This document shows positions 1 to 56,468 of a stretch of 56,468 nucleotides of DNA, piece by piece. The notes under the pieces were generated by a model. The model searched no databases. It saw nothing but the letters and a program-made list of their open reading frames with translations, and was not told where the DNA came from. Numbering within the stretch: position 1 is the first letter of the stretch; each line of letters begins with the position of its first letter. The DNA comes from Candidatus Cloacimonadota bacterium. GTDB lineage: Bacteria; Cloacimonadota; Cloacimonadia; Cloacimonadales; TCS61. Made by a program: the position numbers and the translations under genes. The DNA lies in contig JAIPGP010000011.1 of NCBI GenBank assembly GCA_021735645.1, positions 1 to 56,468 of the forward strand. The letters are read 5' to 3'.

Positions 1-39
1 CTTGTAAGGCAGGCGCTCTCCCAACTGTGCTAAACGCCC
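1..39 (-). tRNA. tRNA-Val(TAC), partial at window edge
   Basis: The reverse complement gives the 5' half of a tRNA: acceptor strand GGGCGTT, a D arm, and an anticodon arm with stem CCTGC and loop CTTACAA, so the anticodon is TAC (Val) with the normal T33. The 3' half lies outside the window. It is almost the same as the complete tRNA-Val next to it, but its D stem reads GCAC instead of GCTC, which puts an A12-A23 mismatch opposite GAGC. The identity is secure; whether the molecule is functional is not. Confidence 0.85.
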
Positions 40-55
40 TTTATAGGGTCAGATA

Positions 56-131
56 TGGTGGGCGTTGAGGGACTTGAACCCCCGACATCCTGCTTGTAGG
101 GCAGGCGCTCTCCCAACTGAGCTAAACGCCC
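56..131 (-). tRNA. tRNA-Val(TAC)
   Basis: This is a complete cloverleaf of 73 bases plus an encoded CCA (positions 56-58 on the plus strand). The acceptor stem is GGGCGTT/AACGCCC, the D stem GCTC/GAGC and the anticodon stem CCTGC/GCAGG. The loop reads CCTACAA, so the anticodon is TAC (Val), but the base before it is C33 where a T is nearly universal. The neighbouring partial copy has T33. The pair looks like a tandem duplication in which each copy carries its own deviation. Confidence 0.9.
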
Positions 132-162
132 ATATCTGATAAAATACCACTTATGAAATTTC

Positions 163-240
<78 letters not shown>

Positions 241-303
241 ACAAGTGAAAGACAGTAATTTGTTGCGGGAAATTAGTGTCAAGAATTTTTATCATATTAT
301 GTA

Positions 304-439
304 GATTAAACTTTTAGTTTAATTTCTCTAAATACTTAATCGGGGACGATTAAGTTAGATAATGCTTAATCGGGGACGATTAAGCTAAATGGGGAACAAT
401 TTTTGAATCGAGTTTAATGATTAATCGGGGACGATTAAT
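304..439. repeat. Three identical-core short palindromes plus a related hairpin
   Basis: The core TTAATC-GGGGAC-GATTAA occurs at 335-354, 365-384 and 420-439. Each is a 6-7 bp stem with the same six-base loop GGGGAC. A fourth inverted repeat, ATTAAAC-TTTTA-GTTTAAT, lies at 305-323. The last copy touches the stop codon of the beta-helix gene that ends at 440. No T tract follows on the minus strand, so these are not typical intrinsic terminators. They look like REP-type extragenic palindromes. Confidence 0.75.
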
Positions 440-3400
440 CTACTTGAGGAGAGTCAGCTTCTGCCTGCGTACATAATTATCTGTTTTCAGGGAGAGAAGA
501 TATATTCCTGAGCTGAGAGCATTATTATTGCTATCACAGCCATTCCAGGTGCGGGTATAATTGCCGGCAGGCAGAGTCTCATTAACGAGTACCCGCACAA
601 GCTGCCCTTTGATATTATATATTGTCAATTCAGTAGCTGCTTTTTCTGGTAGAGAGAAGTTGATTTTAGTAGAAGGATTAAAGGGATTGGGATAATTTTG
701 AATTTTGAGTTTTGAATTTTGAATTATCAATTCGTTAGTTTCCACTGGATCATATTCATAACAGCCCATATCGGGTGCAATACCAGAGTATTGCGTTTCA
801 TCCAGATCAACCAGCAGCAGATCATTGTATTCAAAGAAATCAATTCCGGCATCGATACAGGGAGAGTCTTCCTGGAGCTGAAAATCACTGTCCGGTATAG
901 AAACAAATTGGGGATCCAGACCAATATTTCCCTCTGTGATATTGAATATGCCCGTATTTCCATGAATAATTCCATTCGAGCCATCCTGGATATCAGAATA
1001 AACTAAGCAAAAAGTGTCAGTTTGGGAGGAGCCCAGAAAGTATATTTCCTCAGCGGTATTATCCCAGAAAATGTCATTTACCAGATAAATACTGGAATTA
1101 TCCCCGGCATGTATTCCAGAGCCTGATTGACCAGTATTGCCCGTTATAGTAGAATTTTGGATTAACACTGTGGAGTTATTTTCACAATAAATTCCGCCAC
1201 CAGACTGGAGAGCAAGATTATCAAAGACAAGGCAATTTGACATACTTAAATCTGATTCTATGCAATAGACTGCTCCACCTTTTCGCTCAGAATAATTACC
1301 TGAGATAGTAACGTTTTGTAGTATTACATTTGCATTTGTGCAGTTCAAAGCACCGCCATTCCGGGGTGCATAATTATTCTCGATCATCACATCGTGCAAA
1401 GTGGCACTGGCAGAATGAACAGCAATCCCCGCTCCATGAGGAGCATTATTATACTGCACTTTTACACTGCTAAGAAATGGCTCAGAACCATCATATATAA
1501 AAATTGCTCCGCCACTGCTAATGGGAACTGAATTATTCTGCAAGGTAACGTCATAGATATATGGACTGGAACGCCTGCAATAAATCCCCGCCCCTTCATG
1601 ATCATACCCGTTGATAATTTTCAGATTAGATAGAGTATTATTCACTGACCGATAGAAAGTTACTGCACAGGAATTGCTCTCTGCATCGAGTATGACACCA
1701 CCCTGAGGACTTCCTGTTAGAGTGACGTTATCAGGAAGTGCAATCGGGAAGAATTCTCCATTACTTGAATGACTGTAAGTTCCTGGAAGCAGGAAAATTG
1801 AGAGGGGATTAAGACTGTCTGCCTGAATAATAGAACAGGCATACTGGATAGTTTTCAGAGGTTCTAACTCGGTCAATCCACTGTTTGAATTGTCTCCCTC
1901 AGGTGATACATAGATATCCTGCTGTTGCTGCTGCTGCTGGTTGTTCAGGATATCAAACGTAAAGTTTTCAATTGGTACGGCATGATAATCGGTAGGCTCA
2001 AAAACAGTAAAAGTATCAACGATTATCGCAACAGGAATATTGGAACAAATATCAGCACCAACTGCGCGCTGGCTGGCATTATTTAGAAAAATATTGCTGC
2101 GGACATCAGGATCAAATAATAGCTCTGTCTCCACTGAGAGGTAAAGACCTCCTCCAGAATCATGGCAGGAATTATAGGCAATAGTTGCATCAGATAACTC
2201 CAGAACTGACTCCATTTCTATATAGATACCACCAGCATAGTACCCAAAAGCCTGATTATTCATAACTTCAACATTTTCGAGAAATAGATGAGAATTGTTC
2301 GATAGATAAATTCCCCCTGCTATATTTTCCGCAATGTTATTATTGATCTGCGAATTAGAAATATGAATCTCATCAGTAAATGCACTAATCCCCCCACCTG
2401 AAAGAGTAGCGTGATTATTCTCAATTACCAGGCTGTCCATAATAACGGAATCGCATCTGCTGATACCTATACCAGCGCCACTGCTTCCATAGTTTCCTGT
2501 TACAATAATATTATGAAGATAATACGATCCTAAGTTCAAAGACATTCCACATCCATTTTCTGAAAAACCACAATTACTAACTATAAGATCATACAATTCT
2601 GCGGTTGAATTTGAACAGCTAATACCAATAGGTACACGACCTGTACCATTGGTCAAAGTTATTCCAGAAACTGTGATATCGTGAGAATTGGTTATCCTTA
2701 ATACCCCTGCTTCACCATGAGCATTCAGAATAGTTACTTCTCTACCCGCACCAGCCAGCGATACATAAGGCGGCAAATTCACCGGGAAAAATTCATCATT
2801 AGATGGGGGACTATACTCACCTTCAGCAAGATAAATGGCATGTGGATTTTCACTACTGGCTGTGATTATTGAACAGGCATATTGAATTGTTTTTAAAGGT
2901 TCTTCCGGTAATTGTCCGCTATTGTTATTATCACCAGCAGGTGACACATAGAGATCAGCATCCACTTGCTCCTGGATTCCATGTAAGATATCAAAAGTAA
3001 AATTCTCAATTGGGTAAGCATGAAAATGAGTTGGGTTATTAACAGTAAATGTATCCACATAAACAGTAATTGGCTCAGTAGAACAAATTTCACTGCCACC
3101 ATAACGATTTTCCACATTATTCAAATAAATATTACAGCGATTTTCACTGCTGAATTCAATAGAATTTTCATTGCTGATTGCGCCCCCACCGCGTACTGCT
3201 GAATTACCAGTAAATGTTACCCCCTCCAAAAATCCTGACGCATAGAAAACATACAATCCCCCTCCTTCAACAGCAGAGTTAGCAATATAATTACCTCCTG
3301 AAATCGTCACTGTACCCGTATAAATATAACATCCTCCTCCCGGACTATCAGTTGAATTACCAATAAAATCTACATTATTCAAAACAGGATAACTTGTTTC

Positions 3401-3928
3401 ACTGTAAAATCCACCACCTCGTTCACCAAAATTGTTTTCAATCCTCAGATAGCTCAAGTTTGGGCTAGAATTTTTACAGTAAACTCCTCCTCCCATATCA
3501 GTTGCCATAGTCCCGGTAGCTATATTATTTTGTATAATTAGATGTGATAGGGTAGCATTTGAATAATCACAATAAATTCCTCCGCCATAATTTGACAGAC
3601 CATTCTGGATAGTGAAGCCTACCAGAGCAGGATGACTTATTCCCACGTCAACTATGCGAACTACACTTCCATTATTAGTTCCGTCAATAATAGTTTGCGA
3701 AATAAAACTTGTGTCCTGAGTTGTATAATAAAGTGAAGCAACTGTGATCCTTTTACTCAAGAAGTCTATATTCTCACAATACATTCCAGGAGAAACCAAG
3801 AGAACATCACTATCTGACATAATATCTATACCTTCTTGTATAGTTGGATAATCTGCAGGGACATAATAAGTAAATGCCATCAGACCAGATATCGATAACA
3901 ATGTCAGTAAAATTATTGGTATTTTCAT
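440..3928 (-). CDS. Giant right-handed beta-helix surface protein with T9SS-type sorting domain
   Basis: This 1162-residue protein has a signal peptide (about residues 1-18). Repeated beta-helix coils follow, rich in GGGIYC-like turns and N-V-x-I-x-x-N rungs. Two linkers with the pattern YVSPxGDN-NSG followed by PLKTIQYACSII (near residues 324 and 672) divide it into three modules. The last 85 residues form a type IX-style sorting domain (NPFNPST near its start, ending LTLLK). A run of seven Gln precedes the third module. The likely role is a cell-surface adhesin or polysaccharide-binding protein; no catalytic motif was identified. The start is supported by AGGAGG five bases upstream. It lies 21 bases downstream of a paralogue in the same direction. 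Confidence 0.85.
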   Translation of the reverse strand: MKIPIILLTLLSISGLMAFTYYVPADYPTIQEGIDIMSDSDVLLVSPGMYCENIDFLSKRITVASLYYTTQDTSFISQTIIDGTNNGSVVRIVDVGISHPALVGFTIQNGLSNYGGGIYCDYSNATLSHLIIQNNIATGTMATDMGGGVYCKNSSPNLSYLRIENNFGERGGGFYSETSYPVLNNVDFIGNSTDSPGGGCYIYTGTVTISGGNYIANSAVEGGGLYVFYASGFLEGVTFTGNSAVRGGGAISNENSIEFSSENRCNIYLNNVENRYGGSEICSTEPITVYVDTFTVNNPTHFHAYPIENFTFDILHGIQEQVDADLYVSPAGDNNNSGQLPEEPLKTIQYACSIITASSENPHAIYLAEGEYSPPSNDEFFPVNLPPYVSLAGAGREVTILNAHGEAGVLRITNSHDITVSGITLTNGTGRVPIGISCSNSTAELYDLIVSNCGFSENGCGMSLNLGSYYLHNIIVTGNYGSSGAGIGISRCDSVIMDSLVIENNHATLSGGGISAFTDEIHISNSQINNNIAENIAGGIYLSNNSHLFLENVEVMNNQAFGYYAGGIYIEMESVLELSDATIAYNSCHDSGGGLYLSVETELLFDPDVRSNIFLNNASQRAVGADICSNIPVAIIVDTFTVFEPTDYHAVPIENFTFDILNNQQQQQQQDIYVSPEGDNSNSGLTELEPLKTIQYACSIIQADSLNPLSIFLLPGTYSHSSNGEFFPIALPDNVTLTGSPQGGVILDAESNSCAVTFYRSVNNTLSNLKIINGYDHEGAGIYCRRSSPYIYDVTLQNNSVPISSGGAIFIYDGSEPFLSSVKVQYNNAPHGAGIAVHSASATLHDVMIENNYAPRNGGALNCTNANVILQNVTISGNYSERKGGAVYCIESDLSMSNCLVFDNLALQSGGGIYCENNSTVLIQNSTITGNTGQSGSGIHAGDNSSIYLVNDIFWDNTAEEIYFLGSSQTDTFCLVYSDIQDGSNGIIHGNTGIFNITEGNIGLDPQFVSIPDSDFQLQEDSPCIDAGIDFFEYNDLLLVDLDETQYSGIAPDMGCYEYDPVETNELIIQNSKLKIQNYPNPFNPSTKINFSLPEKAATELTIYNIKGQLVRVLVNETLPAGNYTRTWNGCDSNNNALSSGIYLLSLKTDNYVRRQKLTLLK

Positions 3929-3949
3929 AATGCCTCCTAATATGCTTTT

Positions 3950-6900
3950 TTATTTTAAAAGAGTAATCTTTTGTGTCCTGAAGGAATCATTGGTTTTCAG
4001 GAATAATAGATAAATGCCTGAGCTGAGGGCATTATTCTGCTTATCGCAGCCATTCCAGATGCGGGTATAATTGCCGGCAGGTAGAGTTTCATTAACGAGT
4101 ACCCGCACAAGCTGCCCTTTGATATTATATATTGTCAATTCAGTAGCTGCTGTTTCTGGTAGAGAGAAGTTGATTTTAGTAGAAGGATTAAAGGGATTCG
4201 GATAATTTTGAATTTTGAGTTCTGAATTTTGAATTATCAATTCGTTAGTTTCCACTGGATCATATTCATAACAGCCCATATCGGGTGCAATACCAGAGTA
4301 TTGCGTTTCATCCAGATCAACCAGCAGCAGATCATTGTATTCAAAGAAATCTATCCCGGTATCGATACAGGGAGAGTCTGACTGAAGCTGGAATTCATCA
4401 TTCTGAGGAGAGATAAAGAGCGGGTCCTGATTAATATTTTCCTCAGAAATATGAATTAAGCCAACACTTCCATGCACAATATTTTCAGTTCCGTCCTGGA
4501 CATTGGAATAAGTCAGGCAGAAAGTATCGGTGGGCAAGGTTCCGAAGAAGCGGACAACATCCGGTGAATTATCCCAGAAATTACAATTAACCGCATAGAG
4601 GCTGGAATTCAGAAAGGAATGAATAGCAGAGGAAGAATGGGCAGAATTATTGGTGAAAGTGGAATTAGAGATCACTACAATAGAATGATTATAACTACAG
4701 ATTCCAGCACCTACATCGAGTGCTATATTATCATAATACAGGCAGTTTGAGATAAGGAGTTCTGATTCTGCACAATAAATCCCACCGCCGAATTCAGCAG
4801 CGAAATTACCTCTGAAAATGGCATTATGAATACTTAAATCAGAATGAAAACCATAAATTCCACCGCCATAGTTTGAAGCTGCATTATTTTCTATGATCAC
4901 GTCCTGCAAAGTACCGCTGGAATTCCTCAAGAAAATGCCGCCACCACTAAAAGCGCTGTTATTTTGGACAATAACTTCGTGCATTATAACCTGAGAACTG
5001 TCTTTAATAACCATTGCTCCGCCATCACCATCATCTGCAGAATTACTCGACAGAGTAATATGATGTAACGAAGGATTAGAATTACTGCAAAATATCCCGG
5101 CACCTTCTGCAGCATAGCCATTAATGATCGTCAGATTTGAAATACTGTTATTTTTTGAGTTGAATAGCCTAAGAGCAGAGGAATTATTTTCAGCGTCGAG
5201 GATAACGTTTTCCTGAGAACTGCCGCGAAGAGAAACGTAATCGGGCAAAGAAACAGGGAAGTGCTCATCGTTTGCAGAATAGCTGTATATTCCATCCAGC
5301 AGGTTTATGGTAAGGGGATTGAGGCTGTCTGCCAGAATGATAGAGCAGGCACACTGTATAGTCTGTAAGGGCTCATCTTCTGAGAGTCCACTATTAGAAT
5401 TATTTCCTTCCGGAGACACATACAGGTCAGCAGCAGTCTGCTGCTGTTTACTGTTTTGGATGTCAAAGCTGAAATTTTCCAGAGGAGCAGTATGATATTC
5501 AGTGGGGTTCATAACAGTGAAAGTATCTACCATAACCTCAATGGGGATATCGGAGAAGATATCTGAGCCAAAAGCACGTAGCGATGAGTTATTTAGAAAG
5601 ACACTGCAGCGATCAATGGGGTCAAATACTATCCCTGCATCCGCGAAAGAGCAAATTCCACCTCCATACTGGCGGGAGGAATTGTAACTGATTGTTACAT
5701 TAGACAAACTGGTAACTGAATTAGAGTTAAGGAAAAGACCGCCTCCATTAATTTGAGCAAAATTATTTGTAATAAAAGAATTTGAAATATCAATTTCACT
5801 GCCACCTATGCTAATTCCACCGCCCGAAACATCAGCTTGATTGTTTTCTATTACCATATTATCCATAGAAATGGAATCTACATAGGAGAGTTGGATCCCC
5901 GCTCCCCGCGAAGCGGAGTTATTACTGATAGTCATATTACTAAGAGTATAATTTCCCATCAGAAGATAGATTCCTCCGCCGTCATTCGCCAGACAATTGT
6001 TTATCGCCAGATCGTTGAAATTTGCAAAGGAATCCAAACTATAAATCCCCGCACCTTCGCTATCTGTACCATTTATCAGTGTCAGGGAAGATAATGATAT
6101 ATTACTATTGTAATACAATCTAATAACCCCACTGATGTTTTGTGCATCTAAAACAGTAACATCCCTGCCTGCTCCCTGTAGAGACACATAGTCCGGAATT
6201 ATCACAGGAAAGGATTCTCCATTAGTATCAGGGCTGTATATTCCTTCAGCGAGGTGAATAGTATGGTAATCAAGGCTGTCAGCGAGAATTATGGAACAGG
6301 CATATTGAATAGTTAAAAGAGGATTTTCTGGAGATATGCCAGTATTGATATTATCACCATCAGGTGCCACATATAGGTCAGCATCCACCTGTTCCAGCAT
6401 TCCGTGCAATATATCAAAACTGAAATCTTCAATTGGCTGAGCGTGATAACTGGTGGGAGATAGAACTGTGAAGGTATCAGCAAAGACCGTAACATATTGC
6501 TGGGAATAAAAATCACTACCACCCCAGCGGTTTTCCACAATATTATGATAAATATTACAGCGATTTTCCATACTGAAATCCATAATAGATCTATTATAAA
6601 TACCGCCTCCTGAGTCAGTTGCGGAGTTATCAGTAAAAGTATCGCCTTCCAGGAAAGAATTATTGCAGAAGATATATAATCCACCGCCCAATTGGGCAGA
6701 ATTGCCTGTGAAACAGCTATTTCTGAGATTAACATTTCCGCCATTGATATATGCTCCGCCTCCGGACATGGAAGCCTGATTTTCGTCACATTCCAGGGCA
6801 TTTATTTCAAGGTCGCTATGAATACTGTATAATCCACCACCTGATTCACCGGAATTATTTACGACCTTGAGATAGCTCAAGCTGCCGCTAGAATTCCAGA

Positions 6901-7351
6901 GATATAATCCTCCCCCATAATAATCTATAAACCCACCCCCAACCTGATTATTCTTCACAACCAGATTAGATAATTCAATATCAGAAAGAGGACAATATAT
7001 TCCCCCGCCTGATTGAGCATGACCATTCTGGATGGTTAACCCACTCAGAACAGCAGTTCCTTGCTCAACTCCTTCAATAGTAACCACACTGCCAGCATTA
7101 CTGCCATCGATGATAGTCTGCGAGATATAGCAGGTATCCTGAGTTGTGTAATAAAGTGAAGCAACTGTAATATTTTTGCCCAGATAATCAATGTTTTCGT
7201 GATAAACACCTGGTGAAACCAGCAGAGTATCGCCATTTTCAATATTATCAATCCCGCTCTGAATTTCAAGATAATCAGAGGGAACATAATAAGTCTCAGC
7301 AGCCAGTCCAGTTATCATTAACAATGTCAGTATAATTATTTGTATCCTCAT
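3950..7351 (-). CDS. Giant right-handed beta-helix surface protein with T9SS-type sorting domain (paralogue)
   Basis: This is a tandem paralogue of the next gene, with the same architecture: signal peptide, three beta-helix modules joined by YVxPxGxN linkers (near residues 325 and 642), and a C-terminal sorting domain. I chose the start at 7351 (MRIQIIIL) because GGGAGG lies just upstream; an in-frame ATG six codons earlier has no such site. The DNA for the C-terminal region (4051-4341) differs from that of its neighbour (541-831) at only 6 positions, while the helical parts have diverged strongly. The function is inferred to be surface display; the ligand is unknown. Confidence 0.85.
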   Translation of the reverse strand: MRIQIIILTLLMITGLAAETYYVPSDYLEIQSGIDNIENGDTLLVSPGVYHENIDYLGKNITVASLYYTTQDTCYISQTIIDGSNAGSVVTIEGVEQGTAVLSGLTIQNGHAQSGGGIYCPLSDIELSNLVVKNNQVGGGFIDYYGGGLYLWNSSGSLSYLKVVNNSGESGGGLYSIHSDLEINALECDENQASMSGGGAYINGGNVNLRNSCFTGNSAQLGGGLYIFCNNSFLEGDTFTDNSATDSGGGIYNRSIMDFSMENRCNIYHNIVENRWGGSDFYSQQYVTVFADTFTVLSPTSYHAQPIEDFSFDILHGMLEQVDADLYVAPDGDNINTGISPENPLLTIQYACSIILADSLDYHTIHLAEGIYSPDTNGESFPVIIPDYVSLQGAGRDVTVLDAQNISGVIRLYYNSNISLSSLTLINGTDSEGAGIYSLDSFANFNDLAINNCLANDGGGIYLLMGNYTLSNMTISNNSASRGAGIQLSYVDSISMDNMVIENNQADVSGGGISIGGSEIDISNSFITNNFAQINGGGLFLNSNSVTSLSNVTISYNSSRQYGGGICSFADAGIVFDPIDRCSVFLNNSSLRAFGSDIFSDIPIEVMVDTFTVMNPTEYHTAPLENFSFDIQNSKQQQTAADLYVSPEGNNSNSGLSEDEPLQTIQCACSIILADSLNPLTINLLDGIYSYSANDEHFPVSLPDYVSLRGSSQENVILDAENNSSALRLFNSKNNSISNLTIINGYAAEGAGIFCSNSNPSLHHITLSSNSADDGDGGAMVIKDSSQVIMHEVIVQNNSAFSGGGIFLRNSSGTLQDVIIENNAASNYGGGIYGFHSDLSIHNAIFRGNFAAEFGGGIYCAESELLISNCLYYDNIALDVGAGICSYNHSIVVISNSTFTNNSAHSSSAIHSFLNSSLYAVNCNFWDNSPDVVRFFGTLPTDTFCLTYSNVQDGTENIVHGSVGLIHISEENINQDPLFISPQNDEFQLQSDSPCIDTGIDFFEYNDLLLVDLDETQYSGIAPDMGCYEYDPVETNELIIQNSELKIQNYPNPFNPSTKINFSLPETAATELTIYNIKGQLVRVLVNETLPAGNYTRIWNGCDKQNNALSSGIYLLFLKTNDSFRTQKITLLK

Positions 7352-7458
7352 AAATCCTCCCGATATCATGTTTATCTATAGCATACAATATTTTAGCTGA
7401 TTCTCCTTTATATTGCATACTTTTTATTTTAAATATCTGCTCGTCAAGTAATTTCTCC

Positions 7459-7867
7459 TTTGTGGACAGTGGACTAAGTGGACTTAGTGGACGCAGAGGA
7501 CGTAGTGGACATGAAGGTAAAACCTTGCGGAGGTAGAAGACCGGCTATGCAAGCTCTGCAGGGGTAAACTCTCAGTACAGTTGGAATTTCTGGAGCTAAG
7601 TCATTCGTGCACCGCGGGTTATTATCAAGTGGAACGCAGATCACGACCTATCCAAACGATTCCAGCCTGATGCTCTTTCAGGTTGAAATTTTGCATAAAT
7701 TAGCTGACTGGTCGAAGTTTTTGCCTCATCTTCATCATTCTAAATAATCTCTTGTAAAGTCAACCATTGCGAAGGTTCAGCAACCATTCGAAGGTTTTAC
7801 CTTTATGTCCACTACGTCCTCTGCGTCCTCTGCGTCCACTTAGTCCACTACGTCCACTGTCCACAAA
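7459..7867. repeat. Long inverted repeat with arms built of GTGGAC-type 9-mers
   Basis: The left arm (7459-7526) and right arm (7791-7867) are reverse complements, apart from one extra 9-base unit and a few mismatches. Each arm starts with TTTGTGGACAGTGGAC, continues as a 9-base-period array of GTGGACnnA units, and ends with GGTAAAACCTT. The spacer of about 264 bases holds the partial MITE-like copy. The arms could form a long cruciform or RNA hairpin. No transposase or target-site duplication was identified. Confidence 0.75.
7583..7725 (+). repeat. Diverged partial copy of MITE-like repeat (copy A)
   Basis: The segment GCTAAGTCATTCGTGCACCG, then CAGATNACGACC, then CAGGTTGAAATTTTG and GACTGGTCGAAGTTTT, matches the same blocks in the copies at 23415-23766 and 27909-28216. 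It lacks their outer CTGGCATCCCC terminus and the right-hand inner inverted repeat, so it appears truncated or decayed. Confidence 0.65.
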
Positions 7868-8059
7868 AAAAAGAGAAGCCTGATTTCCTCAACACTGCCA
7901 TAATAAAGTCTATTTTGTCCATAGTATTAAAGAGAGCTAATCTGCTTTAGTGATTAAATTTATTGACAGAAATTGAGGGATAAAATTAATGATTTTGGAT
8001 TAGAAGGAAATTGGCTGTAGAAAAGCAGATGCAGTCACTATGGTTATAACAGATAGCGA

Positions 8060-8084
8060 GAAACCACTGCCTGACAGTGGTTTC
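8060..8084 (+). promoter_or_regulatory. Perfect hairpin in the rimP-nusA-infB operon leader
   Basis: GAAACCACTG and CAGTGGTTTC form an uninterrupted 10-bp stem around the five-base loop CCTGA, ending 20 bases before the rimP ATG. There is no T tract, so it is not a standard intrinsic terminator. Because it sits at the head of the nusA operon, a role as a leader structure or as a duplex operator is plausible but unproven. Confidence 0.5.
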
Positions 8085-8104
8085 GTCATATATTAGGGTA
8101 GGCT

Positions 8105-8602
8105 ATGCAGGAAAAAATTGAAAGTATTGTGAAAGAGGCATGTGCAGCACACGGTGTTGCCTTATATGACCTGGAGATGAAGCCCACGGTTCATGGCAGG
8201 CTGCTGCTGGTCTATGTTACCAGTCTTGGTGGTGTGAAAGTAAGTGACTGCCAGCGTATCAGTTGCAAGATCGAGCATCAGCTTGAGGAAGAGGATTTAG
8301 TGCAGGGCAAGTATATTCTGGAAGTTTCTTCTCCTGGTCTGGAGCGTGAACTGAAGAAGAAGAGTCATTTTGTGAGTGCAATCAATGAGCAGATCAAGCT
8401 GACTGTTCATGGAGAAGAGCAGAACAAGACCCTTGAGGGCAGGCTTCTGGAAGTTAATCCAGACCGGATCACACTTGAGTATGCAGATGGAGAGGAAGAA
8501 GAGGTATTATTGAGTAGAATCAAGAAAGCCAAGACGTTGTATGATTATAAGCAGGATTTAAAGAAGCCTGGAAAAGCTGATCAAAAGAAGGAGAAGGAAT
8601 GA
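8105..8602 (+). CDS. rimP: Ribosome maturation factor RimP
   Basis: At 165 residues this matches the usual RimP length and two-domain form: an N-terminal alpha/beta domain with the family signature around VSSPGLERELKKKSHF, then a C-terminal SH3-like barrel (about residues 90-150). RimP assists 30S subunit assembly in the cytoplasm. The C-terminal tail is very Lys-rich. It is the first gene of the conserved rimP-nusA-ylxR-infB cluster and overlaps nusA by four bases (ATGA), which indicates translational coupling. Confidence 0.95.
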   Translation: MQEKIESIVKEACAAHGVALYDLEMKPTVHGRLLLVYVTSLGGVKVSDCQRISCKIEHQLEEEDLVQGKYILEVSSPGLERELKKKSHFVSAINEQIKLTVHGEEQNKTLEGRLLEVNPDRITLEYADGEEEEVLLSRIKKAKTLYDYKQDLKKPGKADQKKEKE

Positions 8603-9831
8603 GCACGAATTTGATGGGTTCATTAGCAGCATTGGCAAATCTGAAGCAATTGGGACTGGAAGAGATAGAGGCTATTATCAAAGATAGTATCATGAATGCT
8701 GTCTCCAAGAAGCTGACTTCGGAAAATGACCTGGAAGTGATCACTGATTTTAAAACAGGTACAATTGAGATAAAATATGTACGAATCGTAGTAGAGCGTG
8801 ACATGAATCTGGGAGAGATCAGCCTGGAAGAGGCGCATCAGCGTAATCCGCATCTGGAACTGGGTGACACTCTTCCCGCCAGATTGAGCTTAGTGGATTT
8901 TGAGCCTAAGATGATCAAGACAATCCGCAGATCGATACTTGAGCAGATGAAAGCATTGGAAGAGAATCGCATAAAGGGAGATTTTGAGCGTCAGAAAAAT
9001 CAGATAGTGATGGGTAAAGTCACTAAATCAGATTATAATGGATATAGCGTGGACATCGGTTATGCCGAGGCACTTCTGCCTCCTGATGAACAAATCGATG
9101 AAGAATATTATAAGCCAAATGACACTTTGAGAGCTTATGTGATAGATATTCGCAAACGCAAAACAGATTCCATAATTATTCTATCCCGCACCTGTCCGGA
9201 ATTTGTGATGAAATTATTTGAAATGGAAATCCCGGAAATATCAAGTAAAGAAATTATCATAAAGAAAATAGTCCGTGAACCCGGCATCAAAACAAAAGTT
9301 GCCGTGGAAGCTGTAGATAAAAGCATTGACCCTACAGCCGCCTGTCTGGGACCGCGTGGAGTACGCCTGGATACCATCAGAAAAGAGCTGAACGAAGAAC
9401 TGGTGGATATTGTTGTCTGGGATAATTCACCGGAGCAACTGGTAGCAAATGCGATCGGACCTGATTTAGTGGAACGGGTATATCTGGCAGACCGCGGGAA
9501 ATTTGCCCGTGTAATTGTTGATGCCAAAAACAAGAATCAGGCGATCGGTAAAAAAGGTAAAAACGTGAAGCTCGCTGCCAAGCTTACAGATTTTAAGCTG
9601 GATATTTTTACAGAGGCAGAATTTGAAGATAAGATAGCAGAGGAACGCCGCGTAACCAGTCATATCAGTGATCTGGATGGTGTAACCTCCAAGCTGGCAG
9701 AAATATTGAAGCGTTATGGCTACACTTCGGTACAGGATGTATTTGAAGCCAGTGTAGATGAGCTGTGCAATCTGGAAGGCTTAGGCAAAAAGACTGCTCA
9801 GAAACTTAAGGAGTCAGCAGAGTTCTTCTAA
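8599..9831 (+). CDS. nusA: Transcription termination/antitermination factor NusA
   Basis: This 410-residue protein has the NusA order: N-terminal RNA-polymerase-binding domain (about 1-130), S1 domain (about 135-200, VMGKVTKSDYNGYSVDIG), and two KH domains (about 205-345, with GPRGVRLD and AIGKKGKNVKLA). It ends in a helix-hairpin-helix segment (LEGLGKKTAQKL) instead of the two long acidic repeats of E. coli NusA. It modulates pausing, termination and transcription-translation coupling. The start overlaps the rimP stop (ATGA) and the stop overlaps the next start (TAATG). Confidence 0.96.
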   Translation: MSTNLMGSLAALANLKQLGLEEIEAIIKDSIMNAVSKKLTSENDLEVITDFKTGTIEIKYVRIVVERDMNLGEISLEEAHQRNPHLELGDTLPARLSLVDFEPKMIKTIRRSILEQMKALEENRIKGDFERQKNQIVMGKVTKSDYNGYSVDIGYAEALLPPDEQIDEEYYKPNDTLRAYVIDIRKRKTDSIIILSRTCPEFVMKLFEMEIPEISSKEIIIKKIVREPGIKTKVAVEAVDKSIDPTAACLGPRGVRLDTIRKELNEELVDIVVWDNSPEQLVANAIGPDLVERVYLADRGKFARVIVDAKNKNQAIGKKGKNVKLAAKLTDFKLDIFTEAEFEDKIAEERRVTSHISDLDGVTSKLAEILKRYGYTSVQDVFEASVDELCNLEGLGKKTAQKLKESAEFF

Positions 9832-10067
9832 TGCCAAACCAAGCATCTCATGCGGGTCATATAGCCGAGAGAACGTGTGTGATCTGCCGGAAAAAGCAGG
9901 CTCAGATGAACTTACTGAGATTTGTGATCTTTAATAGTAAATTTGTGATAGACCCGCACCGTAGTTTAGCAGGTAAAGGTTATTATTGCTGTCAAGAGGC
10001 CGAATGCCTTAAAAAGCTGGAGAAATGGATTCAAAAATACCGGAAACGGAAGCAGAAAAAGGTGTAA
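9831..10067 (+). CDS. ylxR: YlxR (DUF448) family RNA-binding protein
   Basis: This 78-residue basic protein has the YlxR pattern: an N-terminal RTCVICRKK-like motif (here RTCVICRKKQ) followed by LLRFV, a DP-x-R-x-L-x-GKGYYCC segment and a Lys/Arg-rich tail. In Firmicutes the family member binds RNase P RNA (RnpM) or nucleic acid generally. Its position between nusA and infB is the conserved one. The start overlaps the nusA stop by one base (TAATG), and the next gene overlaps its 3' end by 43 bases. Confidence 0.88.
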   Translation: MPNQASHAGHIAERTCVICRKKQAQMNLLRFVIFNSKFVIDPHRSLAGKGYYCCQEAECLKKLEKWIQKYRKRKQKKV

Positions 10068-10384
10068 ATAGTCTTTTGCAGTTTTGTATGAAAGCGGGGA
10101 AACTGGTTTGCGGCATAGAAGCTTCGCTGAGGCTGGTATCCAGAAATAAGATTTATTTGTTAATATATAGCGAAGACCTGGGCTCAAGTGCCAGGCAAAA
10201 GGTTTTAATGCGATGTGAAGAAAAAGGAATTCCGGTGCATTGCTTCAGTACGAAGCAAAGCTTGGGAAATTTGTTTAATCGGCGAGAGACAGGGATTTTA
10301 GCAGTAAGTGACCGGAATTTTGCCAAAGGAATTGAAAAGAAATTGGCTGAAAAATTTGAGAATGAAACAAACTGGGAGGTTTGA
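10025..10384 (+). CDS. L7Ae/YlxQ-like RNA-binding protein
   Basis: This 119-residue protein matches the small bacterial L7Ae-type fold: LLQFCMKAGKLVCGIEASL at the N terminus, IYLLIYSEDLGSSARQKVL in the middle, and a C-terminal GILAVSDRNFAKGI. Such proteins bind kink-turn RNA, and this one sits at the standard ylxQ position before infB. The start chosen has a GGAG upstream and places the first helix as in homologues, at the price of a 43-base overlap with ylxR. The stop (TGA) shares its last base with the infB ATG. Confidence 0.82.
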   Translation: MDSKIPETEAEKGVNSLLQFCMKAGKLVCGIEASLRLVSRNKIYLLIYSEDLGSSARQKVLMRCEEKGIPVHCFSTKQSLGNLFNRRETGILAVSDRNFAKGIEKKLAEKFENETNWEV

Positions 10385-13215
10385 TGGCAATCAGGGTAAG
10401 AGATTTAGCAAAAGAATTTAAGATATCATCATCTGCCTTGATGAAGCACCTTAAGGATTTAGGTGTGGATATTAAGAGCCCGATGAGTAAGGTAGAAGAC
10501 GACATAGAGACGAAGATACGCGACAGATTCAATGCGGAAAAAGCAGCTGTGCGGCAGCGAGAACTAGATAGAAGAAACTATCAGGAAAAAGTTGTGAAAA
10601 CCCGCGTTCAAAACGAAAGCAGACTGGTGCAAATGCGTCCTCAAGCCAAGCCAACTCCTCCAAAAAAACGGGAAGAAAAACCCGCCCAATGGGTTGAGCA
10701 TACTACTAAGAAAGAAACAGCAGCCCCAATACAGGAGCAGAAGCCTGAACAAAAAACAACTCCACAATCTAAACCCAGAGACGAAGCCGCTGCTTCGAGA
10801 CCTCGTCCACCACGCCGATCTGGCTCAAATGCCCCCGAACGCGCCAGACCACCCCAGCAAAAATCAAATTATCGACCACCAGATAACCGGGAAGGCAGCG
10901 ATCAGAGAAGGAGTCCGCAGCAGCAGAGCAACGATAGAGGCGATAGAAGATATAGCAGTAATACTCAACGACCTGAACGCAGCGGAGCGCCAGCTTACAA
11001 CAACAATCGCAGCGGAGCAACAGGATATAATAACAACAGAAGCGGAGCGACAGGATATAATAGCGACAGAAGCGGGTCAACAGGTTATAATAGCAATAGA
11101 AGTGGTTCCTCAGGATATAATAGCGACAGAAGCGGGTCAGCGGGATATAGACCAGGTGAAAGACCGTCAAGACCACGACCCGGAGCAAAAGTACCTCCAG
11201 ATAAAAGTCATGAAACCACTGTCGCCAGCCGCGAAATAGTAAAAAAAGAGCCTAAGAAGAAGAAAGAGAACTTTGGTCAGAAAGATAAGCATCTGAAGGC
11301 AAAGATCAGAAACTTCAAGCAGGGGAGTCGCAGTACAAAAGAGATGCCTACAGAGATAGAGGAAGCCGTAATTACAAAAAACATCAAGCGTACTCTGGCA
11401 TCTAACCCCCGGAAAAAGAAGTATAGAAAAGAAGAAAAAACTCAACAGGTAATTGATTCCAGAATTTTGATCAGCGAATTCACTTCAGTATCTGAGCTGG
11501 CTAAGTTGATGGACGTGAAATCCAGTGAAATCATCAAAAAGTTCTTTATGATGGGCAAAATGGTAACGATAAACCAGCGTCTTGATAAAGAATCGCTGGA
11601 ACTTATCTGCTCTGAATTTGATCGTGAAGTGAAATTTGCAGAAGAATATGGTGCTGAAATACTTCAAGAAGATGAAGCTGAAAGAGAAAATGCTGAAATG
11701 GTTTCAAGACCGCCAATTGTGACTATTATGGGACATGTGGATCATGGTAAAACTGCTATTCTGGATTTTATTCGGAAAGAAAATGTGATTGCCGGTGAAG
11801 CTGGGGGAATTACCCAGCATATTGGTGCCTATCAGGTTACTTATAAAAAAAATAAAATCACTTTCCTGGATACACCGGGTCATGAGGCTTTCACTGCCAT
11901 GCGTGCCCGTGGTGCGGATGCTACTGATATAGCTATTATCGTGGTAGCTGCTAATGAAAGTGTGAAACAGCAGACTATAGAAGCGATAGACCATGCTAAA
12001 GCCGCGGGAGTCACTATTATCGTTGCTATAAATAAAATAGACCTTAAAGAAGCTAATTTAGATAGAACCATAAATGATCTTATGAAGCAAAACCTCCTGC
12101 TGGAAGGATATGGCGGAGAAGTACTCTGGGTTCCCTGCTCTGCTAAAACTGGAGAGGGTATAGATGAACTGCTGGATACTATCATTCTGGCAGCGGAACT
12201 GGAAGAAATCGAAGTTCCTAAAGATGTAAAAGGTAGGGGTGTAGTTCTTGAATCACGTAAAGATGCACGTATGGGTACTTTAGCAACTATTCTTCTGCAG
12301 GAAGGTACTCTTGCTAAAGGTGACAGCATCGTCTGCGGAGCTACCTACGGCAAAATCAGAAAACTGGAAGATGAAAGAAACCAGGAGCTTCAGAGCATTA
12401 TTGCCTCCGATGTGGCAATTCTTTTCGGCCTAAATGACGTTCCCAAAGCCGGTGACATTATCAATCAGGTCGATTCCGAAAAAACTGCCCGTCAGATATC
12501 TACAGAACGTAAACTGATCCGTCAGGAACGGGAAAATTTCATGCAGAAAACCAATTTCGAGAATCTCTTCCAAAAGATCAAAGATGCCGAGATGGCTGAA
12601 ATAAAAATAATTGTCAAAGCTGATACAGACGGTTCTGTGGAAGCTCTCAGCGACAGCTTTATGAAGCTGTCCAATGAAGAAGTATCACTAAATATCATCC
12701 GCAAAGCTGTGGGTGGTATCAATGATGCTGATGTGAGCCTTGCTTCTGCCTCTGATGCTATAATCATCGGCTTTCATGTGCGTGCTTCCAATACGGCTCG
12801 TAAACTGGCAGAAGACGAAAAGATAGAAATCAAAATCTATCAGATCATCTATGAAGCAATAGAGGACATCCAGAAAGCCATGCAGGGCATGATGGCACCG
12901 GAATTTAAGGAACAATTACTGGGTAATGCCGTTGTACAGCAGGTGTTTAAGATCAAGAAACTGGGTACTATCGGAGGAAGCCGGGTAGAAAAAGGCGTGA
13001 TCGCCAGTGATGCCCTTTTGCGGGTATTCCGTAATGATATTATGATCCACGAAGGTTCAGTATCTTCATTGAAGCATTATTCTGAAGATGTTAAAGAAGT
13101 GAGAGCCGGCTCAGAATGTGGAATTGGTATAGATAAATATAATGACATCAAAGAAAATGATGTGATAGAAGCTTACAGGATGGTGGAAGTAGAACGGACA
13201 ATGCCAACTTCTTGA
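10384..13215 (+). CDS. infB: Translation initiation factor IF-2
   Basis: A 943-residue IF-2, the GTPase that delivers initiator tRNA to the 30S subunit. It begins with the IF2_N domain (about 1-50), then a long low-complexity linker (about 55-330) containing a ten-residue tandem repeat of the form GYNxxRSGxx (about residues 198-255). The G domain follows with G1 GHVDHGKT at 450-457, GGITQHIGA, DTPGH, NKIDL and SAKTG. Domains II, III and IV complete it. I chose ATG 10384, with GGGAGG upstream and TGATG coupling, over the in-frame TTG three bases earlier. Confidence 0.97.
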   Translation: MAIRVRDLAKEFKISSSALMKHLKDLGVDIKSPMSKVEDDIETKIRDRFNAEKAAVRQRELDRRNYQEKVVKTRVQNESRLVQMRPQAKPTPPKKREEKPAQWVEHTTKKETAAPIQEQKPEQKTTPQSKPRDEAAASRPRPPRRSGSNAPERARPPQQKSNYRPPDNREGSDQRRSPQQQSNDRGDRRYSSNTQRPERSGAPAYNNNRSGATGYNNNRSGATGYNSDRSGSTGYNSNRSGSSGYNSDRSGSAGYRPGERPSRPRPGAKVPPDKSHETTVASREIVKKEPKKKKENFGQKDKHLKAKIRNFKQGSRSTKEMPTEIEEAVITKNIKRTLASNPRKKKYRKEEKTQQVIDSRILISEFTSVSELAKLMDVKSSEIIKKFFMMGKMVTINQRLDKESLELICSEFDREVKFAEEYGAEILQEDEAERENAEMVSRPPIVTIMGHVDHGKTAILDFIRKENVIAGEAGGITQHIGAYQVTYKKNKITFLDTPGHEAFTAMRARGADATDIAIIVVAANESVKQQTIEAIDHAKAAGVTIIVAINKIDLKEANLDRTINDLMKQNLLLEGYGGEVLWVPCSAKTGEGIDELLDTIILAAELEEIEVPKDVKGRGVVLESRKDARMGTLATILLQEGTLAKGDSIVCGATYGKIRKLEDERNQELQSIIASDVAILFGLNDVPKAGDIINQVDSEKTARQISTERKLIRQERENFMQKTNFENLFQKIKDAEMAEIKIIVKADTDGSVEALSDSFMKLSNEEVSLNIIRKAVGGINDADVSLASASDAIIIGFHVRASNTARKLAEDEKIEIKIYQIIYEAIEDIQKAMQGMMAPEFKEQLLGNAVVQQVFKIKKLGTIGGSRVEKGVIASDALLRVFRNDIMIHEGSVSSLKHYSEDVKEVRAGSECGIGIDKYNDIKENDVIEAYRMVEVERTMPTS
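10978..11150 (+). repeat. 30-base tandem repeat inside infB
   Basis: About five to six imperfect 30-base units encode (GYNxxRSGxx)n in the IF-2 linker: NNN, SDR and SNR variants alternate with SGAT, SGST, SGSS and SGSA. The units stay in frame. Copy number could vary between strains without breaking the protein. Confidence 0.8.
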
Positions 13216-13271
13216 TGCTCAAATAATTTTTGTCTGGAAACAGCTTAACAAGATTCACCTCAGGAGGTGTT

Positions 13272-13649
13272 ATGCCCTCGATTAGAATACAGCGTTTTGA
13301 AAAAGAACTGCTGAAATTGATGTCCAGAGTAGTATCGTATAAACTTCGGGACAAGAATCTTGCCTGGGTGAGTATCACCAGAGTGAAATTGTCGCCAGAT
13401 CTCTCTTATGCCCGGGTTTATTTTACTCATATAACCAATACTTCTCATGAAAAAGTGCTGGACGCTCTCAAACGGTGTACCGGCGTTATCAAGCATGAAA
13501 TTGCCTCAGCTAAAATGATGAGAGTGATTCCCGATATCACATTTTTTTATGATGACCTGGAAGAAAGAGCTGACCAGCTGGAAGAGATTTTCCAGAAAAT
13601 TCACCAGGAGGAAGAAAATCCTGTTGTAGAACCAGATGAAACTGAATAG
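13272..13649 (+). CDS. rbfA: Ribosome-binding factor A
   Basis: A 125-residue RbfA, a single KH-like domain (MPSIRIQRFEKELLKLMSRVV..., VKLSPDLSYARVYF, RVIPDITFFYDD) that helps mature the 16S rRNA 5' end. I chose ATG 13272 because AGGAGG stands six bases before it; the longer frame would need a TTG with no ribosome site. The acidic tail is short. It follows infB by 56 bases, the widest gap in this operon, and overlaps the next gene by 14 bases. Confidence 0.94.
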   Translation: MPSIRIQRFEKELLKLMSRVVSYKLRDKNLAWVSITRVKLSPDLSYARVYFTHITNTSHEKVLDALKRCTGVIKHEIASAKMMRVIPDITFFYDDLEERADQLEEIFQKIHQEEENPVVEPDETE

Positions 13650-14628
13650 CCCTGCTCAACTGAAAACCACTCTACTGGCACACTGCCGTCAACCCGGTAA
13701 AATTGCCATACTCACTCATAAAAATCCCGATGGAGATGGACTGGCAGCAGCTCTGGCATTACAGGACATCTTACTGAAATCCGGTTTTGCTAATGATATA
13801 GTGCTGGAAGAGCCAGCTGCAAATGAGCTGGATTTTCTGCAGGTGAAAGATAAAGTGATCGTTTTCCAGTCGGATATGGAATATAAGATACTGATCCTGG
13901 TAGATTGTCATGAACCTGAAAGAACCGGTAAATGTGCAGTTTTGGCAGAAAAAGCTTCTGTTCTGATCGCGATAGATCATCATGAGCCCCAGGAACTGAA
14001 TAATCACTGGTATTATTATATTAAACCTGATCAGGTCTCTGCCGGAGCAATCATCTTCACAACTTTCCGTAGTGAGATCGCCAGTATGCCGCCAGTACGT
14101 AGAAGGTATGTAGCAGACTGCCTGTATACCACGATATTAAATGACACAGACGGATTTATGAACAGCAATACGGATGCAGAAGTTTTCAGGATTTGTGCCC
14201 AATTGACTGAAATGGGTGTGATACCCCATTTATTAATGGAGGCTTTCCTTCTGAACAATTCACCAGCCAAACTTCGTTTTATCGGAGAAGCTCTCAGTTC
14301 TATAGAAACTTATCATGATGATACTATCCTCTTTCTGCATACAACTTTAGACCAGTTAGCAGCTAATGGGCTCAGCCAGGAAGATACATCTAAAATAACC
14401 CGCTGGGTAAAAGGCAGCACCGGCGTGAAAGCGTTTATCTATGCCCGTGAAATATCTCCCGATAATTACCGGCTCAGTTTAAGATCAGCAGCAATTAACT
14501 GCAATGCCATCTGCGCAAAATTCGGGGGAGGAGGTCACATCTCAGCTTCCGGCTGCTCTATACAATTGCCCTTTGCGGACATGAAAAAAACCATCATTGA
14601 TGAGGTGAAAAAACAGCTAAATGGCTAA
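13636..14628 (+). CDS. nrnA: DHH/DHHA1 phosphoesterase, NrnA-like oligoribonuclease/pAp phosphatase
   Basis: This 330-residue protein has the DHH domain motifs THKNPDGDG (residues 27-34) and DHHEP (114-118), and a C-terminal DHHA1 glycine-rich motif (FGGGGHISASG near 297). NrnA-type enzymes degrade short RNA oligomers and dephosphorylate pAp. Its position between rbfA and truB is conserved in many bacteria. It overlaps rbfA by 14 and truB by 8 bases. The choice between nanoRNase and c-di-AMP/pGpA phosphodiesterase activity cannot be settled from sequence alone. Confidence 0.9.
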   Translation: MKLNSPAQLKTTLLAHCRQPGKIAILTHKNPDGDGLAAALALQDILLKSGFANDIVLEEPAANELDFLQVKDKVIVFQSDMEYKILILVDCHEPERTGKCAVLAEKASVLIAIDHHEPQELNNHWYYYIKPDQVSAGAIIFTTFRSEIASMPPVRRRYVADCLYTTILNDTDGFMNSNTDAEVFRICAQLTEMGVIPHLLMEAFLLNNSPAKLRFIGEALSSIETYHDDTILFLHTTLDQLAANGLSQEDTSKITRWVKGSTGVKAFIYAREISPDNYRLSLRSAAINCNAICAKFGGGGHISASGCSIQLPFADMKKTIIDEVKKQLNG

Positions 14629-15490
14629 TTTTGGTATTCTTCTGATTGATAAACCTGCTGATATCACTTCTTTTAACGTGATATCTCAGCTCAGAAAAAT
14701 TACTGATATCAAACGCATCGGACACACCGGCACCTTAGACCCATTTGCTACAGGCCTGCTTCCCATTTGCCTGGGACCTGCCACCAGACTTGCCAGCTAT
14801 ATCTCATCTGCCCGGAAAACATATCTCGCCACCATCAAATTTGGATTCCGCACCGATACCGGTGATGTCACCGGCAAGACAATTTCCACTCAGCCGGTTA
14901 AGGAAATCTCACCTGTTGACCTGCAAAAGGCGATATCCAGTGTTCTGCAATTAAAAGAACAGACACCTCCCGCCTATTCTGCCATTAAAGTAAATGGCGA
15001 ACGTGCCTACAGTCTTGCCAGACAAGGCAAAGAAGTAAAGCTTACTCCCCGTCCCATAACTATTTATGATTTCCAGATCATTAATATCGAAGCTGATTCT
15101 CTCACCTATCAGGCAACCGTGAGCAAAGGCACCTATATCCGCAGTCTCACTGAGCATTTTGCTGAACTCACTTGTAATATGGCAACCACTACCGCCCTGA
15201 AACGACTGGCTGTTGATAAACTGGAACTTTCCCAGGCAGTGAAACTGAGTGATCTCACTCCTGATAACTGGCAAAAACATCTGCTCTCACCCGCTTCAGT
15301 CCTCACTCTTCCCCAGATCCTGCTTTCTGATCAAGAGACAATAAAATTTATGAATGGCAGTTACATCGAAATGTCCTTTAGTTCTGAGAAAGAATTCCTG
15401 GTGATCCAAAGAAGCAAATTGCGAGCCTTGGGTATAGCCCGGCTGCTACCCGGCAATCTGCTGAAACCAGCTATTGTTCTACCACAATAG
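14621..15490 (+). CDS. truB: tRNA pseudouridine(55) synthase TruB
   Basis: A 289-residue TruB that makes pseudouridine 55 in the tRNA T loop. The catalytic Asp is D40 in HTGTLDPFATGLL. Other family motifs are RLASYI, KTYLATIKFGFRTDTGD, PPAYSAIKVNG(E)RAYSLAR and GTYIRSL. The C-terminal part is shorter than in E. coli. ATG overlaps the nrnA stop by eight bases. Confidence 0.96.
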   Translation: MANFGILLIDKPADITSFNVISQLRKITDIKRIGHTGTLDPFATGLLPICLGPATRLASYISSARKTYLATIKFGFRTDTGDVTGKTISTQPVKEISPVDLQKAISSVLQLKEQTPPAYSAIKVNGERAYSLARQGKEVKLTPRPITIYDFQIINIEADSLTYQATVSKGTYIRSLTEHFAELTCNMATTTALKRLAVDKLELSQAVKLSDLTPDNWQKHLLSPASVLTLPQILLSDQETIKFMNGSYIEMSFSSEKEFLVIQRSKLRALGIARLLPGNLLKPAIVLPQ

Positions 15491-15501
15491 AGGAAGATAT
15501 C

Positions 15502-16437
15502 ATGCACTTTTTCCCGCATCAGAAATGTGAGCTTAAGAATCCATTCATCACAATGGGTACCTTTGACGGAGTGCATCTGGGACATCGCAAACTGCTACTT
15601 GAACTGGTACGGCGTGCCAAAGCTGCCGAGAACAAAGCAGTGGTGATATCCTACTACCATCACCCACTGGAAACTATTTTCAAAGATACTTTCCCCTATC
15701 TGCTCACAGAAACCCTGATGCGTGAGAAACTGCTTAAAGAGCTGGGAATTGACTGCATCCTCTATCTGCGGTTCAGTAAAGCCATGGCAGAAATGCCACC
15801 CGAGGAATTTTTGCGGGAAGTGATCTATAAACAACTGCACCCACAGGAAATTGTCGTTGGTTATGACACTCATTTTGGCAAAGACCGTTCCGGTGATTTT
15901 GATTTCCTGAAACAAAAAGCAGATATTTATGATTATAAAGTGGATATTGTGGAGCCTTATCGCCAGAATGGCAAAATAGTCAGCAGTTCCTGGTGTCGCG
16001 AATGTGTGCGTGCCGGGGCTATGGAGACACTGAAAAGCCTGCTCGGTAGAGCTTATTGCCTCAATGGCACTGTACGTTCGGGCAACCGCATAGGACACGA
16101 GCTTGGTTTCCCTACCGTAAATATTTTCTGGAGTGATCCTAATAAACTGATTCCCAAATCCGGAATCTATCTCAGTAAAGTTTTTTATAAAAACCGTCAG
16201 TGGTGGGGAGTTACCAATATCGGCTACCGACCCACTGTAATAGATAAAAGCGATTTGACCGTAGAAACCCATATTCTTGACTTTGACCAGGAAATATATG
16301 GACAGAATATCACTATCACCTTTGAATCACGTCTGCGTCCGGAATATAAACTGCATGACCGCCAGGAACTGATTACCTATATTGCGGCTGACATTCAAAA
16401 AGTGCGGGCTATGATTGCCGGTAAGGAAGTGGAATAA
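15502..16437 (+). CDS. ribF: Bifunctional riboflavin kinase/FAD synthetase RibF
   Basis: A 311-residue RibF. The N-terminal nucleotidyltransferase domain has GTFDGVHLGH at 19-28 and makes FAD from FMN. The C-terminal riboflavin kinase domain (about 185-305) has the GFPT motif at 202-205 and makes FMN from riboflavin. The truB-ribF adjacency is common in bacteria. A GAGGAAG lies eight bases upstream of the ATG, and the stop shares one base with the radA start (TAATG). Confidence 0.95.
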   Translation: MHFFPHQKCELKNPFITMGTFDGVHLGHRKLLLELVRRAKAAENKAVVISYYHHPLETIFKDTFPYLLTETLMREKLLKELGIDCILYLRFSKAMAEMPPEEFLREVIYKQLHPQEIVVGYDTHFGKDRSGDFDFLKQKADIYDYKVDIVEPYRQNGKIVSSSWCRECVRAGAMETLKSLLGRAYCLNGTVRSGNRIGHELGFPTVNIFWSDPNKLIPKSGIYLSKVFYKNRQWWGVTNIGYRPTVIDKSDLTVETHILDFDQEIYGQNITITFESRLRPEYKLHDRQELITYIAADIQKVRAMIAGKEVE

Positions 16438-17765
16438 TGTATTTCTGTAAAGAATGCGGGGCTGAAACCCCCAAATGGGCAGGAAAATGCCCTCAATGCG
16501 GTGCCTGGGATTCCCTGCGGGAAACTACCTCAGTTACCGGTAAAAAAACCGGAAAAGCCAAGTCTGCTGAAATTATAAATCCCGTCTCTCTCGCAGATAT
16601 TAAACTGGAAGCTCAGTTCCGCCTGAAAACCTCAATTTCTGAACTTGACGGCGTTCTTGGCGGTGGTATTGTGCCGGGAATGGTCGCCCTCATCGGCGGT
16701 GAACCGGGGATTGGAAAATCCACTCTCATGCTGCAGGTGGCTCATCAGCTTGCCAGGCAATCTCTGCCTATTCTCTACGTCTCCGGCGAAGAAAGCACCC
16801 GCCAGATCAAATACCGGGCTGTGCGGCTTAATTGCTCCTCTCCCAATCTAAACCTGCTCTGCTCCACCCGTATCGAAGATGTGATCCACTACCTTGATAA
16901 ACAGCTTCCTGCTCTGGTGGTGATAGACAGCATTCAATCCGTTTCCACTGATGACATCGATAATGTGCCCGGCAGCATCAGCCAGCTAAGGGCAGTTACC
17001 ACTCAACTGGTTAATCTGGCAAAGCGGACAGATGTCCCCATATTTCTGGTTGGTCACGTCACTAAGGACGGTGCAGTAGCCGGTCCCAAACTTATTGAGC
17101 ATGCGGTAGATACAGTATTGTATTTTGAAGGAGAACGCCGCAATCAGCTCAAGATACTGCGTGCTATAAAGAACCGTTTTGGCTCTACCAATGAAATTGG
17201 TATTTTTGATATGCAGGCAGACGGTTTGCATGAAGTGCCGGATATTTCACAGGTGTTTATTGACCGCAATGATAATTCTCCAGGTTCAGCGATAGGCTGC
17301 ATAATGGAAGGCACGCGCGTGTTTGCTACTGAAGTGCAGGCTCTTTTCTCCAAATCAAATTATGGCAATCCCCAACGCGTGGCGATAGGCTTTGATCAAA
17401 AAAAACTGGCTATCTATCTGGCTATCATCGAGAAAAACCTCAGCCTTAATTTCTACCAGAGTGATGTTTTCATCAAACTCGCCGGCGGGATCAAAACTAT
17501 GGAGCCCTCACTTGATCTGGCTGTGATCGGGGCTATCATCTCAGGGATGAAAGATACTGCCCTGCCGCCTGACACATTGCTCATTGGCGAAGTGGGGCTC
17601 AATGGCGAAGTGAGACCAGTTTATCAAAGCTCACAAATGGTCTCGGAAGCCAGCCGACTGGGCTACAAAAAAATTATCATCTCCCGCCGCGATAAGCAGA
17701 TCCGCAAAACCGATAAAATCATTAAGATCCGCCAGATTTCTGAGCTTATTCAGCTATTCAACTGA
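16437..17765 (+). CDS. radA: DNA repair protein RadA
   Basis: A 442-residue RadA (Sms). It has an N-terminal C4 zinc finger (C4, C7, C18, C21), a RecA-like ATPase with Walker A GGEPGIGKST at 87-96, the RadA-specific KNRFG motif at 245-249, and a C-terminal Lon-like domain. It promotes branch migration in recombination. It is the last gene of the operon and converges with the SdpI-like gene, the two stops overlapping by 12 bases with no terminator hairpin visible. Confidence 0.96.
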   Translation: MYFCKECGAETPKWAGKCPQCGAWDSLRETTSVTGKKTGKAKSAEIINPVSLADIKLEAQFRLKTSISELDGVLGGGIVPGMVALIGGEPGIGKSTLMLQVAHQLARQSLPILYVSGEESTRQIKYRAVRLNCSSPNLNLLCSTRIEDVIHYLDKQLPALVVIDSIQSVSTDDIDNVPGSISQLRAVTTQLVNLAKRTDVPIFLVGHVTKDGAVAGPKLIEHAVDTVLYFEGERRNQLKILRAIKNRFGSTNEIGIFDMQADGLHEVPDISQVFIDRNDNSPGSAIGCIMEGTRVFATEVQALFSKSNYGNPQRVAIGFDQKKLAIYLAIIEKNLSLNFYQSDVFIKLAGGIKTMEPSLDLAVIGAIISGMKDTALPPDTLLIGEVGLNGEVRPVYQSSQMVSEASRLGYKKIIISRRDKQIRKTDKIIKIRQISELIQLFN

Positions 17766-18440
17766 TTCTTCCTTTTCCTCTCCCCCACTTTTAAGTACTT
17801 TCTGATATTCTATGTAAGAATACAATATTGGATATATTACCATGAGCCCCATGATCACATAAAATAATATTCTTCCTATACCGAACAGGTTTCCCACAAC
17901 TCCTGCCAGTATAAAGAAAATCCCACCTGTCACAAAGGCATATCCGCCCACCCGATGCGTCTTACGCCATACTTCTTCCGAAGAAAGCGTCCAGGGTGTC
18001 CGTATCCCGATAAAAAAACTCGAGGGCAATTTGGGAAATAGATTGCCAAGTAATATGAACATGATACCCAGTAATACCCATAAAAGCTCCGTGCCGTCAA
18101 AACTGGCTTCCCTCGCCACTACCAGGCTCAATAGATACATGCAGCCAAACATCAGAACCATGATATTGGCAAAAACCGGTAAAATGGACTTGAACCGCTC
18201 TTCCTGCTTACGGTATCGCGTGGAAATCCGGGGAAAAAACATGAAAAATAACAGGAGCAACAATATTATACCCGGCAGCATCAACAGTCCCTGTGTCTTG
18301 CTGGCTGTGTTATCAACTTTGCCTTCAATATTCCAGTGGATGGGTATCTCTACATCTTTGGGCAATGGCAAGCCTATCACCAGTCCCAGAATTACTGTGA
18401 TCAAAAATATTATGATCGCAACCTTGTATCTCTTAATCAT
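17754..18440 (-). CDS. SdpI-family (DUF1648) membrane protein
   Basis: A 228-residue membrane protein with about six hydrophobic segments. The N-terminal DUF1648 part carries PIHWNIEGKVD, and the SdpI signature FFIGIRTPWTLSSEEVWRKTHRVGG is present. In Bacillus subtilis SdpI gives immunity to a killing toxin and binds the repressor SdpR. Here the gene overlaps an ArsR-type repressor by four bases, the same pairing. No toxin gene like sdpC is seen nearby, so an immunity role is only an analogy. Confidence 0.85.
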   Translation of the reverse strand: MIKRYKVAIIIFLITVILGLVIGLPLPKDVEIPIHWNIEGKVDNTASKTQGLLMLPGIILLLLLFFMFFPRISTRYRKQEERFKSILPVFANIMVLMFGCMYLLSLVVAREASFDGTELLWVLLGIMFILLGNLFPKLPSSFFIGIRTPWTLSSEEVWRKTHRVGGYAFVTGGIFFILAGVVGNLFGIGRILFYVIMGLMVIYPILYSYIEYQKVLKSGGEEKEESVE

Positions 18441-18721
18441 TTTGACTCCTTATCAATTATTTCTATTATATAATATGCTGCTTCTTCCAAAATACTTGTA
18501 TTCAAAAAATAGAGAATATTATTACCCTGCCGCTCCTTCTCCACCAAACCGGCAGTGTGCAGTATCTTCAAATGCTCACTCACCGTCGGCTTGGATACTC
18601 CCAGCAAATCCGCCAACTCACTGGGATACATCGCCCGTTGCCGCAGCAGCTTGATTATCTGCCTGCGGTTCAAATCCGAAAACGCTTTAAACACCCGGTC
18701 AATCACCACATTCACCTCCAT
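18437..18721 (-). CDS. ArsR/SdpR-type winged-helix repressor
   Basis: A small repressor of up to 94 residues with a winged-helix domain (FKAFSDLNRRQIIKLL, ELADLLGVSKPTVSEHLKILHTAGLVEKER) and no obvious metal-binding Cys pair, like SdpR. The listed ATG is the first possible start. A GTG four codons in (18709) has GGAGG at ideal spacing and may be the true one. It is transcribed ahead of and coupled to the SdpI-like gene, and is probably autoregulated through the palindrome just upstream. Confidence 0.88.
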   Translation of the reverse strand: MEVNVVIDRVFKAFSDLNRRQIIKLLRQRAMYPSELADLLGVSKPTVSEHLKILHTAGLVEKERQGNNILYFLNTSILEEAAYYIIEIIDKESK

Positions 18722-19075
18722 TGCCCTTTAGCTGTTTAGCTAATTAACTAAATAGCTAAACAGCCTCAATCCTGTCAAGAATTTTCTTCGCCGAAGCACT
18801 AAATACCTGTCAATCAGCACTTTAGGCATTAAGACAACAACGATCCCGGTGGACATAGTGGACGCAGAGGACATAGTGGACTTAGTGGACGGGGATTATC
18901 GAGGATTGGGTGGTGATTTTTATAGGTCCTATAGGTCTTATAGGTCCTATAAAAATTTGAGCAAAAACTGGAAATTTGGTCTTGCCACTGAGCTGAAAAT
19001 AAAAAAAACTTGCCGGAATGATTTTCATTCAGTTTATGACAAATTGTATTAAAAAATCTAATTAAGAGGTCGAAA
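18722..19075. other. Intergenic region with operator and short tandem repeats
   Basis: Besides the sdpR-like promoter, this 354-base divergent region holds a 9-base-period GTGGACnnA array (18849-18890) followed by a TATAGGTCC-type array (about 18920-18951). Apparent reading frames here are products of the repeat period. No clear promoter for the gene starting at 19076 was recognised. Confidence 0.6.
18731..18778 (-). promoter_or_regulatory. Promoter and perfect inverted-repeat operator of the sdpR-like gene
   Basis: Reading the minus strand, TTGACA (18778-18773) and TATTTA (18754-18749), 18 bases apart, resemble a sigma-70 promoter. GCTGTTTAGCTA at 18731-18742 and its exact reverse complement at 18753-18764 flank a near-palindromic centre (ATTAACTAAA). 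The repeat covers the -10 and spacer, as expected for an autorepressor site. Confidence 0.65.
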
Positions 19076-19627
19076 ATGAAAAGAATTATTTTATTAGCCC
19101 TGTTTGCCTTGCTGATTTCTGCCTTGGCAGCAGTAGAAATTGGTGGAGCTTTTTTACCTGAAAAACTGCAGTTTGGCGAGAATGCCTTGACTCTGAATGG
19201 AGCTGGGATGCGTAAGAAAGTAGTGATCAAGGTTTATGCCTGCGGTCTTTATCTGCCGCAGCAGAGCAGTTCATCAACCGCTATTCTGGCAGCTGAGGGG
19301 GCAATTGCCATTCGCATGAACTTCATTTACAAAAAGGTTGATCAGGAGAAACTTATCGATGCCTGGAACGAGGGTTTTGCCAAAACGGGGGCTTTACAGA
19401 AATTCGCCATTGAGACTTCCAGATTCAATGCTTTATTCAGTCAGCCGGCTGTGAAAGGTGATATTTATGATATTGTGTATCTGCCGGGGACAGGAGTTCA
19501 GGTGATCAGAAATGAGGTAGTATTAGGTACAATAGAAAATCCTGATTTCAGGAAAGCAGTATTTTCTATCTGGCTGGATGAAGACACTGATCTGCCCAAA
19601 TTGCGGGAGAGTCTTTTAGGAAATTAA
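19076..19627 (+). CDS. Exported chalcone isomerase-like protein
   Basis: A 183-residue protein with a signal peptide (about 1-19, ending ALAA). It then resembles the bacterial chalcone isomerase-like fold: LTLNGAGMRKKVVIKVYACGLYLP near the start and a C-terminal FRKAVFSIWL segment. Bacterial members are periplasmic and lack flavonoid substrates; fatty-acid binding has been proposed for related folds. It is the first gene of a plus-strand run, with GAGGT before its ATG. The biochemical role is unknown. Confidence 0.7.
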   Translation: MKRIILLALFALLISALAAVEIGGAFLPEKLQFGENALTLNGAGMRKKVVIKVYACGLYLPQQSSSSTAILAAEGAIAIRMNFIYKKVDQEKLIDAWNEGFAKTGALQKFAIETSRFNALFSQPAVKGDIYDIVYLPGTGVQVIRNEVVLGTIENPDFRKAVFSIWLDEDTDLPKLRESLLGN

Positions 19628-20314
19628 ATGGTCAGGGAGAAGTTGAAACAGGCGGGTGTGAGACTGTTTATTAGGCGGAAAGCAGTTAAAAATATCAATC
19701 TGAAGATAAAAGCCAAGGGCATTCTGCTGTTATCCGCCCCGTTATCTACAACTGATGAGCGTATAGACGAGGTTTTAGAGAAAAAGTATAATTGGGTGCT
19801 AAAACATCATGTACGTCTGAGTGATCAGGTAGAGCGGACAGAGCTCAAGCCGGATGTGTTTGTGTATTTTGGTGAAGAATTCGCAGTAACACATAACTCC
19901 TTTTTGTTTAATAATTACCGGCTGAATATCGAAAATAAAACACTTATAACCGGATTAAAGCTTGATGAAGGTAACTTCCGTGAACAGATTTATAAACAGA
20001 AGGCAACTGAATACCTGAAACCTTTGGCATTTCATTATGCCGAGAGCTGGGGATTTGAGATAAAGAAAGTGATCATCAGGGGGCAGAGCAGCAGATGGGG
20101 CACCTGCAGCAGCAAGGGTAATATCTCTCTGAACTGGAAGCTGATGATGGCTCCGGTATTTGTAATTGATTATCTGATCTTTCATGAGCTTTTGCACACC
20201 CGGCATCTTAATCATGGTGCCCAGTATAAAAAAGAGTTGCGTCAGCTATTCCCCCGCACCGATGAGGCGGAGTTATGGCTGAAGCAGCATAACCATCTAC
20301 TGAGCATGTTCTAA
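19628..20314 (+). CDS. YgjP-like (DUF45) zinc metallopeptidase-type protein
   Basis: A 228-residue protein with the DUF45 signatures SRWGTCSSKGNISLNW and HELLH-x5-H (H186, E187, H190, H196), the expected zinc site. Members are predicted cytoplasmic metallopeptidases; E. coli YgjP has been reported to act as a UTP diphosphatase-linked factor, so the true role is unsettled. The canonical W after the third His region is replaced. It starts directly after the previous stop codon, so the two are probably co-transcribed. Confidence 0.85.
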   Translation: MVREKLKQAGVRLFIRRKAVKNINLKIKAKGILLLSAPLSTTDERIDEVLEKKYNWVLKHHVRLSDQVERTELKPDVFVYFGEEFAVTHNSFLFNNYRLNIENKTLITGLKLDEGNFREQIYKQKATEYLKPLAFHYAESWGFEIKKVIIRGQSSRWGTCSSKGNISLNWKLMMAPVFVIDYLIFHELLHTRHLNHGAQYKKELRQLFPRTDEAELWLKQHNHLLSMF

Positions 20315-20318
20315 GCTA

Positions 20319-21329
20319 ATGAATAGAGCATTCCCGCTTATCCTGATATTTCTGTGCCTTTATTTTGCACTGGCAGCAAAGAATCTGCAACTGCAATATG
20401 CTCTGGATTACAGTTTTTGGGGAAATTACTATCCTGATCAAGGTAAAAAGGAAATCACCTATAAAGACCTGCTTGACCTTGAAACGGGATTAACAGGTCA
20501 GTTTGGTAAAGTGGACAGTCTTTGGCTAACAATAAGCTTTTATAATGACCAGTATGAGAAATCTGTCCGGCTGGAAAAAACCGGATTCTGTCTTAATTCC
20601 GCGGACTGGCAATATGGTTATCTATATGAGCGTAATGCCGGAATTGGCAGATATTCACGTATCTATCCTCAGATTCTCTACTCGAAATATCATTTGCAGC
20701 CCTATATCATTTCCTATAATGCCAGCGGAGCATTTCTGACCAGACAGACAGGTAATTCAAACTGGAAGTTTGTAATAGGCGGAAATGAATTTAACAGTTT
20801 TTGCAGTTCGCTGGACTGGCAATTAGAAAGCGCTGAATATCTACATGATCTGCAGATACTGGTGATGTCTCGTGATAATTATTATCTGAAGGGGATGGCT
20901 TCTATCAATTATGAAGGATACAGGCACTGGAAATGGCTATGGCTTTCCGCTGCCGGTTCTGCCCAATATCTGGTTTCCCATTCTGACAGTGAAGACCTAA
21001 AAATCCAGAGTACCGGTTTTGCTGAAGCAATTATCCTCTGGAGCAAATGGCTGCAAACCGGAGCAAATATGCAGGGACGCTGGTTGGGAACCCGGGAGAA
21101 GGAAAAACAGTTTACCGTGTTTACCGGCATGCAGGCTCAAAAACACAGTATTCGCCTCCTGTACAATCAGGAAGAATGGGAAATTGCTAACCGGATGGAA
21201 TGCTTCAGTACTGTTTACTGGTATGAAATCAGGCCGGGACTGAAAGCGGGAGGATTGGCAAGGATGTATATGCCCCAGTATGGTGCAGATTTTTATGAAG
21301 TGGGCATGCAGGTGAGTTTTAGAAAATGA
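20319..21329 (+). CDS. Predicted outer-membrane beta-barrel protein, unknown function
   Basis: A 336-residue protein not recognised as a known family. It has a signal peptide (about 1-19, ending ALAA) and then many short alternating hydrophobic-polar stretches rich in Tyr and Trp, ending in EVGMQVSFRK. An aromatic residue near the C terminus of an alternating strand is typical of outer-membrane barrels. It starts four bases after the previous stop and overlaps the next gene by four bases (ATGA). The barrel call is an inference from composition. Confidence 0.55.
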   Translation: MNRAFPLILIFLCLYFALAAKNLQLQYALDYSFWGNYYPDQGKKEITYKDLLDLETGLTGQFGKVDSLWLTISFYNDQYEKSVRLEKTGFCLNSADWQYGYLYERNAGIGRYSRIYPQILYSKYHLQPYIISYNASGAFLTRQTGNSNWKFVIGGNEFNSFCSSLDWQLESAEYLHDLQILVMSRDNYYLKGMASINYEGYRHWKWLWLSAAGSAQYLVSHSDSEDLKIQSTGFAEAIILWSKWLQTGANMQGRWLGTREKEKQFTVFTGMQAQKHSIRLLYNQEEWEIANRMECFSTVYWYEIRPGLKAGGLARMYMPQYGADFYEVGMQVSFRK

Positions 21330-22051
21330 AGCCGCTTAAATATTTGCTGATAATTATCACTTTATTGCTGTTTGCCTGTGATGCACCGAAGGCCTGGCAG
21401 GAAAAACCTCTGATTGTGCTCACTTTTGATGATTGCCACTCCAGTATTTATGATGTTGCCTTTCCACTGCTGCAGGAATATGGCTTTTATGGCACCAATA
21501 TTGTGTGCAGCTGCCGGCCCGGATTCCGGGCATATTATACCTGGCAGCAGCTGCACGAGATGACAGACGCTGGCTGGGAAGTGGCAGGACACACAAGTCA
21601 TCACGTGAATTTGAGTGAAATCCCGCTGGAAGAAGCAGAAAGGGAGATCAGCCTCGATCTGGACAGCCTGCGAGCAATGGGCTTTGATCCTCAGGGATTT
21701 GCTCTGCCCTCCGGCAAGGTCAGTAAAGCAGTATTTGAGATACTAAAACATTATTACAGCGATATTCGTAATAGTCAGGATACCATTAATTATTTTCCGG
21801 TTGATCCCTCTACAGTGGGATATTACATGGTTCAAACCGAATACAGTTCTGCTGAGCCGATCCGTCGTATGCAGCTTGCCGGTTATCGGGGAGAATGTCT
21901 GCTGATCCTGGGATTTCATCGTTTCCTGGGCGAGGATGAAGCATGGGTAGATAACTGCCAGCCCCAGGAATTCCGGGAAATTCTGGAGTATATTTCACAG
22001 CAGGGCTATCGGGTGCTCACTATGCACGAAGCTTTAAGCTGCTGCCGCTGA
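21326..22051 (+). CDS. Polysaccharide deacetylase family lipoprotein
   Basis: A 241-residue protein with a lipobox (LFAC, Cys18), so probably lipid-anchored. The NodB domain has TFDD at 33-36 (catalytic and metal Asp), HTSHH at 89-93 (metal His pair), and a later ALPSGKV motif. It likely removes acetyl groups from a cell-envelope or extracellular polysaccharide. It overlaps the beta-barrel candidate by four bases, suggesting a shared envelope function. Confidence 0.85.
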   Translation: MKPLKYLLIIITLLLFACDAPKAWQEKPLIVLTFDDCHSSIYDVAFPLLQEYGFYGTNIVCSCRPGFRAYYTWQQLHEMTDAGWEVAGHTSHHVNLSEIPLEEAEREISLDLDSLRAMGFDPQGFALPSGKVSKAVFEILKHYYSDIRNSQDTINYFPVDPSTVGYYMVQTEYSSAEPIRRMQLAGYRGECLLILGFHRFLGEDEAWVDNCQPQEFREILEYISQQGYRVLTMHEALSCCR

Positions 22052-22056
22052 TTATA

Positions 22057-22860
22057 ATGATCGCAGATGTTTCGCAAACCGGCAGAATTGTAATTATCAG
22101 AGCAAAAACTCTGGATGTAAATGCCTATCTTATTCTGCAAAAAGATCATACTATCGCGATCGACAGTCTGCTGCTGCCCAGGGACAGTCAGGAACTGGCA
22201 AATATCGCCGCATCTTACGGAAAACCCGTTAAATACCTGATCAATACACACTTTCACAGTGATCACTGTTTGGGAAACCATTTTCTAAAGCAGCCGCAAA
22301 CCACCCAGATCAATCAGGAAGATTATTGGAATACAATAGTCAGAGAAAAGGCTATGATCAATCCCAAACGCCATAAACCCGTGGAACAAAGGAAGCTTAC
22401 CAAACCGGAGATCACCTTTAAAGATGAGTATCTTCTGGATGACATTTTGCTGCTCTCCACTCCGGGACATTCGCCTGACAGCATCTGTATATATCTGCCA
22501 GCAGAAAAAACACTTATCTCCGGTGATACTATCCTTAACACCTGCTCCGGCAGATACAGTCTCCCCTACTTCTTCTGGGGCAGTGCGAATGACCTGATAG
22601 CCAGCCTGCAAAAACTACTCACTTTAGATATAAACACCATCTACAGCGGACACGGATTCCCCTTGATAAAAACTGACAAGATAACTTCTGATCTCACCTA
22701 TCTGCAAAGCCTGATAAATCAGGTAAACAAATATCAATCTCAATCACTCAGCAGCGACGAATTAGCGCAGAAGATCACCATTTCTGATTGTCTGAATTCC
22801 TCAGAAACACCTGCTGTACCACAGGTTCATAAACTGAATATCCAACAGCTTAGAATCTGA
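22057..22860 (+). CDS. Metallo-beta-lactamase-fold hydrolase
   Basis: A 267-residue MBL-fold protein with the metal motifs HFHSDH (65-70), TPGHSPDS, SGDTI and a final YSGHG. No signal peptide is evident, so it is probably cytoplasmic. It resembles glyoxalase II-like hydrolases, but the substrate cannot be named. It follows the deacetylase by five bases and its 3' end overlaps the opposing TrmO-like gene by 11 bases. Confidence 0.85.
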   Translation: MIADVSQTGRIVIIRAKTLDVNAYLILQKDHTIAIDSLLLPRDSQELANIAASYGKPVKYLINTHFHSDHCLGNHFLKQPQTTQINQEDYWNTIVREKAMINPKRHKPVEQRKLTKPEITFKDEYLLDDILLLSTPGHSPDSICIYLPAEKTLISGDTILNTCSGRYSLPYFFWGSANDLIASLQKLLTLDINTIYSGHGFPLIKTDKITSDLTYLQSLINQVNKYQSQSLSSDELAQKITISDCLNSSETPAVPQVHKLNIQQLRI

Positions 22861-23323
22861 ATACAGAATCCCAGTCGAAGGTGGCAGAATCTTCATACCA
22901 TTGGGGCCAGGTGCTGCACCACTGTGGTACAGAAACGTTTTTGATGCGGTCACAGCAGGGGTGATAGGGTTTTATGTCAATGATAGGTGTGCCATTTTCG
23001 GCGTCTATGTAGTAAACTTTTATCAGTCCCTTTTCGTGGTTTATATCAAGCACTTTCACAGCGGTGAGGGCAATGGGATTTGGTCTCATGGGTGAACGGG
23101 TGGCAAATACGCCGATGTCCTCAGGGGCAGCTTCATAAGGTGTTTGGCAGGAAACTTTCTTTCGGGCTGCGGGGTTATCATTATGATGGCACCACCAGAA
23201 TATCTGCAGGTGACTAAATCCTTCCAGTTTTTGCATGGCAACCACATATTCAGGTTTGATCTTTAGAAAATAATTTCCGCCTTTGACTACAACTTCGCCT
23301 ACGGGCATTATTTCAATTTTCAT
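22850..23323 (-). CDS. TrmO/TsaA-like tRNA methyltransferase family protein
   Basis: A 157-residue protein matching the TrmO (YaeB) beta-barrel family: it starts with KIEIMPVGEV, then LEGFSHLQIFWWCHH, the signature FATRSPMRPNPIALT (SAM-binding and catalytic region), and DIKPYHPCCD. TrmO N6-methylates t6A37 in tRNA-Thr. I chose ATG 23323 because GGAGGG lies just upstream; the frame runs seven codons further back. It is shorter than E. coli TrmO, lacking the C-terminal domain. The exact substrate is unverified. Confidence 0.8.
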   Translation of the reverse strand: MKIEIMPVGEVVVKGGNYFLKIKPEYVVAMQKLEGFSHLQIFWWCHHNDNPAARKKVSCQTPYEAAPEDIGVFATRSPMRPNPIALTAVKVLDINHEKGLIKVYYIDAENGTPIIDIKPYHPCCDRIKNVSVPQWCSTWPQWYEDSATFDWDSVFRF

Positions 23324-23414
23324 ATTCCCTCCAGTTATAAACATACCCTATTATCAGCCAGATTGCTGTCAATATCAAATATATCTGTTAGTAGAAGTTT
23401 ACAAAGCAAGAATG

Positions 23415-23766
23415 CTGGCATCCCCCCGAAATTGAAACAATTTCTGCAGCTAAGTCATACGTGCACCGCTGGGTATTTTCAGGGTCGCAGATGACGACCA
23501 TTATCAGCAGATTACAGTATAATATATTTCTCAGGTTGAAATTTTGAATAGATTAGTTGATTGGTCGTAGTTTTCACCCCACTTTCGGAGTACCGCCAGC
23601 GGTGCAAGTCCTACTTAACTAACTCTAATTTAAGGGAAAGTCACTGAAGTGACTACACCGTGTTCGTACATCAAAACGCCCCCAAATGAATTTTGGGGTT
23701 AATGAGAATGTTTTTCCCAGCTACTTTTGGTGACCTACAATGAAATTAATTTCGGGGGGATAATAG
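23415..23766 (+). mobile_element. MITE-like noncoding element, copy B
   Basis: The outer ends are inverted repeats, ATCCCCCCGAAATT at 23420-23433 and its exact complement at 23748-23761, preceded on the left by CTGGC. Inside are imperfect inner inverted repeats of about 24 bases around TGCACCGCTGG (23449-23472 and 23596-23619). Smaller hairpins follow, such as GTCAC-TGAA-GTGAC and CCCCAAA-TGAA-TTTTGGGG. The left 200 bases match copy C (27909-28216, inverted) closely. It has no coding capacity, so any mobility would need a transposase supplied elsewhere. Confidence 0.65.
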
Positions 23767-23785
23767 TAAGAAAGGAAGAATATGC

Positions 23786-23815
23786 TTGACACAATTTTAC
23801 ATAATTATGTATTAG
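23786..23815 (+). promoter_or_regulatory. Putative sigma-70-type promoter
   Basis: TTGACA at 23786-23791 and TATTAG at 23810-23815, spaced 18 bases, lie about 40 bases before the chosen start of the small exported protein at 23857. The spacing is one base longer than the ideal. Confidence 0.45.
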
Positions 23816-23856
23816 ATACATATATTTACCAGATTAAAATGTTATCAGGAGGAACT

Positions 23857-24273
23857 ATGAGTTATTCGTTAACAGGAAGTAAAGTTGTCTCACTTATTTT
23901 AGCTTTGCTTTTATTTTCAATGCCTGTTATTTTGAAGGCACAGCTATTAGAAGAACAAGCTAAAGATCAACAGTCTGCCGAACAGACCTATGCACAGGGG
24001 CAATTAGATGGCAAGCGAGATGCCAAAGGAAATCCGCTCTGGATACTGGCAGGATGTGGTTGCGGACTTTTTGGAGTTCTGGGAGCTATATTAATTAAAC
24101 CAAATCCACCCGCACAGAAGTTAATCGGCAAATCGAATGATTATGTTTTAGGATATACTGAGGCATATAAGAAGGCAGCGTCCGGTAAAAATACCGGTTA
24201 TGCTTTTGGAGGCTGGGCAGCATATTTAATCGCATATTTTGCCAGCGGTGGCTTTGGGACGATGGAACAATAA
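23857..24273 (+). CDS. Small exported glycine-rich membrane protein, unknown
   Basis: A 138-residue protein of no family I recognise. I chose ATG 23857, which has AGGAGG six bases upstream; upstream in-frame codons overlap the promoter. It has a signal peptide or first membrane segment (about 10-28, ending LKAQ), a Gln-rich stretch, a GQxDGKRDAKG motif, and a Gly/Cys-rich hydrophobic segment (WILAGCGCGLFGVLGAILI). A GYTEAYKKAA motif and a final Gly-rich helix follow. It is insulated from the next gene by a strong terminator. Confidence 0.65.
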   Translation: MSYSLTGSKVVSLILALLLFSMPVILKAQLLEEQAKDQQSAEQTYAQGQLDGKRDAKGNPLWILAGCGCGLFGVLGAILIKPNPPAQKLIGKSNDYVLGYTEAYKKAASGKNTGYAFGGWAAYLIAYFASGGFGTMEQ

Positions 24274-24280
24274 CCAGATT

Positions 24281-24316
24281 ATCAGGATATAGCATGCTAT
24301 ATCCTGATTTTTTTTT
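24281..24316 (+). terminator. Rho-independent terminator
   Basis: ATCAGGATATAG and CTATATCCTGAT form a perfect 12-bp stem around CATG, followed by nine T residues. It lies eight bases after the stop of the small exported protein gene. Confidence 0.92.
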
Positions 24317-24355
24317 ATCATTAAATATTAAAATAATGTAAATAAATAGGATATT

Positions 24356-25051
24356 ATGAGGAAAGTACTTTTTCTGGGATTATTTATTTTGTTAGTATTT
24401 TGTCTGTATAGCCAAAAATATGATACTATTCAGGTAGGAATCAACCGCAAGATCATTACGGGTGGTAGTGAAGAATCTGTAAGTGGTAAGATTTATTATG
24501 ATGGAGATAAAACTACAATAGTGATCAGTGAGCCTTTGCTGCAATGGATGATAGTGGAAGATAATTCCATGCTGATTTATTATCCTGATGAACTGAAAGC
24601 AATCAAGCTTAATACCCGTAACCCTGTGACCTTGCCATTTTTTAAGACATTTATTGGTGTGATAAATGAGAATCTGGGGTTAGCGGAACTTGGTTACACT
24701 ATCGACCGTAATGAAGTAGTGGAAGATACTCTTTTCTTATACTGGAATCCGCCTCAGGTTCTGGCAAAAACTTTTGGACAGCATATCCTCAAACTAAAAG
24801 ATAATAAAATAGTCTATAGCGAGCAGCAAAATAAAAAAGGAAAGATACTCAGCAAGACAATCTATTCTGACTATATGGAAGTGAATAATTTCACTTTCCC
24901 CTTGCAGGTGGAATCTTATGTCTATGAGAAAAAGTCTGTCTCTGTTGAATTGATCACCTATTCAAATCCAATCTTCAATGGAAAACTGCCCGAAGAGATT
25001 GAGTTATTTACTCTTCCAGATAATATTGAGGTTAATGAAATTGACTGGTAA
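24356..25051 (+). CDS. LolA-like exported protein
   Basis: A 231-residue protein with a signal peptide (about 1-19, ending LYSQ) and a pattern of antiparallel strands like LolA-type lipoprotein carriers: VSGKIYYDGDKTTIVISEP, a middle LIYYPDELKAI strand, and a C-terminal LQVESYVYEKKSVSVELITYS. LolA-fold proteins carry lipoproteins or lipids across the periplasm. The family call rests on strand pattern and length, not on a strict motif. It opens a four-gene run with the exported YidD-like protein and two TPR proteins. Confidence 0.6.
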   Translation: MRKVLFLGLFILLVFCLYSQKYDTIQVGINRKIITGGSEESVSGKIYYDGDKTTIVISEPLLQWMIVEDNSMLIYYPDELKAIKLNTRNPVTLPFFKTFIGVINENLGLAELGYTIDRNEVVEDTLFLYWNPPQVLAKTFGQHILKLKDNKIVYSEQQNKKGKILSKTIYSDYMEVNNFTFPLQVESYVYEKKSVSVELITYSNPIFNGKLPEEIELFTLPDNIEVNEIDW

Positions 25052-25492
25052 ATGCCAAACTTGAAACTTGCTAGTCTGATTCTGATCATCTTTTTTAGCA
25101 GCAGTTTGGTTTATTCAAACCAGCTTGCCTCCGATCTAAGTTTTATCAGAGAACACAATCCCGCTTTCAAAGCAGCCATTTCTGAGGACTTATCATATGA
25201 TTTCAACCAGAGCTCAGAATTGAAACTCACTATTCTGTTTATGATCCGGACTTATCAGAATTATATATCTTCCCAGCAGAATAGTGTATGCACCTTCACT
25301 CCAAGCTGTTCCAGATTTGGTTATTATTCAATCCGGAAATATGGCTTTTTTTATGGGGTATTGATGACTTCTGACAGATTCCTGCGTTGTCACGGATTCT
25401 CCGCTGACTACTATCCCTATTCATCTGCTGCCGGCAAACTGGATGATCCGGTGGACCAATACTATATGGGGCACATAAAACATGAAAATTAG
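25052..25492 (+). CDS. Exported YidD-domain protein
   Basis: A 146-residue protein with a YidD-like domain (about 50-125): IRTYQNYISSQQNSVCTFTPSCSRFGYYSIRKYG, then DRFLRCHGFSADYYP. This parallels the CRFxPTCSxYA and RILRCHPFHPGGYDP motifs of true YidD, a copy of which is present at 51864-52082. It differs by an N-terminal signal peptide (about 1-22, LVYSN), predicting a periplasmic or membrane-anchored location. The start follows the previous stop without a gap. The function is unknown; a link to envelope protein assembly is an inference. Confidence 0.8.
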   Translation: MPNLKLASLILIIFFSSSLVYSNQLASDLSFIREHNPAFKAAISEDLSYDFNQSSELKLTILFMIRTYQNYISSQQNSVCTFTPSCSRFGYYSIRKYGFFYGVLMTSDRFLRCHGFSADYYPYSSAAGKLDDPVDQYYMGHIKHEN

Positions 25493-26342
25493 AGTTCTTT
25501 TAGTAATATCAATATTCTGCTTTATTAATAATTTATGTTCTGAAAGTGGCTATTACACTCCTCAGAATATCCATTCCTTTGCCGAACATCTCTTCCAGGA
25601 AGGAGATTATTTACGTGCTGCCGGTGAATATGAACGCTATCTTTACCTTAAAGAAAATACTGACGCAGCAATTCTATATAAAATTGCACTTTGTTATGAG
25701 CTTTCACACCAGCCGGATAAAGCTGTCAGGTATTTTAATAAAATCATACAGGAATCTCAACAGCCTGAGCTTATCACTGCCTCTCATTATCAAATTGCCC
25801 ATGTATTCTACTTTACCCACAAATACCAGCAGTCAAATCAATATCTTTTGAACCATAGCCAGCAATTTAGCTCGCCAAAGAACCGGCAAAAAGCTGAATT
25901 GCTGCAAGGCGTAAATCTGCTTTATCAAAAAGACTGGAAAAATGCCGGTAATATCTTTTCATCATTAGCCTCACCTGAGAGACCAAAGATCCAGCAGCTC
26001 AATACTTTATCGCTCTCAGGTTCGCAATTGAAGTATAAAAAGCCGGCTATTGCCGGATGCTTATCGGCAATAATTCCCGGGACAGGTAAATTTTACAGTG
26101 GCAGAATTTCGGACGGGTTATATTCGTTTATTACCATAACCCTTTCAGCCTGGCAGGCTTATGAAGGTTTTTCCGATGATGGAGAGCAGTCATTAAAAGG
26201 GTGGATATATGGGGGTCTGGGCACTGTATTTTATCTTGGCAATATCTATGGCTCGGTGGTATCCGTAAAATTGTATAATAACAAATTAGATGAAAAAATA
26301 TTAGATCAAGTCAACATAGATTTAATCTGGACAATAGAGTGA
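25482..26342 (+). CDS. TPR protein with C-terminal membrane module
   Basis: A 286-residue protein with a signal peptide (about 1-20), several TPR-like helical pairs (about 30-170; DYLRAAGEYERYLYL and PDKAVRYFNKII), and a C-terminal module. That module has AGCLSAIIPGTGKFYSGRISDGLYSF and two hydrophobic segments, similar to the PGxGxxYxG motif of DUF5683-type membrane proteins. It overlaps the YidD-like gene by 11 bases and its own paralogue by four. It probably acts as a scaffold at the inner membrane; the partner is unknown. Confidence 0.65.
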   Translation: MKIRVLLVISIFCFINNLCSESGYYTPQNIHSFAEHLFQEGDYLRAAGEYERYLYLKENTDAAILYKIALCYELSHQPDKAVRYFNKIIQESQQPELITASHYQIAHVFYFTHKYQQSNQYLLNHSQQFSSPKNRQKAELLQGVNLLYQKDWKNAGNIFSSLASPERPKIQQLNTLSLSGSQLKYKKPAIAGCLSAIIPGTGKFYSGRISDGLYSFITITLSAWQAYEGFSDDGEQSLKGWIYGGLGTVFYLGNIYGSVVSVKLYNNKLDEKILDQVNIDLIWTIE

Positions 26343-27211
26343 TAAAACTATCTCAAAATTGCAAAACTATTATCATCTCTGCTCTGTTCCTGCTCAGCAT
26401 TTCTGCAATTCTGCAAGCAAATGATGAATGCCTGGCAATTGCTGAAAGCTTTGCTGATAATGGCAATTATGAATTTGCTGTCACTGAATATAAAAGATAT
26501 CTATTCCTGAATCCTGAAGCTGATAATAGAGATGATATCTTATATGCCATAGGAATAGCATATCGGAATCAGGAAAAATGGCAGGAAGCAATTGATTACC
26601 TTGATAGAGCAATTGCCATATCTGAGAGTGATAGTCTAAAAGACAGCAGAAAAATCGCCAAAGCAGTTATTTACCTGGCGCAGCAGAAGTATAACCTGGC
26701 AGAATTCGAGCTGCTCCGCATTAATACTTTCTCCCGCTATGAAGAAATACGGAATACGGCTGATTTCTTTCTCGCTCTCTGTTTCCTCTATACCGCCGAA
26801 TGGGAGAAATCTCAGCAGGCATTAACTGATTATCTGGGCAGTTCACCAGAAATGCAAATCAAAATCGACTCCTTTTTTGCTCAAACTTCTGAGCTTAAAT
26901 ATAAATCGCCCCGGCTGGCAAAGTGGTTTTCTACTTTTTTACCGGGTTCCGGGCAGATTTATGCGGGTAACTATCATGACGGATTTAATGCCCTTATCAT
27001 TAACTCCCTGAATTTTTACCTTTTTTTTGATTCACTATCTGAACGCCGAATTAATGACGCCTTGATCGGACATTTAACCTTTTGTGAAAGATATTATCGT
27101 GGCAACAGGCATAATGCCGAGCAGACAGCCATTTCCTATAATAATAACCTTAATCAGAAATATAGTCAGACAATCCTGGATTATCTCAGTAATTATCTCA
27201 AAGATTTTTAA
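26339..27211 (+). CDS. TPR protein with C-terminal PGxGQIY membrane module (paralogue)
   Basis: A 290-residue protein starting at GTG that overlaps the previous stop (GTGA). The architecture matches its neighbour: signal peptide (about 1-27), TPR helices (YEFAVTEYKRYLFLNP, WQEAIDYLDRAI), and a C-terminal module with FSTFLPGSGQIYAGNYHDGFNALI and a hydrophobic stretch. Overall similarity to the neighbour is low but collinear, so the pair is probably an old tandem duplication. It is the last gene of the envelope block; no terminator hairpin follows. Confidence 0.65.
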   Translation: MIKLSQNCKTIIISALFLLSISAILQANDECLAIAESFADNGNYEFAVTEYKRYLFLNPEADNRDDILYAIGIAYRNQEKWQEAIDYLDRAIAISESDSLKDSRKIAKAVIYLAQQKYNLAEFELLRINTFSRYEEIRNTADFFLALCFLYTAEWEKSQQALTDYLGSSPEMQIKIDSFFAQTSELKYKSPRLAKWFSTFLPGSGQIYAGNYHDGFNALIINSLNFYLFFDSLSERRINDALIGHLTFCERYYRGNRHNAEQTAISYNNNLNQKYSQTILDYLSNYLKDF

Positions 27212-27535
27212 GTTCCAACCCTGATCCTCCATCAAAGACTTCCTATAGGTCCTATAAGTCCTATATGACCTATAAAAATATCCTCACAGAAAGCTCCTCC
27301 TCACTCAGCCCATATCTCCCCATCCGTGCAACATATAGGCAAGAAGCAACCTGGGTAATTAATTACTGATGTTCCCGACTTGTCTAAGTGTGGAAAATTG
27401 AAAGCAGAAATGTAACTATTCATTGAATATTGTACCATTGGAAATAACAAGGCTTGAATTGAAAATGATCTTTTGGGGGAGGTGTACTTAGATATTTATG
27501 TATCATCAGGTTGAGTGACGGGCTTCAAAAAAAAT

Positions 27536-27556
27536 GATCAATCAAGATGATTGATC
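27536..27556. repeat. Short palindrome related to the 335-439 family
   Basis: GATCAATC and GATTGATC form an 8-bp perfect stem around AAGAT, followed by TCTACG context like the GATTAATCTAC next to the third hairpin near 430. The kinship is suggestive only. Confidence 0.45.
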
Positions 27557-27908
27557 TACGTTTGGGGAAATTAAAAATATTGGGTATGTATTTGTGAAAA
27601 TAGCGAAAAACGTGGCCGACACAGATTAAAGCGATACTAATTAGATAAATAGCCGGTCACAATATGGTCACATTTTATTTGAGTGTCGTAAAAAGCTATA
27701 TAATATGTGATTATGGTTATGAAAAACAGTTTATAAGTCATTTTTTATCAAAAATCAGTGAAAAGACTCACCGGATTGTATTATTTTAGGAATCCAGGAA
27801 ATCAAAGATCATGATAATTGTGGTTAAGATAATTACTTTCAGTTCGGTTTGTTAGTGGCTGAATAGAATTGAAGGTTAGAAAGTTGGAGAGTTTGAAAGT
27901 TAGACACT

Positions 27909-28216
27909 CTGGCATCCCCCTGTTTTTTTGTTTTCATAGCAGGAGTTTTAATGATAATTGACCAGTTAAGTAGGACTTGCACCGCTGGCGGTACTCCTAA
28001 AGTGAGGCGAGAACTACGACCAATCAACTAATCTATTCAAAATTTCAACCTGAGAAATACATTATGCTGGAATCTGCTGATAATGGTCGTCATCTGCGCC
28101 CCTCGTAGACCGTGCCGTAGCCTTGTGCAGCGTAAGCGAAGGATGGACCTGGAAATACCCAGCGGTGCACGTATGACTTAGCTGCAGAAATTGTTTTAAT
28201 TCTGGGGGAATGCCAG
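27909..28216 (-). mobile_element. MITE-like noncoding element, copy C, between direct repeats
   Basis: The ends are CTGGCATCCCCCTG (27909-27922) and the inverted CTGGGGGAATGCCAG at the other side. The inner inverted repeats around TGCACCGCTGG lie at 27965-27988 and 28159-28182. Relative to copy B it carries about 50 extra bases between the left inner repeat and the central block, and its right-hand segment is much shorter. AGTTTGAAAGTTAGACACT occurs on both sides (27890-27908 and 28215-28233), as if the target had been duplicated on insertion. Confidence 0.68.
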
Positions 28217-28510
28217 TTTGAAAGTTAGACACTAACTTGACAGGTATTTCATATTTTGTTTGCGTTTGTTCGCGTTTGTTCGCGGCTAAATAAATCTTGT
28301 ATTACATTCTCTTCTTGTGAACGCAGTGGACATAGTGGACGTAGTGGACATAATTTTGAAATAGCAGTTAACTTTCATTCAATTTTATCACATTACATTT
28401 CTTTATTTTTCGTGTCATTTCGTGGCTTTCGTGGTTAAAATCTTGCATTACATTTCGCAGAGCATCAGTGGTTGATAGCTTGAAATTTACTAATTTTTAT
28501 CTCACCTTAC

Positions 28511-28543
28511 GGATCGACACATTAACACGGTTAATGTACTCCA
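28511..28543 (+). repeat. REP-like hairpin (ACATTAAC-ACG-GTTAATGT)
   Basis: An 8-bp perfect stem with a three-base loop, flanked by GGATCGAC on the left and ACTCCA on the right. The same unit recurs three times at 56072-56468, in one case with paired substitutions that keep the stem. Confidence 0.7.
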
Positions 28544-28624
28544 AAAAAAACTGCAAATATCAATCCAACTGGAACAAATCATGCTCTAAATATTATGAAG
28601 AGAAATATTATCTTAGGAGGATAG

Positions 28625-31600
28625 ATGCGTAAAATTTGTTTATTGGTTTTTGTATGTCTGCTATTCAGCCTTCAGGGCAAGCAGATTCAATTTGATGATC
28701 TGTATTATGAAGAAGGCTTGAATATCACGGCTGAAAGTCCGACCGGTATTGAACTTAGCTATTCCATGAAAGACTTTGAAATTAGTGATATTACAATTGA
28801 CGGCAAGACCTGGGATCAGATTTTGATTTCGGATAAACTGCTTCCCGGAGCTGAAGGTAAACCGGATGTGCCCAATATATCTACTTATCTCGCCCTGCCT
28901 CAAGGCGCCAGAGCAAGTGTAAAGATAATTGATTATCGGACAGAAACGTTTACAGGTCTGGAAATAGCTCCCGCTCCCCGGATACCACTGGAAACTGAGG
29001 ATGGACTGGAATACCCGCTTAATACTGAGGTGTATGCCAGTGATAGTTATTATCCAGCCGATCAGCTAGTGATTGGAGATAATGATCTGATCCGTGGGGT
29101 GGATTGTATGCCGATAGCAGTAAATACCTTCCGTTATAATCCAGTAACAAAGGAACTTCTGGTAATTCGCGACATCAAAATAGAGATCAGCTTCTTAGGC
29201 GGAAATGGACATTTTGGTGAAGACAGACTGCGCAGCCGCTGGTGGGAACCAATCAATCAGGCACTTTTCATCAATCATAACAGCCTGGCAGAAGTGGATT
29301 TCAATCATCATACCCAAAACCGCACGCTAGACTATGAATATCTGATCATCTGTCCTGATGATGAAGATTTTATCGCCTGGGCAGATACTATCGCTGCTTT
29401 CCGTAATAAACAGGGAATCCGCAGCGGGGTAGTTACCATTTCTGATATTGGTGCCAATAGTTACACTCAAATCCAGAGCTATATAGATGATGCGTATAAC
29501 GACTGGGATATTCCTCCGGTTGCTTTCCTGCTGCTGGGCGATTACGGCTCCACCGGCAATACAATCGTTGCTCCTATCTGGGATAACTACTGTGTGTCTG
29601 ATCTCATTTATGCAGATGTGAACTATAATGACATGCCAGATATGGCTCACGCCCGGATCACAGCCAGAGACCCAGACGAACTGGAGACCATGATCATGAA
29701 AGCACTGGATTATGAAACTGACCCGCCCACGAACCCTGATTTTTATAATCATCCGGTTTCGGCTGGCGGCTGGCAAACAGAACGCTGGTTCATTCTCTGC
29801 TCGGAAGCTGTTTATGGTTTCTGGGCAAATGAACTGGGTAAAGAGCCTATCCGCGAATATGCTATATATGCCGGAACTCCCGGTACAGTCTGGTCAACAG
29901 CTACTAATACGGCTACTGTAGTAAATTACTTTGGCCCGAATGGTCTGGGCTATATCCCAGCAACTCCAAATGTGATCACTGACTGGGGCGCAAATGCAAC
30001 ACGCGTGAATCAGGACATCAATGATGGCTGCTTCATGATCCAGCATCGTGACCATGGTGGAGAAGACGGCTGGGGCGAACCAGCGTATTACAATAGTAAT
30101 CTGAATGCTCTGGAAAATGAAGACCTCACATTTGTATTTTCCATCAATTGCCTCACAGGAAAATATAACTGGAATAATGAATGCTTCGCAGAAGCATTTC
30201 ATCGTCATGCCCAGGGAGCTTTGGGCTTGATAGCTGCCTCGGAAGTATCATACTCATTTGTTAATGATGCTTATACCTGGGGAATGTATGACTATATGTG
30301 GCCAGATTTCATGCCTGATTATGGTGAAGCAGGCGAGCCAAACCTGCTGCCCTGTTTTGCCAATGGCTATGGCAAGATATTCCTGCAGCAGAGTGACTGG
30401 CCCTATAACACGGAGAATAAGGAAGTTACCTATAATTTATTTCATCATCATGGTGATGCATTCACCCGTCTTTATTCCGAAGTGCCGCAGGATTTGACTG
30501 TTATGCACGATCCTGTGCTGGTATCAGGTGCAACTTTCTATACTGTTTCTGCTGATGAAGGAGCTTATATCTGTCTTAGTATTGACGGAGAGATTCTGGC
30601 TACCGCCGAAGCTACCGGTGAACCTCAGACAATTATAGTGGAACCTCAAATGCCGATGAACGTTATGGATATAGTAATCACCAAACAGGAATATTACCGT
30701 TATGAGACTTCAGTGCTGATCATACCTCCAGACGGTGCTTATATAGTTTATAACTCCGTGGAAGTGGATGATGCTGCCGGAAATAATAATGGACAGGCAG
30801 ATTACAATGAATCGGTTCTGCTTGATCTCACTTTTGAAAACATTGGAAATGATGAAGGAATCGACGTAGTTGCCACTATATCCTGTGATGATGAATATAT
30901 CACGCTCACGGAACCGGAAGCCCAGGTAGGACTTGTACCGGGTGACACACTCTGGACTATGCAGGATGCCTTTGAACTGGCAATAGCTGATGACATACCT
31001 GACCAGCATCGCGTGCTCTTCACTCTGGAAGTCACTGATGAAAACGCTGAAATCTGGACTTCATATTTCGCGATGGATTTCAATGCTCCTCTGCTGTATG
31101 CTTCCGGCTACCTGATCAATGATATAGAGAATGGCAATGGTGACGGTATCTTTGATGCCGGTGAAACAGTAGATTTTATTATCACTACTGAGAACCGTGG
31201 TCATTCATTAAGTCCCGATGCCGTCAGTACAATTTTCTGTTCAAGTATGGATATCACAGTCAATAACTATTCCTTCCCCTTAGGTGAGATTGCCGTTGAT
31301 GAACCGGTGAATGCCATCTTCTCGCTCACAGCAGACAGCACTATGCACATAGGCACCCAGATCACCTTGAACTATTCGGTTGCATCCGGGAACTACTCAA
31401 TAAACAGGGATTTCCGCACTTCTATCGGCATCACTTCCGAAGGCTTTGAATCTGGTGATTTTCTCAGTTTTGACTGGACATTTGAGGGGAATGCTGACTG
31501 GGTGATCGATACTGACCATCAGGAAGGTGATTATAGTGCTCAAAGCGGGAATGTGTCTGACAACCAAAGCTCTGCTCTCGTAATGGAAGTGGATTTCCTT

Positions 31601-32887
31601 TCCGATGCAAATCTCAGTTTCTACAAGAAAGTTTCTTCGGAAGCAGGATTCGATTTCTTACGCTTCTCACTCGATGATGAAGTATTAGGCGAATGGAGCG
31701 GAAATGTGGACTGGAGCGAAGAAGCCTATTATATCCGCTATGGCAGTCACACTCTCAAATGGGAATTCGTAAAAGATGGCGGAACTTCTTCAGGTGATGA
31801 TTGCGCCTGGGTAGATTATATCATTTTCCCGCCGATCGGTTCTCCTGCTCCTCCGGTTCTACACGTTAATCCCATTATGCTTAATCTGGAAGCTGATCAA
31901 TATTCTGTGCTGGAAGAAACTATCAACCTCAGCAATATTGGTGGTGGTACTATTCTTTACTCAGTGAGAACGGAAAATCCTACTAATAGAAATATCGAAG
32001 AATGCTATATCACGAATTCTACTACTATATTTGAACCAGGTGAAACCACTACCTGGATGTTCACCATATATAATAACAGCGCTGATAATGAATGGATTCA
32101 GGGTGCTTCCATTCAATTCCCCGATGGTGTGACGGTGGACAATGCCCATAACTTTATTATTGCCAATGACCGCGTGATGGAATGGGACGGAACAACCGGA
32201 AATGGTGCCCTGCTTAACTGGTTTGGCATTACTCCATCCGGTTATGGCGTCCTGCGCGGCGGAGAACATGTTACCACTAGTATTGATGTTTCTATCAGTG
32301 AAAACTTCACTGGCGTGATGGAACTCAGTTATTCCATCTTTGGCGATGGTTACGGTTATGAACCTCATGAGGCCTATGGCACTCTGGAACTCACCTACCC
32401 ACTTTCCTGGATAGGTCTTAATCTGCAGAATGGTGCCTTGAACAGCAGTGAAACTGACCCGGTGGTCATCTCTATTGATGCCACTGACCTGGAAGAAGGA
32501 ATGCACCTCTGCGATGTGGTGATCAGCTCCGAAGATATCTATGCAGATGTCCATGTACCCATTGTGCTCAATGTTACTTTCACTGGTGAAGATGATAATG
32601 ATATTCCATTGATCACCAGCCTCAGCGGTTGTCATCCGAATCCTTTCAACCCGGAAACCACTATCAGCTTCCAGCTCAGCACTGCTGCACCTGTCACACT
32701 GGAAGTATATAATATCCGTGGTCAGCTCGTGAAAACTCTTGTAAACGATTTCAGACAGCCCGGAAATTATGACATCATCTGGAAAGGAGTAGATAATTCT
32801 GATCGCTCTGTTTCCTCCGGCGTTTATTTCTACAGAATGCAGGCTGATGATTATCTTCAGACTCGCAAAATGTTATTATTGAAATAA
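28625..32887 (+). CDS. Gingipain-like C25 cysteine protease with T9SS-type sorting domain
   Basis: A 1420-residue secreted protein: signal peptide (about 1-18), gingipain-type propeptide (about 20-235), and C25 peptidase domain (about 236-620). The catalytic pair is H477 in HRDHGG and C509 in SINCLTG, about 32 residues apart as in Arg-gingipain. Ig-like and MAM-like beta domains follow, and a sorting domain ends the protein (NPFNPET to LLLK). It probably acts on or outside the outer membrane in proteolysis or protein processing. AGGAGG precedes the ATG. It has no operon partner, and a strong terminator follows. Confidence 0.88.
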   Translation: MRKICLLVFVCLLFSLQGKQIQFDDLYYEEGLNITAESPTGIELSYSMKDFEISDITIDGKTWDQILISDKLLPGAEGKPDVPNISTYLALPQGARASVKIIDYRTETFTGLEIAPAPRIPLETEDGLEYPLNTEVYASDSYYPADQLVIGDNDLIRGVDCMPIAVNTFRYNPVTKELLVIRDIKIEISFLGGNGHFGEDRLRSRWWEPINQALFINHNSLAEVDFNHHTQNRTLDYEYLIICPDDEDFIAWADTIAAFRNKQGIRSGVVTISDIGANSYTQIQSYIDDAYNDWDIPPVAFLLLGDYGSTGNTIVAPIWDNYCVSDLIYADVNYNDMPDMAHARITARDPDELETMIMKALDYETDPPTNPDFYNHPVSAGGWQTERWFILCSEAVYGFWANELGKEPIREYAIYAGTPGTVWSTATNTATVVNYFGPNGLGYIPATPNVITDWGANATRVNQDINDGCFMIQHRDHGGEDGWGEPAYYNSNLNALENEDLTFVFSINCLTGKYNWNNECFAEAFHRHAQGALGLIAASEVSYSFVNDAYTWGMYDYMWPDFMPDYGEAGEPNLLPCFANGYGKIFLQQSDWPYNTENKEVTYNLFHHHGDAFTRLYSEVPQDLTVMHDPVLVSGATFYTVSADEGAYICLSIDGEILATAEATGEPQTIIVEPQMPMNVMDIVITKQEYYRYETSVLIIPPDGAYIVYNSVEVDDAAGNNNGQADYNESVLLDLTFENIGNDEGIDVVATISCDDEYITLTEPEAQVGLVPGDTLWTMQDAFELAIADDIPDQHRVLFTLEVTDENAEIWTSYFAMDFNAPLLYASGYLINDIENGNGDGIFDAGETVDFIITTENRGHSLSPDAVSTIFCSSMDITVNNYSFPLGEIAVDEPVNAIFSLTADSTMHIGTQITLNYSVASGNYSINRDFRTSIGITSEGFESGDFLSFDWTFEGNADWVIDTDHQEGDYSAQSGNVSDNQSSALVMEVDFLSDANLSFYKKVSSEAGFDFLRFSLDDEVLGEWSGNVDWSEEAYYIRYGSHTLKWEFVKDGGTSSGDDCAWVDYIIFPPIGSPAPPVLHVNPIMLNLEADQYSVLEETINLSNIGGGTILYSVRTENPTNRNIEECYITNSTTIFEPGETTTWMFTIYNNSADNEWIQGASIQFPDGVTVDNAHNFIIANDRVMEWDGTTGNGALLNWFGITPSGYGVLRGGEHVTTSIDVSISENFTGVMELSYSIFGDGYGYEPHEAYGTLELTYPLSWIGLNLQNGALNSSETDPVVISIDATDLEEGMHLCDVVISSEDIYADVHVPIVLNVTFTGEDDNDIPLITSLSGCHPNPFNPETTISFQLSTAAPVTLEVYNIRGQLVKTLVNDFRQPGNYDIIWKGVDNSDRSVSSGVYFYRMQADDYLQTRKMLLLK

Positions 32888-32908
32888 TTTTCCCTCCAAT
32901 AGAAAAAA

Positions 32909-32945
32909 AATACCCCGGTTTGTTCGCAAACCGGGGTATTGCTTT
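32909..32945 (+). terminator. Rho-independent terminator
   Basis: ATACCCCGGTTTG and CAAACCGGGGTAT form a 13-bp perfect stem with a stable TTCG tetraloop, preceded by A residues and followed by TGCTTTT. It lies about 20 bases after the protease stop codon. The A-rich left side could let it work in both directions. Confidence 0.9.
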
Positions 32946-33228
32946 TGTTAAACCCCTATGATGCAGTACCTTACAATTAATATTCTGTCACTTTTTGGCA
33001 GAAAAGATTTTCAACCCTGACCACACTGACTTCACTGATGAAAATAATGCCAGAATAAATCCGTTCTTGTCTTACATTGTCAGTGCTGTCCGTGAAGTCC
33101 GTGGTTGATAATCTTTCAATAGGTTTCGGTTTATCCGAGTTAGCACTCTTTGCAAAAGGCTACTGTACAATATGGTTTAAATATAAACCCAGACCAGGTC
33201 TGGATACGCTGGAAAACATTACATTAGT

Positions 33229-33516
33229 TCGCGCTTGTTCGGTTTGGCTTGATGGGGCATAATTTATGAAGCCTATTCGCGGCTAAAAAATCTTACATTA
33301 CATTCTGATCAGTGAGATAGAAAATAAGTGAGAATTGAGAAGAAATCACTACCAGCCAATCAATCTCACTCACAACTTTTATCCAGAGTACCGTTACAAG
33401 TCCTGGCTTATCTTAGATATTCACATTACATTAACAAAGTTCGTCTTGTTCGCACTGGCTTGATAGGGCGTAATCCATGAAGCCTATTCGCTGCTAACAA
33501 ATATCTTACATTACAT
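33229..33516 (+). repeat. Direct repeat of about 78 bases, two copies
   Basis: Copies at 33229-33306 and 33440-33516 share TTCG-TTGTTCG, GGCTTGATRGGGC, ATGAAGCCTATTCGC and the tail TCTTACATTACATT, at roughly 80 percent identity by eye. The spacing is about 210 bases. Confidence 0.65.
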
Positions 33517-33644
33517 TTTTCGTGTGTTCAGTGTGTTCCGTGGTTAATGAATAATTTTGAGTTTTTCAATTTTGAATGTAATGTAATCCCAGACCAGGAT
33601 GATCTGGATACAATGCCCCGCATCTGCGAAACTTGATTAATACT

Positions 33645-35483
33645 TTATTCTACCGTTACGCTTTTTGCCAGATTGCGGGGTTGATCTACATCAAGACCTC
33701 TCAAATCGGCAATATGATATGCCAGCAACTGAAGCGGAATAACAGAAAGCAGGGGTTGGAGAACATCTATCGTTTCCGGGATATAAATCACTTCTGAGCT
33801 GAAATCCTTGATGACTTCATCACCTTTGGAGGCAATGACAATAATTCTGCCTTTCCTGGCTTTCACTTCCTGCAGATTGGAAATGATCTTTTCATGTATC
33901 TCATCCTTTAAGGCAATAGCTATCACAGGCATGTTTTCATCAATAAGAGCAATAGGACCATGTTTCATTTCTGCTGCCGGATAGCCTTCGGCATGAATAT
34001 AAGAAATCTCTTTCAATTTCAAAGCACCTTCCAGGGCAACAGGAAAATTAATTCCTCTTCCCAGATAGATGGCATTTGTAGAATTTACCATGGTTTCGGC
34101 AATGCTTTTAATGTAATCATTACTTTTGAGAATTTCATTGACCTTTGCCGGGATCTGCTTAAGCTCCTGCAGAAACTTTTTGCCATAGACCGGAGAAAGA
34201 TGGTTCATTCTGCCCAGCAAAATACCCAGTTGGATAAGGACGGTAACCTGAGAGGTGAATGCCTTAGTAGAAGCTACTCCAATTTCTGATCCGGCATGAA
34301 TGTACACACCACCATCTGTTTCCCTGGCGATAGTGCTTCCCACCACATTGGTTATTCCCAACACTTTAGCACCTCTTGCCTGAGCTTCTCTCAGAGCTGC
34401 CAGAGTGTCTGCTGTTTCACCGGACTGGCTGATCACGAATACAATAGTGCCCGTTGGAACTATGGGGTTTCGATAGCGGAATTCACTGGCATATTCAACT
34501 TCCACAGGGATTCTGGCGAGTGATTCTATCACATATTTTCCTACCAGTCCAGAATGCCAGGAAGTGCCACAGGCTATTATCACAATCCTGTTTATATTTC
34601 TCAATTCTTGTGAGCTAAGATTCAAGCCGCCCAGTCTGATGGTTGAAAGCTTATGATTAAGTCTGCCGCGAAAGGCATTTTCGATTGATTCCGGCTGCTC
34701 AAAAATCTCTTTCAACATGAAATGCTTATAACTCCCCTTTTCTATTGCAGAAATATCCCAGTCAATTTTAGATATTTTGGCTTCAACTACCTCATTTTCC
34801 AGATTCGTAATTATAAATCCTGCCGGATTGATATCTACTACTTCATCGTCATGCAGATATATCACTCTCTTAGTATGAATTATTATGGCACTAACATCCG
34901 AAGTGATAAAAAACTCATCGTCACCTATGCCCAGGATCAGGGGACTGCCCTTTCGGGCAGCAACTATCTGCCTGGGATTGTCCTGGCAGATAACGGCTAT
35001 ACCATAAGTACCCTGCACTAATTTCAATGCCTGCTTCACTGCTCTCACCAGATCTTCCGTCTTTTCATAAAAATAACCTATCAGTTGCGCCAATACTTCC
35101 GAATCTGTCTCACTGACAAATATGTGACCGCTACTGATCAATTTTTCTTTCAGCGGTTTGTAATTTTCGATGATACCATTATGTACTAAGGCGATTTTTT
35201 TACAATAACTTGTGTGGGGATGAGCATTGACAACTGTAGGCTCACCGTGCGTAGCCCAGCGGGTATGACCGATACCAATATTGCTGAAGCATTTCTCCGG
35301 TTCAGGCAAGGCACGTTCAAGCTCAATTATTTTCCCTTTCTGTTTATATATACTCAACTGGTTATTGTTATCAATTATAGCCAATCCAGCGCTGTCATAG
35401 CCTCTGTATTCCAGTCTTTTTAATCCTTCAATTACAATCGGGGTAGTGTTCCTGGTTCCAATATAACCTACGATTCCGCACAT
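33645..35483 (-). CDS. glmS: Glutamine-fructose-6-phosphate aminotransferase GlmS
   Basis: A 612-residue GlmS of standard length that makes glucosamine-6-phosphate for cell-wall and lipid A synthesis. Cys2 (MCGIVGYIG) is the glutaminase nucleophile after Met removal. Other landmarks are the RWATHG motif, two SIS domains with CGTSWHSG and SQSGETADTLAAL, and the C-terminal DQPRNLAKSVTVE. It lies 40 bases downstream of a beta-helix gene on the same strand. That gap is too short for a glmS ribozyme, and none was seen. Confidence 0.96.
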   Translation of the reverse strand: MCGIVGYIGTRNTTPIVIEGLKRLEYRGYDSAGLAIIDNNNQLSIYKQKGKIIELERALPEPEKCFSNIGIGHTRWATHGEPTVVNAHPHTSYCKKIALVHNGIIENYKPLKEKLISSGHIFVSETDSEVLAQLIGYFYEKTEDLVRAVKQALKLVQGTYGIAVICQDNPRQIVAARKGSPLILGIGDDEFFITSDVSAIIIHTKRVIYLHDDEVVDINPAGFIITNLENEVVEAKISKIDWDISAIEKGSYKHFMLKEIFEQPESIENAFRGRLNHKLSTIRLGGLNLSSQELRNINRIVIIACGTSWHSGLVGKYVIESLARIPVEVEYASEFRYRNPIVPTGTIVFVISQSGETADTLAALREAQARGAKVLGITNVVGSTIARETDGGVYIHAGSEIGVASTKAFTSQVTVLIQLGILLGRMNHLSPVYGKKFLQELKQIPAKVNEILKSNDYIKSIAETMVNSTNAIYLGRGINFPVALEGALKLKEISYIHAEGYPAAEMKHGPIALIDENMPVIAIALKDEIHEKIISNLQEVKARKGRIIVIASKGDEVIKDFSSEVIYIPETIDVLQPLLSVIPLQLLAYHIADLRGLDVDQPRNLAKSVTVE

Positions 35484-35523
35484 TTTAGCATCCTCTTTTT
35501 TTTATTCTCCGGTATAAGATTCT

Positions 35524-38500
35524 CTATTTGAGCAGGATAAGTTTCTTCGTTTCGCTGTTTTCAGCAGTAATAAATTTCAATAGATATATCCCGCTGCCAT
35601 AATTCTCCGCATTCCAGGTAACTTGATGACTGCCAGCCTCAAAAGGCTCATTGACCAGAGTTATTACTTTCTGTCCTTTTATGTTATAGATTTCCAGCAG
35701 GGCATTACTGCCAACCGATAATTCAAAGAGAATATTAGTCTCAGGATTGAAAGGATTAGGATATATAGTCAGGCAATCTTTCATCGGTTCCAGGTCATCC
35801 ACTTCATTAGAAGTATATGGACTTTCATAAGCTCCCATATCGGGCGCAGAACCATAATATTCATCATCACTAAGATCAACTAAGACTTCGCCTCCATACT
35901 CAAAATAACTGGTCCCGGCATCAATACAAGGAGAATCCTCGGTCAGATTATAATTCCCTAACTCTGCATCCACAAATAAAGGATCAGCATCAATATTACC
36001 TTCTAACCAGTTAACTGTACCATTATTGTTGGTCTCTATTCCCTCTTCTCCACCTTCAATATCAGAATAGGCAATTGTTATTGTAAGTGGGTCATAATTA
36101 TGATAAAATTCAACTTCCTGTGGTAAATTATTCCAAAAAATACTGTTTACTAAGGTTGGATTGGAAAAAGAGCAGTAAATCCCACCGCCATAATCAGCCG
36201 AATTATTCGTAATTGTCGCATTCTCTAAACTCGGACTGGAAGCACAGCAGTAAATACCACCACCAGATTCAGCCAAATTATTCGATATAGTAACATTCTC
36301 TAAATTCAGACAGGAACTATTCTGGCCGAAAATCCCACCACCACGACTCTCAGCCGAATTATTCGTAATTATTACATTTTCAAAACTCGGATTGGATGAA
36401 TGGTTGCAGAAAATCCCACCTCCATCATCAGCCGAATTACCCGATATAGTCACATTCACCAAACCCGGTCTTGAATTTTCCCAGCAATAAATCCCGCCGC
36501 CACGACATTCAACCGAATTATCCGTTATCATCACATTCTCTAAACTCGGATTGGAAGAAGAACAGAAAATCCCACCGCCACTAACAGCCGAATTTTCCGT
36601 AATCGTCACATTCCTTAAAATCGGACTGGAAGAATAGCAATAAATCCCACCGCCATTACATTCTGGCCATTCTCCCATTGCATATCCATTAGTAATTGTC
36701 AAATATGAAATTGCAACATTTACCGCATTATGGAACCTGATCACTCTCGCTGCTCCTTCCGCATCAAGAATTACAGTATCTTCATAATATCCTGCTAATG
36801 ATACATAATCAGGTAAATTTATAGGGAAATATTCTGCATTAATCGAAGGACTGTAAGTACCTTCTTCAAGATAAATCGTGTGATGATTTTGACTATTAGC
36901 CAATATAACAGAACAGGCATACTGGATTGTCTGTAGAGGATCATCCAAAGTTAAACCTGTATTGGAATTATTTCCTGAAGGTGACACGAAAAGATTAGCA
37001 TTTATCTGTTCCTGTAATCCCTGTAATATATCAAAAGTGAAGTTTTGAATCGGAGTAGCATGAAAATCTGTCGGATTTGACACCGTGAAGGTATCAACTA
37101 TGACATATAAATTGCTGTCAGAATAAATATCACTGCCAATATTTCGATTGTTTGTGTTATTCAAATAAATATTGCAGCGATTTTCACTGCTGAATACTGG
37201 ACTGGAATATTCACTGTAAATACCACCGCCAAATTCATCAGCCGAATTATTCGAAATAGTAACATTCTCTAAACTCGGACTGGAATTTTCCCGGCAGAAA
37301 ATCCCACCGCCCATTTCATCAGCCGAATTATCCGAAATAATCACATTCTCTAAACTCGGACTGGAATGCCAGCAGTAAAGCCCACCACCTTCAATCCCAG
37401 CCGAATTATCCGTAATCGTCACATTCTCCAAACTTGGACTGGAATTCCCCCGGCAATAAATCCCACCGCCACTATCCTCAGCCGAATTACTCGTAATTGT
37501 CACATTCTCTAAACTTGGACTGGAATCCTCCCGGCAGTTAATCCCACCACCAAGTCTAGCATGTCCATTAGTAATTGTTAAATCTGATATTGTCACATTT
37601 TCTGTATTATAAAGCCAGATAACTCCTGCTGTTCCTTCTGCATCAAGAATTACTCCTGTTTCACTTTCACCGCATAATGAAACAAAATCCGGTATATTTA
37701 CTGGAAAAAATTCACTATTAATTGAGGGGCTGTAAGTACCCTCTAAGAGATTTATAGTATGAGGATCAGATTCATTAGCAAATATGATAGAGCAGGCATA
37801 CTGAATTGTCTGTAAAGGATCATCAATAGTTAAGCCTGAGTTGCTGTTAAGCCCTTCAGGTGAAACAAAAAGGTCAGCATTTACCTGCTCCTGAAATCCT
37901 TGTAAAATATCAAAAGTGAAGTTTTGAATCGGAGTAGCATGAAAATCTGTCGGATTTGACACCGTGAAGGTATCAACTATGACATATAAATTGCTGTCAG
38001 AATAAATATCACTGCCATTACCTCGATTGTTTGTATTATTCAAATAAATATTGCAGCGACTTTCACCGCTGAATACTGGGCTGGAATATTCACTGTAAAT
38101 CCCACCACCATAATATCCCGCAGAATTATTCGAAATAGTCACATACGCTAAACTCGGACTGGAACCAAAGCAGTAAATCCCACCGCCATAAATCTCAGCC
38201 GAATTATCCGTAATCATTACATTCTCTAAACTTACATCAGAAGAATACAGGCAGTAAATCCCACCGCCCATTTCATTAGCCGAATTATCCGAAATAATCA
38301 CATTCTCTAAACTCGGACTGGAATGCCAGCAGTAAAGCCCACCACCACTATCCTCAGCCGAATTACTCGTAATTGTCACATTCTCTAAACTTGGACTGGA
38401 ATCCTCCCGGCAGTAAATCCCACCACCAAGTCTAGCATGTCCATTAGTAATTGTTAAATCTGATATTGTCACATTTTCTGTATTATAAAGCCTGATAACT

Positions 38501-40041
38501 CCTGCTGTTCCTTCTGCATCAAGAATTACTCCTGTTTCACTTTCACCGCATAATGAAACAAAATCCGGTATGTTTACTGGAAAGAATTCATCATTAATTG
38601 AGGGGCTGTAAGTACCTTCTGAGAGATATATAGTATGAGGATCAGATTCATTAGCAAGTATGATGGAACAGTCATACTGGATTGTCTGTAAAGGATCATC
38701 AATAGTTAAGCCTGAGTTGCTGTTAAGCCCTTCAGGTGAAACAAAAAGATCAGCATTTACCTGCTCCTGTAATCCATGCAAGATATTGAAAGTGAAGATT
38801 CCAATCGGGAAAGCATGAAAATCTGTCGGATTTGCCACTGTGAATGTATCAACTATGACATTTATATGAATACAATCATAAGAATAAATATCACTACCAT
38901 AACCTCGATTGCTTGTGTTATTCAGATAAATGTTACAGCGATTTTCACTGCTGAATACTGAATTGGAAGAAAGGCAAGACATCCCACCACCATGTTCAAT
39001 TGCTGAATTACCCGTAATCGTCACATTTTCTAAACTCAGACTGGAATAATCGCAGTAAATCCCACCGCCTTCAGATCCAGCCGAATTTTCCGTTATCTTC
39101 ACAACCTCTAAATTCAAACTGGAGCCAAAGAAGAAAATCCCACCGCCATCTCCTCCAGCCGAATTATTAGTAATTGTAACATTCTCTAAAATCAGAACGG
39201 ATTCATGGCACCAAATCCCACCACCACAATCAGCCGAATTATCAGTAATTGTCACATTTGCTAAACCCGGACTGGAATTTTCACGGCAATAAATCCCACC
39301 TCCACTACTCTCTGCCGAATTACCAGTAATTGTCACATTCTCTAAACTTGGATTGCTAAAATAACGGCAGTAAATCCCACCACCACGATTAGCCGAATTA
39401 TCTGAAATAGTCACATTCTCTAAACTCGGACTGCTGGAATAACGGCAGTAAATCCCACCACCTTCAATCCCAGCCAAATTATCCATAATAGTCAAATTCT
39501 CTAAACTCGGACTGGAATTTTCCCGGCAATAAATCCCACTGCCATAATAAGCCACATTATCCCTAATCGTCACATTTTCTAACCTCGGACTGGAAGAATC
39601 GCAGTGAATTCCACCACCATAATACTCAGCCGAATTATCCATAATAGTCAAATTCTCTAAACTCGGACTGGAATAAATGCAGTTAATCCCACCGCCAGCA
39701 TAAGACTGCCCATTAGTAATCGAAAAACCGGTTAATACAGAAGTAGAATCTTCATCATTTTCAAATGTGACTACAGAGCCATTTTGATTGCCATCAATGA
39801 TTGTTTGCGAAATATAGCTTGTATCCTGGGTAGTATAAAACAGCGAACCCAGAATTACTGCTTTACCATTGAAATCAATATTCTCCACATATGTGCCAGG
39901 TGCTGCAATAATCTCGTCTCCATCATCAGAGGCATTAATTCCTAACTGAATAGTTGGGTAATCTTCCGGTATGTTTATAGTTATTGCCAGCGCACCTATT
40001 GTCATAAACATAAAAATTAATAATATAATTTGCTTTCTCAT
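35524..40041 (-). CDS. 1505-residue beta-helix surface protein with T9SS-type sorting domain
   Basis: The largest of three beta-helix paralogues in the window. It has a signal peptide (about 1-19), then four helix modules joined by LFVSPxGxNSNxGLTxDDPLQTIQY linkers (near residues 432, 722 and 1014), built from about 25-residue coils such as SLENVTITDNSA and GGGIYC. A sorting domain (about 1430-1505, NPFNPET to LILLK) ends it. Two modules share nearly identical DNA with an 876-base period. It is likely surface-exposed and adhesive or glycan-binding; no active site was identified. The ATG has AGGC upstream but no strong ribosome site. Confidence 0.85.
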   Translation of the reverse strand: MRKQIILLIFMFMTIGALAITINIPEDYPTIQLGINASDDGDEIIAAPGTYVENIDFNGKAVILGSLFYTTQDTSYISQTIIDGNQNGSVVTFENDEDSTSVLTGFSITNGQSYAGGGINCIYSSPSLENLTIMDNSAEYYGGGIHCDSSSPRLENVTIRDNVAYYGSGIYCRENSSPSLENLTIMDNLAGIEGGGIYCRYSSSPSLENVTISDNSANRGGGIYCRYFSNPSLENVTITGNSAESSGGGIYCRENSSPGLANVTITDNSADCGGGIWCHESVLILENVTITNNSAGGDGGGIFFFGSSLNLEVVKITENSAGSEGGGIYCDYSSLSLENVTITGNSAIEHGGGMSCLSSNSVFSSENRCNIYLNNTSNRGYGSDIYSYDCIHINVIVDTFTVANPTDFHAFPIGIFTFNILHGLQEQVNADLFVSPEGLNSNSGLTIDDPLQTIQYDCSIILANESDPHTIYLSEGTYSPSINDEFFPVNIPDFVSLCGESETGVILDAEGTAGVIRLYNTENVTISDLTITNGHARLGGGIYCREDSSPSLENVTITSNSAEDSGGGLYCWHSSPSLENVIISDNSANEMGGGIYCLYSSDVSLENVMITDNSAEIYGGGIYCFGSSPSLAYVTISNNSAGYYGGGIYSEYSSPVFSGESRCNIYLNNTNNRGNGSDIYSDSNLYVIVDTFTVSNPTDFHATPIQNFTFDILQGFQEQVNADLFVSPEGLNSNSGLTIDDPLQTIQYACSIIFANESDPHTINLLEGTYSPSINSEFFPVNIPDFVSLCGESETGVILDAEGTAGVIWLYNTENVTISDLTITNGHARLGGGINCREDSSPSLENVTITSNSAEDSGGGIYCRGNSSPSLENVTITDNSAGIEGGGLYCWHSSPSLENVIISDNSADEMGGGIFCRENSSPSLENVTISNNSADEFGGGIYSEYSSPVFSSENRCNIYLNNTNNRNIGSDIYSDSNLYVIVDTFTVSNPTDFHATPIQNFTFDILQGLQEQINANLFVSPSGNNSNTGLTLDDPLQTIQYACSVILANSQNHHTIYLEEGTYSPSINAEYFPINLPDYVSLAGYYEDTVILDAEGAARVIRFHNAVNVAISYLTITNGYAMGEWPECNGGGIYCYSSSPILRNVTITENSAVSGGGIFCSSSNPSLENVMITDNSVECRGGGIYCWENSRPGLVNVTISGNSADDGGGIFCNHSSNPSFENVIITNNSAESRGGGIFGQNSSCLNLENVTISNNLAESGGGIYCCASSPSLENATITNNSADYGGGIYCSFSNPTLVNSIFWNNLPQEVEFYHNYDPLTITIAYSDIEGGEEGIETNNNGTVNWLEGNIDADPLFVDAELGNYNLTEDSPCIDAGTSYFEYGGEVLVDLSDDEYYGSAPDMGAYESPYTSNEVDDLEPMKDCLTIYPNPFNPETNILFELSVGSNALLEIYNIKGQKVITLVNEPFEAGSHQVTWNAENYGSGIYLLKFITAENSETKKLILLK

Positions 40042-40465
40042 AATGCCTCCATATCCTTATGAAATATACATTAACTATTATAATCATATTGAAATAATTT
40101 GTCAACTATTTAGCAAAATTGAAAATAATTACATCGTGATTGGGAAAAGAAGTGATTGGTGAATGGATGGATTATAAGAAATATCGTTATCCAATTTAAT
40201 TATACCCCGAATGGAGTTAAACTATACAAGCCACGGATGCAAACCCGTGGTAATGATACGCCCACAAAATCAATGACGAATGGTGTTTCTCGTTCGTGAT
40301 GCAGCTACTTTAGAGCTGTGCCCTTTCAGGGCAATTTGAAACCTGATTTCTTTCTAATTTCTGAGAGATACCTGCTCTGAATTAAATATCTTGACCGATT
40401 ATTATAATAATTCAGAAATTTGTTGGATTAAAAATGGATTATTCACTGAAGAAAAAGGGGACCTC
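40042..40465. other. Divergent intergenic region with hairpin cluster
   Basis: This gap carries successive small hairpins: CCACGG/CCGTGG (40231-40250), ACGAA/TTCGT (about 40273-40295), CAGCT/AGCTG (about 40303-40319) and GCCCT-TTC-AGGGC (about 40320-40333). The sequence style (CCACGG-ATGCAAAC-CCGTGG, GCCCTxxCAGGGC) resembles REP/BIME-type units seen near REP-associated transposases, but no such gene is in the window. Promoters must also lie here. Confidence 0.5.
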
Positions 40466-42619
40466 ATGAAAAAGTATGCTGTGATAGTATGTATTTTTGT
40501 TTATGTATCGCTGGTATTTTCTCAGGTAACGGAAGAAGTTAATACTGATTCTATTATTTCACATTTAACTAATCCCGAATTGTATTCCATGGAAGAAGTA
40601 AAAGACTATGCAGTTGATCAATACCTTAATATGTTATATCTGGTGATAGCAGATACCATGAACATAGCAGAAGAAGTAATCACAACAGCAGCTTTTTTTC
40701 AGAGTTTCATAAAAAACGAAGATCAAAGGTCAGAATTTTTGATCATAGACGATAAATTATGTTTAAAACTGCCAAAAAGCGGAAGTGATTTCAGGAAGCG
40801 CATCATCAATTTAATAAGAAAGTGTTACGAGAAAGTAAGTTCCCGATGGAGGAGATTGGGATTAGAAATACCTGATGGGCTTTATTTCATCTGGGTAATC
40901 CGAGATTTTGAGACCATGAAGGAAGATTTTGAAACCGAAGAATATACGATGGCATTTGCTATCCCGTGCCGTTATCTGGTAGTTCCCTACAATTTATTTT
41001 CCCGCAAATTTCTTTCACAAAAAGAGTGGGAAGGCACTTATGACACAGCTTATGAGATGTATTCAATTCATAAATTCAAAATACACATCATGCATGAATT
41101 AACGCACACATTTGTCAATTCATTGATTGGCTACACATATCATGACAGTCTCAGCACCTGGTTTCATGAGGCTACGGCAATCTGGCTTTCCGGAGATGAC
41201 GGCAAGGATCTTACCCGAGAATACAAAGTATATATGAATACTTTCAATTATATTCAATTACGCTATGGTAATCGTAAATTACGCAATTTTATCCATGACA
41301 GTATAATAGCAAAAAACACAGAAACAGCCTTTGAGAAGCATCTGGGAGTGAGTAATGTGAAGGAATTCGAAGAAGACATGCGGAAATGGAAACAAAGGAA
41401 GAAATTCTGGCTGCATGTGGCTTTGATCGGTTGTGCCGGATTAATATTCATCCTTATCTTTATCCATTTATATACCGAGTATAAAATCAATTATGGCTTA
41501 TCCGGATTAATTGTTGCCTTGATCTGGTTCCTGTATTTAGGAAAATATAGTATTATTGCACACTGGTTTGATCCTGAAATGCTCAATAGTATCTTTAATT
41601 TTCTGCCCTGGCTGGCAGTAATCATGATTGGGTTGTATATCGTGATCATGGTTATATATGCTATCCATTTACGTTATCGCGGGCAGAAATTCCATAGTCT
41701 GACGGATCATGCCCAGTTGTTACAGGCAGATATATATTCCGCAACAGACTGTTATTGGGCAAGGCAAAATTTTGAGAGATCACAGGAGTTTAAATCTACT
41801 CTTAAGATGATCAGGGCAAAGAAACAGATGGATCAGGCATTTGCCAGTATCACCAAGGCGTTTCGTGATCTGGAAGAAAACAAGCGGATCTACTGTGAAA
41901 AGGTAATCGAGCTTTTTACGAAAGAGAAGAACGAGATAGCGGAGTTATGCACTTTAAGCCGGGAAATTGAGAGCAATGACATAAAACTGCAACATTTGCT
42001 CGGTAAACCAGATGATAAAATTAAGACAATTGGTAAATTACTTACGGAAGAGAAATATATAGAAGCAAAAGAGCAGTTAAATGAGCTGATTGAAATCCAT
42101 AATGCCTTAGAAGACAGATATAAGTATTGTCAAAGTGTACTGTCGAAATATGCATACTTCAAAGAAGAACTCACCATTTCCGAGAAATATTTAACAGAAA
42201 TGGGAATCAATGATGCCAGGCTTATTGCTTTAGTGGCAGAATTACATGAAGAGTTCGATGATCTAACGGAGTCGCTGGATTCATTTTTTGATAAGAGTGT
42301 GGATGATTCAATAATTGAGCTGAAATACATACTTCGTAAAATTCAGCAAAGGAAAAAAGATATTGAACAAATAAAAAGTGATTACAGCCAGCGAGTGAAA
42401 TTGCTGAATGAAATTGCCAGGTACTCAGAGGACATCGAAAATAACCAGCAGGAAATTATAGACATTCTTGAAATGATGCGAGGATTTCTTCGTAAAATAG
42501 AAACAGCAATTGAGGAAGGGGATTATGATGCTGCAGAAGACGCACTGGAAAAATATGATGAAATGTTTAAGGTTAATCAGTTGCTGTCAGATAGAGATTT
42601 TGATGATGAAGATAATTAG
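40466..42619 (+). CDS. Gluzincin-like membrane metalloprotein with long coiled coil
   Basis: A 717-residue protein with a signal peptide (about 1-20, VFSQ) and an extracytoplasmic peptidase MA-like domain with HELTH at 210-214 and a third ligand E235 in WFHEATAIWLSG. The 20-residue spacing fits gluzincins. About three membrane segments follow (about 313-410), then a long acidic coiled coil (about 430-710). I chose ATG 40466 (AGGGG upstream, then a signal peptide) over an in-frame start 25 codons earlier. The combination of exported protease domain and cytoplasmic coiled coil is not one I recognise; the substrate is unknown. Confidence 0.7.
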   Translation: MKKYAVIVCIFVYVSLVFSQVTEEVNTDSIISHLTNPELYSMEEVKDYAVDQYLNMLYLVIADTMNIAEEVITTAAFFQSFIKNEDQRSEFLIIDDKLCLKLPKSGSDFRKRIINLIRKCYEKVSSRWRRLGLEIPDGLYFIWVIRDFETMKEDFETEEYTMAFAIPCRYLVVPYNLFSRKFLSQKEWEGTYDTAYEMYSIHKFKIHIMHELTHTFVNSLIGYTYHDSLSTWFHEATAIWLSGDDGKDLTREYKVYMNTFNYIQLRYGNRKLRNFIHDSIIAKNTETAFEKHLGVSNVKEFEEDMRKWKQRKKFWLHVALIGCAGLIFILIFIHLYTEYKINYGLSGLIVALIWFLYLGKYSIIAHWFDPEMLNSIFNFLPWLAVIMIGLYIVIMVIYAIHLRYRGQKFHSLTDHAQLLQADIYSATDCYWARQNFERSQEFKSTLKMIRAKKQMDQAFASITKAFRDLEENKRIYCEKVIELFTKEKNEIAELCTLSREIESNDIKLQHLLGKPDDKIKTIGKLLTEEKYIEAKEQLNELIEIHNALEDRYKYCQSVLSKYAYFKEELTISEKYLTEMGINDARLIALVAELHEEFDDLTESLDSFFDKSVDDSIIELKYILRKIQQRKKDIEQIKSDYSQRVKLLNEIARYSEDIENNQQEIIDILEMMRGFLRKIETAIEEGDYDAAEDALEKYDEMFKVNQLLSDRDFDDEDN

Positions 42620-43437
42620 TCAATGTATTTGCGGAAGAGTTCTACGAATATCAGGTTTATAACTATCTGAAGGATAAGAGCAATGACCATGATGACCAGG
42701 AGATAGAAGAAAACCTTATCCATCTGGAAAAGAGTACGGGCATTATTGAGTAGAAATCCTATGCCGTCTTCGCAACCAATGTATTCACCCAGTACAATCA
42801 CTTTGAGAGCAAGTCCTGTGCCGATCAGGAAATTACTGCGGAATACAGGGATGAGAGCCGGAAGATAGACATATCGAATAACTTGAGGCATACTGCCGCC
42901 AAATACATATACCACTTCCTGCTGTTCACGGATAATGCCCCGCAGCCCTGTGGAAGTATTGATCGCCATAATGGGAATGGACATGGCAATGATCATGGCA
43001 ATAGGAACTTTGTCACCCACACCGAAGATGATCAGAAAAATAATTGCCAGGATTGCACCGGGAATAACCTGAAAGAGTGAAAGCACGTTTTCTGCGTATT
43101 CATAAATTGATAGAGCATAGGCTAATATTCCTAAGGCAGAAGCTGTGATAAAAGCAATTAAGAATCCAGTAAACAAGCGGAATAAAGTCAGTTGCAGATG
43201 ATGCGTAAAGCTGTTATCAATCAGATTACCAGTTTGGGAGATCACCTGCCAGGGTTTTGGCACTATATAATCGGGAAAAATGAGAGAGAGCAGCAGCCAG
43301 ACAATCAGGAAGACAATGAAACCAGTCAGGTTTTTCTTAATCAGTCTGGTAAAAAGCTGGAGGAGGGTGGGGGATGCCGCTTTTTTCAAAATACAGTTCC
43401 ATGGCAGTTTGCAGTTTTTTACCCGAAAGCAGTTCAA
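42616..43437 (-). CDS. ABC transporter permease, SsuC/TauC-like
   Basis: Up to 273 residues with about six membrane segments and the binding-protein-dependent permease loop (EQQEVVYVFGGSMPQVIRYVYLPALIPVFRSN), as in nitrate/sulfonate/taurine permeases. The start is unresolved: the first start codon in frame is a TTG at 43437, 101 bases inside the upstream gene, and no ATG occurs before the membrane segments. CTG near 43344 is another option. No ATPase gene is adjacent. Confidence 0.8.
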   Translation of the reverse strand: MNCFRVKNCKLPWNCILKKAASPTLLQLFTRLIKKNLTGFIVFLIVWLLLSLIFPDYIVPKPWQVISQTGNLIDNSFTHHLQLTLFRLFTGFLIAFITASALGILAYALSIYEYAENVLSLFQVIPGAILAIIFLIIFGVGDKVPIAMIIAMSIPIMAINTSTGLRGIIREQQEVVYVFGGSMPQVIRYVYLPALIPVFRSNFLIGTGLALKVIVLGEYIGCEDGIGFLLNNARTLFQMDKVFFYLLVIMVIALILQIVINLIFVELFRKYID

Positions 43438-44221
43438 AGGTTTGCAGCTCCAGTGAGCGTTTGATGATCTGGGGTGAATTACTTAGTCTTCCGGCAGTTA
43501 AATCCAGAGCTTTCCGGGGATTCTGCTCAATCATAAGGCAGGCTTGCTCTAATTCGGTGAGTAATTTGGGTAATAGAGCATCCAGATCAGCATTGGGATC
43601 ATAGAACAGGCAGACCTGGGGATAGAAATCTGAGTGAGTTATCTGCCGCCATTTATCATTCAGATTAAAAGAGAAGAAAAACCTTTCATCATCCACAATC
43701 TGCAAAGCAGATGAGACGGGCATCACGGCATTTCTCACCTTGCCCTGACGCATCATTTCCAGCATGGAAACAAAAGGCAGGTAGCCGATCTCAAGATCAT
43801 TTTCACTATTAAGACCTTCTTTTTCTGCCAGCCAGAGTGAAAGTTGTTCAATGGGGCTGCCTTGAAAAGGGAAATAAATTTTCTGCCCTTTGAGCTGGGC
43901 AAAGCTTTCGCAGCGATAATCAGCAGTAACCAGGTAGTTTAAGCCCGAAACCCAGGAAGCCAGCATTTTTATCGGTACACCTCTTTGCGCAAAGCTTTCG
44001 CCTACAGCATAACCTGTCATCAGCAGAGGTATTTTGCCACCAATAAACAGCGAATGAGCCTGGGCATGATTAGTGAAAAGCTTAATTTCCAGTTCGGGAA
44101 TATGATCTGCTGCTAGCAGTAATGGAATTGAGCTGGGATTATCAGGAGCCATCACAGTAACGGCATTCAGAGTAATGAATACCCAGAGTATCAGGCAGAC
44201 CGGTATAAGATTTCTGATCAA
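43337..44221 (-). CDS. ABC-type substrate-binding protein (NMT1/SsuA-like)
   Basis: A 294-residue periplasmic binding protein with a signal peptide (about 1-24) and the two-lobe pattern of the NMT1/SsuA group: FTNHAQAHSLFIGGKIPLLMTG, then FAQLKGQKIYFPFQGSP, and later RQGKVRNAVMP. It starts with TTG that overlaps the stop of the preceding U32 gene (TTGA) and overlaps the permease frame. The pair probably imports a small organic anion or cofactor precursor; the ligand is not readable from sequence. Confidence 0.8.
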   Translation of the reverse strand: MIRNLIPVCLILWVFITLNAVTVMAPDNPSSIPLLLAADHIPELEIKLFTNHAQAHSLFIGGKIPLLMTGYAVGESFAQRGVPIKMLASWVSGLNYLVTADYRCESFAQLKGQKIYFPFQGSPIEQLSLWLAEKEGLNSENDLEIGYLPFVSMLEMMRQGKVRNAVMPVSSALQIVDDERFFFSFNLNDKWRQITHSDFYPQVCLFYDPNADLDALLPKLLTELEQACLMIEQNPRKALDLTAGRLSNSPQIIKRSLELQTFELLSGKKLQTAMELYFEKSGIPHPPPAFYQTD

Positions 44222-46194
44222 GTGAGACCTGCTTTGAAGTTAAAATTAGTAGCTGGCTGCTCAGGTGTGGAATTCAGGTAATTCTTATAAGCGCGGTTAA
44301 AGGTATTAGTGGAAGGATGATACCAGGAGAGATCGATCAGGAAACGTCTAAATCCCTTATCAACAAGTCTTTTGTGAAATTGCAGCAGAGATACTGGATG
44401 CTCGGGTAATATAATAGTAATTCCATCTCTGGTTTTCTTGTGAAAATTCTGTCTGAGATCACTTATCTCGGCATCTTCAGGAATAGCTGCCGGCATGCGT
44501 GAATAGAAAAGTTCCGGATAGAAAAGTAAAGGAACAATACCGCGGTGGACTGAGCCGGCTATCAGATTTGGGAAATCATTTTCATAGGGATATACCCAGT
44601 TAGTGATCTGTTCTTCTATCAGGAAAGCAGCAGCAGCGTCATTGAGCACATATACATTTTCGCTGACGAATAATCGCAGCTTGGAGTATTCACTAAAAAG
44701 CAGTTTCTGGCTGATATGGCTTAGCATATATTGTCTAATTCCGGCATTATAAAACTTTTTTATCTCATTTTGATAGAAAGCAAGATTCTTTTCGGCAATA
44801 AAGCGGGGTAATTGAATAATGATCTTATCAACGATATTCTGCAAAAAGGGAGTGTCAATCTTAAAGGCTTTCATTTCCTGTTGATCAAGATTCAGGATAA
44901 GTTTATCTATTTTGTCAAGATAAAGTTTCCGCAGCCACTTGATCTCATTAATTCTAAAATACAATTCTTCCCGGGCAGCAGGTTTGCCGCAAACCAGTTT
45001 TGAGAGTATATCCTGCTGGCGTTTAACCGAGAACTTATATATATCAGCTTTCATTTCACGTTGCAGACGATCGGGAAATTTGCGATTCTGCAAGCCAACC
45101 AGAAATACCTGTTCACCAATAGAGCATTCTACTTTAATATCAGGGAGAATAATTCTATTACCTTGTACAATTAGTTTTTTTATTTTGAACGCCTTGCTAT
45201 CAAAACCCTGATCAGATAAAATCCTTAATCTGTCACCGGCTTTCAGAGTAATATCTGCCCGTATAGCCAATTGTGGTTTCACAGCCAGCACTTCCCCGGC
45301 TTTTTTCCCTGTATATGGCACCTCAGAAATGGCATCTTTGATATTTCCAGCCAGAAAATAACCCGTTTTCTGCCGTCCCAGATCCTGCTCCAGTAGTTGA
45401 TAACTTTCCTTTTTATCACTATTTTCATCCAGCAGTTGCCTATATGCCAAAGCAGCATTATACACATAATCTGCCGGCTTCATCCTGCCTTCTATCTTCA
45501 AGGAGCGAATTCCCAGCTTCGTCAATTTCCTGATCTGATCTGCCTGCTGATTGTCCTTTAAATTAAAGAAATAGCTTTCCTGATCAGCCAGTTTATATTT
45601 CCGGCGACAGGGTTGGCGACAATTCCCGCGGTTTGCACTCATTCCGCCTAGATAGCTGGAAAAAAGGCACATTCCGGAAAAAGAGTAACAGAGAGCACCA
45701 TGAATGAAAACCTCTAAATCAATACTGGTTTTTTTCTTGATCTCCTGCAGTTCGGGAAAAGTAAGCTCTCTTGCCAGTATGACGCGTTCCATACCCAGAA
45801 TCTGGCAATAGGCAGCTCCCAGAGAATTATGATTGCCCATCTGCGTACTGGCATGCAGTTTGAGTCGCGGGAAATATTTAGCCACCAGATAATAAAGTCC
45901 CAGATCCTGAATGATAATGGCATCAACCTTGATCTTTTCCAAAGTGAGCAGGACATCGAAAAGTTCTGGAATTTCGCTGTTTTTGATGAGCGTATTAAGA
46001 GTAATATATACTTTGACACCTTTTTCTGAGGCTTCAGAGAGAATAGCTTTTACTTGCGAAACCGTAAAGTTTTTGGCTCTTTCCCGGGCATTAAAGCGTC
46101 TTAAGCCGAGATAGACAGCATCTGCACCTGCTTCCAGAGCAGCATAAAAAGCTTCCACACTTCCGGCAGGAACAAGCAATTCCGGCTTTGGCAT
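44218..46194 (-). CDS. Peptidase U32 family protein (tRNA hydroxylation-type)
   Basis: A 658-residue U32 protein. It begins ELLVPAGSVEAFYAALEAGADAVYLG, and its U32 signature spans EVFIHGALCYSFSGMCLFSSYLGG with SANRGNCRQPCR, holding the conserved Cys residues. Long U32 members such as E. coli RlhA (rRNA) or TrhP (tRNA) are RNA hydroxylation factors, while others are annotated as collagenases. The protein is long enough to carry a C-terminal extra domain. The start overlaps the ispF stop (TAATG). Confidence 0.88.
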   Translation of the reverse strand: MPKPELLVPAGSVEAFYAALEAGADAVYLGLRRFNARERAKNFTVSQVKAILSEASEKGVKVYITLNTLIKNSEIPELFDVLLTLEKIKVDAIIIQDLGLYYLVAKYFPRLKLHASTQMGNHNSLGAAYCQILGMERVILARELTFPELQEIKKKTSIDLEVFIHGALCYSFSGMCLFSSYLGGMSANRGNCRQPCRRKYKLADQESYFFNLKDNQQADQIRKLTKLGIRSLKIEGRMKPADYVYNAALAYRQLLDENSDKKESYQLLEQDLGRQKTGYFLAGNIKDAISEVPYTGKKAGEVLAVKPQLAIRADITLKAGDRLRILSDQGFDSKAFKIKKLIVQGNRIILPDIKVECSIGEQVFLVGLQNRKFPDRLQREMKADIYKFSVKRQQDILSKLVCGKPAAREELYFRINEIKWLRKLYLDKIDKLILNLDQQEMKAFKIDTPFLQNIVDKIIIQLPRFIAEKNLAFYQNEIKKFYNAGIRQYMLSHISQKLLFSEYSKLRLFVSENVYVLNDAAAAFLIEEQITNWVYPYENDFPNLIAGSVHRGIVPLLFYPELFYSRMPAAIPEDAEISDLRQNFHKKTRDGITIILPEHPVSLLQFHKRLVDKGFRRFLIDLSWYHPSTNTFNRAYKNYLNSTPEQPATNFNFKAGLT

Positions 46195-46676
46195 TAATCC
46201 CCGCTGATCAGAAGCACAATAGCCTGAGCAGTCATGCCGGCTTCACTGCCGCTGATGCCCAGTTTTTCTTCTGTAGTAGCTTTCACAGAAATATTTTCTA
46301 TCTCAGTATGCAGATCACTTGCCAGATGCTGTCTCATCTCATCGATATAGGGTCGCAGTTTGGGACGCTGAGCACAGATCGTGGCATCCAGGTTATTTAT
46401 CTGATACCCTTTTTGCTTCATGAGAGTATACACTTCCTGCAGGAGCAGGCGACTATCAATATTGTGGTATTTAGCATCAGTGTCGGGAAATAATTTACCA
46501 ATATCACCCCAGGCAAGCGCGCCCAAAATAGCATCTATGACGGCATGAATAAGCACATCTGCATCAGAATGGCCTAGAAGTCCCTTCTCAAAAGGGATTT
46601 TCACACCACCCAGGATAAGGCTTTCATTTTCCTGCAGCTTATGCACATCATAACCAATTCCGGTGCGGTATTTCAT
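46194..46676 (-). CDS. ispF: 2-C-methyl-D-erythritol 2,4-cyclodiphosphate synthase
   Basis: A 160-residue IspF of the MEP isoprenoid pathway, making the cyclodiphosphate with release of CMP. The zinc ligands are D10 and H12 (GYDVH) and H44 (in [15 protein letters not shown]). The C-terminal ATTEEKLG motif is present. The start lies six bases after the GlmS-like stop, and its own stop overlaps the U32 start. The usual partner ispD is not in the window. Confidence 0.96.
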
Positions 46677-46682
46677 AACTTT

Positions 46683-49391
46683 CTAATCCACCGTTATTGA
46701 CTTGGAAACATTCTTGGGCACATCAGGATGTACGCCATGATCTTTTATTCCCAGCCGGTTCAAATATTCCATTTTCCTGATGCTCATTTTCAATGCCAGT
46801 ATCTGCAATACTACACTGGCAGAAAAAGCAGTCATAATAGTATCTCCAGTTCCGGGTAAGGGAATATAACCCCAGCCATAATAGCCGTCATCATGCGGAT
46901 TAGTGCGTGTGTTTTCCATTAGATCATCATTTTCTTCTGCTATCACGAAGGTATCTGCCCCTCTGATCTTATGCGTATTTATCTGGGAAATAGTCAGATT
47001 CACATCACGTTCATCAGGACCCGTGATATAGATAAGCGGATAATCCCGGTAAAGGCTGTCAAAAAAATCATTGTCTCTATCATAATCATCAAACAGGTTA
47101 TTTGCTTTTTCACTCAGATTATAAGGCTTGATCCGCTTAAAGATATAAGACGCGAGATTATTATTAATTTTCATCACATCGGCAGGACTGATATCTTCCT
47201 TTTTCGCCTTCTGATATAGAGCATCCAGTCTCTTTGACATATCTTTGATCATAGCTTTCACATTTTTTACGCCATAAACGGTATTTTTTCCCAGAATCGT
47301 ATTAGGACCATGCTTAAATTCAGAAGCTTCTCCACCTTCCGTGTGGCTGAGCACGGTTTCTCTGATCTTAAGAGCACCCTCTTTGGCAACACCAGTCATT
47401 TTGGTCGCCAGGATATGCATGGAAGGTTCCAGATATACTTTGCTTGCCACATATTCGATCTGTTCCTGAGTAATCGCTATCGTGTCTTCTATCAGTTTGG
47501 GTATCCGGTTAATGTTATTTAATCTGAATTCTATGTCTTCCAGCTTGATCTCACTCATACTTTCAGGGAACTTTTCCAGTTTCATAATAGCAACCTTGAT
47601 CGCCAGGTAATAAAACAGCACTATCTGGTTCATAAAGCTCTTTGTGGCAGGTACAGCCATCTCCGGTCCGCAGAAAATCGGAATAGAAATATCACTCTTT
47701 TCCTGTCCCAGTGTGGAATTGATATTATTCACCAGCACCACAAGTTTCACTTTCCTGCCAGACTTTTCCACATCATTAAAAATATCGATCAAGTCCTTAG
47801 TCTCACCGCTTTGCGAAACTCCAATAATCACATCATTATCACGCAGACTGTGAGAATACTGCCCGCGGTAATCTCCTGGCAATACTGGAATAATTGCCTG
47901 CCGGGCTATATCATTAAAAAATAGTCCTGCTACTCTGGTGGCATGAAAAGAAGTGCCGCAGGCTATTGTATAAATACTGCCTTTCTTTTTAATTGTGTTT
48001 TCCACCAGCTGAAGAAAACTGTTTACTTCCTGATCAAATTCACGTACGTCAAGCTCTTCGGCAATTGAGTCCAGTGCTTTTGCCAGTAACTGCTTACGTT
48101 TATCAAAATCTCTTCCCATCAATTCCAGGAATACATTTTTATCACCGGAAAAGAAATACTTCTGGTCAAATTTCTCTTTGAAAAGCTCCGCATAGATCTT
48201 AGGATATTGCTCAATAGCTTTTTTATAGAAATCCTCACCTTTGGAAGAATTAACGTATTCAGAGAATAGTGCCTCCTGCTGCTCAGGTAAATCTTCCGCC
48301 AGCAATAGCATTCTGAGTTCTGCTAATTCATCATATAATCGGGCATTACGAATAAAATCCAGCATAAAATGAGAAGTATTTGATCCGCCCTGGAACAATT
48401 TTACCAGTTTCCCGGTTGTTTCTACTTCCGCATGTATTTCCTGCTCCATAAAATATTTATACCTGGGCTGCAATTCTGTATCTTCTGCCCGTAATCGCGA
48501 TCGAACTGGTGCTTTCTCGATCGGTTCTCCTGCCTTGAATTTTTCATCAGGCAGATTTGGTCTTTTTACTCTTAAATCTTTGAACGCATATACCTGGTAC
48601 TGATCCCGATAATACTCAATAAATTCACCTTCCCGCATATTCACCAGTTGTTTGGTGAATTTCAGTACGGCTGTCAAATCCGAAGACGCCAGGCAAAAGC
48701 CATTATCATCCTTTGTTCCAATGCCGAAATAAAGACTGCTGCCTGCCTTGACAGCATAGCTGTATTCCGTGTAAGGATCAACAATCACTGCCGCATAACT
48801 GCCAACCATTCTTTGAGAAGCAAGCACGATTGCTTTACGCAGGCATATTCTCCGAAATTCTACATCCTGCTGCTTATCGAGTGTGAAACGGTTCAATTCA
48901 TTATCAAAGTAATGTTCGACTGTGTGAACCAGCATCTCCCCATCATTATCACTTTCCACATTATGACCTTCCGATAGGAGAAATCTTTTCAACTCTGCGC
49001 AGTTGGTGATATTGCCGTTATGTGCACCATATAATTCCTGTTTGCAATTCACCCAGTGAGGCTGAGCGTTTCGCTGATTAACGTCTCCAAAAGTTGCCCA
49101 CCGCACCTGTCCGCAGAAGATCTGACCTTTTTCTTTTTCAATACCGAGGGTTTTAACTAATGTACTGGGAGCACCTACATCCTTCATCAGTTTTATATTC
49201 TTATTATCATCCTGAAAAACTGCTCCAGTGGAATCATAGCCCCGGTATTCCAGTGCTTTTAGCAGAATTGAAGCCCATTTACCCAGGTTAAGTGTCACCT
49301 TGCTGGTACTCATACCCAAAACGCCGCATCCAGTGCCAAATACCGGAAGCGGAATTCTGATCTTTAGCTGCTTTAAATCGGAACGTTTCAT
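46683..49391 (-). CDS. Large GlmS-like glutamine amidotransferase/SIS protein
   Basis: A 902-residue paralogue of GlmS, about 290 residues longer. The N-terminal glutaminase-like domain has GCGVLG with Cys22 in place of the GlmS Cys2, then RWATFG and a NGNITN region. About 150 residues of insert separate it from the SIS domains (CGTSFHATR at 478, SQSGETKDL, EFKHGP). The C terminus is DVPKNVSKSITVD. A GGAG seven bases upstream fixes the ATG, so a 21-residue leader precedes the nucleophile and would have to be removed, as in PurF-type propeptides. The substrate is probably a ketose phosphate. Confidence 0.85.
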   Translation of the reverse strand: MKRSDLKQLKIRIPLPVFGTGCGVLGMSTSKVTLNLGKWASILLKALEYRGYDSTGAVFQDDNKNIKLMKDVGAPSTLVKTLGIEKEKGQIFCGQVRWATFGDVNQRNAQPHWVNCKQELYGAHNGNITNCAELKRFLLSEGHNVESDNDGEMLVHTVEHYFDNELNRFTLDKQQDVEFRRICLRKAIVLASQRMVGSYAAVIVDPYTEYSYAVKAGSSLYFGIGTKDDNGFCLASSDLTAVLKFTKQLVNMREGEFIEYYRDQYQVYAFKDLRVKRPNLPDEKFKAGEPIEKAPVRSRLRAEDTELQPRYKYFMEQEIHAEVETTGKLVKLFQGGSNTSHFMLDFIRNARLYDELAELRMLLLAEDLPEQQEALFSEYVNSSKGEDFYKKAIEQYPKIYAELFKEKFDQKYFFSGDKNVFLELMGRDFDKRKQLLAKALDSIAEELDVREFDQEVNSFLQLVENTIKKKGSIYTIACGTSFHATRVAGLFFNDIARQAIIPVLPGDYRGQYSHSLRDNDVIIGVSQSGETKDLIDIFNDVEKSGRKVKLVVLVNNINSTLGQEKSDISIPIFCGPEMAVPATKSFMNQIVLFYYLAIKVAIMKLEKFPESMSEIKLEDIEFRLNNINRIPKLIEDTIAITQEQIEYVASKVYLEPSMHILATKMTGVAKEGALKIRETVLSHTEGGEASEFKHGPNTILGKNTVYGVKNVKAMIKDMSKRLDALYQKAKKEDISPADVMKINNNLASYIFKRIKPYNLSEKANNLFDDYDRDNDFFDSLYRDYPLIYITGPDERDVNLTISQINTHKIRGADTFVIAEENDDLMENTRTNPHDDGYYGWGYIPLPGTGDTIMTAFSASVVLQILALKMSIRKMEYLNRLGIKDHGVHPDVPKNVSKSITVD

Positions 49392-49418
49392 AATTCACTC
49401 CTCAATTAGATAAAGATA

Positions 49419-49438
49419 CCCGATGCTTTCACATCGGG
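49419..49438 (-). terminator. Intrinsic terminator between khpB and the GlmS-like gene
   Basis: CCCGATG and CATCGGG form a 7-bp stem with a six-base loop. On the minus strand it is followed by TATCTTTAT, and on the plus strand by CTCTTTTTA. It follows the rpmH-rnpA-yidD-yidC-khpB operon and separates it from the GlmS-like gene. Confidence 0.7.
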
Positions 49439-49477
49439 CTCTTTTTATCAGTTAACTGCCAGTATTGTCAATCAATA

Positions 49478-50176
49478 TCAGGCTTTCTTAATGTTATGAG
49501 GTCTGGGTGGACGGCGAGTGGTATTTCTATAGGTATCATTCTGATTCAGTTTCTTACCCGCTTGAGAAATTATCACCCGTTTGGACTCTCCTCTACCTAT
49601 TGTCATTGTCTGAAGTTTGGTATCTTTTTCCACAAACTGATGTATTATCTTGCGACGTGTTGCATTCATAGGCTCAAATGTATAGCTCCTGCCTGTCTTC
49701 TTGACTCTTTCTGCTACCACTTTCATTTTATCTACTAATTGCTGGTTCTTACGCTCCCGATAACCATCAATATCCATTTCCAGGTGCATTGACTTGCGCT
49801 CCTGCTTGTTGATCATCTGGTTCACCAAATGCTGGATAGCATCCAGTATCCTGGCTTCCTTGCCTATCAAGAATCCCGCTTCCTTCACACCTTCTATCTC
49901 TACGTAAAAAGTATTGTCCTTTTCTTCCACTCTCACTTTCTCAAAATCTATCGACATCTGATTTAGGATACCTTTTGTGTAACTGCTGATGGAATCACTA
50001 ATATCTGACATGATAAATTTGATTACTGTTGGCTTGGAAGTTAAAAGCCCAAATAAACTCTTCTTCCCTTCATCAACTACCTCGAATTTGAAATCTTCTA
50101 ATTGAAGATTAAATTCTTTCATAAATCCACTAATGACCGCTGACGTGGATTTTCCTGTTCGCTCGATTGTCTTCAT
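49478..50176 (-). CDS. khpB: RNA-binding protein KhpB (Jag)
   Basis: A 232-residue KhpB/Jag protein: N-terminal Jag domain (about 1-55, GKKSLFGLL), a KH domain with GFLIGKEARILDAIQHLVNQ (about 75-150), and an R3H domain (about 155-215, RSYTFEPMNATRRKIIHQFV). It binds RNA and affects cell-envelope growth in Gram-positives. Its place after yidC in the rpmH-rnpA-yidD-yidC operon is the conserved one, with a 14-base gap. Confidence 0.94.
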   Translation of the reverse strand: MKTIERTGKSTSAVISGFMKEFNLQLEDFKFEVVDEGKKSLFGLLTSKPTVIKFIMSDISDSISSYTKGILNQMSIDFEKVRVEEKDNTFYVEIEGVKEAGFLIGKEARILDAIQHLVNQMINKQERKSMHLEMDIDGYRERKNQQLVDKMKVVAERVKKTGRSYTFEPMNATRRKIIHQFVEKDTKLQTMTIGRGESKRVIISQAGKKLNQNDTYRNTTRRPPRPHNIKKA

Positions 50177-50190
50177 AAATTCTTCCCTTA

Positions 50191-51834
50191 TTAACTAAAT
50201 TTTCTTCGTATTACTCGCTGCTGGAACATTGACATTACGTTAAAGACCGTCCAGTATAGCACCAGTCCAGATGGAAATGACTTAAATAAAAAGAACATCA
50301 TCGCCGGCATCATATACATCATCATCTTCTGGCTCTGCATTTGTGCTTTTTGCTGATCACTCATCTCTGCCAATGCCTCTTTCTTTGGCTGCATCATATA
50401 CTGCTGTAAAAACATAAATACTGCCATCAAAATGGGTAATATCAGATACGGGTCTGGCTCAGATAAATCATTTAACCATAAGAATCCCGCCTGACGCAAG
50501 TCTATGGAATATCTGATCACTGGATACAAAGCAAAAAAGATTGGCATCTGAAGCAGCATGGGAAGGCATCCACCCAATGGACTTACTCCATGTTCCTTAT
50601 ATATCTTTTGCATCTCCTGATTCATTTTCTGAGGATCACTTTTGTACTTCTCCCGCAAGGCTGTCACCTGGGGCTGCACTTTCTGTAACTTCGTGCTGCT
50701 CTCAAAACTCTTATGCGTTAATGGATAGAGCAATAACTTGATAAGAATTGAAAATAGAATCAAACACAGTCCAAAACTGGGTATCACTCGATGAAACTGC
50801 GTAAATATCCAACTGAAAAACCGACTGATCGGTTTAATGAATCCCTGTCCGAAAAATATTCCATTACCGGCATAATATGCCGATTCAAAACCACGACCCA
50901 TTGCATTCATCTCACCAGCTAAGACCGGGCCCAGATATATACTATAGTGCGAATTAAGCTCTGATCTGGTACTTCTGCCGTACATCCTGAAAGCAGGTGA
51001 ATCGTTGTTGTCATAGGCAAATACATGATATAAACTGCTCAATTCATCCTTGATAATTCCTATTACAAAGAATTTTGACCGTACTGCAGCCCAGTCTATT
51101 TTACCATTAAGCTCCTGATTCTTGCCCAGCTTCTGTAAAGTAAGACGCTCTACCTTGTTATCTAAATCAAAAATCAGCTGATAATTCTGCTTTTTACGCT
51201 TCAGATAACGCTCTGTGTCTGCTATACCATCATCAAACTTGAATACATAATCGAATTGAGACTGATTGCTCGTTACTGCTAAATCCATCTCCATCTGATA
51301 GCTGTCTCCAAGAATAAATGTCTTGCGGATTGTGCCAAAACTGCCTGTTCCCGTAAATATTACACTTGACTGATCTGGTTTTTCCCAGTTATAAATCACT
51401 GGTACGCCACTTAGCAGATTACCGGTTACATCCGCATAATCAAGTGTCATCAATCTGCCGTTTTCCCTGACCAGCTCCACAATTGATTCTTTATCCTGAA
51501 GATAATAATTCTTGAGCTGTATGGAATTGATCCCGGCTCCCTGATTAGTAAAACTGATTCGAATTTTCTGATTCTCCAGAATTATTGATTCATTTAATGC
51601 AATATCTGATTCGTAGTCTTCTTCCGGAATAACGACTGCCGGTGTACTACTGCTGCTGGCACTTTCCGCCACAGGTTGTTTGACTTCGGATACACCCGCT
51701 ACTGCTTCTTTTACTCCAGATTCTGCTGTAACTCCTGGCTTCTCGACTACTACATTTTTCTTCCATAATAATTCACTGCTGAGCCAAAATACTGCCAGTA
51801 TCAGGATAAAAGCCCATATCGTATTCTTGTCCAT
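50191..51834 (-). CDS. yidC: Membrane protein insertase YidC
   Basis: A 547-residue YidC of the Gram-negative type: one N-terminal membrane segment (about 5-20), a large periplasmic domain (about 50-330), and the five-segment insertase core (about 340-545) with the LYPLTHKSFESSTKLQKVQPQ loop. I chose ATG 51834, with AGGAGA upstream and the MDKNTIWAFILI start typical of YidC, over an in-frame start 24 codons earlier that overlaps yidD. It inserts proteins into the inner membrane, alone or with Sec. Confidence 0.96.
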   Translation of the reverse strand: MDKNTIWAFILILAVFWLSSELLWKKNVVVEKPGVTAESGVKEAVAGVSEVKQPVAESASSSSTPAVVIPEEDYESDIALNESIILENQKIRISFTNQGAGINSIQLKNYYLQDKESIVELVRENGRLMTLDYADVTGNLLSGVPVIYNWEKPDQSSVIFTGTGSFGTIRKTFILGDSYQMEMDLAVTSNQSQFDYVFKFDDGIADTERYLKRKKQNYQLIFDLDNKVERLTLQKLGKNQELNGKIDWAAVRSKFFVIGIIKDELSSLYHVFAYDNNDSPAFRMYGRSTRSELNSHYSIYLGPVLAGEMNAMGRGFESAYYAGNGIFFGQGFIKPISRFFSWIFTQFHRVIPSFGLCLILFSILIKLLLYPLTHKSFESSTKLQKVQPQVTALREKYKSDPQKMNQEMQKIYKEHGVSPLGGCLPMLLQMPIFFALYPVIRYSIDLRQAGFLWLNDLSEPDPYLILPILMAVFMFLQQYMMQPKKEALAEMSDQQKAQMQSQKMMMYMMPAMMFFLFKSFPSGLVLYWTVFNVMSMFQQRVIRRKFS

Positions 51835-51863
51835 TAATTCTCTCCTGATCAGTTTAGTCCTGT

Positions 51864-52082
51864 TCAGGGAAGCGGATCGTAACCTCCAGGATGAAATGGA
51901 TGACATCGCAAAATTCGGCGGATAGATAAAGATAATGCCTTCAAAAAACTATATCTCCTAAATGCCTGCTGTGAATACACGCTGCACGTTGGTTCATACC
52001 GGCAGCTGGCCGGTAATATCGGAGATAGATAACGACGATATAATCGGATTATTCCAATCATCAGCTCATTTAAGTGTCTCAT
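51864..52082 (-). CDS. yidD: Membrane protein insertion efficiency factor YidD
   Basis: A 72-residue canonical YidD with IRLYRRYLSPILPASCRYEPTCSVYSQQAF and the closing RILRCHPFHPGGYDPLP. I chose the ATG at 52082 because it overlaps the rnpA stop by one base (TAATG). The longer in-frame version starts inside rnpA. It is a cytoplasmic membrane-associated helper of YidC, and differs from the exported YidD-like protein at 25052-25492. Confidence 0.95.
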   Translation of the reverse strand: MRHLNELMIGIIRLYRRYLSPILPASCRYEPTCSVYSQQAFRRYSFLKALSLSIRRILRCHPFHPGGYDPLP

Positions 52083-52402
52083 TATTCTCGTATTCCTGTT
52101 AAATTCCTGCCTAAATCTTCTGCTATGTCTGCCCAATTTGAGGTCCCTGATGATGACTTTGCTATGATTACCAGCTTCCCAAGGGGCAATTGCCCGGAGT
52201 GCTCTCTTAGATAAGCTCGCACTCGACGCTTCACTTTGTTTCGCCGCACCGCATTTCCCACTTTCCTACTTACTACAATACCAACAGAGCATTCTTCTGC
52301 CCCGCTTACTCTTCGCCTCAGAAAAAGAAAGAGAGCTCCATGACGTTTCTCATGACCCGCATACACCTCATGGTACTCTCTTGTCGATCTTATAAAGCGC
52401 AT
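52082..52402 (-). CDS. rnpA: Ribonuclease P protein component
   Basis: A 106-residue RnpA: an N-terminal FIRSTREYHEVYAGHEKRHG segment, then the RNA-binding signature SRKVGNAVRRNKVKRRVRAYLRE. It supports the RNase P RNA in trimming tRNA 5' ends. Start and stop both overlap neighbours by one base (TAATG), indicating coupled translation with rpmH and yidD. Confidence 0.96.
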   Translation of the reverse strand: MRFIRSTREYHEVYAGHEKRHGALFLFLRRRVSGAEECSVGIVVSRKVGNAVRRNKVKRRVRAYLREHSGQLPLGKLVIIAKSSSGTSNWADIAEDLGRNLTGIRE

Positions 52403-52542
52403 TAATCGCTTACAGTTAAACGTGTTCTTCCTTTCGCACGGCGACGGGATAATATCTTTCTGCCGTTCTTCGTTGCCATTCTGGCTCTAAAACCATGCTT
52501 ATTAACCCGTTTCCTGTTATGTGGCTGATATGTTCTCTTCAT
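52402..52542 (-). CDS. rpmH: 50S ribosomal protein L34
   Basis: A 46-residue L34, too short to show up as a long open frame. It begins [19 protein letters not shown], continues [19 protein letters not shown], and ends RLTVSD. GGAG stands five bases before the ATG, and the stop overlaps the rnpA start (TAATG). It is the first gene of the conserved rpmH-rnpA-yidD-yidC-khpB operon. Confidence 0.97.
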
Positions 52543-52635
52543 GCCATCTCCTTTTTCACTGTCTTTTTTATCTTATCTTTTTCTGCTAATTCCATATAAA
52601 CTATGAAGTTGCAAATTCCATACCTCTACCCCTGC

Positions 52636-52641
52636 TGTCAA
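52636..52641 (-). promoter_or_regulatory. Possible -35 box of the rpmH operon
   Basis: TTGACA on the minus strand, about 95 bases upstream of the rpmH ATG. At 17 bases spacing the -10 would be GAATTT, which is weak, so only the -35 box is suggested. Confidence 0.3.
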
Positions 52642-52657
52642 GATATATTTTAATTCG

Positions 52658-53911
52658 CTAATCACGCAGGATCGTCTGATTTCGCTCTGCTCCTACTGAG
52701 ATATATTTCATCCTGATTGATAGTAAGTCCTCAATTGTCCTGATGTATTGCTTTGCAGCTTCTGGCAAATCTTCATAATCACGTATCTTAGAGATGTCAT
52801 CATACCAGCCTGGTAATTCAATATATTCTGGTTCCAAGTCCTTGAAATCCTCTATATGAGCCGGAAATTCTGTCACCCGTTCTCCCCGGATATTATAGGC
52901 GATACAGATTTTCACTACCTCAAAACCGCTCAATACATCTAAAAGAGTCAAAGCTCCACAGGTTACGCCATTCAAAATAACTGAATAACGTGAACTGACT
53001 GCATCAAACCAGCCGCACCGTCTCGGTCTGCCGGTAGTAGCGCCAAATTCATTACCCTGCTGTCTGATCATCTCCCCGGTTTCATTATTCAATTCTGTGG
53101 GAAAAGGTCCTTCACCCACTCTGGTATAATAACTCTTAAAAACGCCAATGATTTGGTCAATTGAGCCAGGATTCATACCACTACCAGCTGCTATTCCTCC
53201 CGCAGATACATGAGAGGATGTCACATAGGGATATGTCCCAAAAATAACGTCCAAAAGTGTTCCCTGTGCTCCTTCAAAGAGTATATTTTTACCTTCGCCC
53301 CTTGCCTCGGAAAGCAGATACGGCACCTGAACTATATACTGATTAAGCTTCTCTGCTGCTGCCAGCAATTCTTTCTTTACCAGTCGCACTTCAGACTCAT
53401 CTATTTCGTGAAATCTTGCCAGTAAATGCAATCTCTGCTCCAGATATTCAGGATGTGCCAGATCTGCAAACCGAATACCTACTCGCGATACTGCGTCTGC
53501 ATAACCGGGACCTATACCCTTACCGGTTGTACCTATTCTGGCTTTGCCTAATTCTTTTTCACCCATCTGGTCAAGCTGCTTATGCCACCGTAAAATCACT
53601 GCTGTCCGTGGATCGATAAAAAACCTGCCACTGAAATCGATTCCCTTAGCCTCCAGATCACCCATCTCTGCCAACAGTTCCAAAGGATTTACCACTACCC
53701 CACTTCCAATTACACATACCTTCCCAGGATACAGTATGCCTGCAGGTATCAGATGCAATACATACTTCTTGCCCTGATGTCTGATTGTATGCCCCGCATT
53801 ACTACCACCTTGAAATCTTACTACGATATCGGCATCTTCTGCCAGAAAATCCACCATCTTGGCTTTCGCCTCATCGCCATACATACAACCTAATACTGCT
53901 TTTACGCTCAT
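52658..53911 (-). CDS. purA: Adenylosuccinate synthetase PurA
   Basis: A 417-residue PurA, which condenses IMP and aspartate with GTP in AMP synthesis. D13 and H41 (NAGHT) are in place, as are FEGAQGTLLD, GTYPYVTSS, the GRPRRCGWFDAV signature and a GAERNQTI end. The P-loop, normally GDEGKGK, reads GDEAKAK (residues 12-18), with both glycines changed to alanine. D13 is kept, unlike the phage PurZ type. GGAG lies nine bases before the ATG. Confidence 0.94.
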   Translation of the reverse strand: MSVKAVLGCMYGDEAKAKMVDFLAEDADIVVRFQGGSNAGHTIRHQGKKYVLHLIPAGILYPGKVCVIGSGVVVNPLELLAEMGDLEAKGIDFSGRFFIDPRTAVILRWHKQLDQMGEKELGKARIGTTGKGIGPGYADAVSRVGIRFADLAHPEYLEQRLHLLARFHEIDESEVRLVKKELLAAAEKLNQYIVQVPYLLSEARGEGKNILFEGAQGTLLDVIFGTYPYVTSSHVSAGGIAAGSGMNPGSIDQIIGVFKSYYTRVGEGPFPTELNNETGEMIRQQGNEFGATTGRPRRCGWFDAVSSRYSVILNGVTCGALTLLDVLSGFEVVKICIAYNIRGERVTEFPAHIEDFKDLEPEYIELPGWYDDISKIRDYEDLPEAAKQYIRTIEDLLSIRMKYISVGAERNQTILRD

Positions 53912-53940
53912 TTTAATCTCGCTCCTTTGACGCTTTGCCT

Positions 53941-53969
53941 GGAAGTCAGAATTTTATACATGGACTTCC
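53941..53969. promoter_or_regulatory. Inverted repeat upstream of purA
   Basis: GGAAGTC and GACTTCC flank 15 bases that include TATAAAAT on the minus strand. It lies about 30 bases before the purA ATG, so it could be an operator around a -10 box or a leader hairpin. No known PurR-type consensus is matched. Confidence 0.35.
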
Positions 53970-54030
53970 TGAAAGACTTTTTATGCTGACTCTTATTTGT
54001 CAAAATAATTCTTTTTTTATCGTCTGATGA

Positions 54031-55263
54031 TTAGTCCTGCAATAAGGCAAACTCTGTCTCACCCGTTTCTGTATCTATTTCCCAGCATAAATTAAATATT
54101 CGCAGGGCTACTCCTGGATAAAAACCCTGACGACTCGTAATCTTGTTCAATTCCCGATTAGAACTCAGAAAATCCGGTATTACTTTCGAAAACCGGATTT
54201 CCAGTTGGCTTAGCTCTTTCACCAGCGGGTCTTCCATTTCAGGTTCAGATGGATCCCAGTCTTTTTTCCGCAGCTCCTGACTTAGCTGGATCATCATTCC
54301 CTTGATAAATGGTGCAATACTCACTTCCACGATTGTGTTTTCTTTCTCTTCATTACCTATTTTACCGGAAATTATTGAAATTCCGCTTTGAATATTTCCC
54401 CCAATTATCTCACTTTTCTCCGCACCTTTCACATTGCCGTTGCAATATACTTCACAATTCTGCAACTGGTCTCGGAATTCCAGATTTCCTTTACAGATCA
54501 GTAATGAATTCTCGGAGCTATCAAGCACCAGGTTACCGGCAACCACTACCCCTTTCCCCTTACAATCTTCTATCTTACCACTAACTACCAGATTACCATT
54601 TACTACCAGATCACTGCTGAATACACTGCCTTCCAGGGTCAAACTGCTCTTTATTTCAAAACCGGTCTCGATTATGTCCTGCTGCAGGAATATATTATCT
54701 ATTATGCTGATCTTTTTGCCATTTTCCACTAAAGCATAACCATCATTTGAAGCTACTATCAGATTTCTGCGGGTATCAAATTCTACATTCTCGCCCAGAT
54801 AAGTATCCAGAAAATTCTTGTCTGCTGCCAAATCCCTGATTTTCCGGTCAAAGATATTCCTGCTCTGCACAGAACCGCTGCCAGTCTTCACTTTTGCCAG
54901 CTTCTCTCCCGCATTTATAAACCGCACCCGAGCTAAATCATTTATTGAATATAAACGCTGAGACAATAAACAATCCAAGGGCTCCACCAGAATTTCAACT
55001 TCCGGCTCAAATGAGCTGTCATCTGCCAATGCTATTGTGAAATATTTCCCCACCTCACGGACTGCTCCCTCTTCTACAGCTTTCTCCCTGGCATTCTTAA
55101 ATCCATATTTGATCCCTGCCTGAGTTAATAACTCCGTTATGGCACCTGCACTCACCAGATCAGCTTCCGCCTCTACCCGCATCTCTGCTTTACTGCCATC
55201 TGCCAATACCCGCAATAATACCATGCCATCTGCTGTCTTATATTTATCCATTTTCTTATCCAT
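54031..55263 (-). CDS. FapA/DUF342-family protein
   Basis: A 410-residue protein of the FapA (flagellar assembly protein A, DUF342) type. It has an N-terminal region with AREKAVEEGAV, and a central beta-helical part in which strands such as SLTLEGSVFSSDLVVNGNLVVSG and NCEVYCNGNVKGAEKSEIIGG repeat. A C-terminal alpha-helical region follows. No other flagellar gene is present, so FapA here names the fold and not the role; related proteins act as cytoplasmic scaffolds. It ends 119 bases before purA on the same strand. Confidence 0.75.
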   Translation of the reverse strand: MDKKMDKYKTADGMVLLRVLADGSKAEMRVEAEADLVSAGAITELLTQAGIKYGFKNAREKAVEEGAVREVGKYFTIALADDSSFEPEVEILVEPLDCLLSQRLYSINDLARVRFINAGEKLAKVKTGSGSVQSRNIFDRKIRDLAADKNFLDTYLGENVEFDTRRNLIVASNDGYALVENGKKISIIDNIFLQQDIIETGFEIKSSLTLEGSVFSSDLVVNGNLVVSGKIEDCKGKGVVVAGNLVLDSSENSLLICKGNLEFRDQLQNCEVYCNGNVKGAEKSEIIGGNIQSGISIISGKIGNEEKENTIVEVSIAPFIKGMMIQLSQELRKKDWDPSEPEMEDPLVKELSQLEIRFSKVIPDFLSSNRELNKITSRQGFYPGVALRIFNLCWEIDTETGETEFALLQD

Positions 55264-55347
55264 TGTCCCGCCTGTTCCCGTTTTATTTTATCAACATAAA
55301 ATTTTCTCTATAACCTTCTCTTAGTCAAGTATTTCTTTCTCCAACTG

Positions 55348-55989
55348 TTAAGATAGAAATGAAATTAACCGTTTTACATTCAAGCCTGACTGCATTACAT
55401 GACCAAATTCCGGCAGCTTTCCCCCTAAATGAAACACAATAAATAGCAATATCAAAACATTCATTATAAAAACAAATATCGTGCTGAATACATATCCACT
55501 CTTACTTATATCACTTTGACTGTAAGAAAACTGCTGCACCAGAGTCATCAGAAAAAACAGATAAGATATCACGATCAGATGATTGATATAAACCTGATAC
55601 CTTTGATTGATCACCAGCGAAAGCACTACAAAAAAAGTTGTATAAATCGGAAAAAAATAAGGGCTTAAACTCGTTAGCCAGTTGCTCCTGCCCCGGTAAC
55701 TCACAGCGCCCCCGTTATCTGTGGCACTAAATCCTTCTATTTTATTAAAGGTGATCAAGGCAAACAGCAAGTGCGTCAGTTCATGGGCAAATGTCTCCCA
55801 GAAATCCATGATCTTGTGCAGAAACAGCAGATACAATACAATAAAAAATCCACCAGAAATTACCAGATCCACGTAATCAGCAAACTTTAACTGATGCAAT
55901 ATATATTCATACTGATTGATCACATTCCAGAAAAACAAACACAATACTACCAGAAACAAATATTTAAATATTATCCCGCCAATCTTCAT
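55348..55989 (-). CDS. Integral membrane HELTH protein, M50-like peptidase
   Basis: A 213-residue membrane protein with about five hydrophobic segments and HELTH at 69-73 (FAHELTHLL) at the end of the second segment, as in M50-type intramembrane or membrane-embedded peptidases. The usual second motif (NPxxDG) is not evident, so catalysis is uncertain. An ATG with AGGAGA upstream fixes the start. It is a single gene with its own promoter-like sequence. Confidence 0.65.
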   Translation of the reverse strand: MKIGGIIFKYLFLVVLCLFFWNVINQYEYILHQLKFADYVDLVISGGFFIVLYLLFLHKIMDFWETFAHELTHLLFALITFNKIEGFSATDNGGAVSYRGRSNWLTSLSPYFFPIYTTFFVVLSLVINQRYQVYINHLIVISYLFFLMTLVQQFSYSQSDISKSGYVFSTIFVFIMNVLILLFIVFHLGGKLPEFGHVMQSGLNVKRLISFLS

Positions 55990-56468
55990 ACGCTCTCCTG
56001 ATCTATGCCTTATTAGTAATACATATAATCACACTCCATCCCCCACGTCAAGATATTCCAGCCAGATATTACCAATGCCTTTGGAGTACATTAACCGTGT
56101 TAATGTGTGCGGTGCCAGCCGCATGAAACCACCACCATGCCATAAACCACTAAGCTCTAATAATTTAACTACCTCAAAATTAAATTCCCCGCAACGATAC
56201 CTTTTCTCACCGGGTACGGATCGACACATTATCACGGATAATGTACTCCAAAACTATTATCCGAAGTCAATCTATCTTTTTTCGCGGCATTCGCGGCATT
56301 CGCGGCTTTCGCGGTTAATAATTCTTACATTACATTACATTTTTCAGTGTGATTCAGTGCTTTCCGTGGTTAAATAAATCTTACATTAAAGCCACCCAGA
56401 ATCACCCAATGCCTTTGGAGTACATTAACCGTGTTAATGTGTGCGGTGCCAGCCGCATGAAACCACCA
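55990..56468. repeat. REP-like hairpins and TTCGCGG arrays at window end
   Basis: A 63-base unit is present twice without mismatch (56072-56134 and 56406-56468). It contains ACATTAAC-CGT-GTTAATGT and a second small hairpin, GCGG-TGCCAG-CCGC. A third, inverted relative with ACATTATC-ACG-GATAATGT lies at 56219-56252. Between them are a TTCGCGGCA array (56279-56311) and a TTCAGTG/CCGTGG array (about 56343-56372), each followed by a TCTTACATT tail. No gene is seen. Confidence 0.75.
56023..56051 (-). promoter_or_regulatory. Putative promoter of the HELTH membrane protein gene
   Basis: On the minus strand TTGACG (56051-56046) and TTATAT (56028-56023) are spaced 17 bases, about 34 bases before the ATG. 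It lies next to, not inside, the repeats that follow. Confidence 0.5.

Follow-up and report, generated by a model that had tools for sequence, protein, structure and literature searches.

A MITE family adjoining TTGACA hexamers in a Cloacimonadota genome, probably moved by an IS4-like transposase that targets promoters

Yeast Ty3 and Ty1 and bacterial Tn7 insert so as to spare genes, either next to transcription signals or at safe locations. The bacterial MITEs described here would resemble them in gene-sparing targeting, with unrelated machinery, and no membership is claimed. The IS4 family, in the accessible text of PMC2266710, shares with our partner transposase a single ORF, a DDE catalytic core, a complete Y-(2)-R-(3)-E-(6)-K motif and a D-D-E spacing within the family range, and shares with our elements 5'-CT/CA ends. 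Duplications in that family span about a helix turn, and the same text gives 7 to 13 bp for IS4 subgroups, whereas those reported here are 9 to 17 bp (mode, 13); the base-exact relation to TTGACA found here does not appear there for the IS4 family. The CREE (Correia) elements of Neisseria are likewise bacterial MITEs with promoter-hexamer-like targets, but the available portions of PMC9330008 describe duplication of TA or of a 3- to 5-bp target resembling a -10 box, whereas here a -35-like hexamer lies outside a 9- to 17-bp duplication. In those parts of the open-access PMC literature that were accessible (including PMC2266710, PMC9330008 and PMC8542988), we found no report of a 3-nt TTGACA rule or of a bacterial insertion sequence reading a -35 box.

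The two repeats considered here lie in a window of 56,468 nucleotides (the whole stretch of DNA analysed) from the 3.77-Mb genome of a Cloacimonadota bacterium, and both belong to a non-autonomous MITE family in that genome. Allowing at most one mismatch, the terminal 12-mer CTGGCATCCCCC has 149 occurrences genome-wide, whereas a reversed control has two, and the left copy has 55 matching places, so that the repeats are far beyond chance. Candidate end sites number 103 of L type and 85 of R type (controls, 0 and 3), and a search for further copies returns about a hundred L-type ends. Most of the 39 paired elements measure 252 to 361 bp; as expected of MITEs, they are short and multicopy, lack an ORF and carry terminal inverted repeats. 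The common ends enclose at least three types of interior, and there are 15 tandem junctions with 12- to 17-bp spacers. The initial annotation had proposed a nonautonomous family with a variable interior, and this is borne out by the many copies, the conserved ends, the target duplications, the lack of an ORF and the presence, in a sister genome, of an autonomous partner.

The copies are inverted relative to each other, as first annotated, with arms matching over 140 nt (23481-23620/27964-28103, 94%) and 69 nt (23415-23483/28148-28216, 93%), and inner inverted repeats are present in both (Table 1). It had also been suggested that their right-hand part varies while its end is conserved; the interiors do differ, but the ends are not of one kind. 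The right copy has a true R-type end (CCCCCTGTTTT), whereas the right end of the left copy is a type-B L-type end without GCCAG, and the "variable right-hand part" is thus the junction of two element types. The left copy is a chimera of two left halves; its type-B part has 35 matching places, the best of which elsewhere stand without the type-A half. The right copy carries an extra arm segment also seen in C43, C116 and C123, and some other copies have a complementary extension of the facing arm. An Rfam search of the window returned only two tRNAs above the gathering score, and none of the weak matches within 23300-28320 was meaningful.

Table 1. Features of the two MITE copies and their surroundings (window positions).
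Feature	Position	Strand	Remarks
Right copy, complete type-A MITE, 308 bp	27909..28216	-	R-end 27909, L-end 28216; 13 other paired type-A host elements agree with it in ends and interior
Optional arm extension in type-A hairpin, right copy, GTCCATCCTTCGC...	28105..28150 (approximate limits)	-	
Inner inverted repeats, right copy	27963-27988/28159-28184		
Left copy, type-A left half	23415..23620	+	L-end CTGGCATCCCCCCGAAATT and hairpin core; ~95% identity over 206 nt to best other copies
Left copy, type-B left (L-end) half	23621..23766	-	AATAG in place of outermost GCCAG
Left copy, first arm of inner inverted repeat	23448..23472	+	
Left copy, second arm of inner inverted repeat	23596..23620	+	
Target-site duplication, 17 bp, outside right copy's R-end, TTTGAAAGTTAGACACT	27892..27908	.	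Identical to 28217-28233
Target-site duplication, 17 bp, outside right copy's L-end	28217..28233	.	Identical to 27892..27908
Possible degenerate 13-bp duplication, left copy, ACAAAGCAAGAAT	23401..23413	.	11/13 match to 23769-23781; weak
Possible degenerate 13-bp duplication, left copy, AGAAAGGAAGAAT	23769..23781	.	11/13 match to 23401..23413
TTGACA (-35-like hexamer), right copy	28237..28242	+	Exactly 3 nt outside duplication
TTGACA facing away from left copy's B L-end	23786..23791	+	19 nt from element end, 71 nt before start codon 23857
TGTCAA (TTGACA on - strand)	23367..23372	-	42 nt outside left copy's type-A L-end; possible -35 of divergent gene 22850-23344
Gene bordered, at its promoter, by left copy	23857..24273	+	Start codon after AGGAGG
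Next gene downstream of right copy	28625..32887	+	Start codon after AGGAGG

Target-site duplications of at least 9 bp with at most two mismatches flank 24 of the 39 paired elements, compared with 53 of 1,482 mismatched flank pairs used as a control, and range from 9 to 17 bp (mode, 13) among paired host elements. The 15 elements below this threshold include chimeric, nested or wrongly paired ends (for example C125, C17:9976 and C45:10973). Exactly 3 nt outside the duplication at the L-end, TTGACA is found in 14 of these 24 elements; most of the other L-ends show near-matches. In three of the 24 TTGACA is shifted by one base, and in two a neighbouring element occupies the place. At the R-ends of the same 24 elements, the eight hexamers found most often at this distance do not include TTGACA. 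When an exact TGTCAA is present, the gap is 3 nt in 14/16 cases and 4 nt in 2/16, and the hexamer lies within 30 nt of 35 of 55 non-tandem L-ends versus 0 of 54 R-ends (Fisher P = 1.6e-14). Non-tandem L-ends elsewhere have the exact hexamer in 8/10 (G001), 6/6 (G002) and 3/7 (G015) cases. The low G015 value, and the A end of the left copy, which does not fit the 3-nt rule, count against the explanation favoured below.

L-ends also face genes. With genes called by a simple ORF heuristic, 38 of 39 L-ends lying no more than 500 bp from a called gene face its start, versus 10 of 29 R-ends (P = 1e-8), and a single L-end out of 44 falls within a called gene. Within 150 bp upstream of 51 element-free genes, TTGACA occurs 22 times in sense and three times in antisense orientation, with a peak at 44 to 74 nt; it is positioned like the host's -35 box, and we infer that it is used as one in vivo. 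Against the favoured explanation, the -10 signal following TTGACA is weak, with a mean best match of 3.40/6 versus 3.16 in shuffled sequence (38 of 1,000 shuffles reach it), though at 3.42 the upstream TTGACA sites without an element do no better. The TTGACA of the right copy lies 388 nt before the start codon of the next gene and is at most a putative promoter element of that gene, which is a further point against this explanation.

The host genome yielded no intact transposase, only a decayed remnant, which also counts against the favoured explanation, and large terminal-inverted-repeat pairs considered as autonomous host copies (C3, C15, C16, C26, C45 and C151) were rejected because they enclose ordinary host ORFs. 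A search for a transposase with matching ends, as first advised, was successful in the same-genus genome G001, where a full-length partner (G001:C203), whose flanking by TTGACA on both sides weakens the case for the rule, encodes a 456-amino-acid DDE transposase matching PF01609 and has the same L-end, R-end and duplication. In the YREK motif, Y343, R346 and E350 are invariant in 8/8 transposases and the K is present in the seven not truncated there; D118 or D121, D208 and E350 are the putative catalytic triad, judging from invariance, with spacing within D(60-110)D(100-150)E, and six full-length copies have a single ORF. None of the NCBIfam IS4/IS701 models scored above cut-off (best IS4 score, 73 bits versus a cut-off of 152), for which reason we call the enzyme IS4-like and assign it to none of the named subgroups. 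A search of solved structures gave one weak match, the Tn5 inhibitor protein (E = 0.67), and Pfam searches with N-terminal fragments alone gave nothing useful. Transposase-bearing relatives with the arrangement duplication, 3 nt, TTGACA are spread across the order; in six full-length elements, read by eye, it follows the tnp 3' end (3 to 4 nt in G039). In these copies the tnp 3' side is thus next to TTGACA, whereas in the MITEs it is the L-end, which corresponds by homology to the tnp 5' side, a discrepancy that again speaks against the favoured explanation. In G001, the same promoter TTGACA occurs with no adjoining element where G000 has an array.

We favour, with a probability of roughly 0.8, the explanation that these MITEs are mobilized in trans by an IS4-like DDE transposase that targets sigma-70 promoters just upstream of the -35 box. 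The MITEs would be deletion derivatives, and we infer that the partner transposase moves them; it may itself read TTGACA. Of the two strand-transfer points, one would always fall 3 nt before the -35 hexamer and the other 9 to 17 nt (mode, 13) farther upstream, which would place the duplicated bases immediately before the -35 region. Insertion would leave the promoter intact, in the order element, duplication, NNN, TTGACA, gene. Because the duplication would restore the target, the same promoter could receive further elements and accumulate a tandem array, and by landing just upstream of TTGACA an element could spread through a compact genome and leave its genes unbroken.

A different agent may position insertion: promoter-bound RNA polymerase holoenzyme or sigma factor, not the transposase, comparable to yeast Ty3 at Pol III promoters. 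This we consider unlikely, although insertion right at the upstream border of the -35 box, with a fixed proximal and a variable distal cut, at a TTGACA that behaves as the host -35 motif, would suit it; the distance to the hexamer is base-exact, however, and some sites combine TTGACA with a poor -10. Less probable still is that the type-A interior has been domesticated as a functional hairpin, in RNA or DNA, and retained for a regulatory role, with mobility secondary. The right copy folds at -100 kcal/mol (z, -4.95), and arm-like units are also found detached from the ends, in the form of ~100-bp tandem repeats, but two other interior types have the same ends, and fold-back interiors are frequent among MITEs. 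Loosely AT-directed insertion, with selection leaving only copies upstream of promoters, is very improbable: the genome is compact and almost no L-end lies inside a called gene, but selection cannot explain a 3-nt gap in 14/16 cases or the absence of the hexamer at R-ends (0/54).

The initial annotation had also raised the possibility that the bracketed block moved or inverted as a unit, and the block (23767-27908) does lie between two copies in inverted orientation. We give a composite movement hardly any weight, since the right copy is still flanked by a perfect 17-bp duplication of its own and the left copy has a different, degenerate one (11/13). The two copies most probably inserted independently, and the block therefore did not move as a unit; an inversion between them would have split the right copy's duplication, and a composite transposon was rejected because no outer duplication surrounds the whole unit. 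A gene of the block used as a query found only weak relatives in two same-genus genomes (G001 and G002). A Cas1-type casposase can be set aside almost entirely: duplications of around 14 bp, repeated tandem insertion into a single target and one Cas1 in the host would fit, but G015 combines many copies with no match to Cas1, and in G001 the integrase between the same ends is a DDE transposase, not Cas1.

Promoter targeting by an IS4-like transposase thus remains our preferred account. We lean towards regarding these elements as an order-wide Cloacimonadota transposon lineage whose target code is the sigma-70 -35 element, with fixed 3-nt insertion, a variable far cut, a promoter that keeps working and repeated stacking, which would decorate upstream regions genome-wide with structured DNA. 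The combination of one fixed and one variable cut in the duplication would pose a clean biochemical question on strand transfer. If confirmed, each insertion would mark a promoter, the transposase would be a tool for placing DNA just upstream of promoters, and the elements would be natural promoter maps for uncultured bacteria.

We found that the repeats bracketing the envelope gene block belong to a large family of MITEs (short nonautonomous elements) many of which lie at a fixed spacing from the hexamer TTGACA. In the host genome (3.77 Mb in 151 contigs, 95% completeness; the window makes up contig C122), a search with the left copy gives 55 matching places. The 12-mer CTGGCATCCCCC occurs at 149 host sites with at most one mismatch (2 for a reversed control), and with at most two mismatches the L-type end pattern GCATCCCCC[CT]G[AG]AATT is found at 103 sites (control, 0) and the R-type pattern GCATCCCCCTGTTTT[AT] at 85 (control, 3). 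DNA around part of the end sites was examined (379,166 bases from 73 contigs, with 175 sites of the 12-mer at up to two mismatches, some of them chance matches), and scripted pairing of L- and R-ends within this subset gave 39 elements: 15 with interior type B, 14 with type A, 7 with type C, plus one pair and one singleton. The variable interior proposed by the initial annotation is thus borne out, and arises because several distinct passengers share one pair of ends.

The type A interior is a long imperfect hairpin (-100 kcal/mol, z -4.95 for the right window copy), and in some copies one arm or both are lengthened by an additional segment, placed at facing positions. Elsewhere, locus L047 (G000:C108, 3885-4188 and 4910-5114) has ~100-bp direct tandem repeats lacking element ends, half of whose unit resembles one arm of this hairpin. 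A different repeat (CAGTAGGATTTCACAAATAGCACCAAGTTTCTGGCATCCCCCTACGC..., at C96:23905, C20:5680, and C63:2315 of the host) contains the 12-mer and does not follow the L/R end rule.

Duplications of at least 9 bp with no more than two mismatches flank 24 of the 39 paired elements (range 9-17 bp, most commonly 13 bp), a threshold that mismatched flanks reach in 53 of 1,482 comparisons. The duplication is perfect in, for example, the right window copy (17 bp) and elements on C37 (17 bp), C26 and C132 (13 bp each), and C151 (14 bp). Elements also adjoin one another, with 15 junctions having spacers of only 12-17 bp (three additional rows were read as chance); consecutive spacers are near-identical at C28 and C84, as expected if the duplication regenerates the target for renewed insertion.

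An exact TGTCAA (TTGACA on the opposite strand) lies within 30 nt outside 35 of 55 nontandem L-ends, usually at 16-17 nt; among the remaining 20, most show the motif with a single mismatch about equally far out, and a few are false ends. None was found within 30 nt outside any of 54 R-ends. The outward order is L-end, duplication, NNN, TTGACA; of the 16 elements in which a duplication is accompanied by an exact TGTCAA, 14 have a 3-nt gap and 2 a 4-nt gap. At precisely the 3-nt place, 24 elements have TTGACA (14), the hexamer shifted by one (3), a neighboring element (2), or TTGACT, TTGCCT, TTGATA, TTGTAA, and GTTTGC (one each).

A transposase search was prompted by L-type ends in G047 and G021 that have open reading frames behind them, and a transposase with the same ends, as sought by the initial annotation, is present in a genome of the same genus (G001:C203), where CACTCATCCCCCCGAAATTAAAATA, a 456-aa open reading frame, and AAAAACGGGGGGATGCCAG form a full element flanked by TTTTGTAATAA and then ATA-TTGACA. 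There are five other full-length relatives (G019, G028, G039, G050, and G055), in which the transposase 3' end is followed by a duplication, 3 nt (3-4 in G039), and TTGACA (spacings judged by eye). When 23 loci from the profile search were scanned by regular expression, 11 had an R-like end next to transposase sequence, all 11 with TTGACA within 55 nt; the rest lacked such a motif, had one that arose by chance (L265), or gave the 5' end only (L269). Of 59 relatives searched with the profile, 29 gave transposase matches. The host yielded only a broken C-terminus (C75:12158-12543), the sole trace of an autonomous element found there, and it is followed by TTGACA and a gene. The transposases carry DDE_Tnp_1 and a complete YREK, and are classed here as IS4-like, with the D-D-E spacing described for IS4 (PMC2266710), although scoring below all cut-offs of the curated IS4 and IS701 models. 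At L238 (G055:C68), the IS copy adjoins, downstream of its transposase, a run of TTGACA and TGTCA motifs that may be a regulator-binding array used as a target.

The TTGACA at insertion sites is probably a promoter -35 box, judging from its placement. Among 51 host genes with element-free upstream DNA, it occurs within 150 nt 22 times in the sense orientation and 3 times in antisense, mostly 44-74 nt before the start. A gene start is faced by 38 of the 39 L-ends (44 examined) with a TGTCAA-like site and a called gene within 500 bp, and by 10 of the 29 R-ends (40 examined) with a called gene within that distance. The weakness of the -10 hexamer counts against this reading. Upstream of an aminotransferase-like gene (a name based on sequence rather than a family search), TTGACA stands in G001 with no adjoining element, and the host has an array (C116) ending 17 nt before the equivalent TTGACA; this comparison, one-sided because a contig end cuts the upstream side, fits a -35 box.

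In the window, both copies are present as initially described, although the left one proves to be a composite rather than a single-type element.

Coordinates of features of the two window copies
Feature	Position	Remark
Right copy, duplication	27892-27908 and 28217-28233	followed by AAC and, at 28237, TTGACA
Left copy, A part	23415-23620	L half of type A
Left copy, B part	up to 23766	L half of type B, fused to A half

The B end of the left copy faces TTGACA at 23786, with a start codon 71 nt further on (23857), and a degenerate 13-bp duplication (11/13 matching) possibly surrounds the copy; its A end, with TGTCAA 42 nt off, is outside the target rule. The suggestion that the bracketed block moved or inverted as a unit is not supported, as the two copies inserted separately. 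Short tandem repeats of 9-10 bp, of GTGGACATA and GTCCTATAA types, lie at 28317-28352 and 27245-27275, with similar ones at further intergenic host loci (e.g., L011 and L029). Segments at 37439, 37520, and 38396, which surfaced as near-matches to the 12-mer, are repeated within the open reading frame 35524-40041 (minus strand) and are probably internal protein repeats.

No IS with a -35 target rule was found described in the open-access literature searched; the nearest likeness found there is Neisseria CREE, whose target resembles a -10 box (PMC9330008). The ends, duplications, spacing, orientation, and partner are established from the sequences themselves. Toward the promoter, MITEs present their L-end and transposase-bearing copies the transposase 3' end, despite the sequence similarity of the MITE R-end to that 3' end (G001 MITE ends in L188 versus L233). 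We infer that the transposase, or a complex including it, contacts TTGACA, which would fix one strand transfer 3 nt upstream, with a looser second point giving duplications of 9-17 bp. Insertion at such a place would spare both promoter and gene and would thereby account for the family's high copy number.

Follow-up and report, generated by a model that had tools for sequence, protein, structure and literature searches.

An exported branch of YidD-domain proteins and its neighbouring TPR membrane protein in Cloacimonadota and other phyla

The role of the YidD family is thinly understood. Why, then, should a bacterium that keeps a canonical yidD beside rnpA and yidC also encode a second YidD-domain protein with a signal peptide, in the midst of genes for TPR proteins? 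This question was raised by a contig of a Candidatus Cloacimonadota bacterium (JAIPGP010000011.1 of assembly GCA_021735645.1), of which the whole analysed stretch of 56,468 nucleotides is called the window here. The window genome has exactly two YidD genes, g2 and the canonical yidD. The initial annotation had taken g2 for a relocated YidD paralogue, and g1 to g4 for a possible envelope-assembly module of this phylum.

The locus and its cassette

The genes g1 to g4 are four plus-strand ORFs at 24356-27211 (Table 1), and they are as tightly packed as the initial annotation had described them, with a gap of 0 followed by overlaps of 11 and 4 nt. The canonical yidD was likewise found where it had been reported, in the order rpmH-rnpA-yidD-yidC-jag. 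In 8 other Cloacimonadota loci a g0 homologue lies just upstream of g1 or of the exported yidD itself. A terminator-like hairpin (24281-24308) stands between g0 and g1, suggesting that g0 is probably transcribed separately from g1. An Rfam search of the cassette found no RNA.

Table 1. Coordinates of the genes and repeats of the locus in the window.
Feature	Position	Strand	Description
g0	23857..24273	+	small exported protein, glycine-rich hydrophobic segments; outside the interval of the initial annotation
g1	24356..25051	+	exported protein, weakly LolA-like
g2	25052..25492	+	exported YidD-domain protein: signal peptide, linker, YidD domain, insert, C-terminal DPV motif
g3	25482..26342	+	signal peptide, periplasmic TPR superhelix, C-terminal PGxGxxYxG, two-helix membrane hairpin
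g4	26339..27211	+	g3 paralogue, TPR
canonical yidD	51864..52082	-	between rnpA and yidC, without signal peptide; PF01809 97.1 bits
~200-bp interspersed repeat, left copy	23440..23625	+	~25-bp inverted ends; brackets the cassette
~200-bp interspersed repeat, right copy	27963..28191	-	same repeat, inverted; arms 93-94% complementary to the left copy

A well-covered genome of the same genus (G001) has the same neighbourhood, with flanking proteins 71-82% identical to those of the window, and encodes no exported YidD. There, a trmO-like gene is followed directly by a C25-peptidase-like gene, and the interval that holds g0 to g4 in the window (~23345-28567) is missing (window 23345-28567 corresponds to positions 4208-4824 of L220 in G001). 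The GC content of the cassette is 0.38, compared with 0.44-0.45 for the flanking genes. The repeat that brackets the cassette gave 49 matches in the window genome, or roughly 40 elements. The simplest reading is that the cassette was gained as a unit, the alternative being its loss in G001.

Several further features of the region were recorded. The window at ~33-42.6 kb is likewise absent from G001, and a third, partial copy of the ~200-bp repeat (7586-7721) lies between a gene ending at 7369 and a gene starting at 8105. Directly after the cassette, positions 28625-32887 encode a large C25 peptidase, gingipain-like, whose C-terminal domain is of the sorting type.

The exported branch of YidD

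The g2 protein has 146 amino acids and contains the motifs CTFTPSCS and FLRCHGF. It scored above the cut-offs of both YidD models, with 62.8 bits against PF01809 (cut-off 27, E 2.5e-17) and 59.3 bits against TIGR00278 (cut-off 40, E 2.4e-16), both matched over residues 60-118 only, which makes it a YidD member by model match. The residues ahead of the domain are extra, and they include an N-terminal signal peptide, the protein starting with MPNLKLASLILIIFFSSSLVYS followed by NQ. A simple signal-peptide rule, applied identically to the exported and canonical sets, was satisfied by g2; it called an export signal in 95 of 109 exported loci versus 1 of 64 canonical ones, and the 14 exported loci that failed it were mostly borderline by eye. 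YidD motifs behind a signal peptide, as initially described, are thus present in g2. Two marks of an ordinary YidD are missing from it: g2 is not a small protein without an export signal, because a signal peptide and a linker precede the domain, and it does not occupy the rnpA-yidC position, which the canonical yidD holds in the window. Exported yidD copies mostly adjoin g3.

The relationship of the two kinds of YidD was examined in a tree of 132 YidD domains, 71 exported and 61 canonical, the canonical set being drawn from Cloacimonadota and 16 other genomes. One branch split all 71 exported from all 61 canonical domains (support 100/96; 200 of 200 bootstrap trees), and g2 sat on the exported side of it, outside canonical YidD; because the alignment has only 92 columns and some branches are long, this split is the only part of the tree that is reliable. 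The tree rules out g2 as a relocated or recently duplicated copy of the local yidD, and the initial view of it as a relocated paralogue had to be abandoned. All 16 of the genomes from other phyla that were checked whole contained a canonical copy and at least one exported copy each. These results place g2 in an exported YidD branch that is separate from canonical YidD and occurs alongside it in the same genomes.

The exported proteins have in common with YidD (PF01809/TIGR00278) the I/L-S-P and C-x5-C-S motifs, a conserved G, a conserved R and the C-terminal DPV. They are unlike it in having a signal peptide and linker, an insert of ~15-20 residues before DPV, a TPR partner and a branch of their own, without the yidC/rnpA context. 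The residue before the conserved R also differs, being D in 66 and G in 4 of 70 exported members, whereas D was found there in 0 of 61 canonical proteins, which have W, R, K and others instead; in addition, HE replaces RC in 48 exported members. Nonetheless, both TIGR00278 and PF01809 matched all 44 exported proteins scanned. TIGR00278, an equivalog model in use at NCBI, therefore merges the two branches in annotation. A structure model of g2 was of moderate quality (pLDDT 76.8, pTM 0.53), a fold search of this model against the PDB gave no usable match, and a sequence search of a PDB copy returned no recognisable YidD, so that no clue to function comes from the fold.

The TPR partner and the distribution of the pair

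The AlphaFold2 model of g3 (pLDDT 93.6) consists of a signal helix, a TPR superhelix, a short helix at PGxGxxYxG and two long helices, and it is consistent with the two long terminal helices forming a membrane hairpin. A Foldseek search of g3 against the PDB gave TPR domains as the best matches, in agreement with a TPR superhelix. The Pfam matches of the g3 family were TPR families, YfiO (25 of 32 members) and, weakly, DUF5683 (6 of 32) and TM2 (4 of 32); for the C termini of the window's own g3 and g4, nothing exceeded the curated cut-offs of the DUF5683 and TM2 models (g4 reached 17 bits against DUF5683, cut-off 26.7). The g4 protein matched TPR_1 above the cut-off and is a paralogue of g3 (blastp identity 25.6%, E 2e-20). 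Both genes therefore encode TPR proteins, as had been proposed. The g3 protein resembles DUF5683 (PF18935) and TM2 (PF05154) proteins in the PGxGxxYxG motif with a two-helix membrane hairpin after it, but differs from them in the periplasmic TPR superhelix in front. It resembles BamD/YfiO, CpoB/YbgF and other periplasmic TPR proteins as an exported TPR scaffold; unlike BamD/YfiO and CpoB/YbgF, it has the C-terminal hairpin and a different gene context, and no lipobox anchoring was seen in it.

Exported YidD was found in 14 of 125 Cloacimonadota genomes, a count that includes a broken remnant (G058) and a fused gene (G100), and the carriers come mostly from one family. All 13 intact loci with separate genes, two of them in G091, have a g3 homologue directly downstream of the exported yidD; in G104 the contig ends inside g3. 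Full-length g3 proteins of Cloacimonadota scored at least 92 bits, versus at most 73 bits for ordinary TPR proteins. When exported yidD and full-length g3 were counted over the genomes of the phylum, 13 had both, 1 and 3 had a single one of the two, and 108 had neither (Fisher p 5e-14, uncorrected for relatedness). G006 and G011 contain a divergent g3 in another context, without exported yidD. A g3-like TPR/TM gene without exported yidD was also noted near a MerR-type regulator and an apolipoprotein N-acyltransferase-like gene (L155:5662-6516 and L156:4965-5777). Three second YidD matches were set aside, one being canonical-like without a g3 neighbour (L033), one fragmentary (L042), and one below the cut-off and with stops (L047).

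The full four-gene block is rare, being present in ~4 of 125 Cloacimonadota genomes. Homologues of g1 occur together with a second TPR gene in the window genome (G000), G076, G105 and, up to the contig end, G045. In the last three genomes, the only others with g1 homologues, g1 is always immediately before the exported yidD, and the g4-type second copy, found only in blocks with g1, is full in G076 and G105 and shortened in G045. This distribution rules out a four-gene module typical of the phylum; g1 is an occasional addition. The proposed likeness of g1 to LolA is weak. The window protein had no match in Pfam, and hence none to LolA (PF03548) above the cut-off, and one of the four g1 homologues matched PF03548 at no better than E 0.0024, below the Pfam threshold. 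An hhalign comparison of g1 with the LolA of the phylum, which has a separate gene elsewhere in the window genome, gave a probability of 89% (E 2.3e-6), with the match confined to the N-terminal ~90 residues, of which the signal peptide is part. The N-terminal part of that LolA thus resembles g1, and from sequence comparison it is plausible that g1 is LolA-like.

We then looked beyond the phylum. The window g2 alone, used as a query against genome contigs, found nothing; it is too divergent for a single-protein scan, so that an alignment of five sequences was needed. With this alignment, 84,980 named genomes yielded 65 loci in Desulfobacterota together with unclassified Deltaproteobacteria, Nitrospinota and Nitrospirota, with single cases titled SAR324, Lambdaproteobacteria and Magnetococcales. 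The scan was seeded with the pattern ISP[VIT][DY]G[DEQ]RC, and this stretch consequently appears more conserved than it really is. Among the pattern-selected loci outside Cloacimonadota with a readable g2, g3 was adjacent in 41 of 60; in a count of 75 loci it was adjacent and on the same strand in 56, downstream of the exported yidD in 35 and upstream in 21. A profile search of 198 genomes of the phylum of Desulfuromusa (Desulfobacterota), which avoids the bias of the seed pattern, found exported YidD in 40 of them, about a fifth, and g3 neighboured it in 30 of 39 fetched loci, a few of the remaining loci running into a contig end. Between about a fifth and a third of the exported yidD genes have no g3, those of Desulfuromusa among them. 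One long g2 ORF (G315, locus L213; 447 aa as called, in a 592-aa open frame) was rejected as a fusion, being an upstream extension of the reading frame in GC-rich DNA.

The pair of exported yidD and g3 thus occurs in at least four phyla (Cloacimonadota, Desulfobacterota, Nitrospinota and Nitrospirota). The idea of conserved TPR partners held for one TPR/TM protein, g3; the pair is not confined to one phylum, so that a "module of this phylum" is too narrow a description of g2 and g3 and too generous a description of the four-gene block. The conserved unit is g2 plus g3, and the window holds an enlarged version of it in a cassette that varies within the genus. We are highly confident that exported YidD proteins form a branch and that this branch has a conserved TPR/TM partner.

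A possible role at the periplasmic membrane face

In G100 a single ORF, cut at the contig end, joins the C-terminal half of YidD, a hydrophilic linker and g3. The linker contains no membrane segment, suggesting that the YidD and g3 domains should share one side of the membrane. This fusion is the best single hint that g2 and g3 may form a physical complex, which we consider probable. The fused ORF lies at L158:3700-4797 (minus strand). Its contig also has a yidC-jag pair, with the ORF ~1.4 kb past the jag gene.

We propose that g2 would be exported by Sec and its signal peptide cleaved, and that its YidD domain would act on the periplasmic side. The g3 protein would hold this domain at the inner membrane, with its C-terminal hairpin in the membrane and its TPR arm in the periplasm, where the arm might bind a client or the periplasmic side of the translocon. 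As a membrane-active element, the YidD domain would engage the bilayer or the helices of the client, and the pair would be an accessory for the insertion or assembly of envelope proteins. In the window genome and three relatives the pair has gained a LolA-like protein and a second TPR paralogue, an addition that would suit clients that are lipoproteins or other parts of the envelope. E. coli YidD is a membrane protein insertion efficiency factor (Yu et al. 2011, cited in PMC8082313 and PMC3573977), and it is by analogy with that protein that the role in insertion or assembly is suggested; such a role seems possible, and we assign it tentatively. Exported YidD with g3 as a periplasmic-face accessory of envelope insertion or assembly is the explanation that we find best overall, held with a little less than even confidence.

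The gene contexts in Desulfobacterota, where context genes were named from sequence by eye, neither support nor rule out an envelope-assembly role. The pair there is often found amid 2-oxoacid:ferredoxin oxidoreductase and phenylacetate-CoA ligase genes, a setting that does not hint at such a role. The exported yidD genes without g3 and the divergent g3 genes of G006 and G011 without exported yidD also count against the proposal. In L139, L140, L124, L131, L136 and similar loci, g3-g2 stand between indolepyruvate ferredoxin oxidoreductase-type genes and genes of the phenylacetate-CoA ligase and branched-chain amino acid transporter types.

One lineage has a different context. In L098, L099, L106, L107, L117 and L118, an exported yidD without g3 is upstream of znuA-znuC-znuB-type genes, and a Fur-family gene is also present in several of these loci. 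Exported members moreover have C-x5-C plus RC or HE. The protein could accordingly be a metal- or thiol-related periplasmic protein, whose Cys, His, Asp and Glu bind metal or form disulfides and whose YidD ancestry is incidental. We regard this as rather unlikely, since the Znu context is limited to that one lineage, gaps of ~110-460 bp at these loci leave an operon undemonstrated, and the C-x5-C cysteines are conserved in canonical YidD too.

An improbable alternative is that g2 is a secreted membrane-active, haemolysin-like protein, tethered or restrained by the TPR protein and aimed at the cell's own envelope or at competitors. An immunity gene would not be expected to stay as constant in type from phylum to phylum as the TPR partner does, the core motifs of YidD are kept, most copies in Desulfobacterota are in metabolic gene contexts, and neither hypervariability nor an immunity-like partner was seen. 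On the other side, export would put the YidD domain where such action is possible, the cassette is patchy and looks mobile, and ytjA of Bacillus subtilis, a member of the YidD family, is reported to lyse cells, the source of the old "haemolytic" name (PMC3573977).

The bracketing repeats and the absence of the cassette from the same site in G001 would also fit a reading in which exported yidD and the TPR gene are functionally unrelated and adjacent only through shared carriage in small mobile cassettes. This we judge to be quite improbable: the two genes recur in either order, often overlap by 4-11 nt and are fused in one case, and they stay together in several phyla despite differing contexts. 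Finally, although public models name g2 a YidD, we give very little credence to an ordinary YidD that works with YidC and in which the hydrophobic N-terminal segment would be a signal anchor or result from a misread start, given the separate branch, the canonical copy in every carrier checked, the frequency of export signals and the fusion linker, and even a signal anchor would put the domain outside.

A search of a mainly open-access body of literature returned no report of an exported YidD or of YidD with a TPR protein. It is doubtful, in our estimate, that all parts of the following hold together: that the pair is an undescribed two-protein device at the periplasmic face of the inner membrane, that it aids envelope-protein insertion or assembly in at least four phyla, and that it carries the wrong name in databases. 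If an assembly device of this kind is present, a YidD-type function would reach beyond the cytoplasmic face of the membrane to the periplasmic one. Because the exported branch is present in about a fifth of the sampled Desulfobacterota genomes and falls under the same equivalog model, many genomes hold a second, differently placed YidD that is annotated as the same protein, and g3, adjacent and once fused, is a directly testable partner of it.
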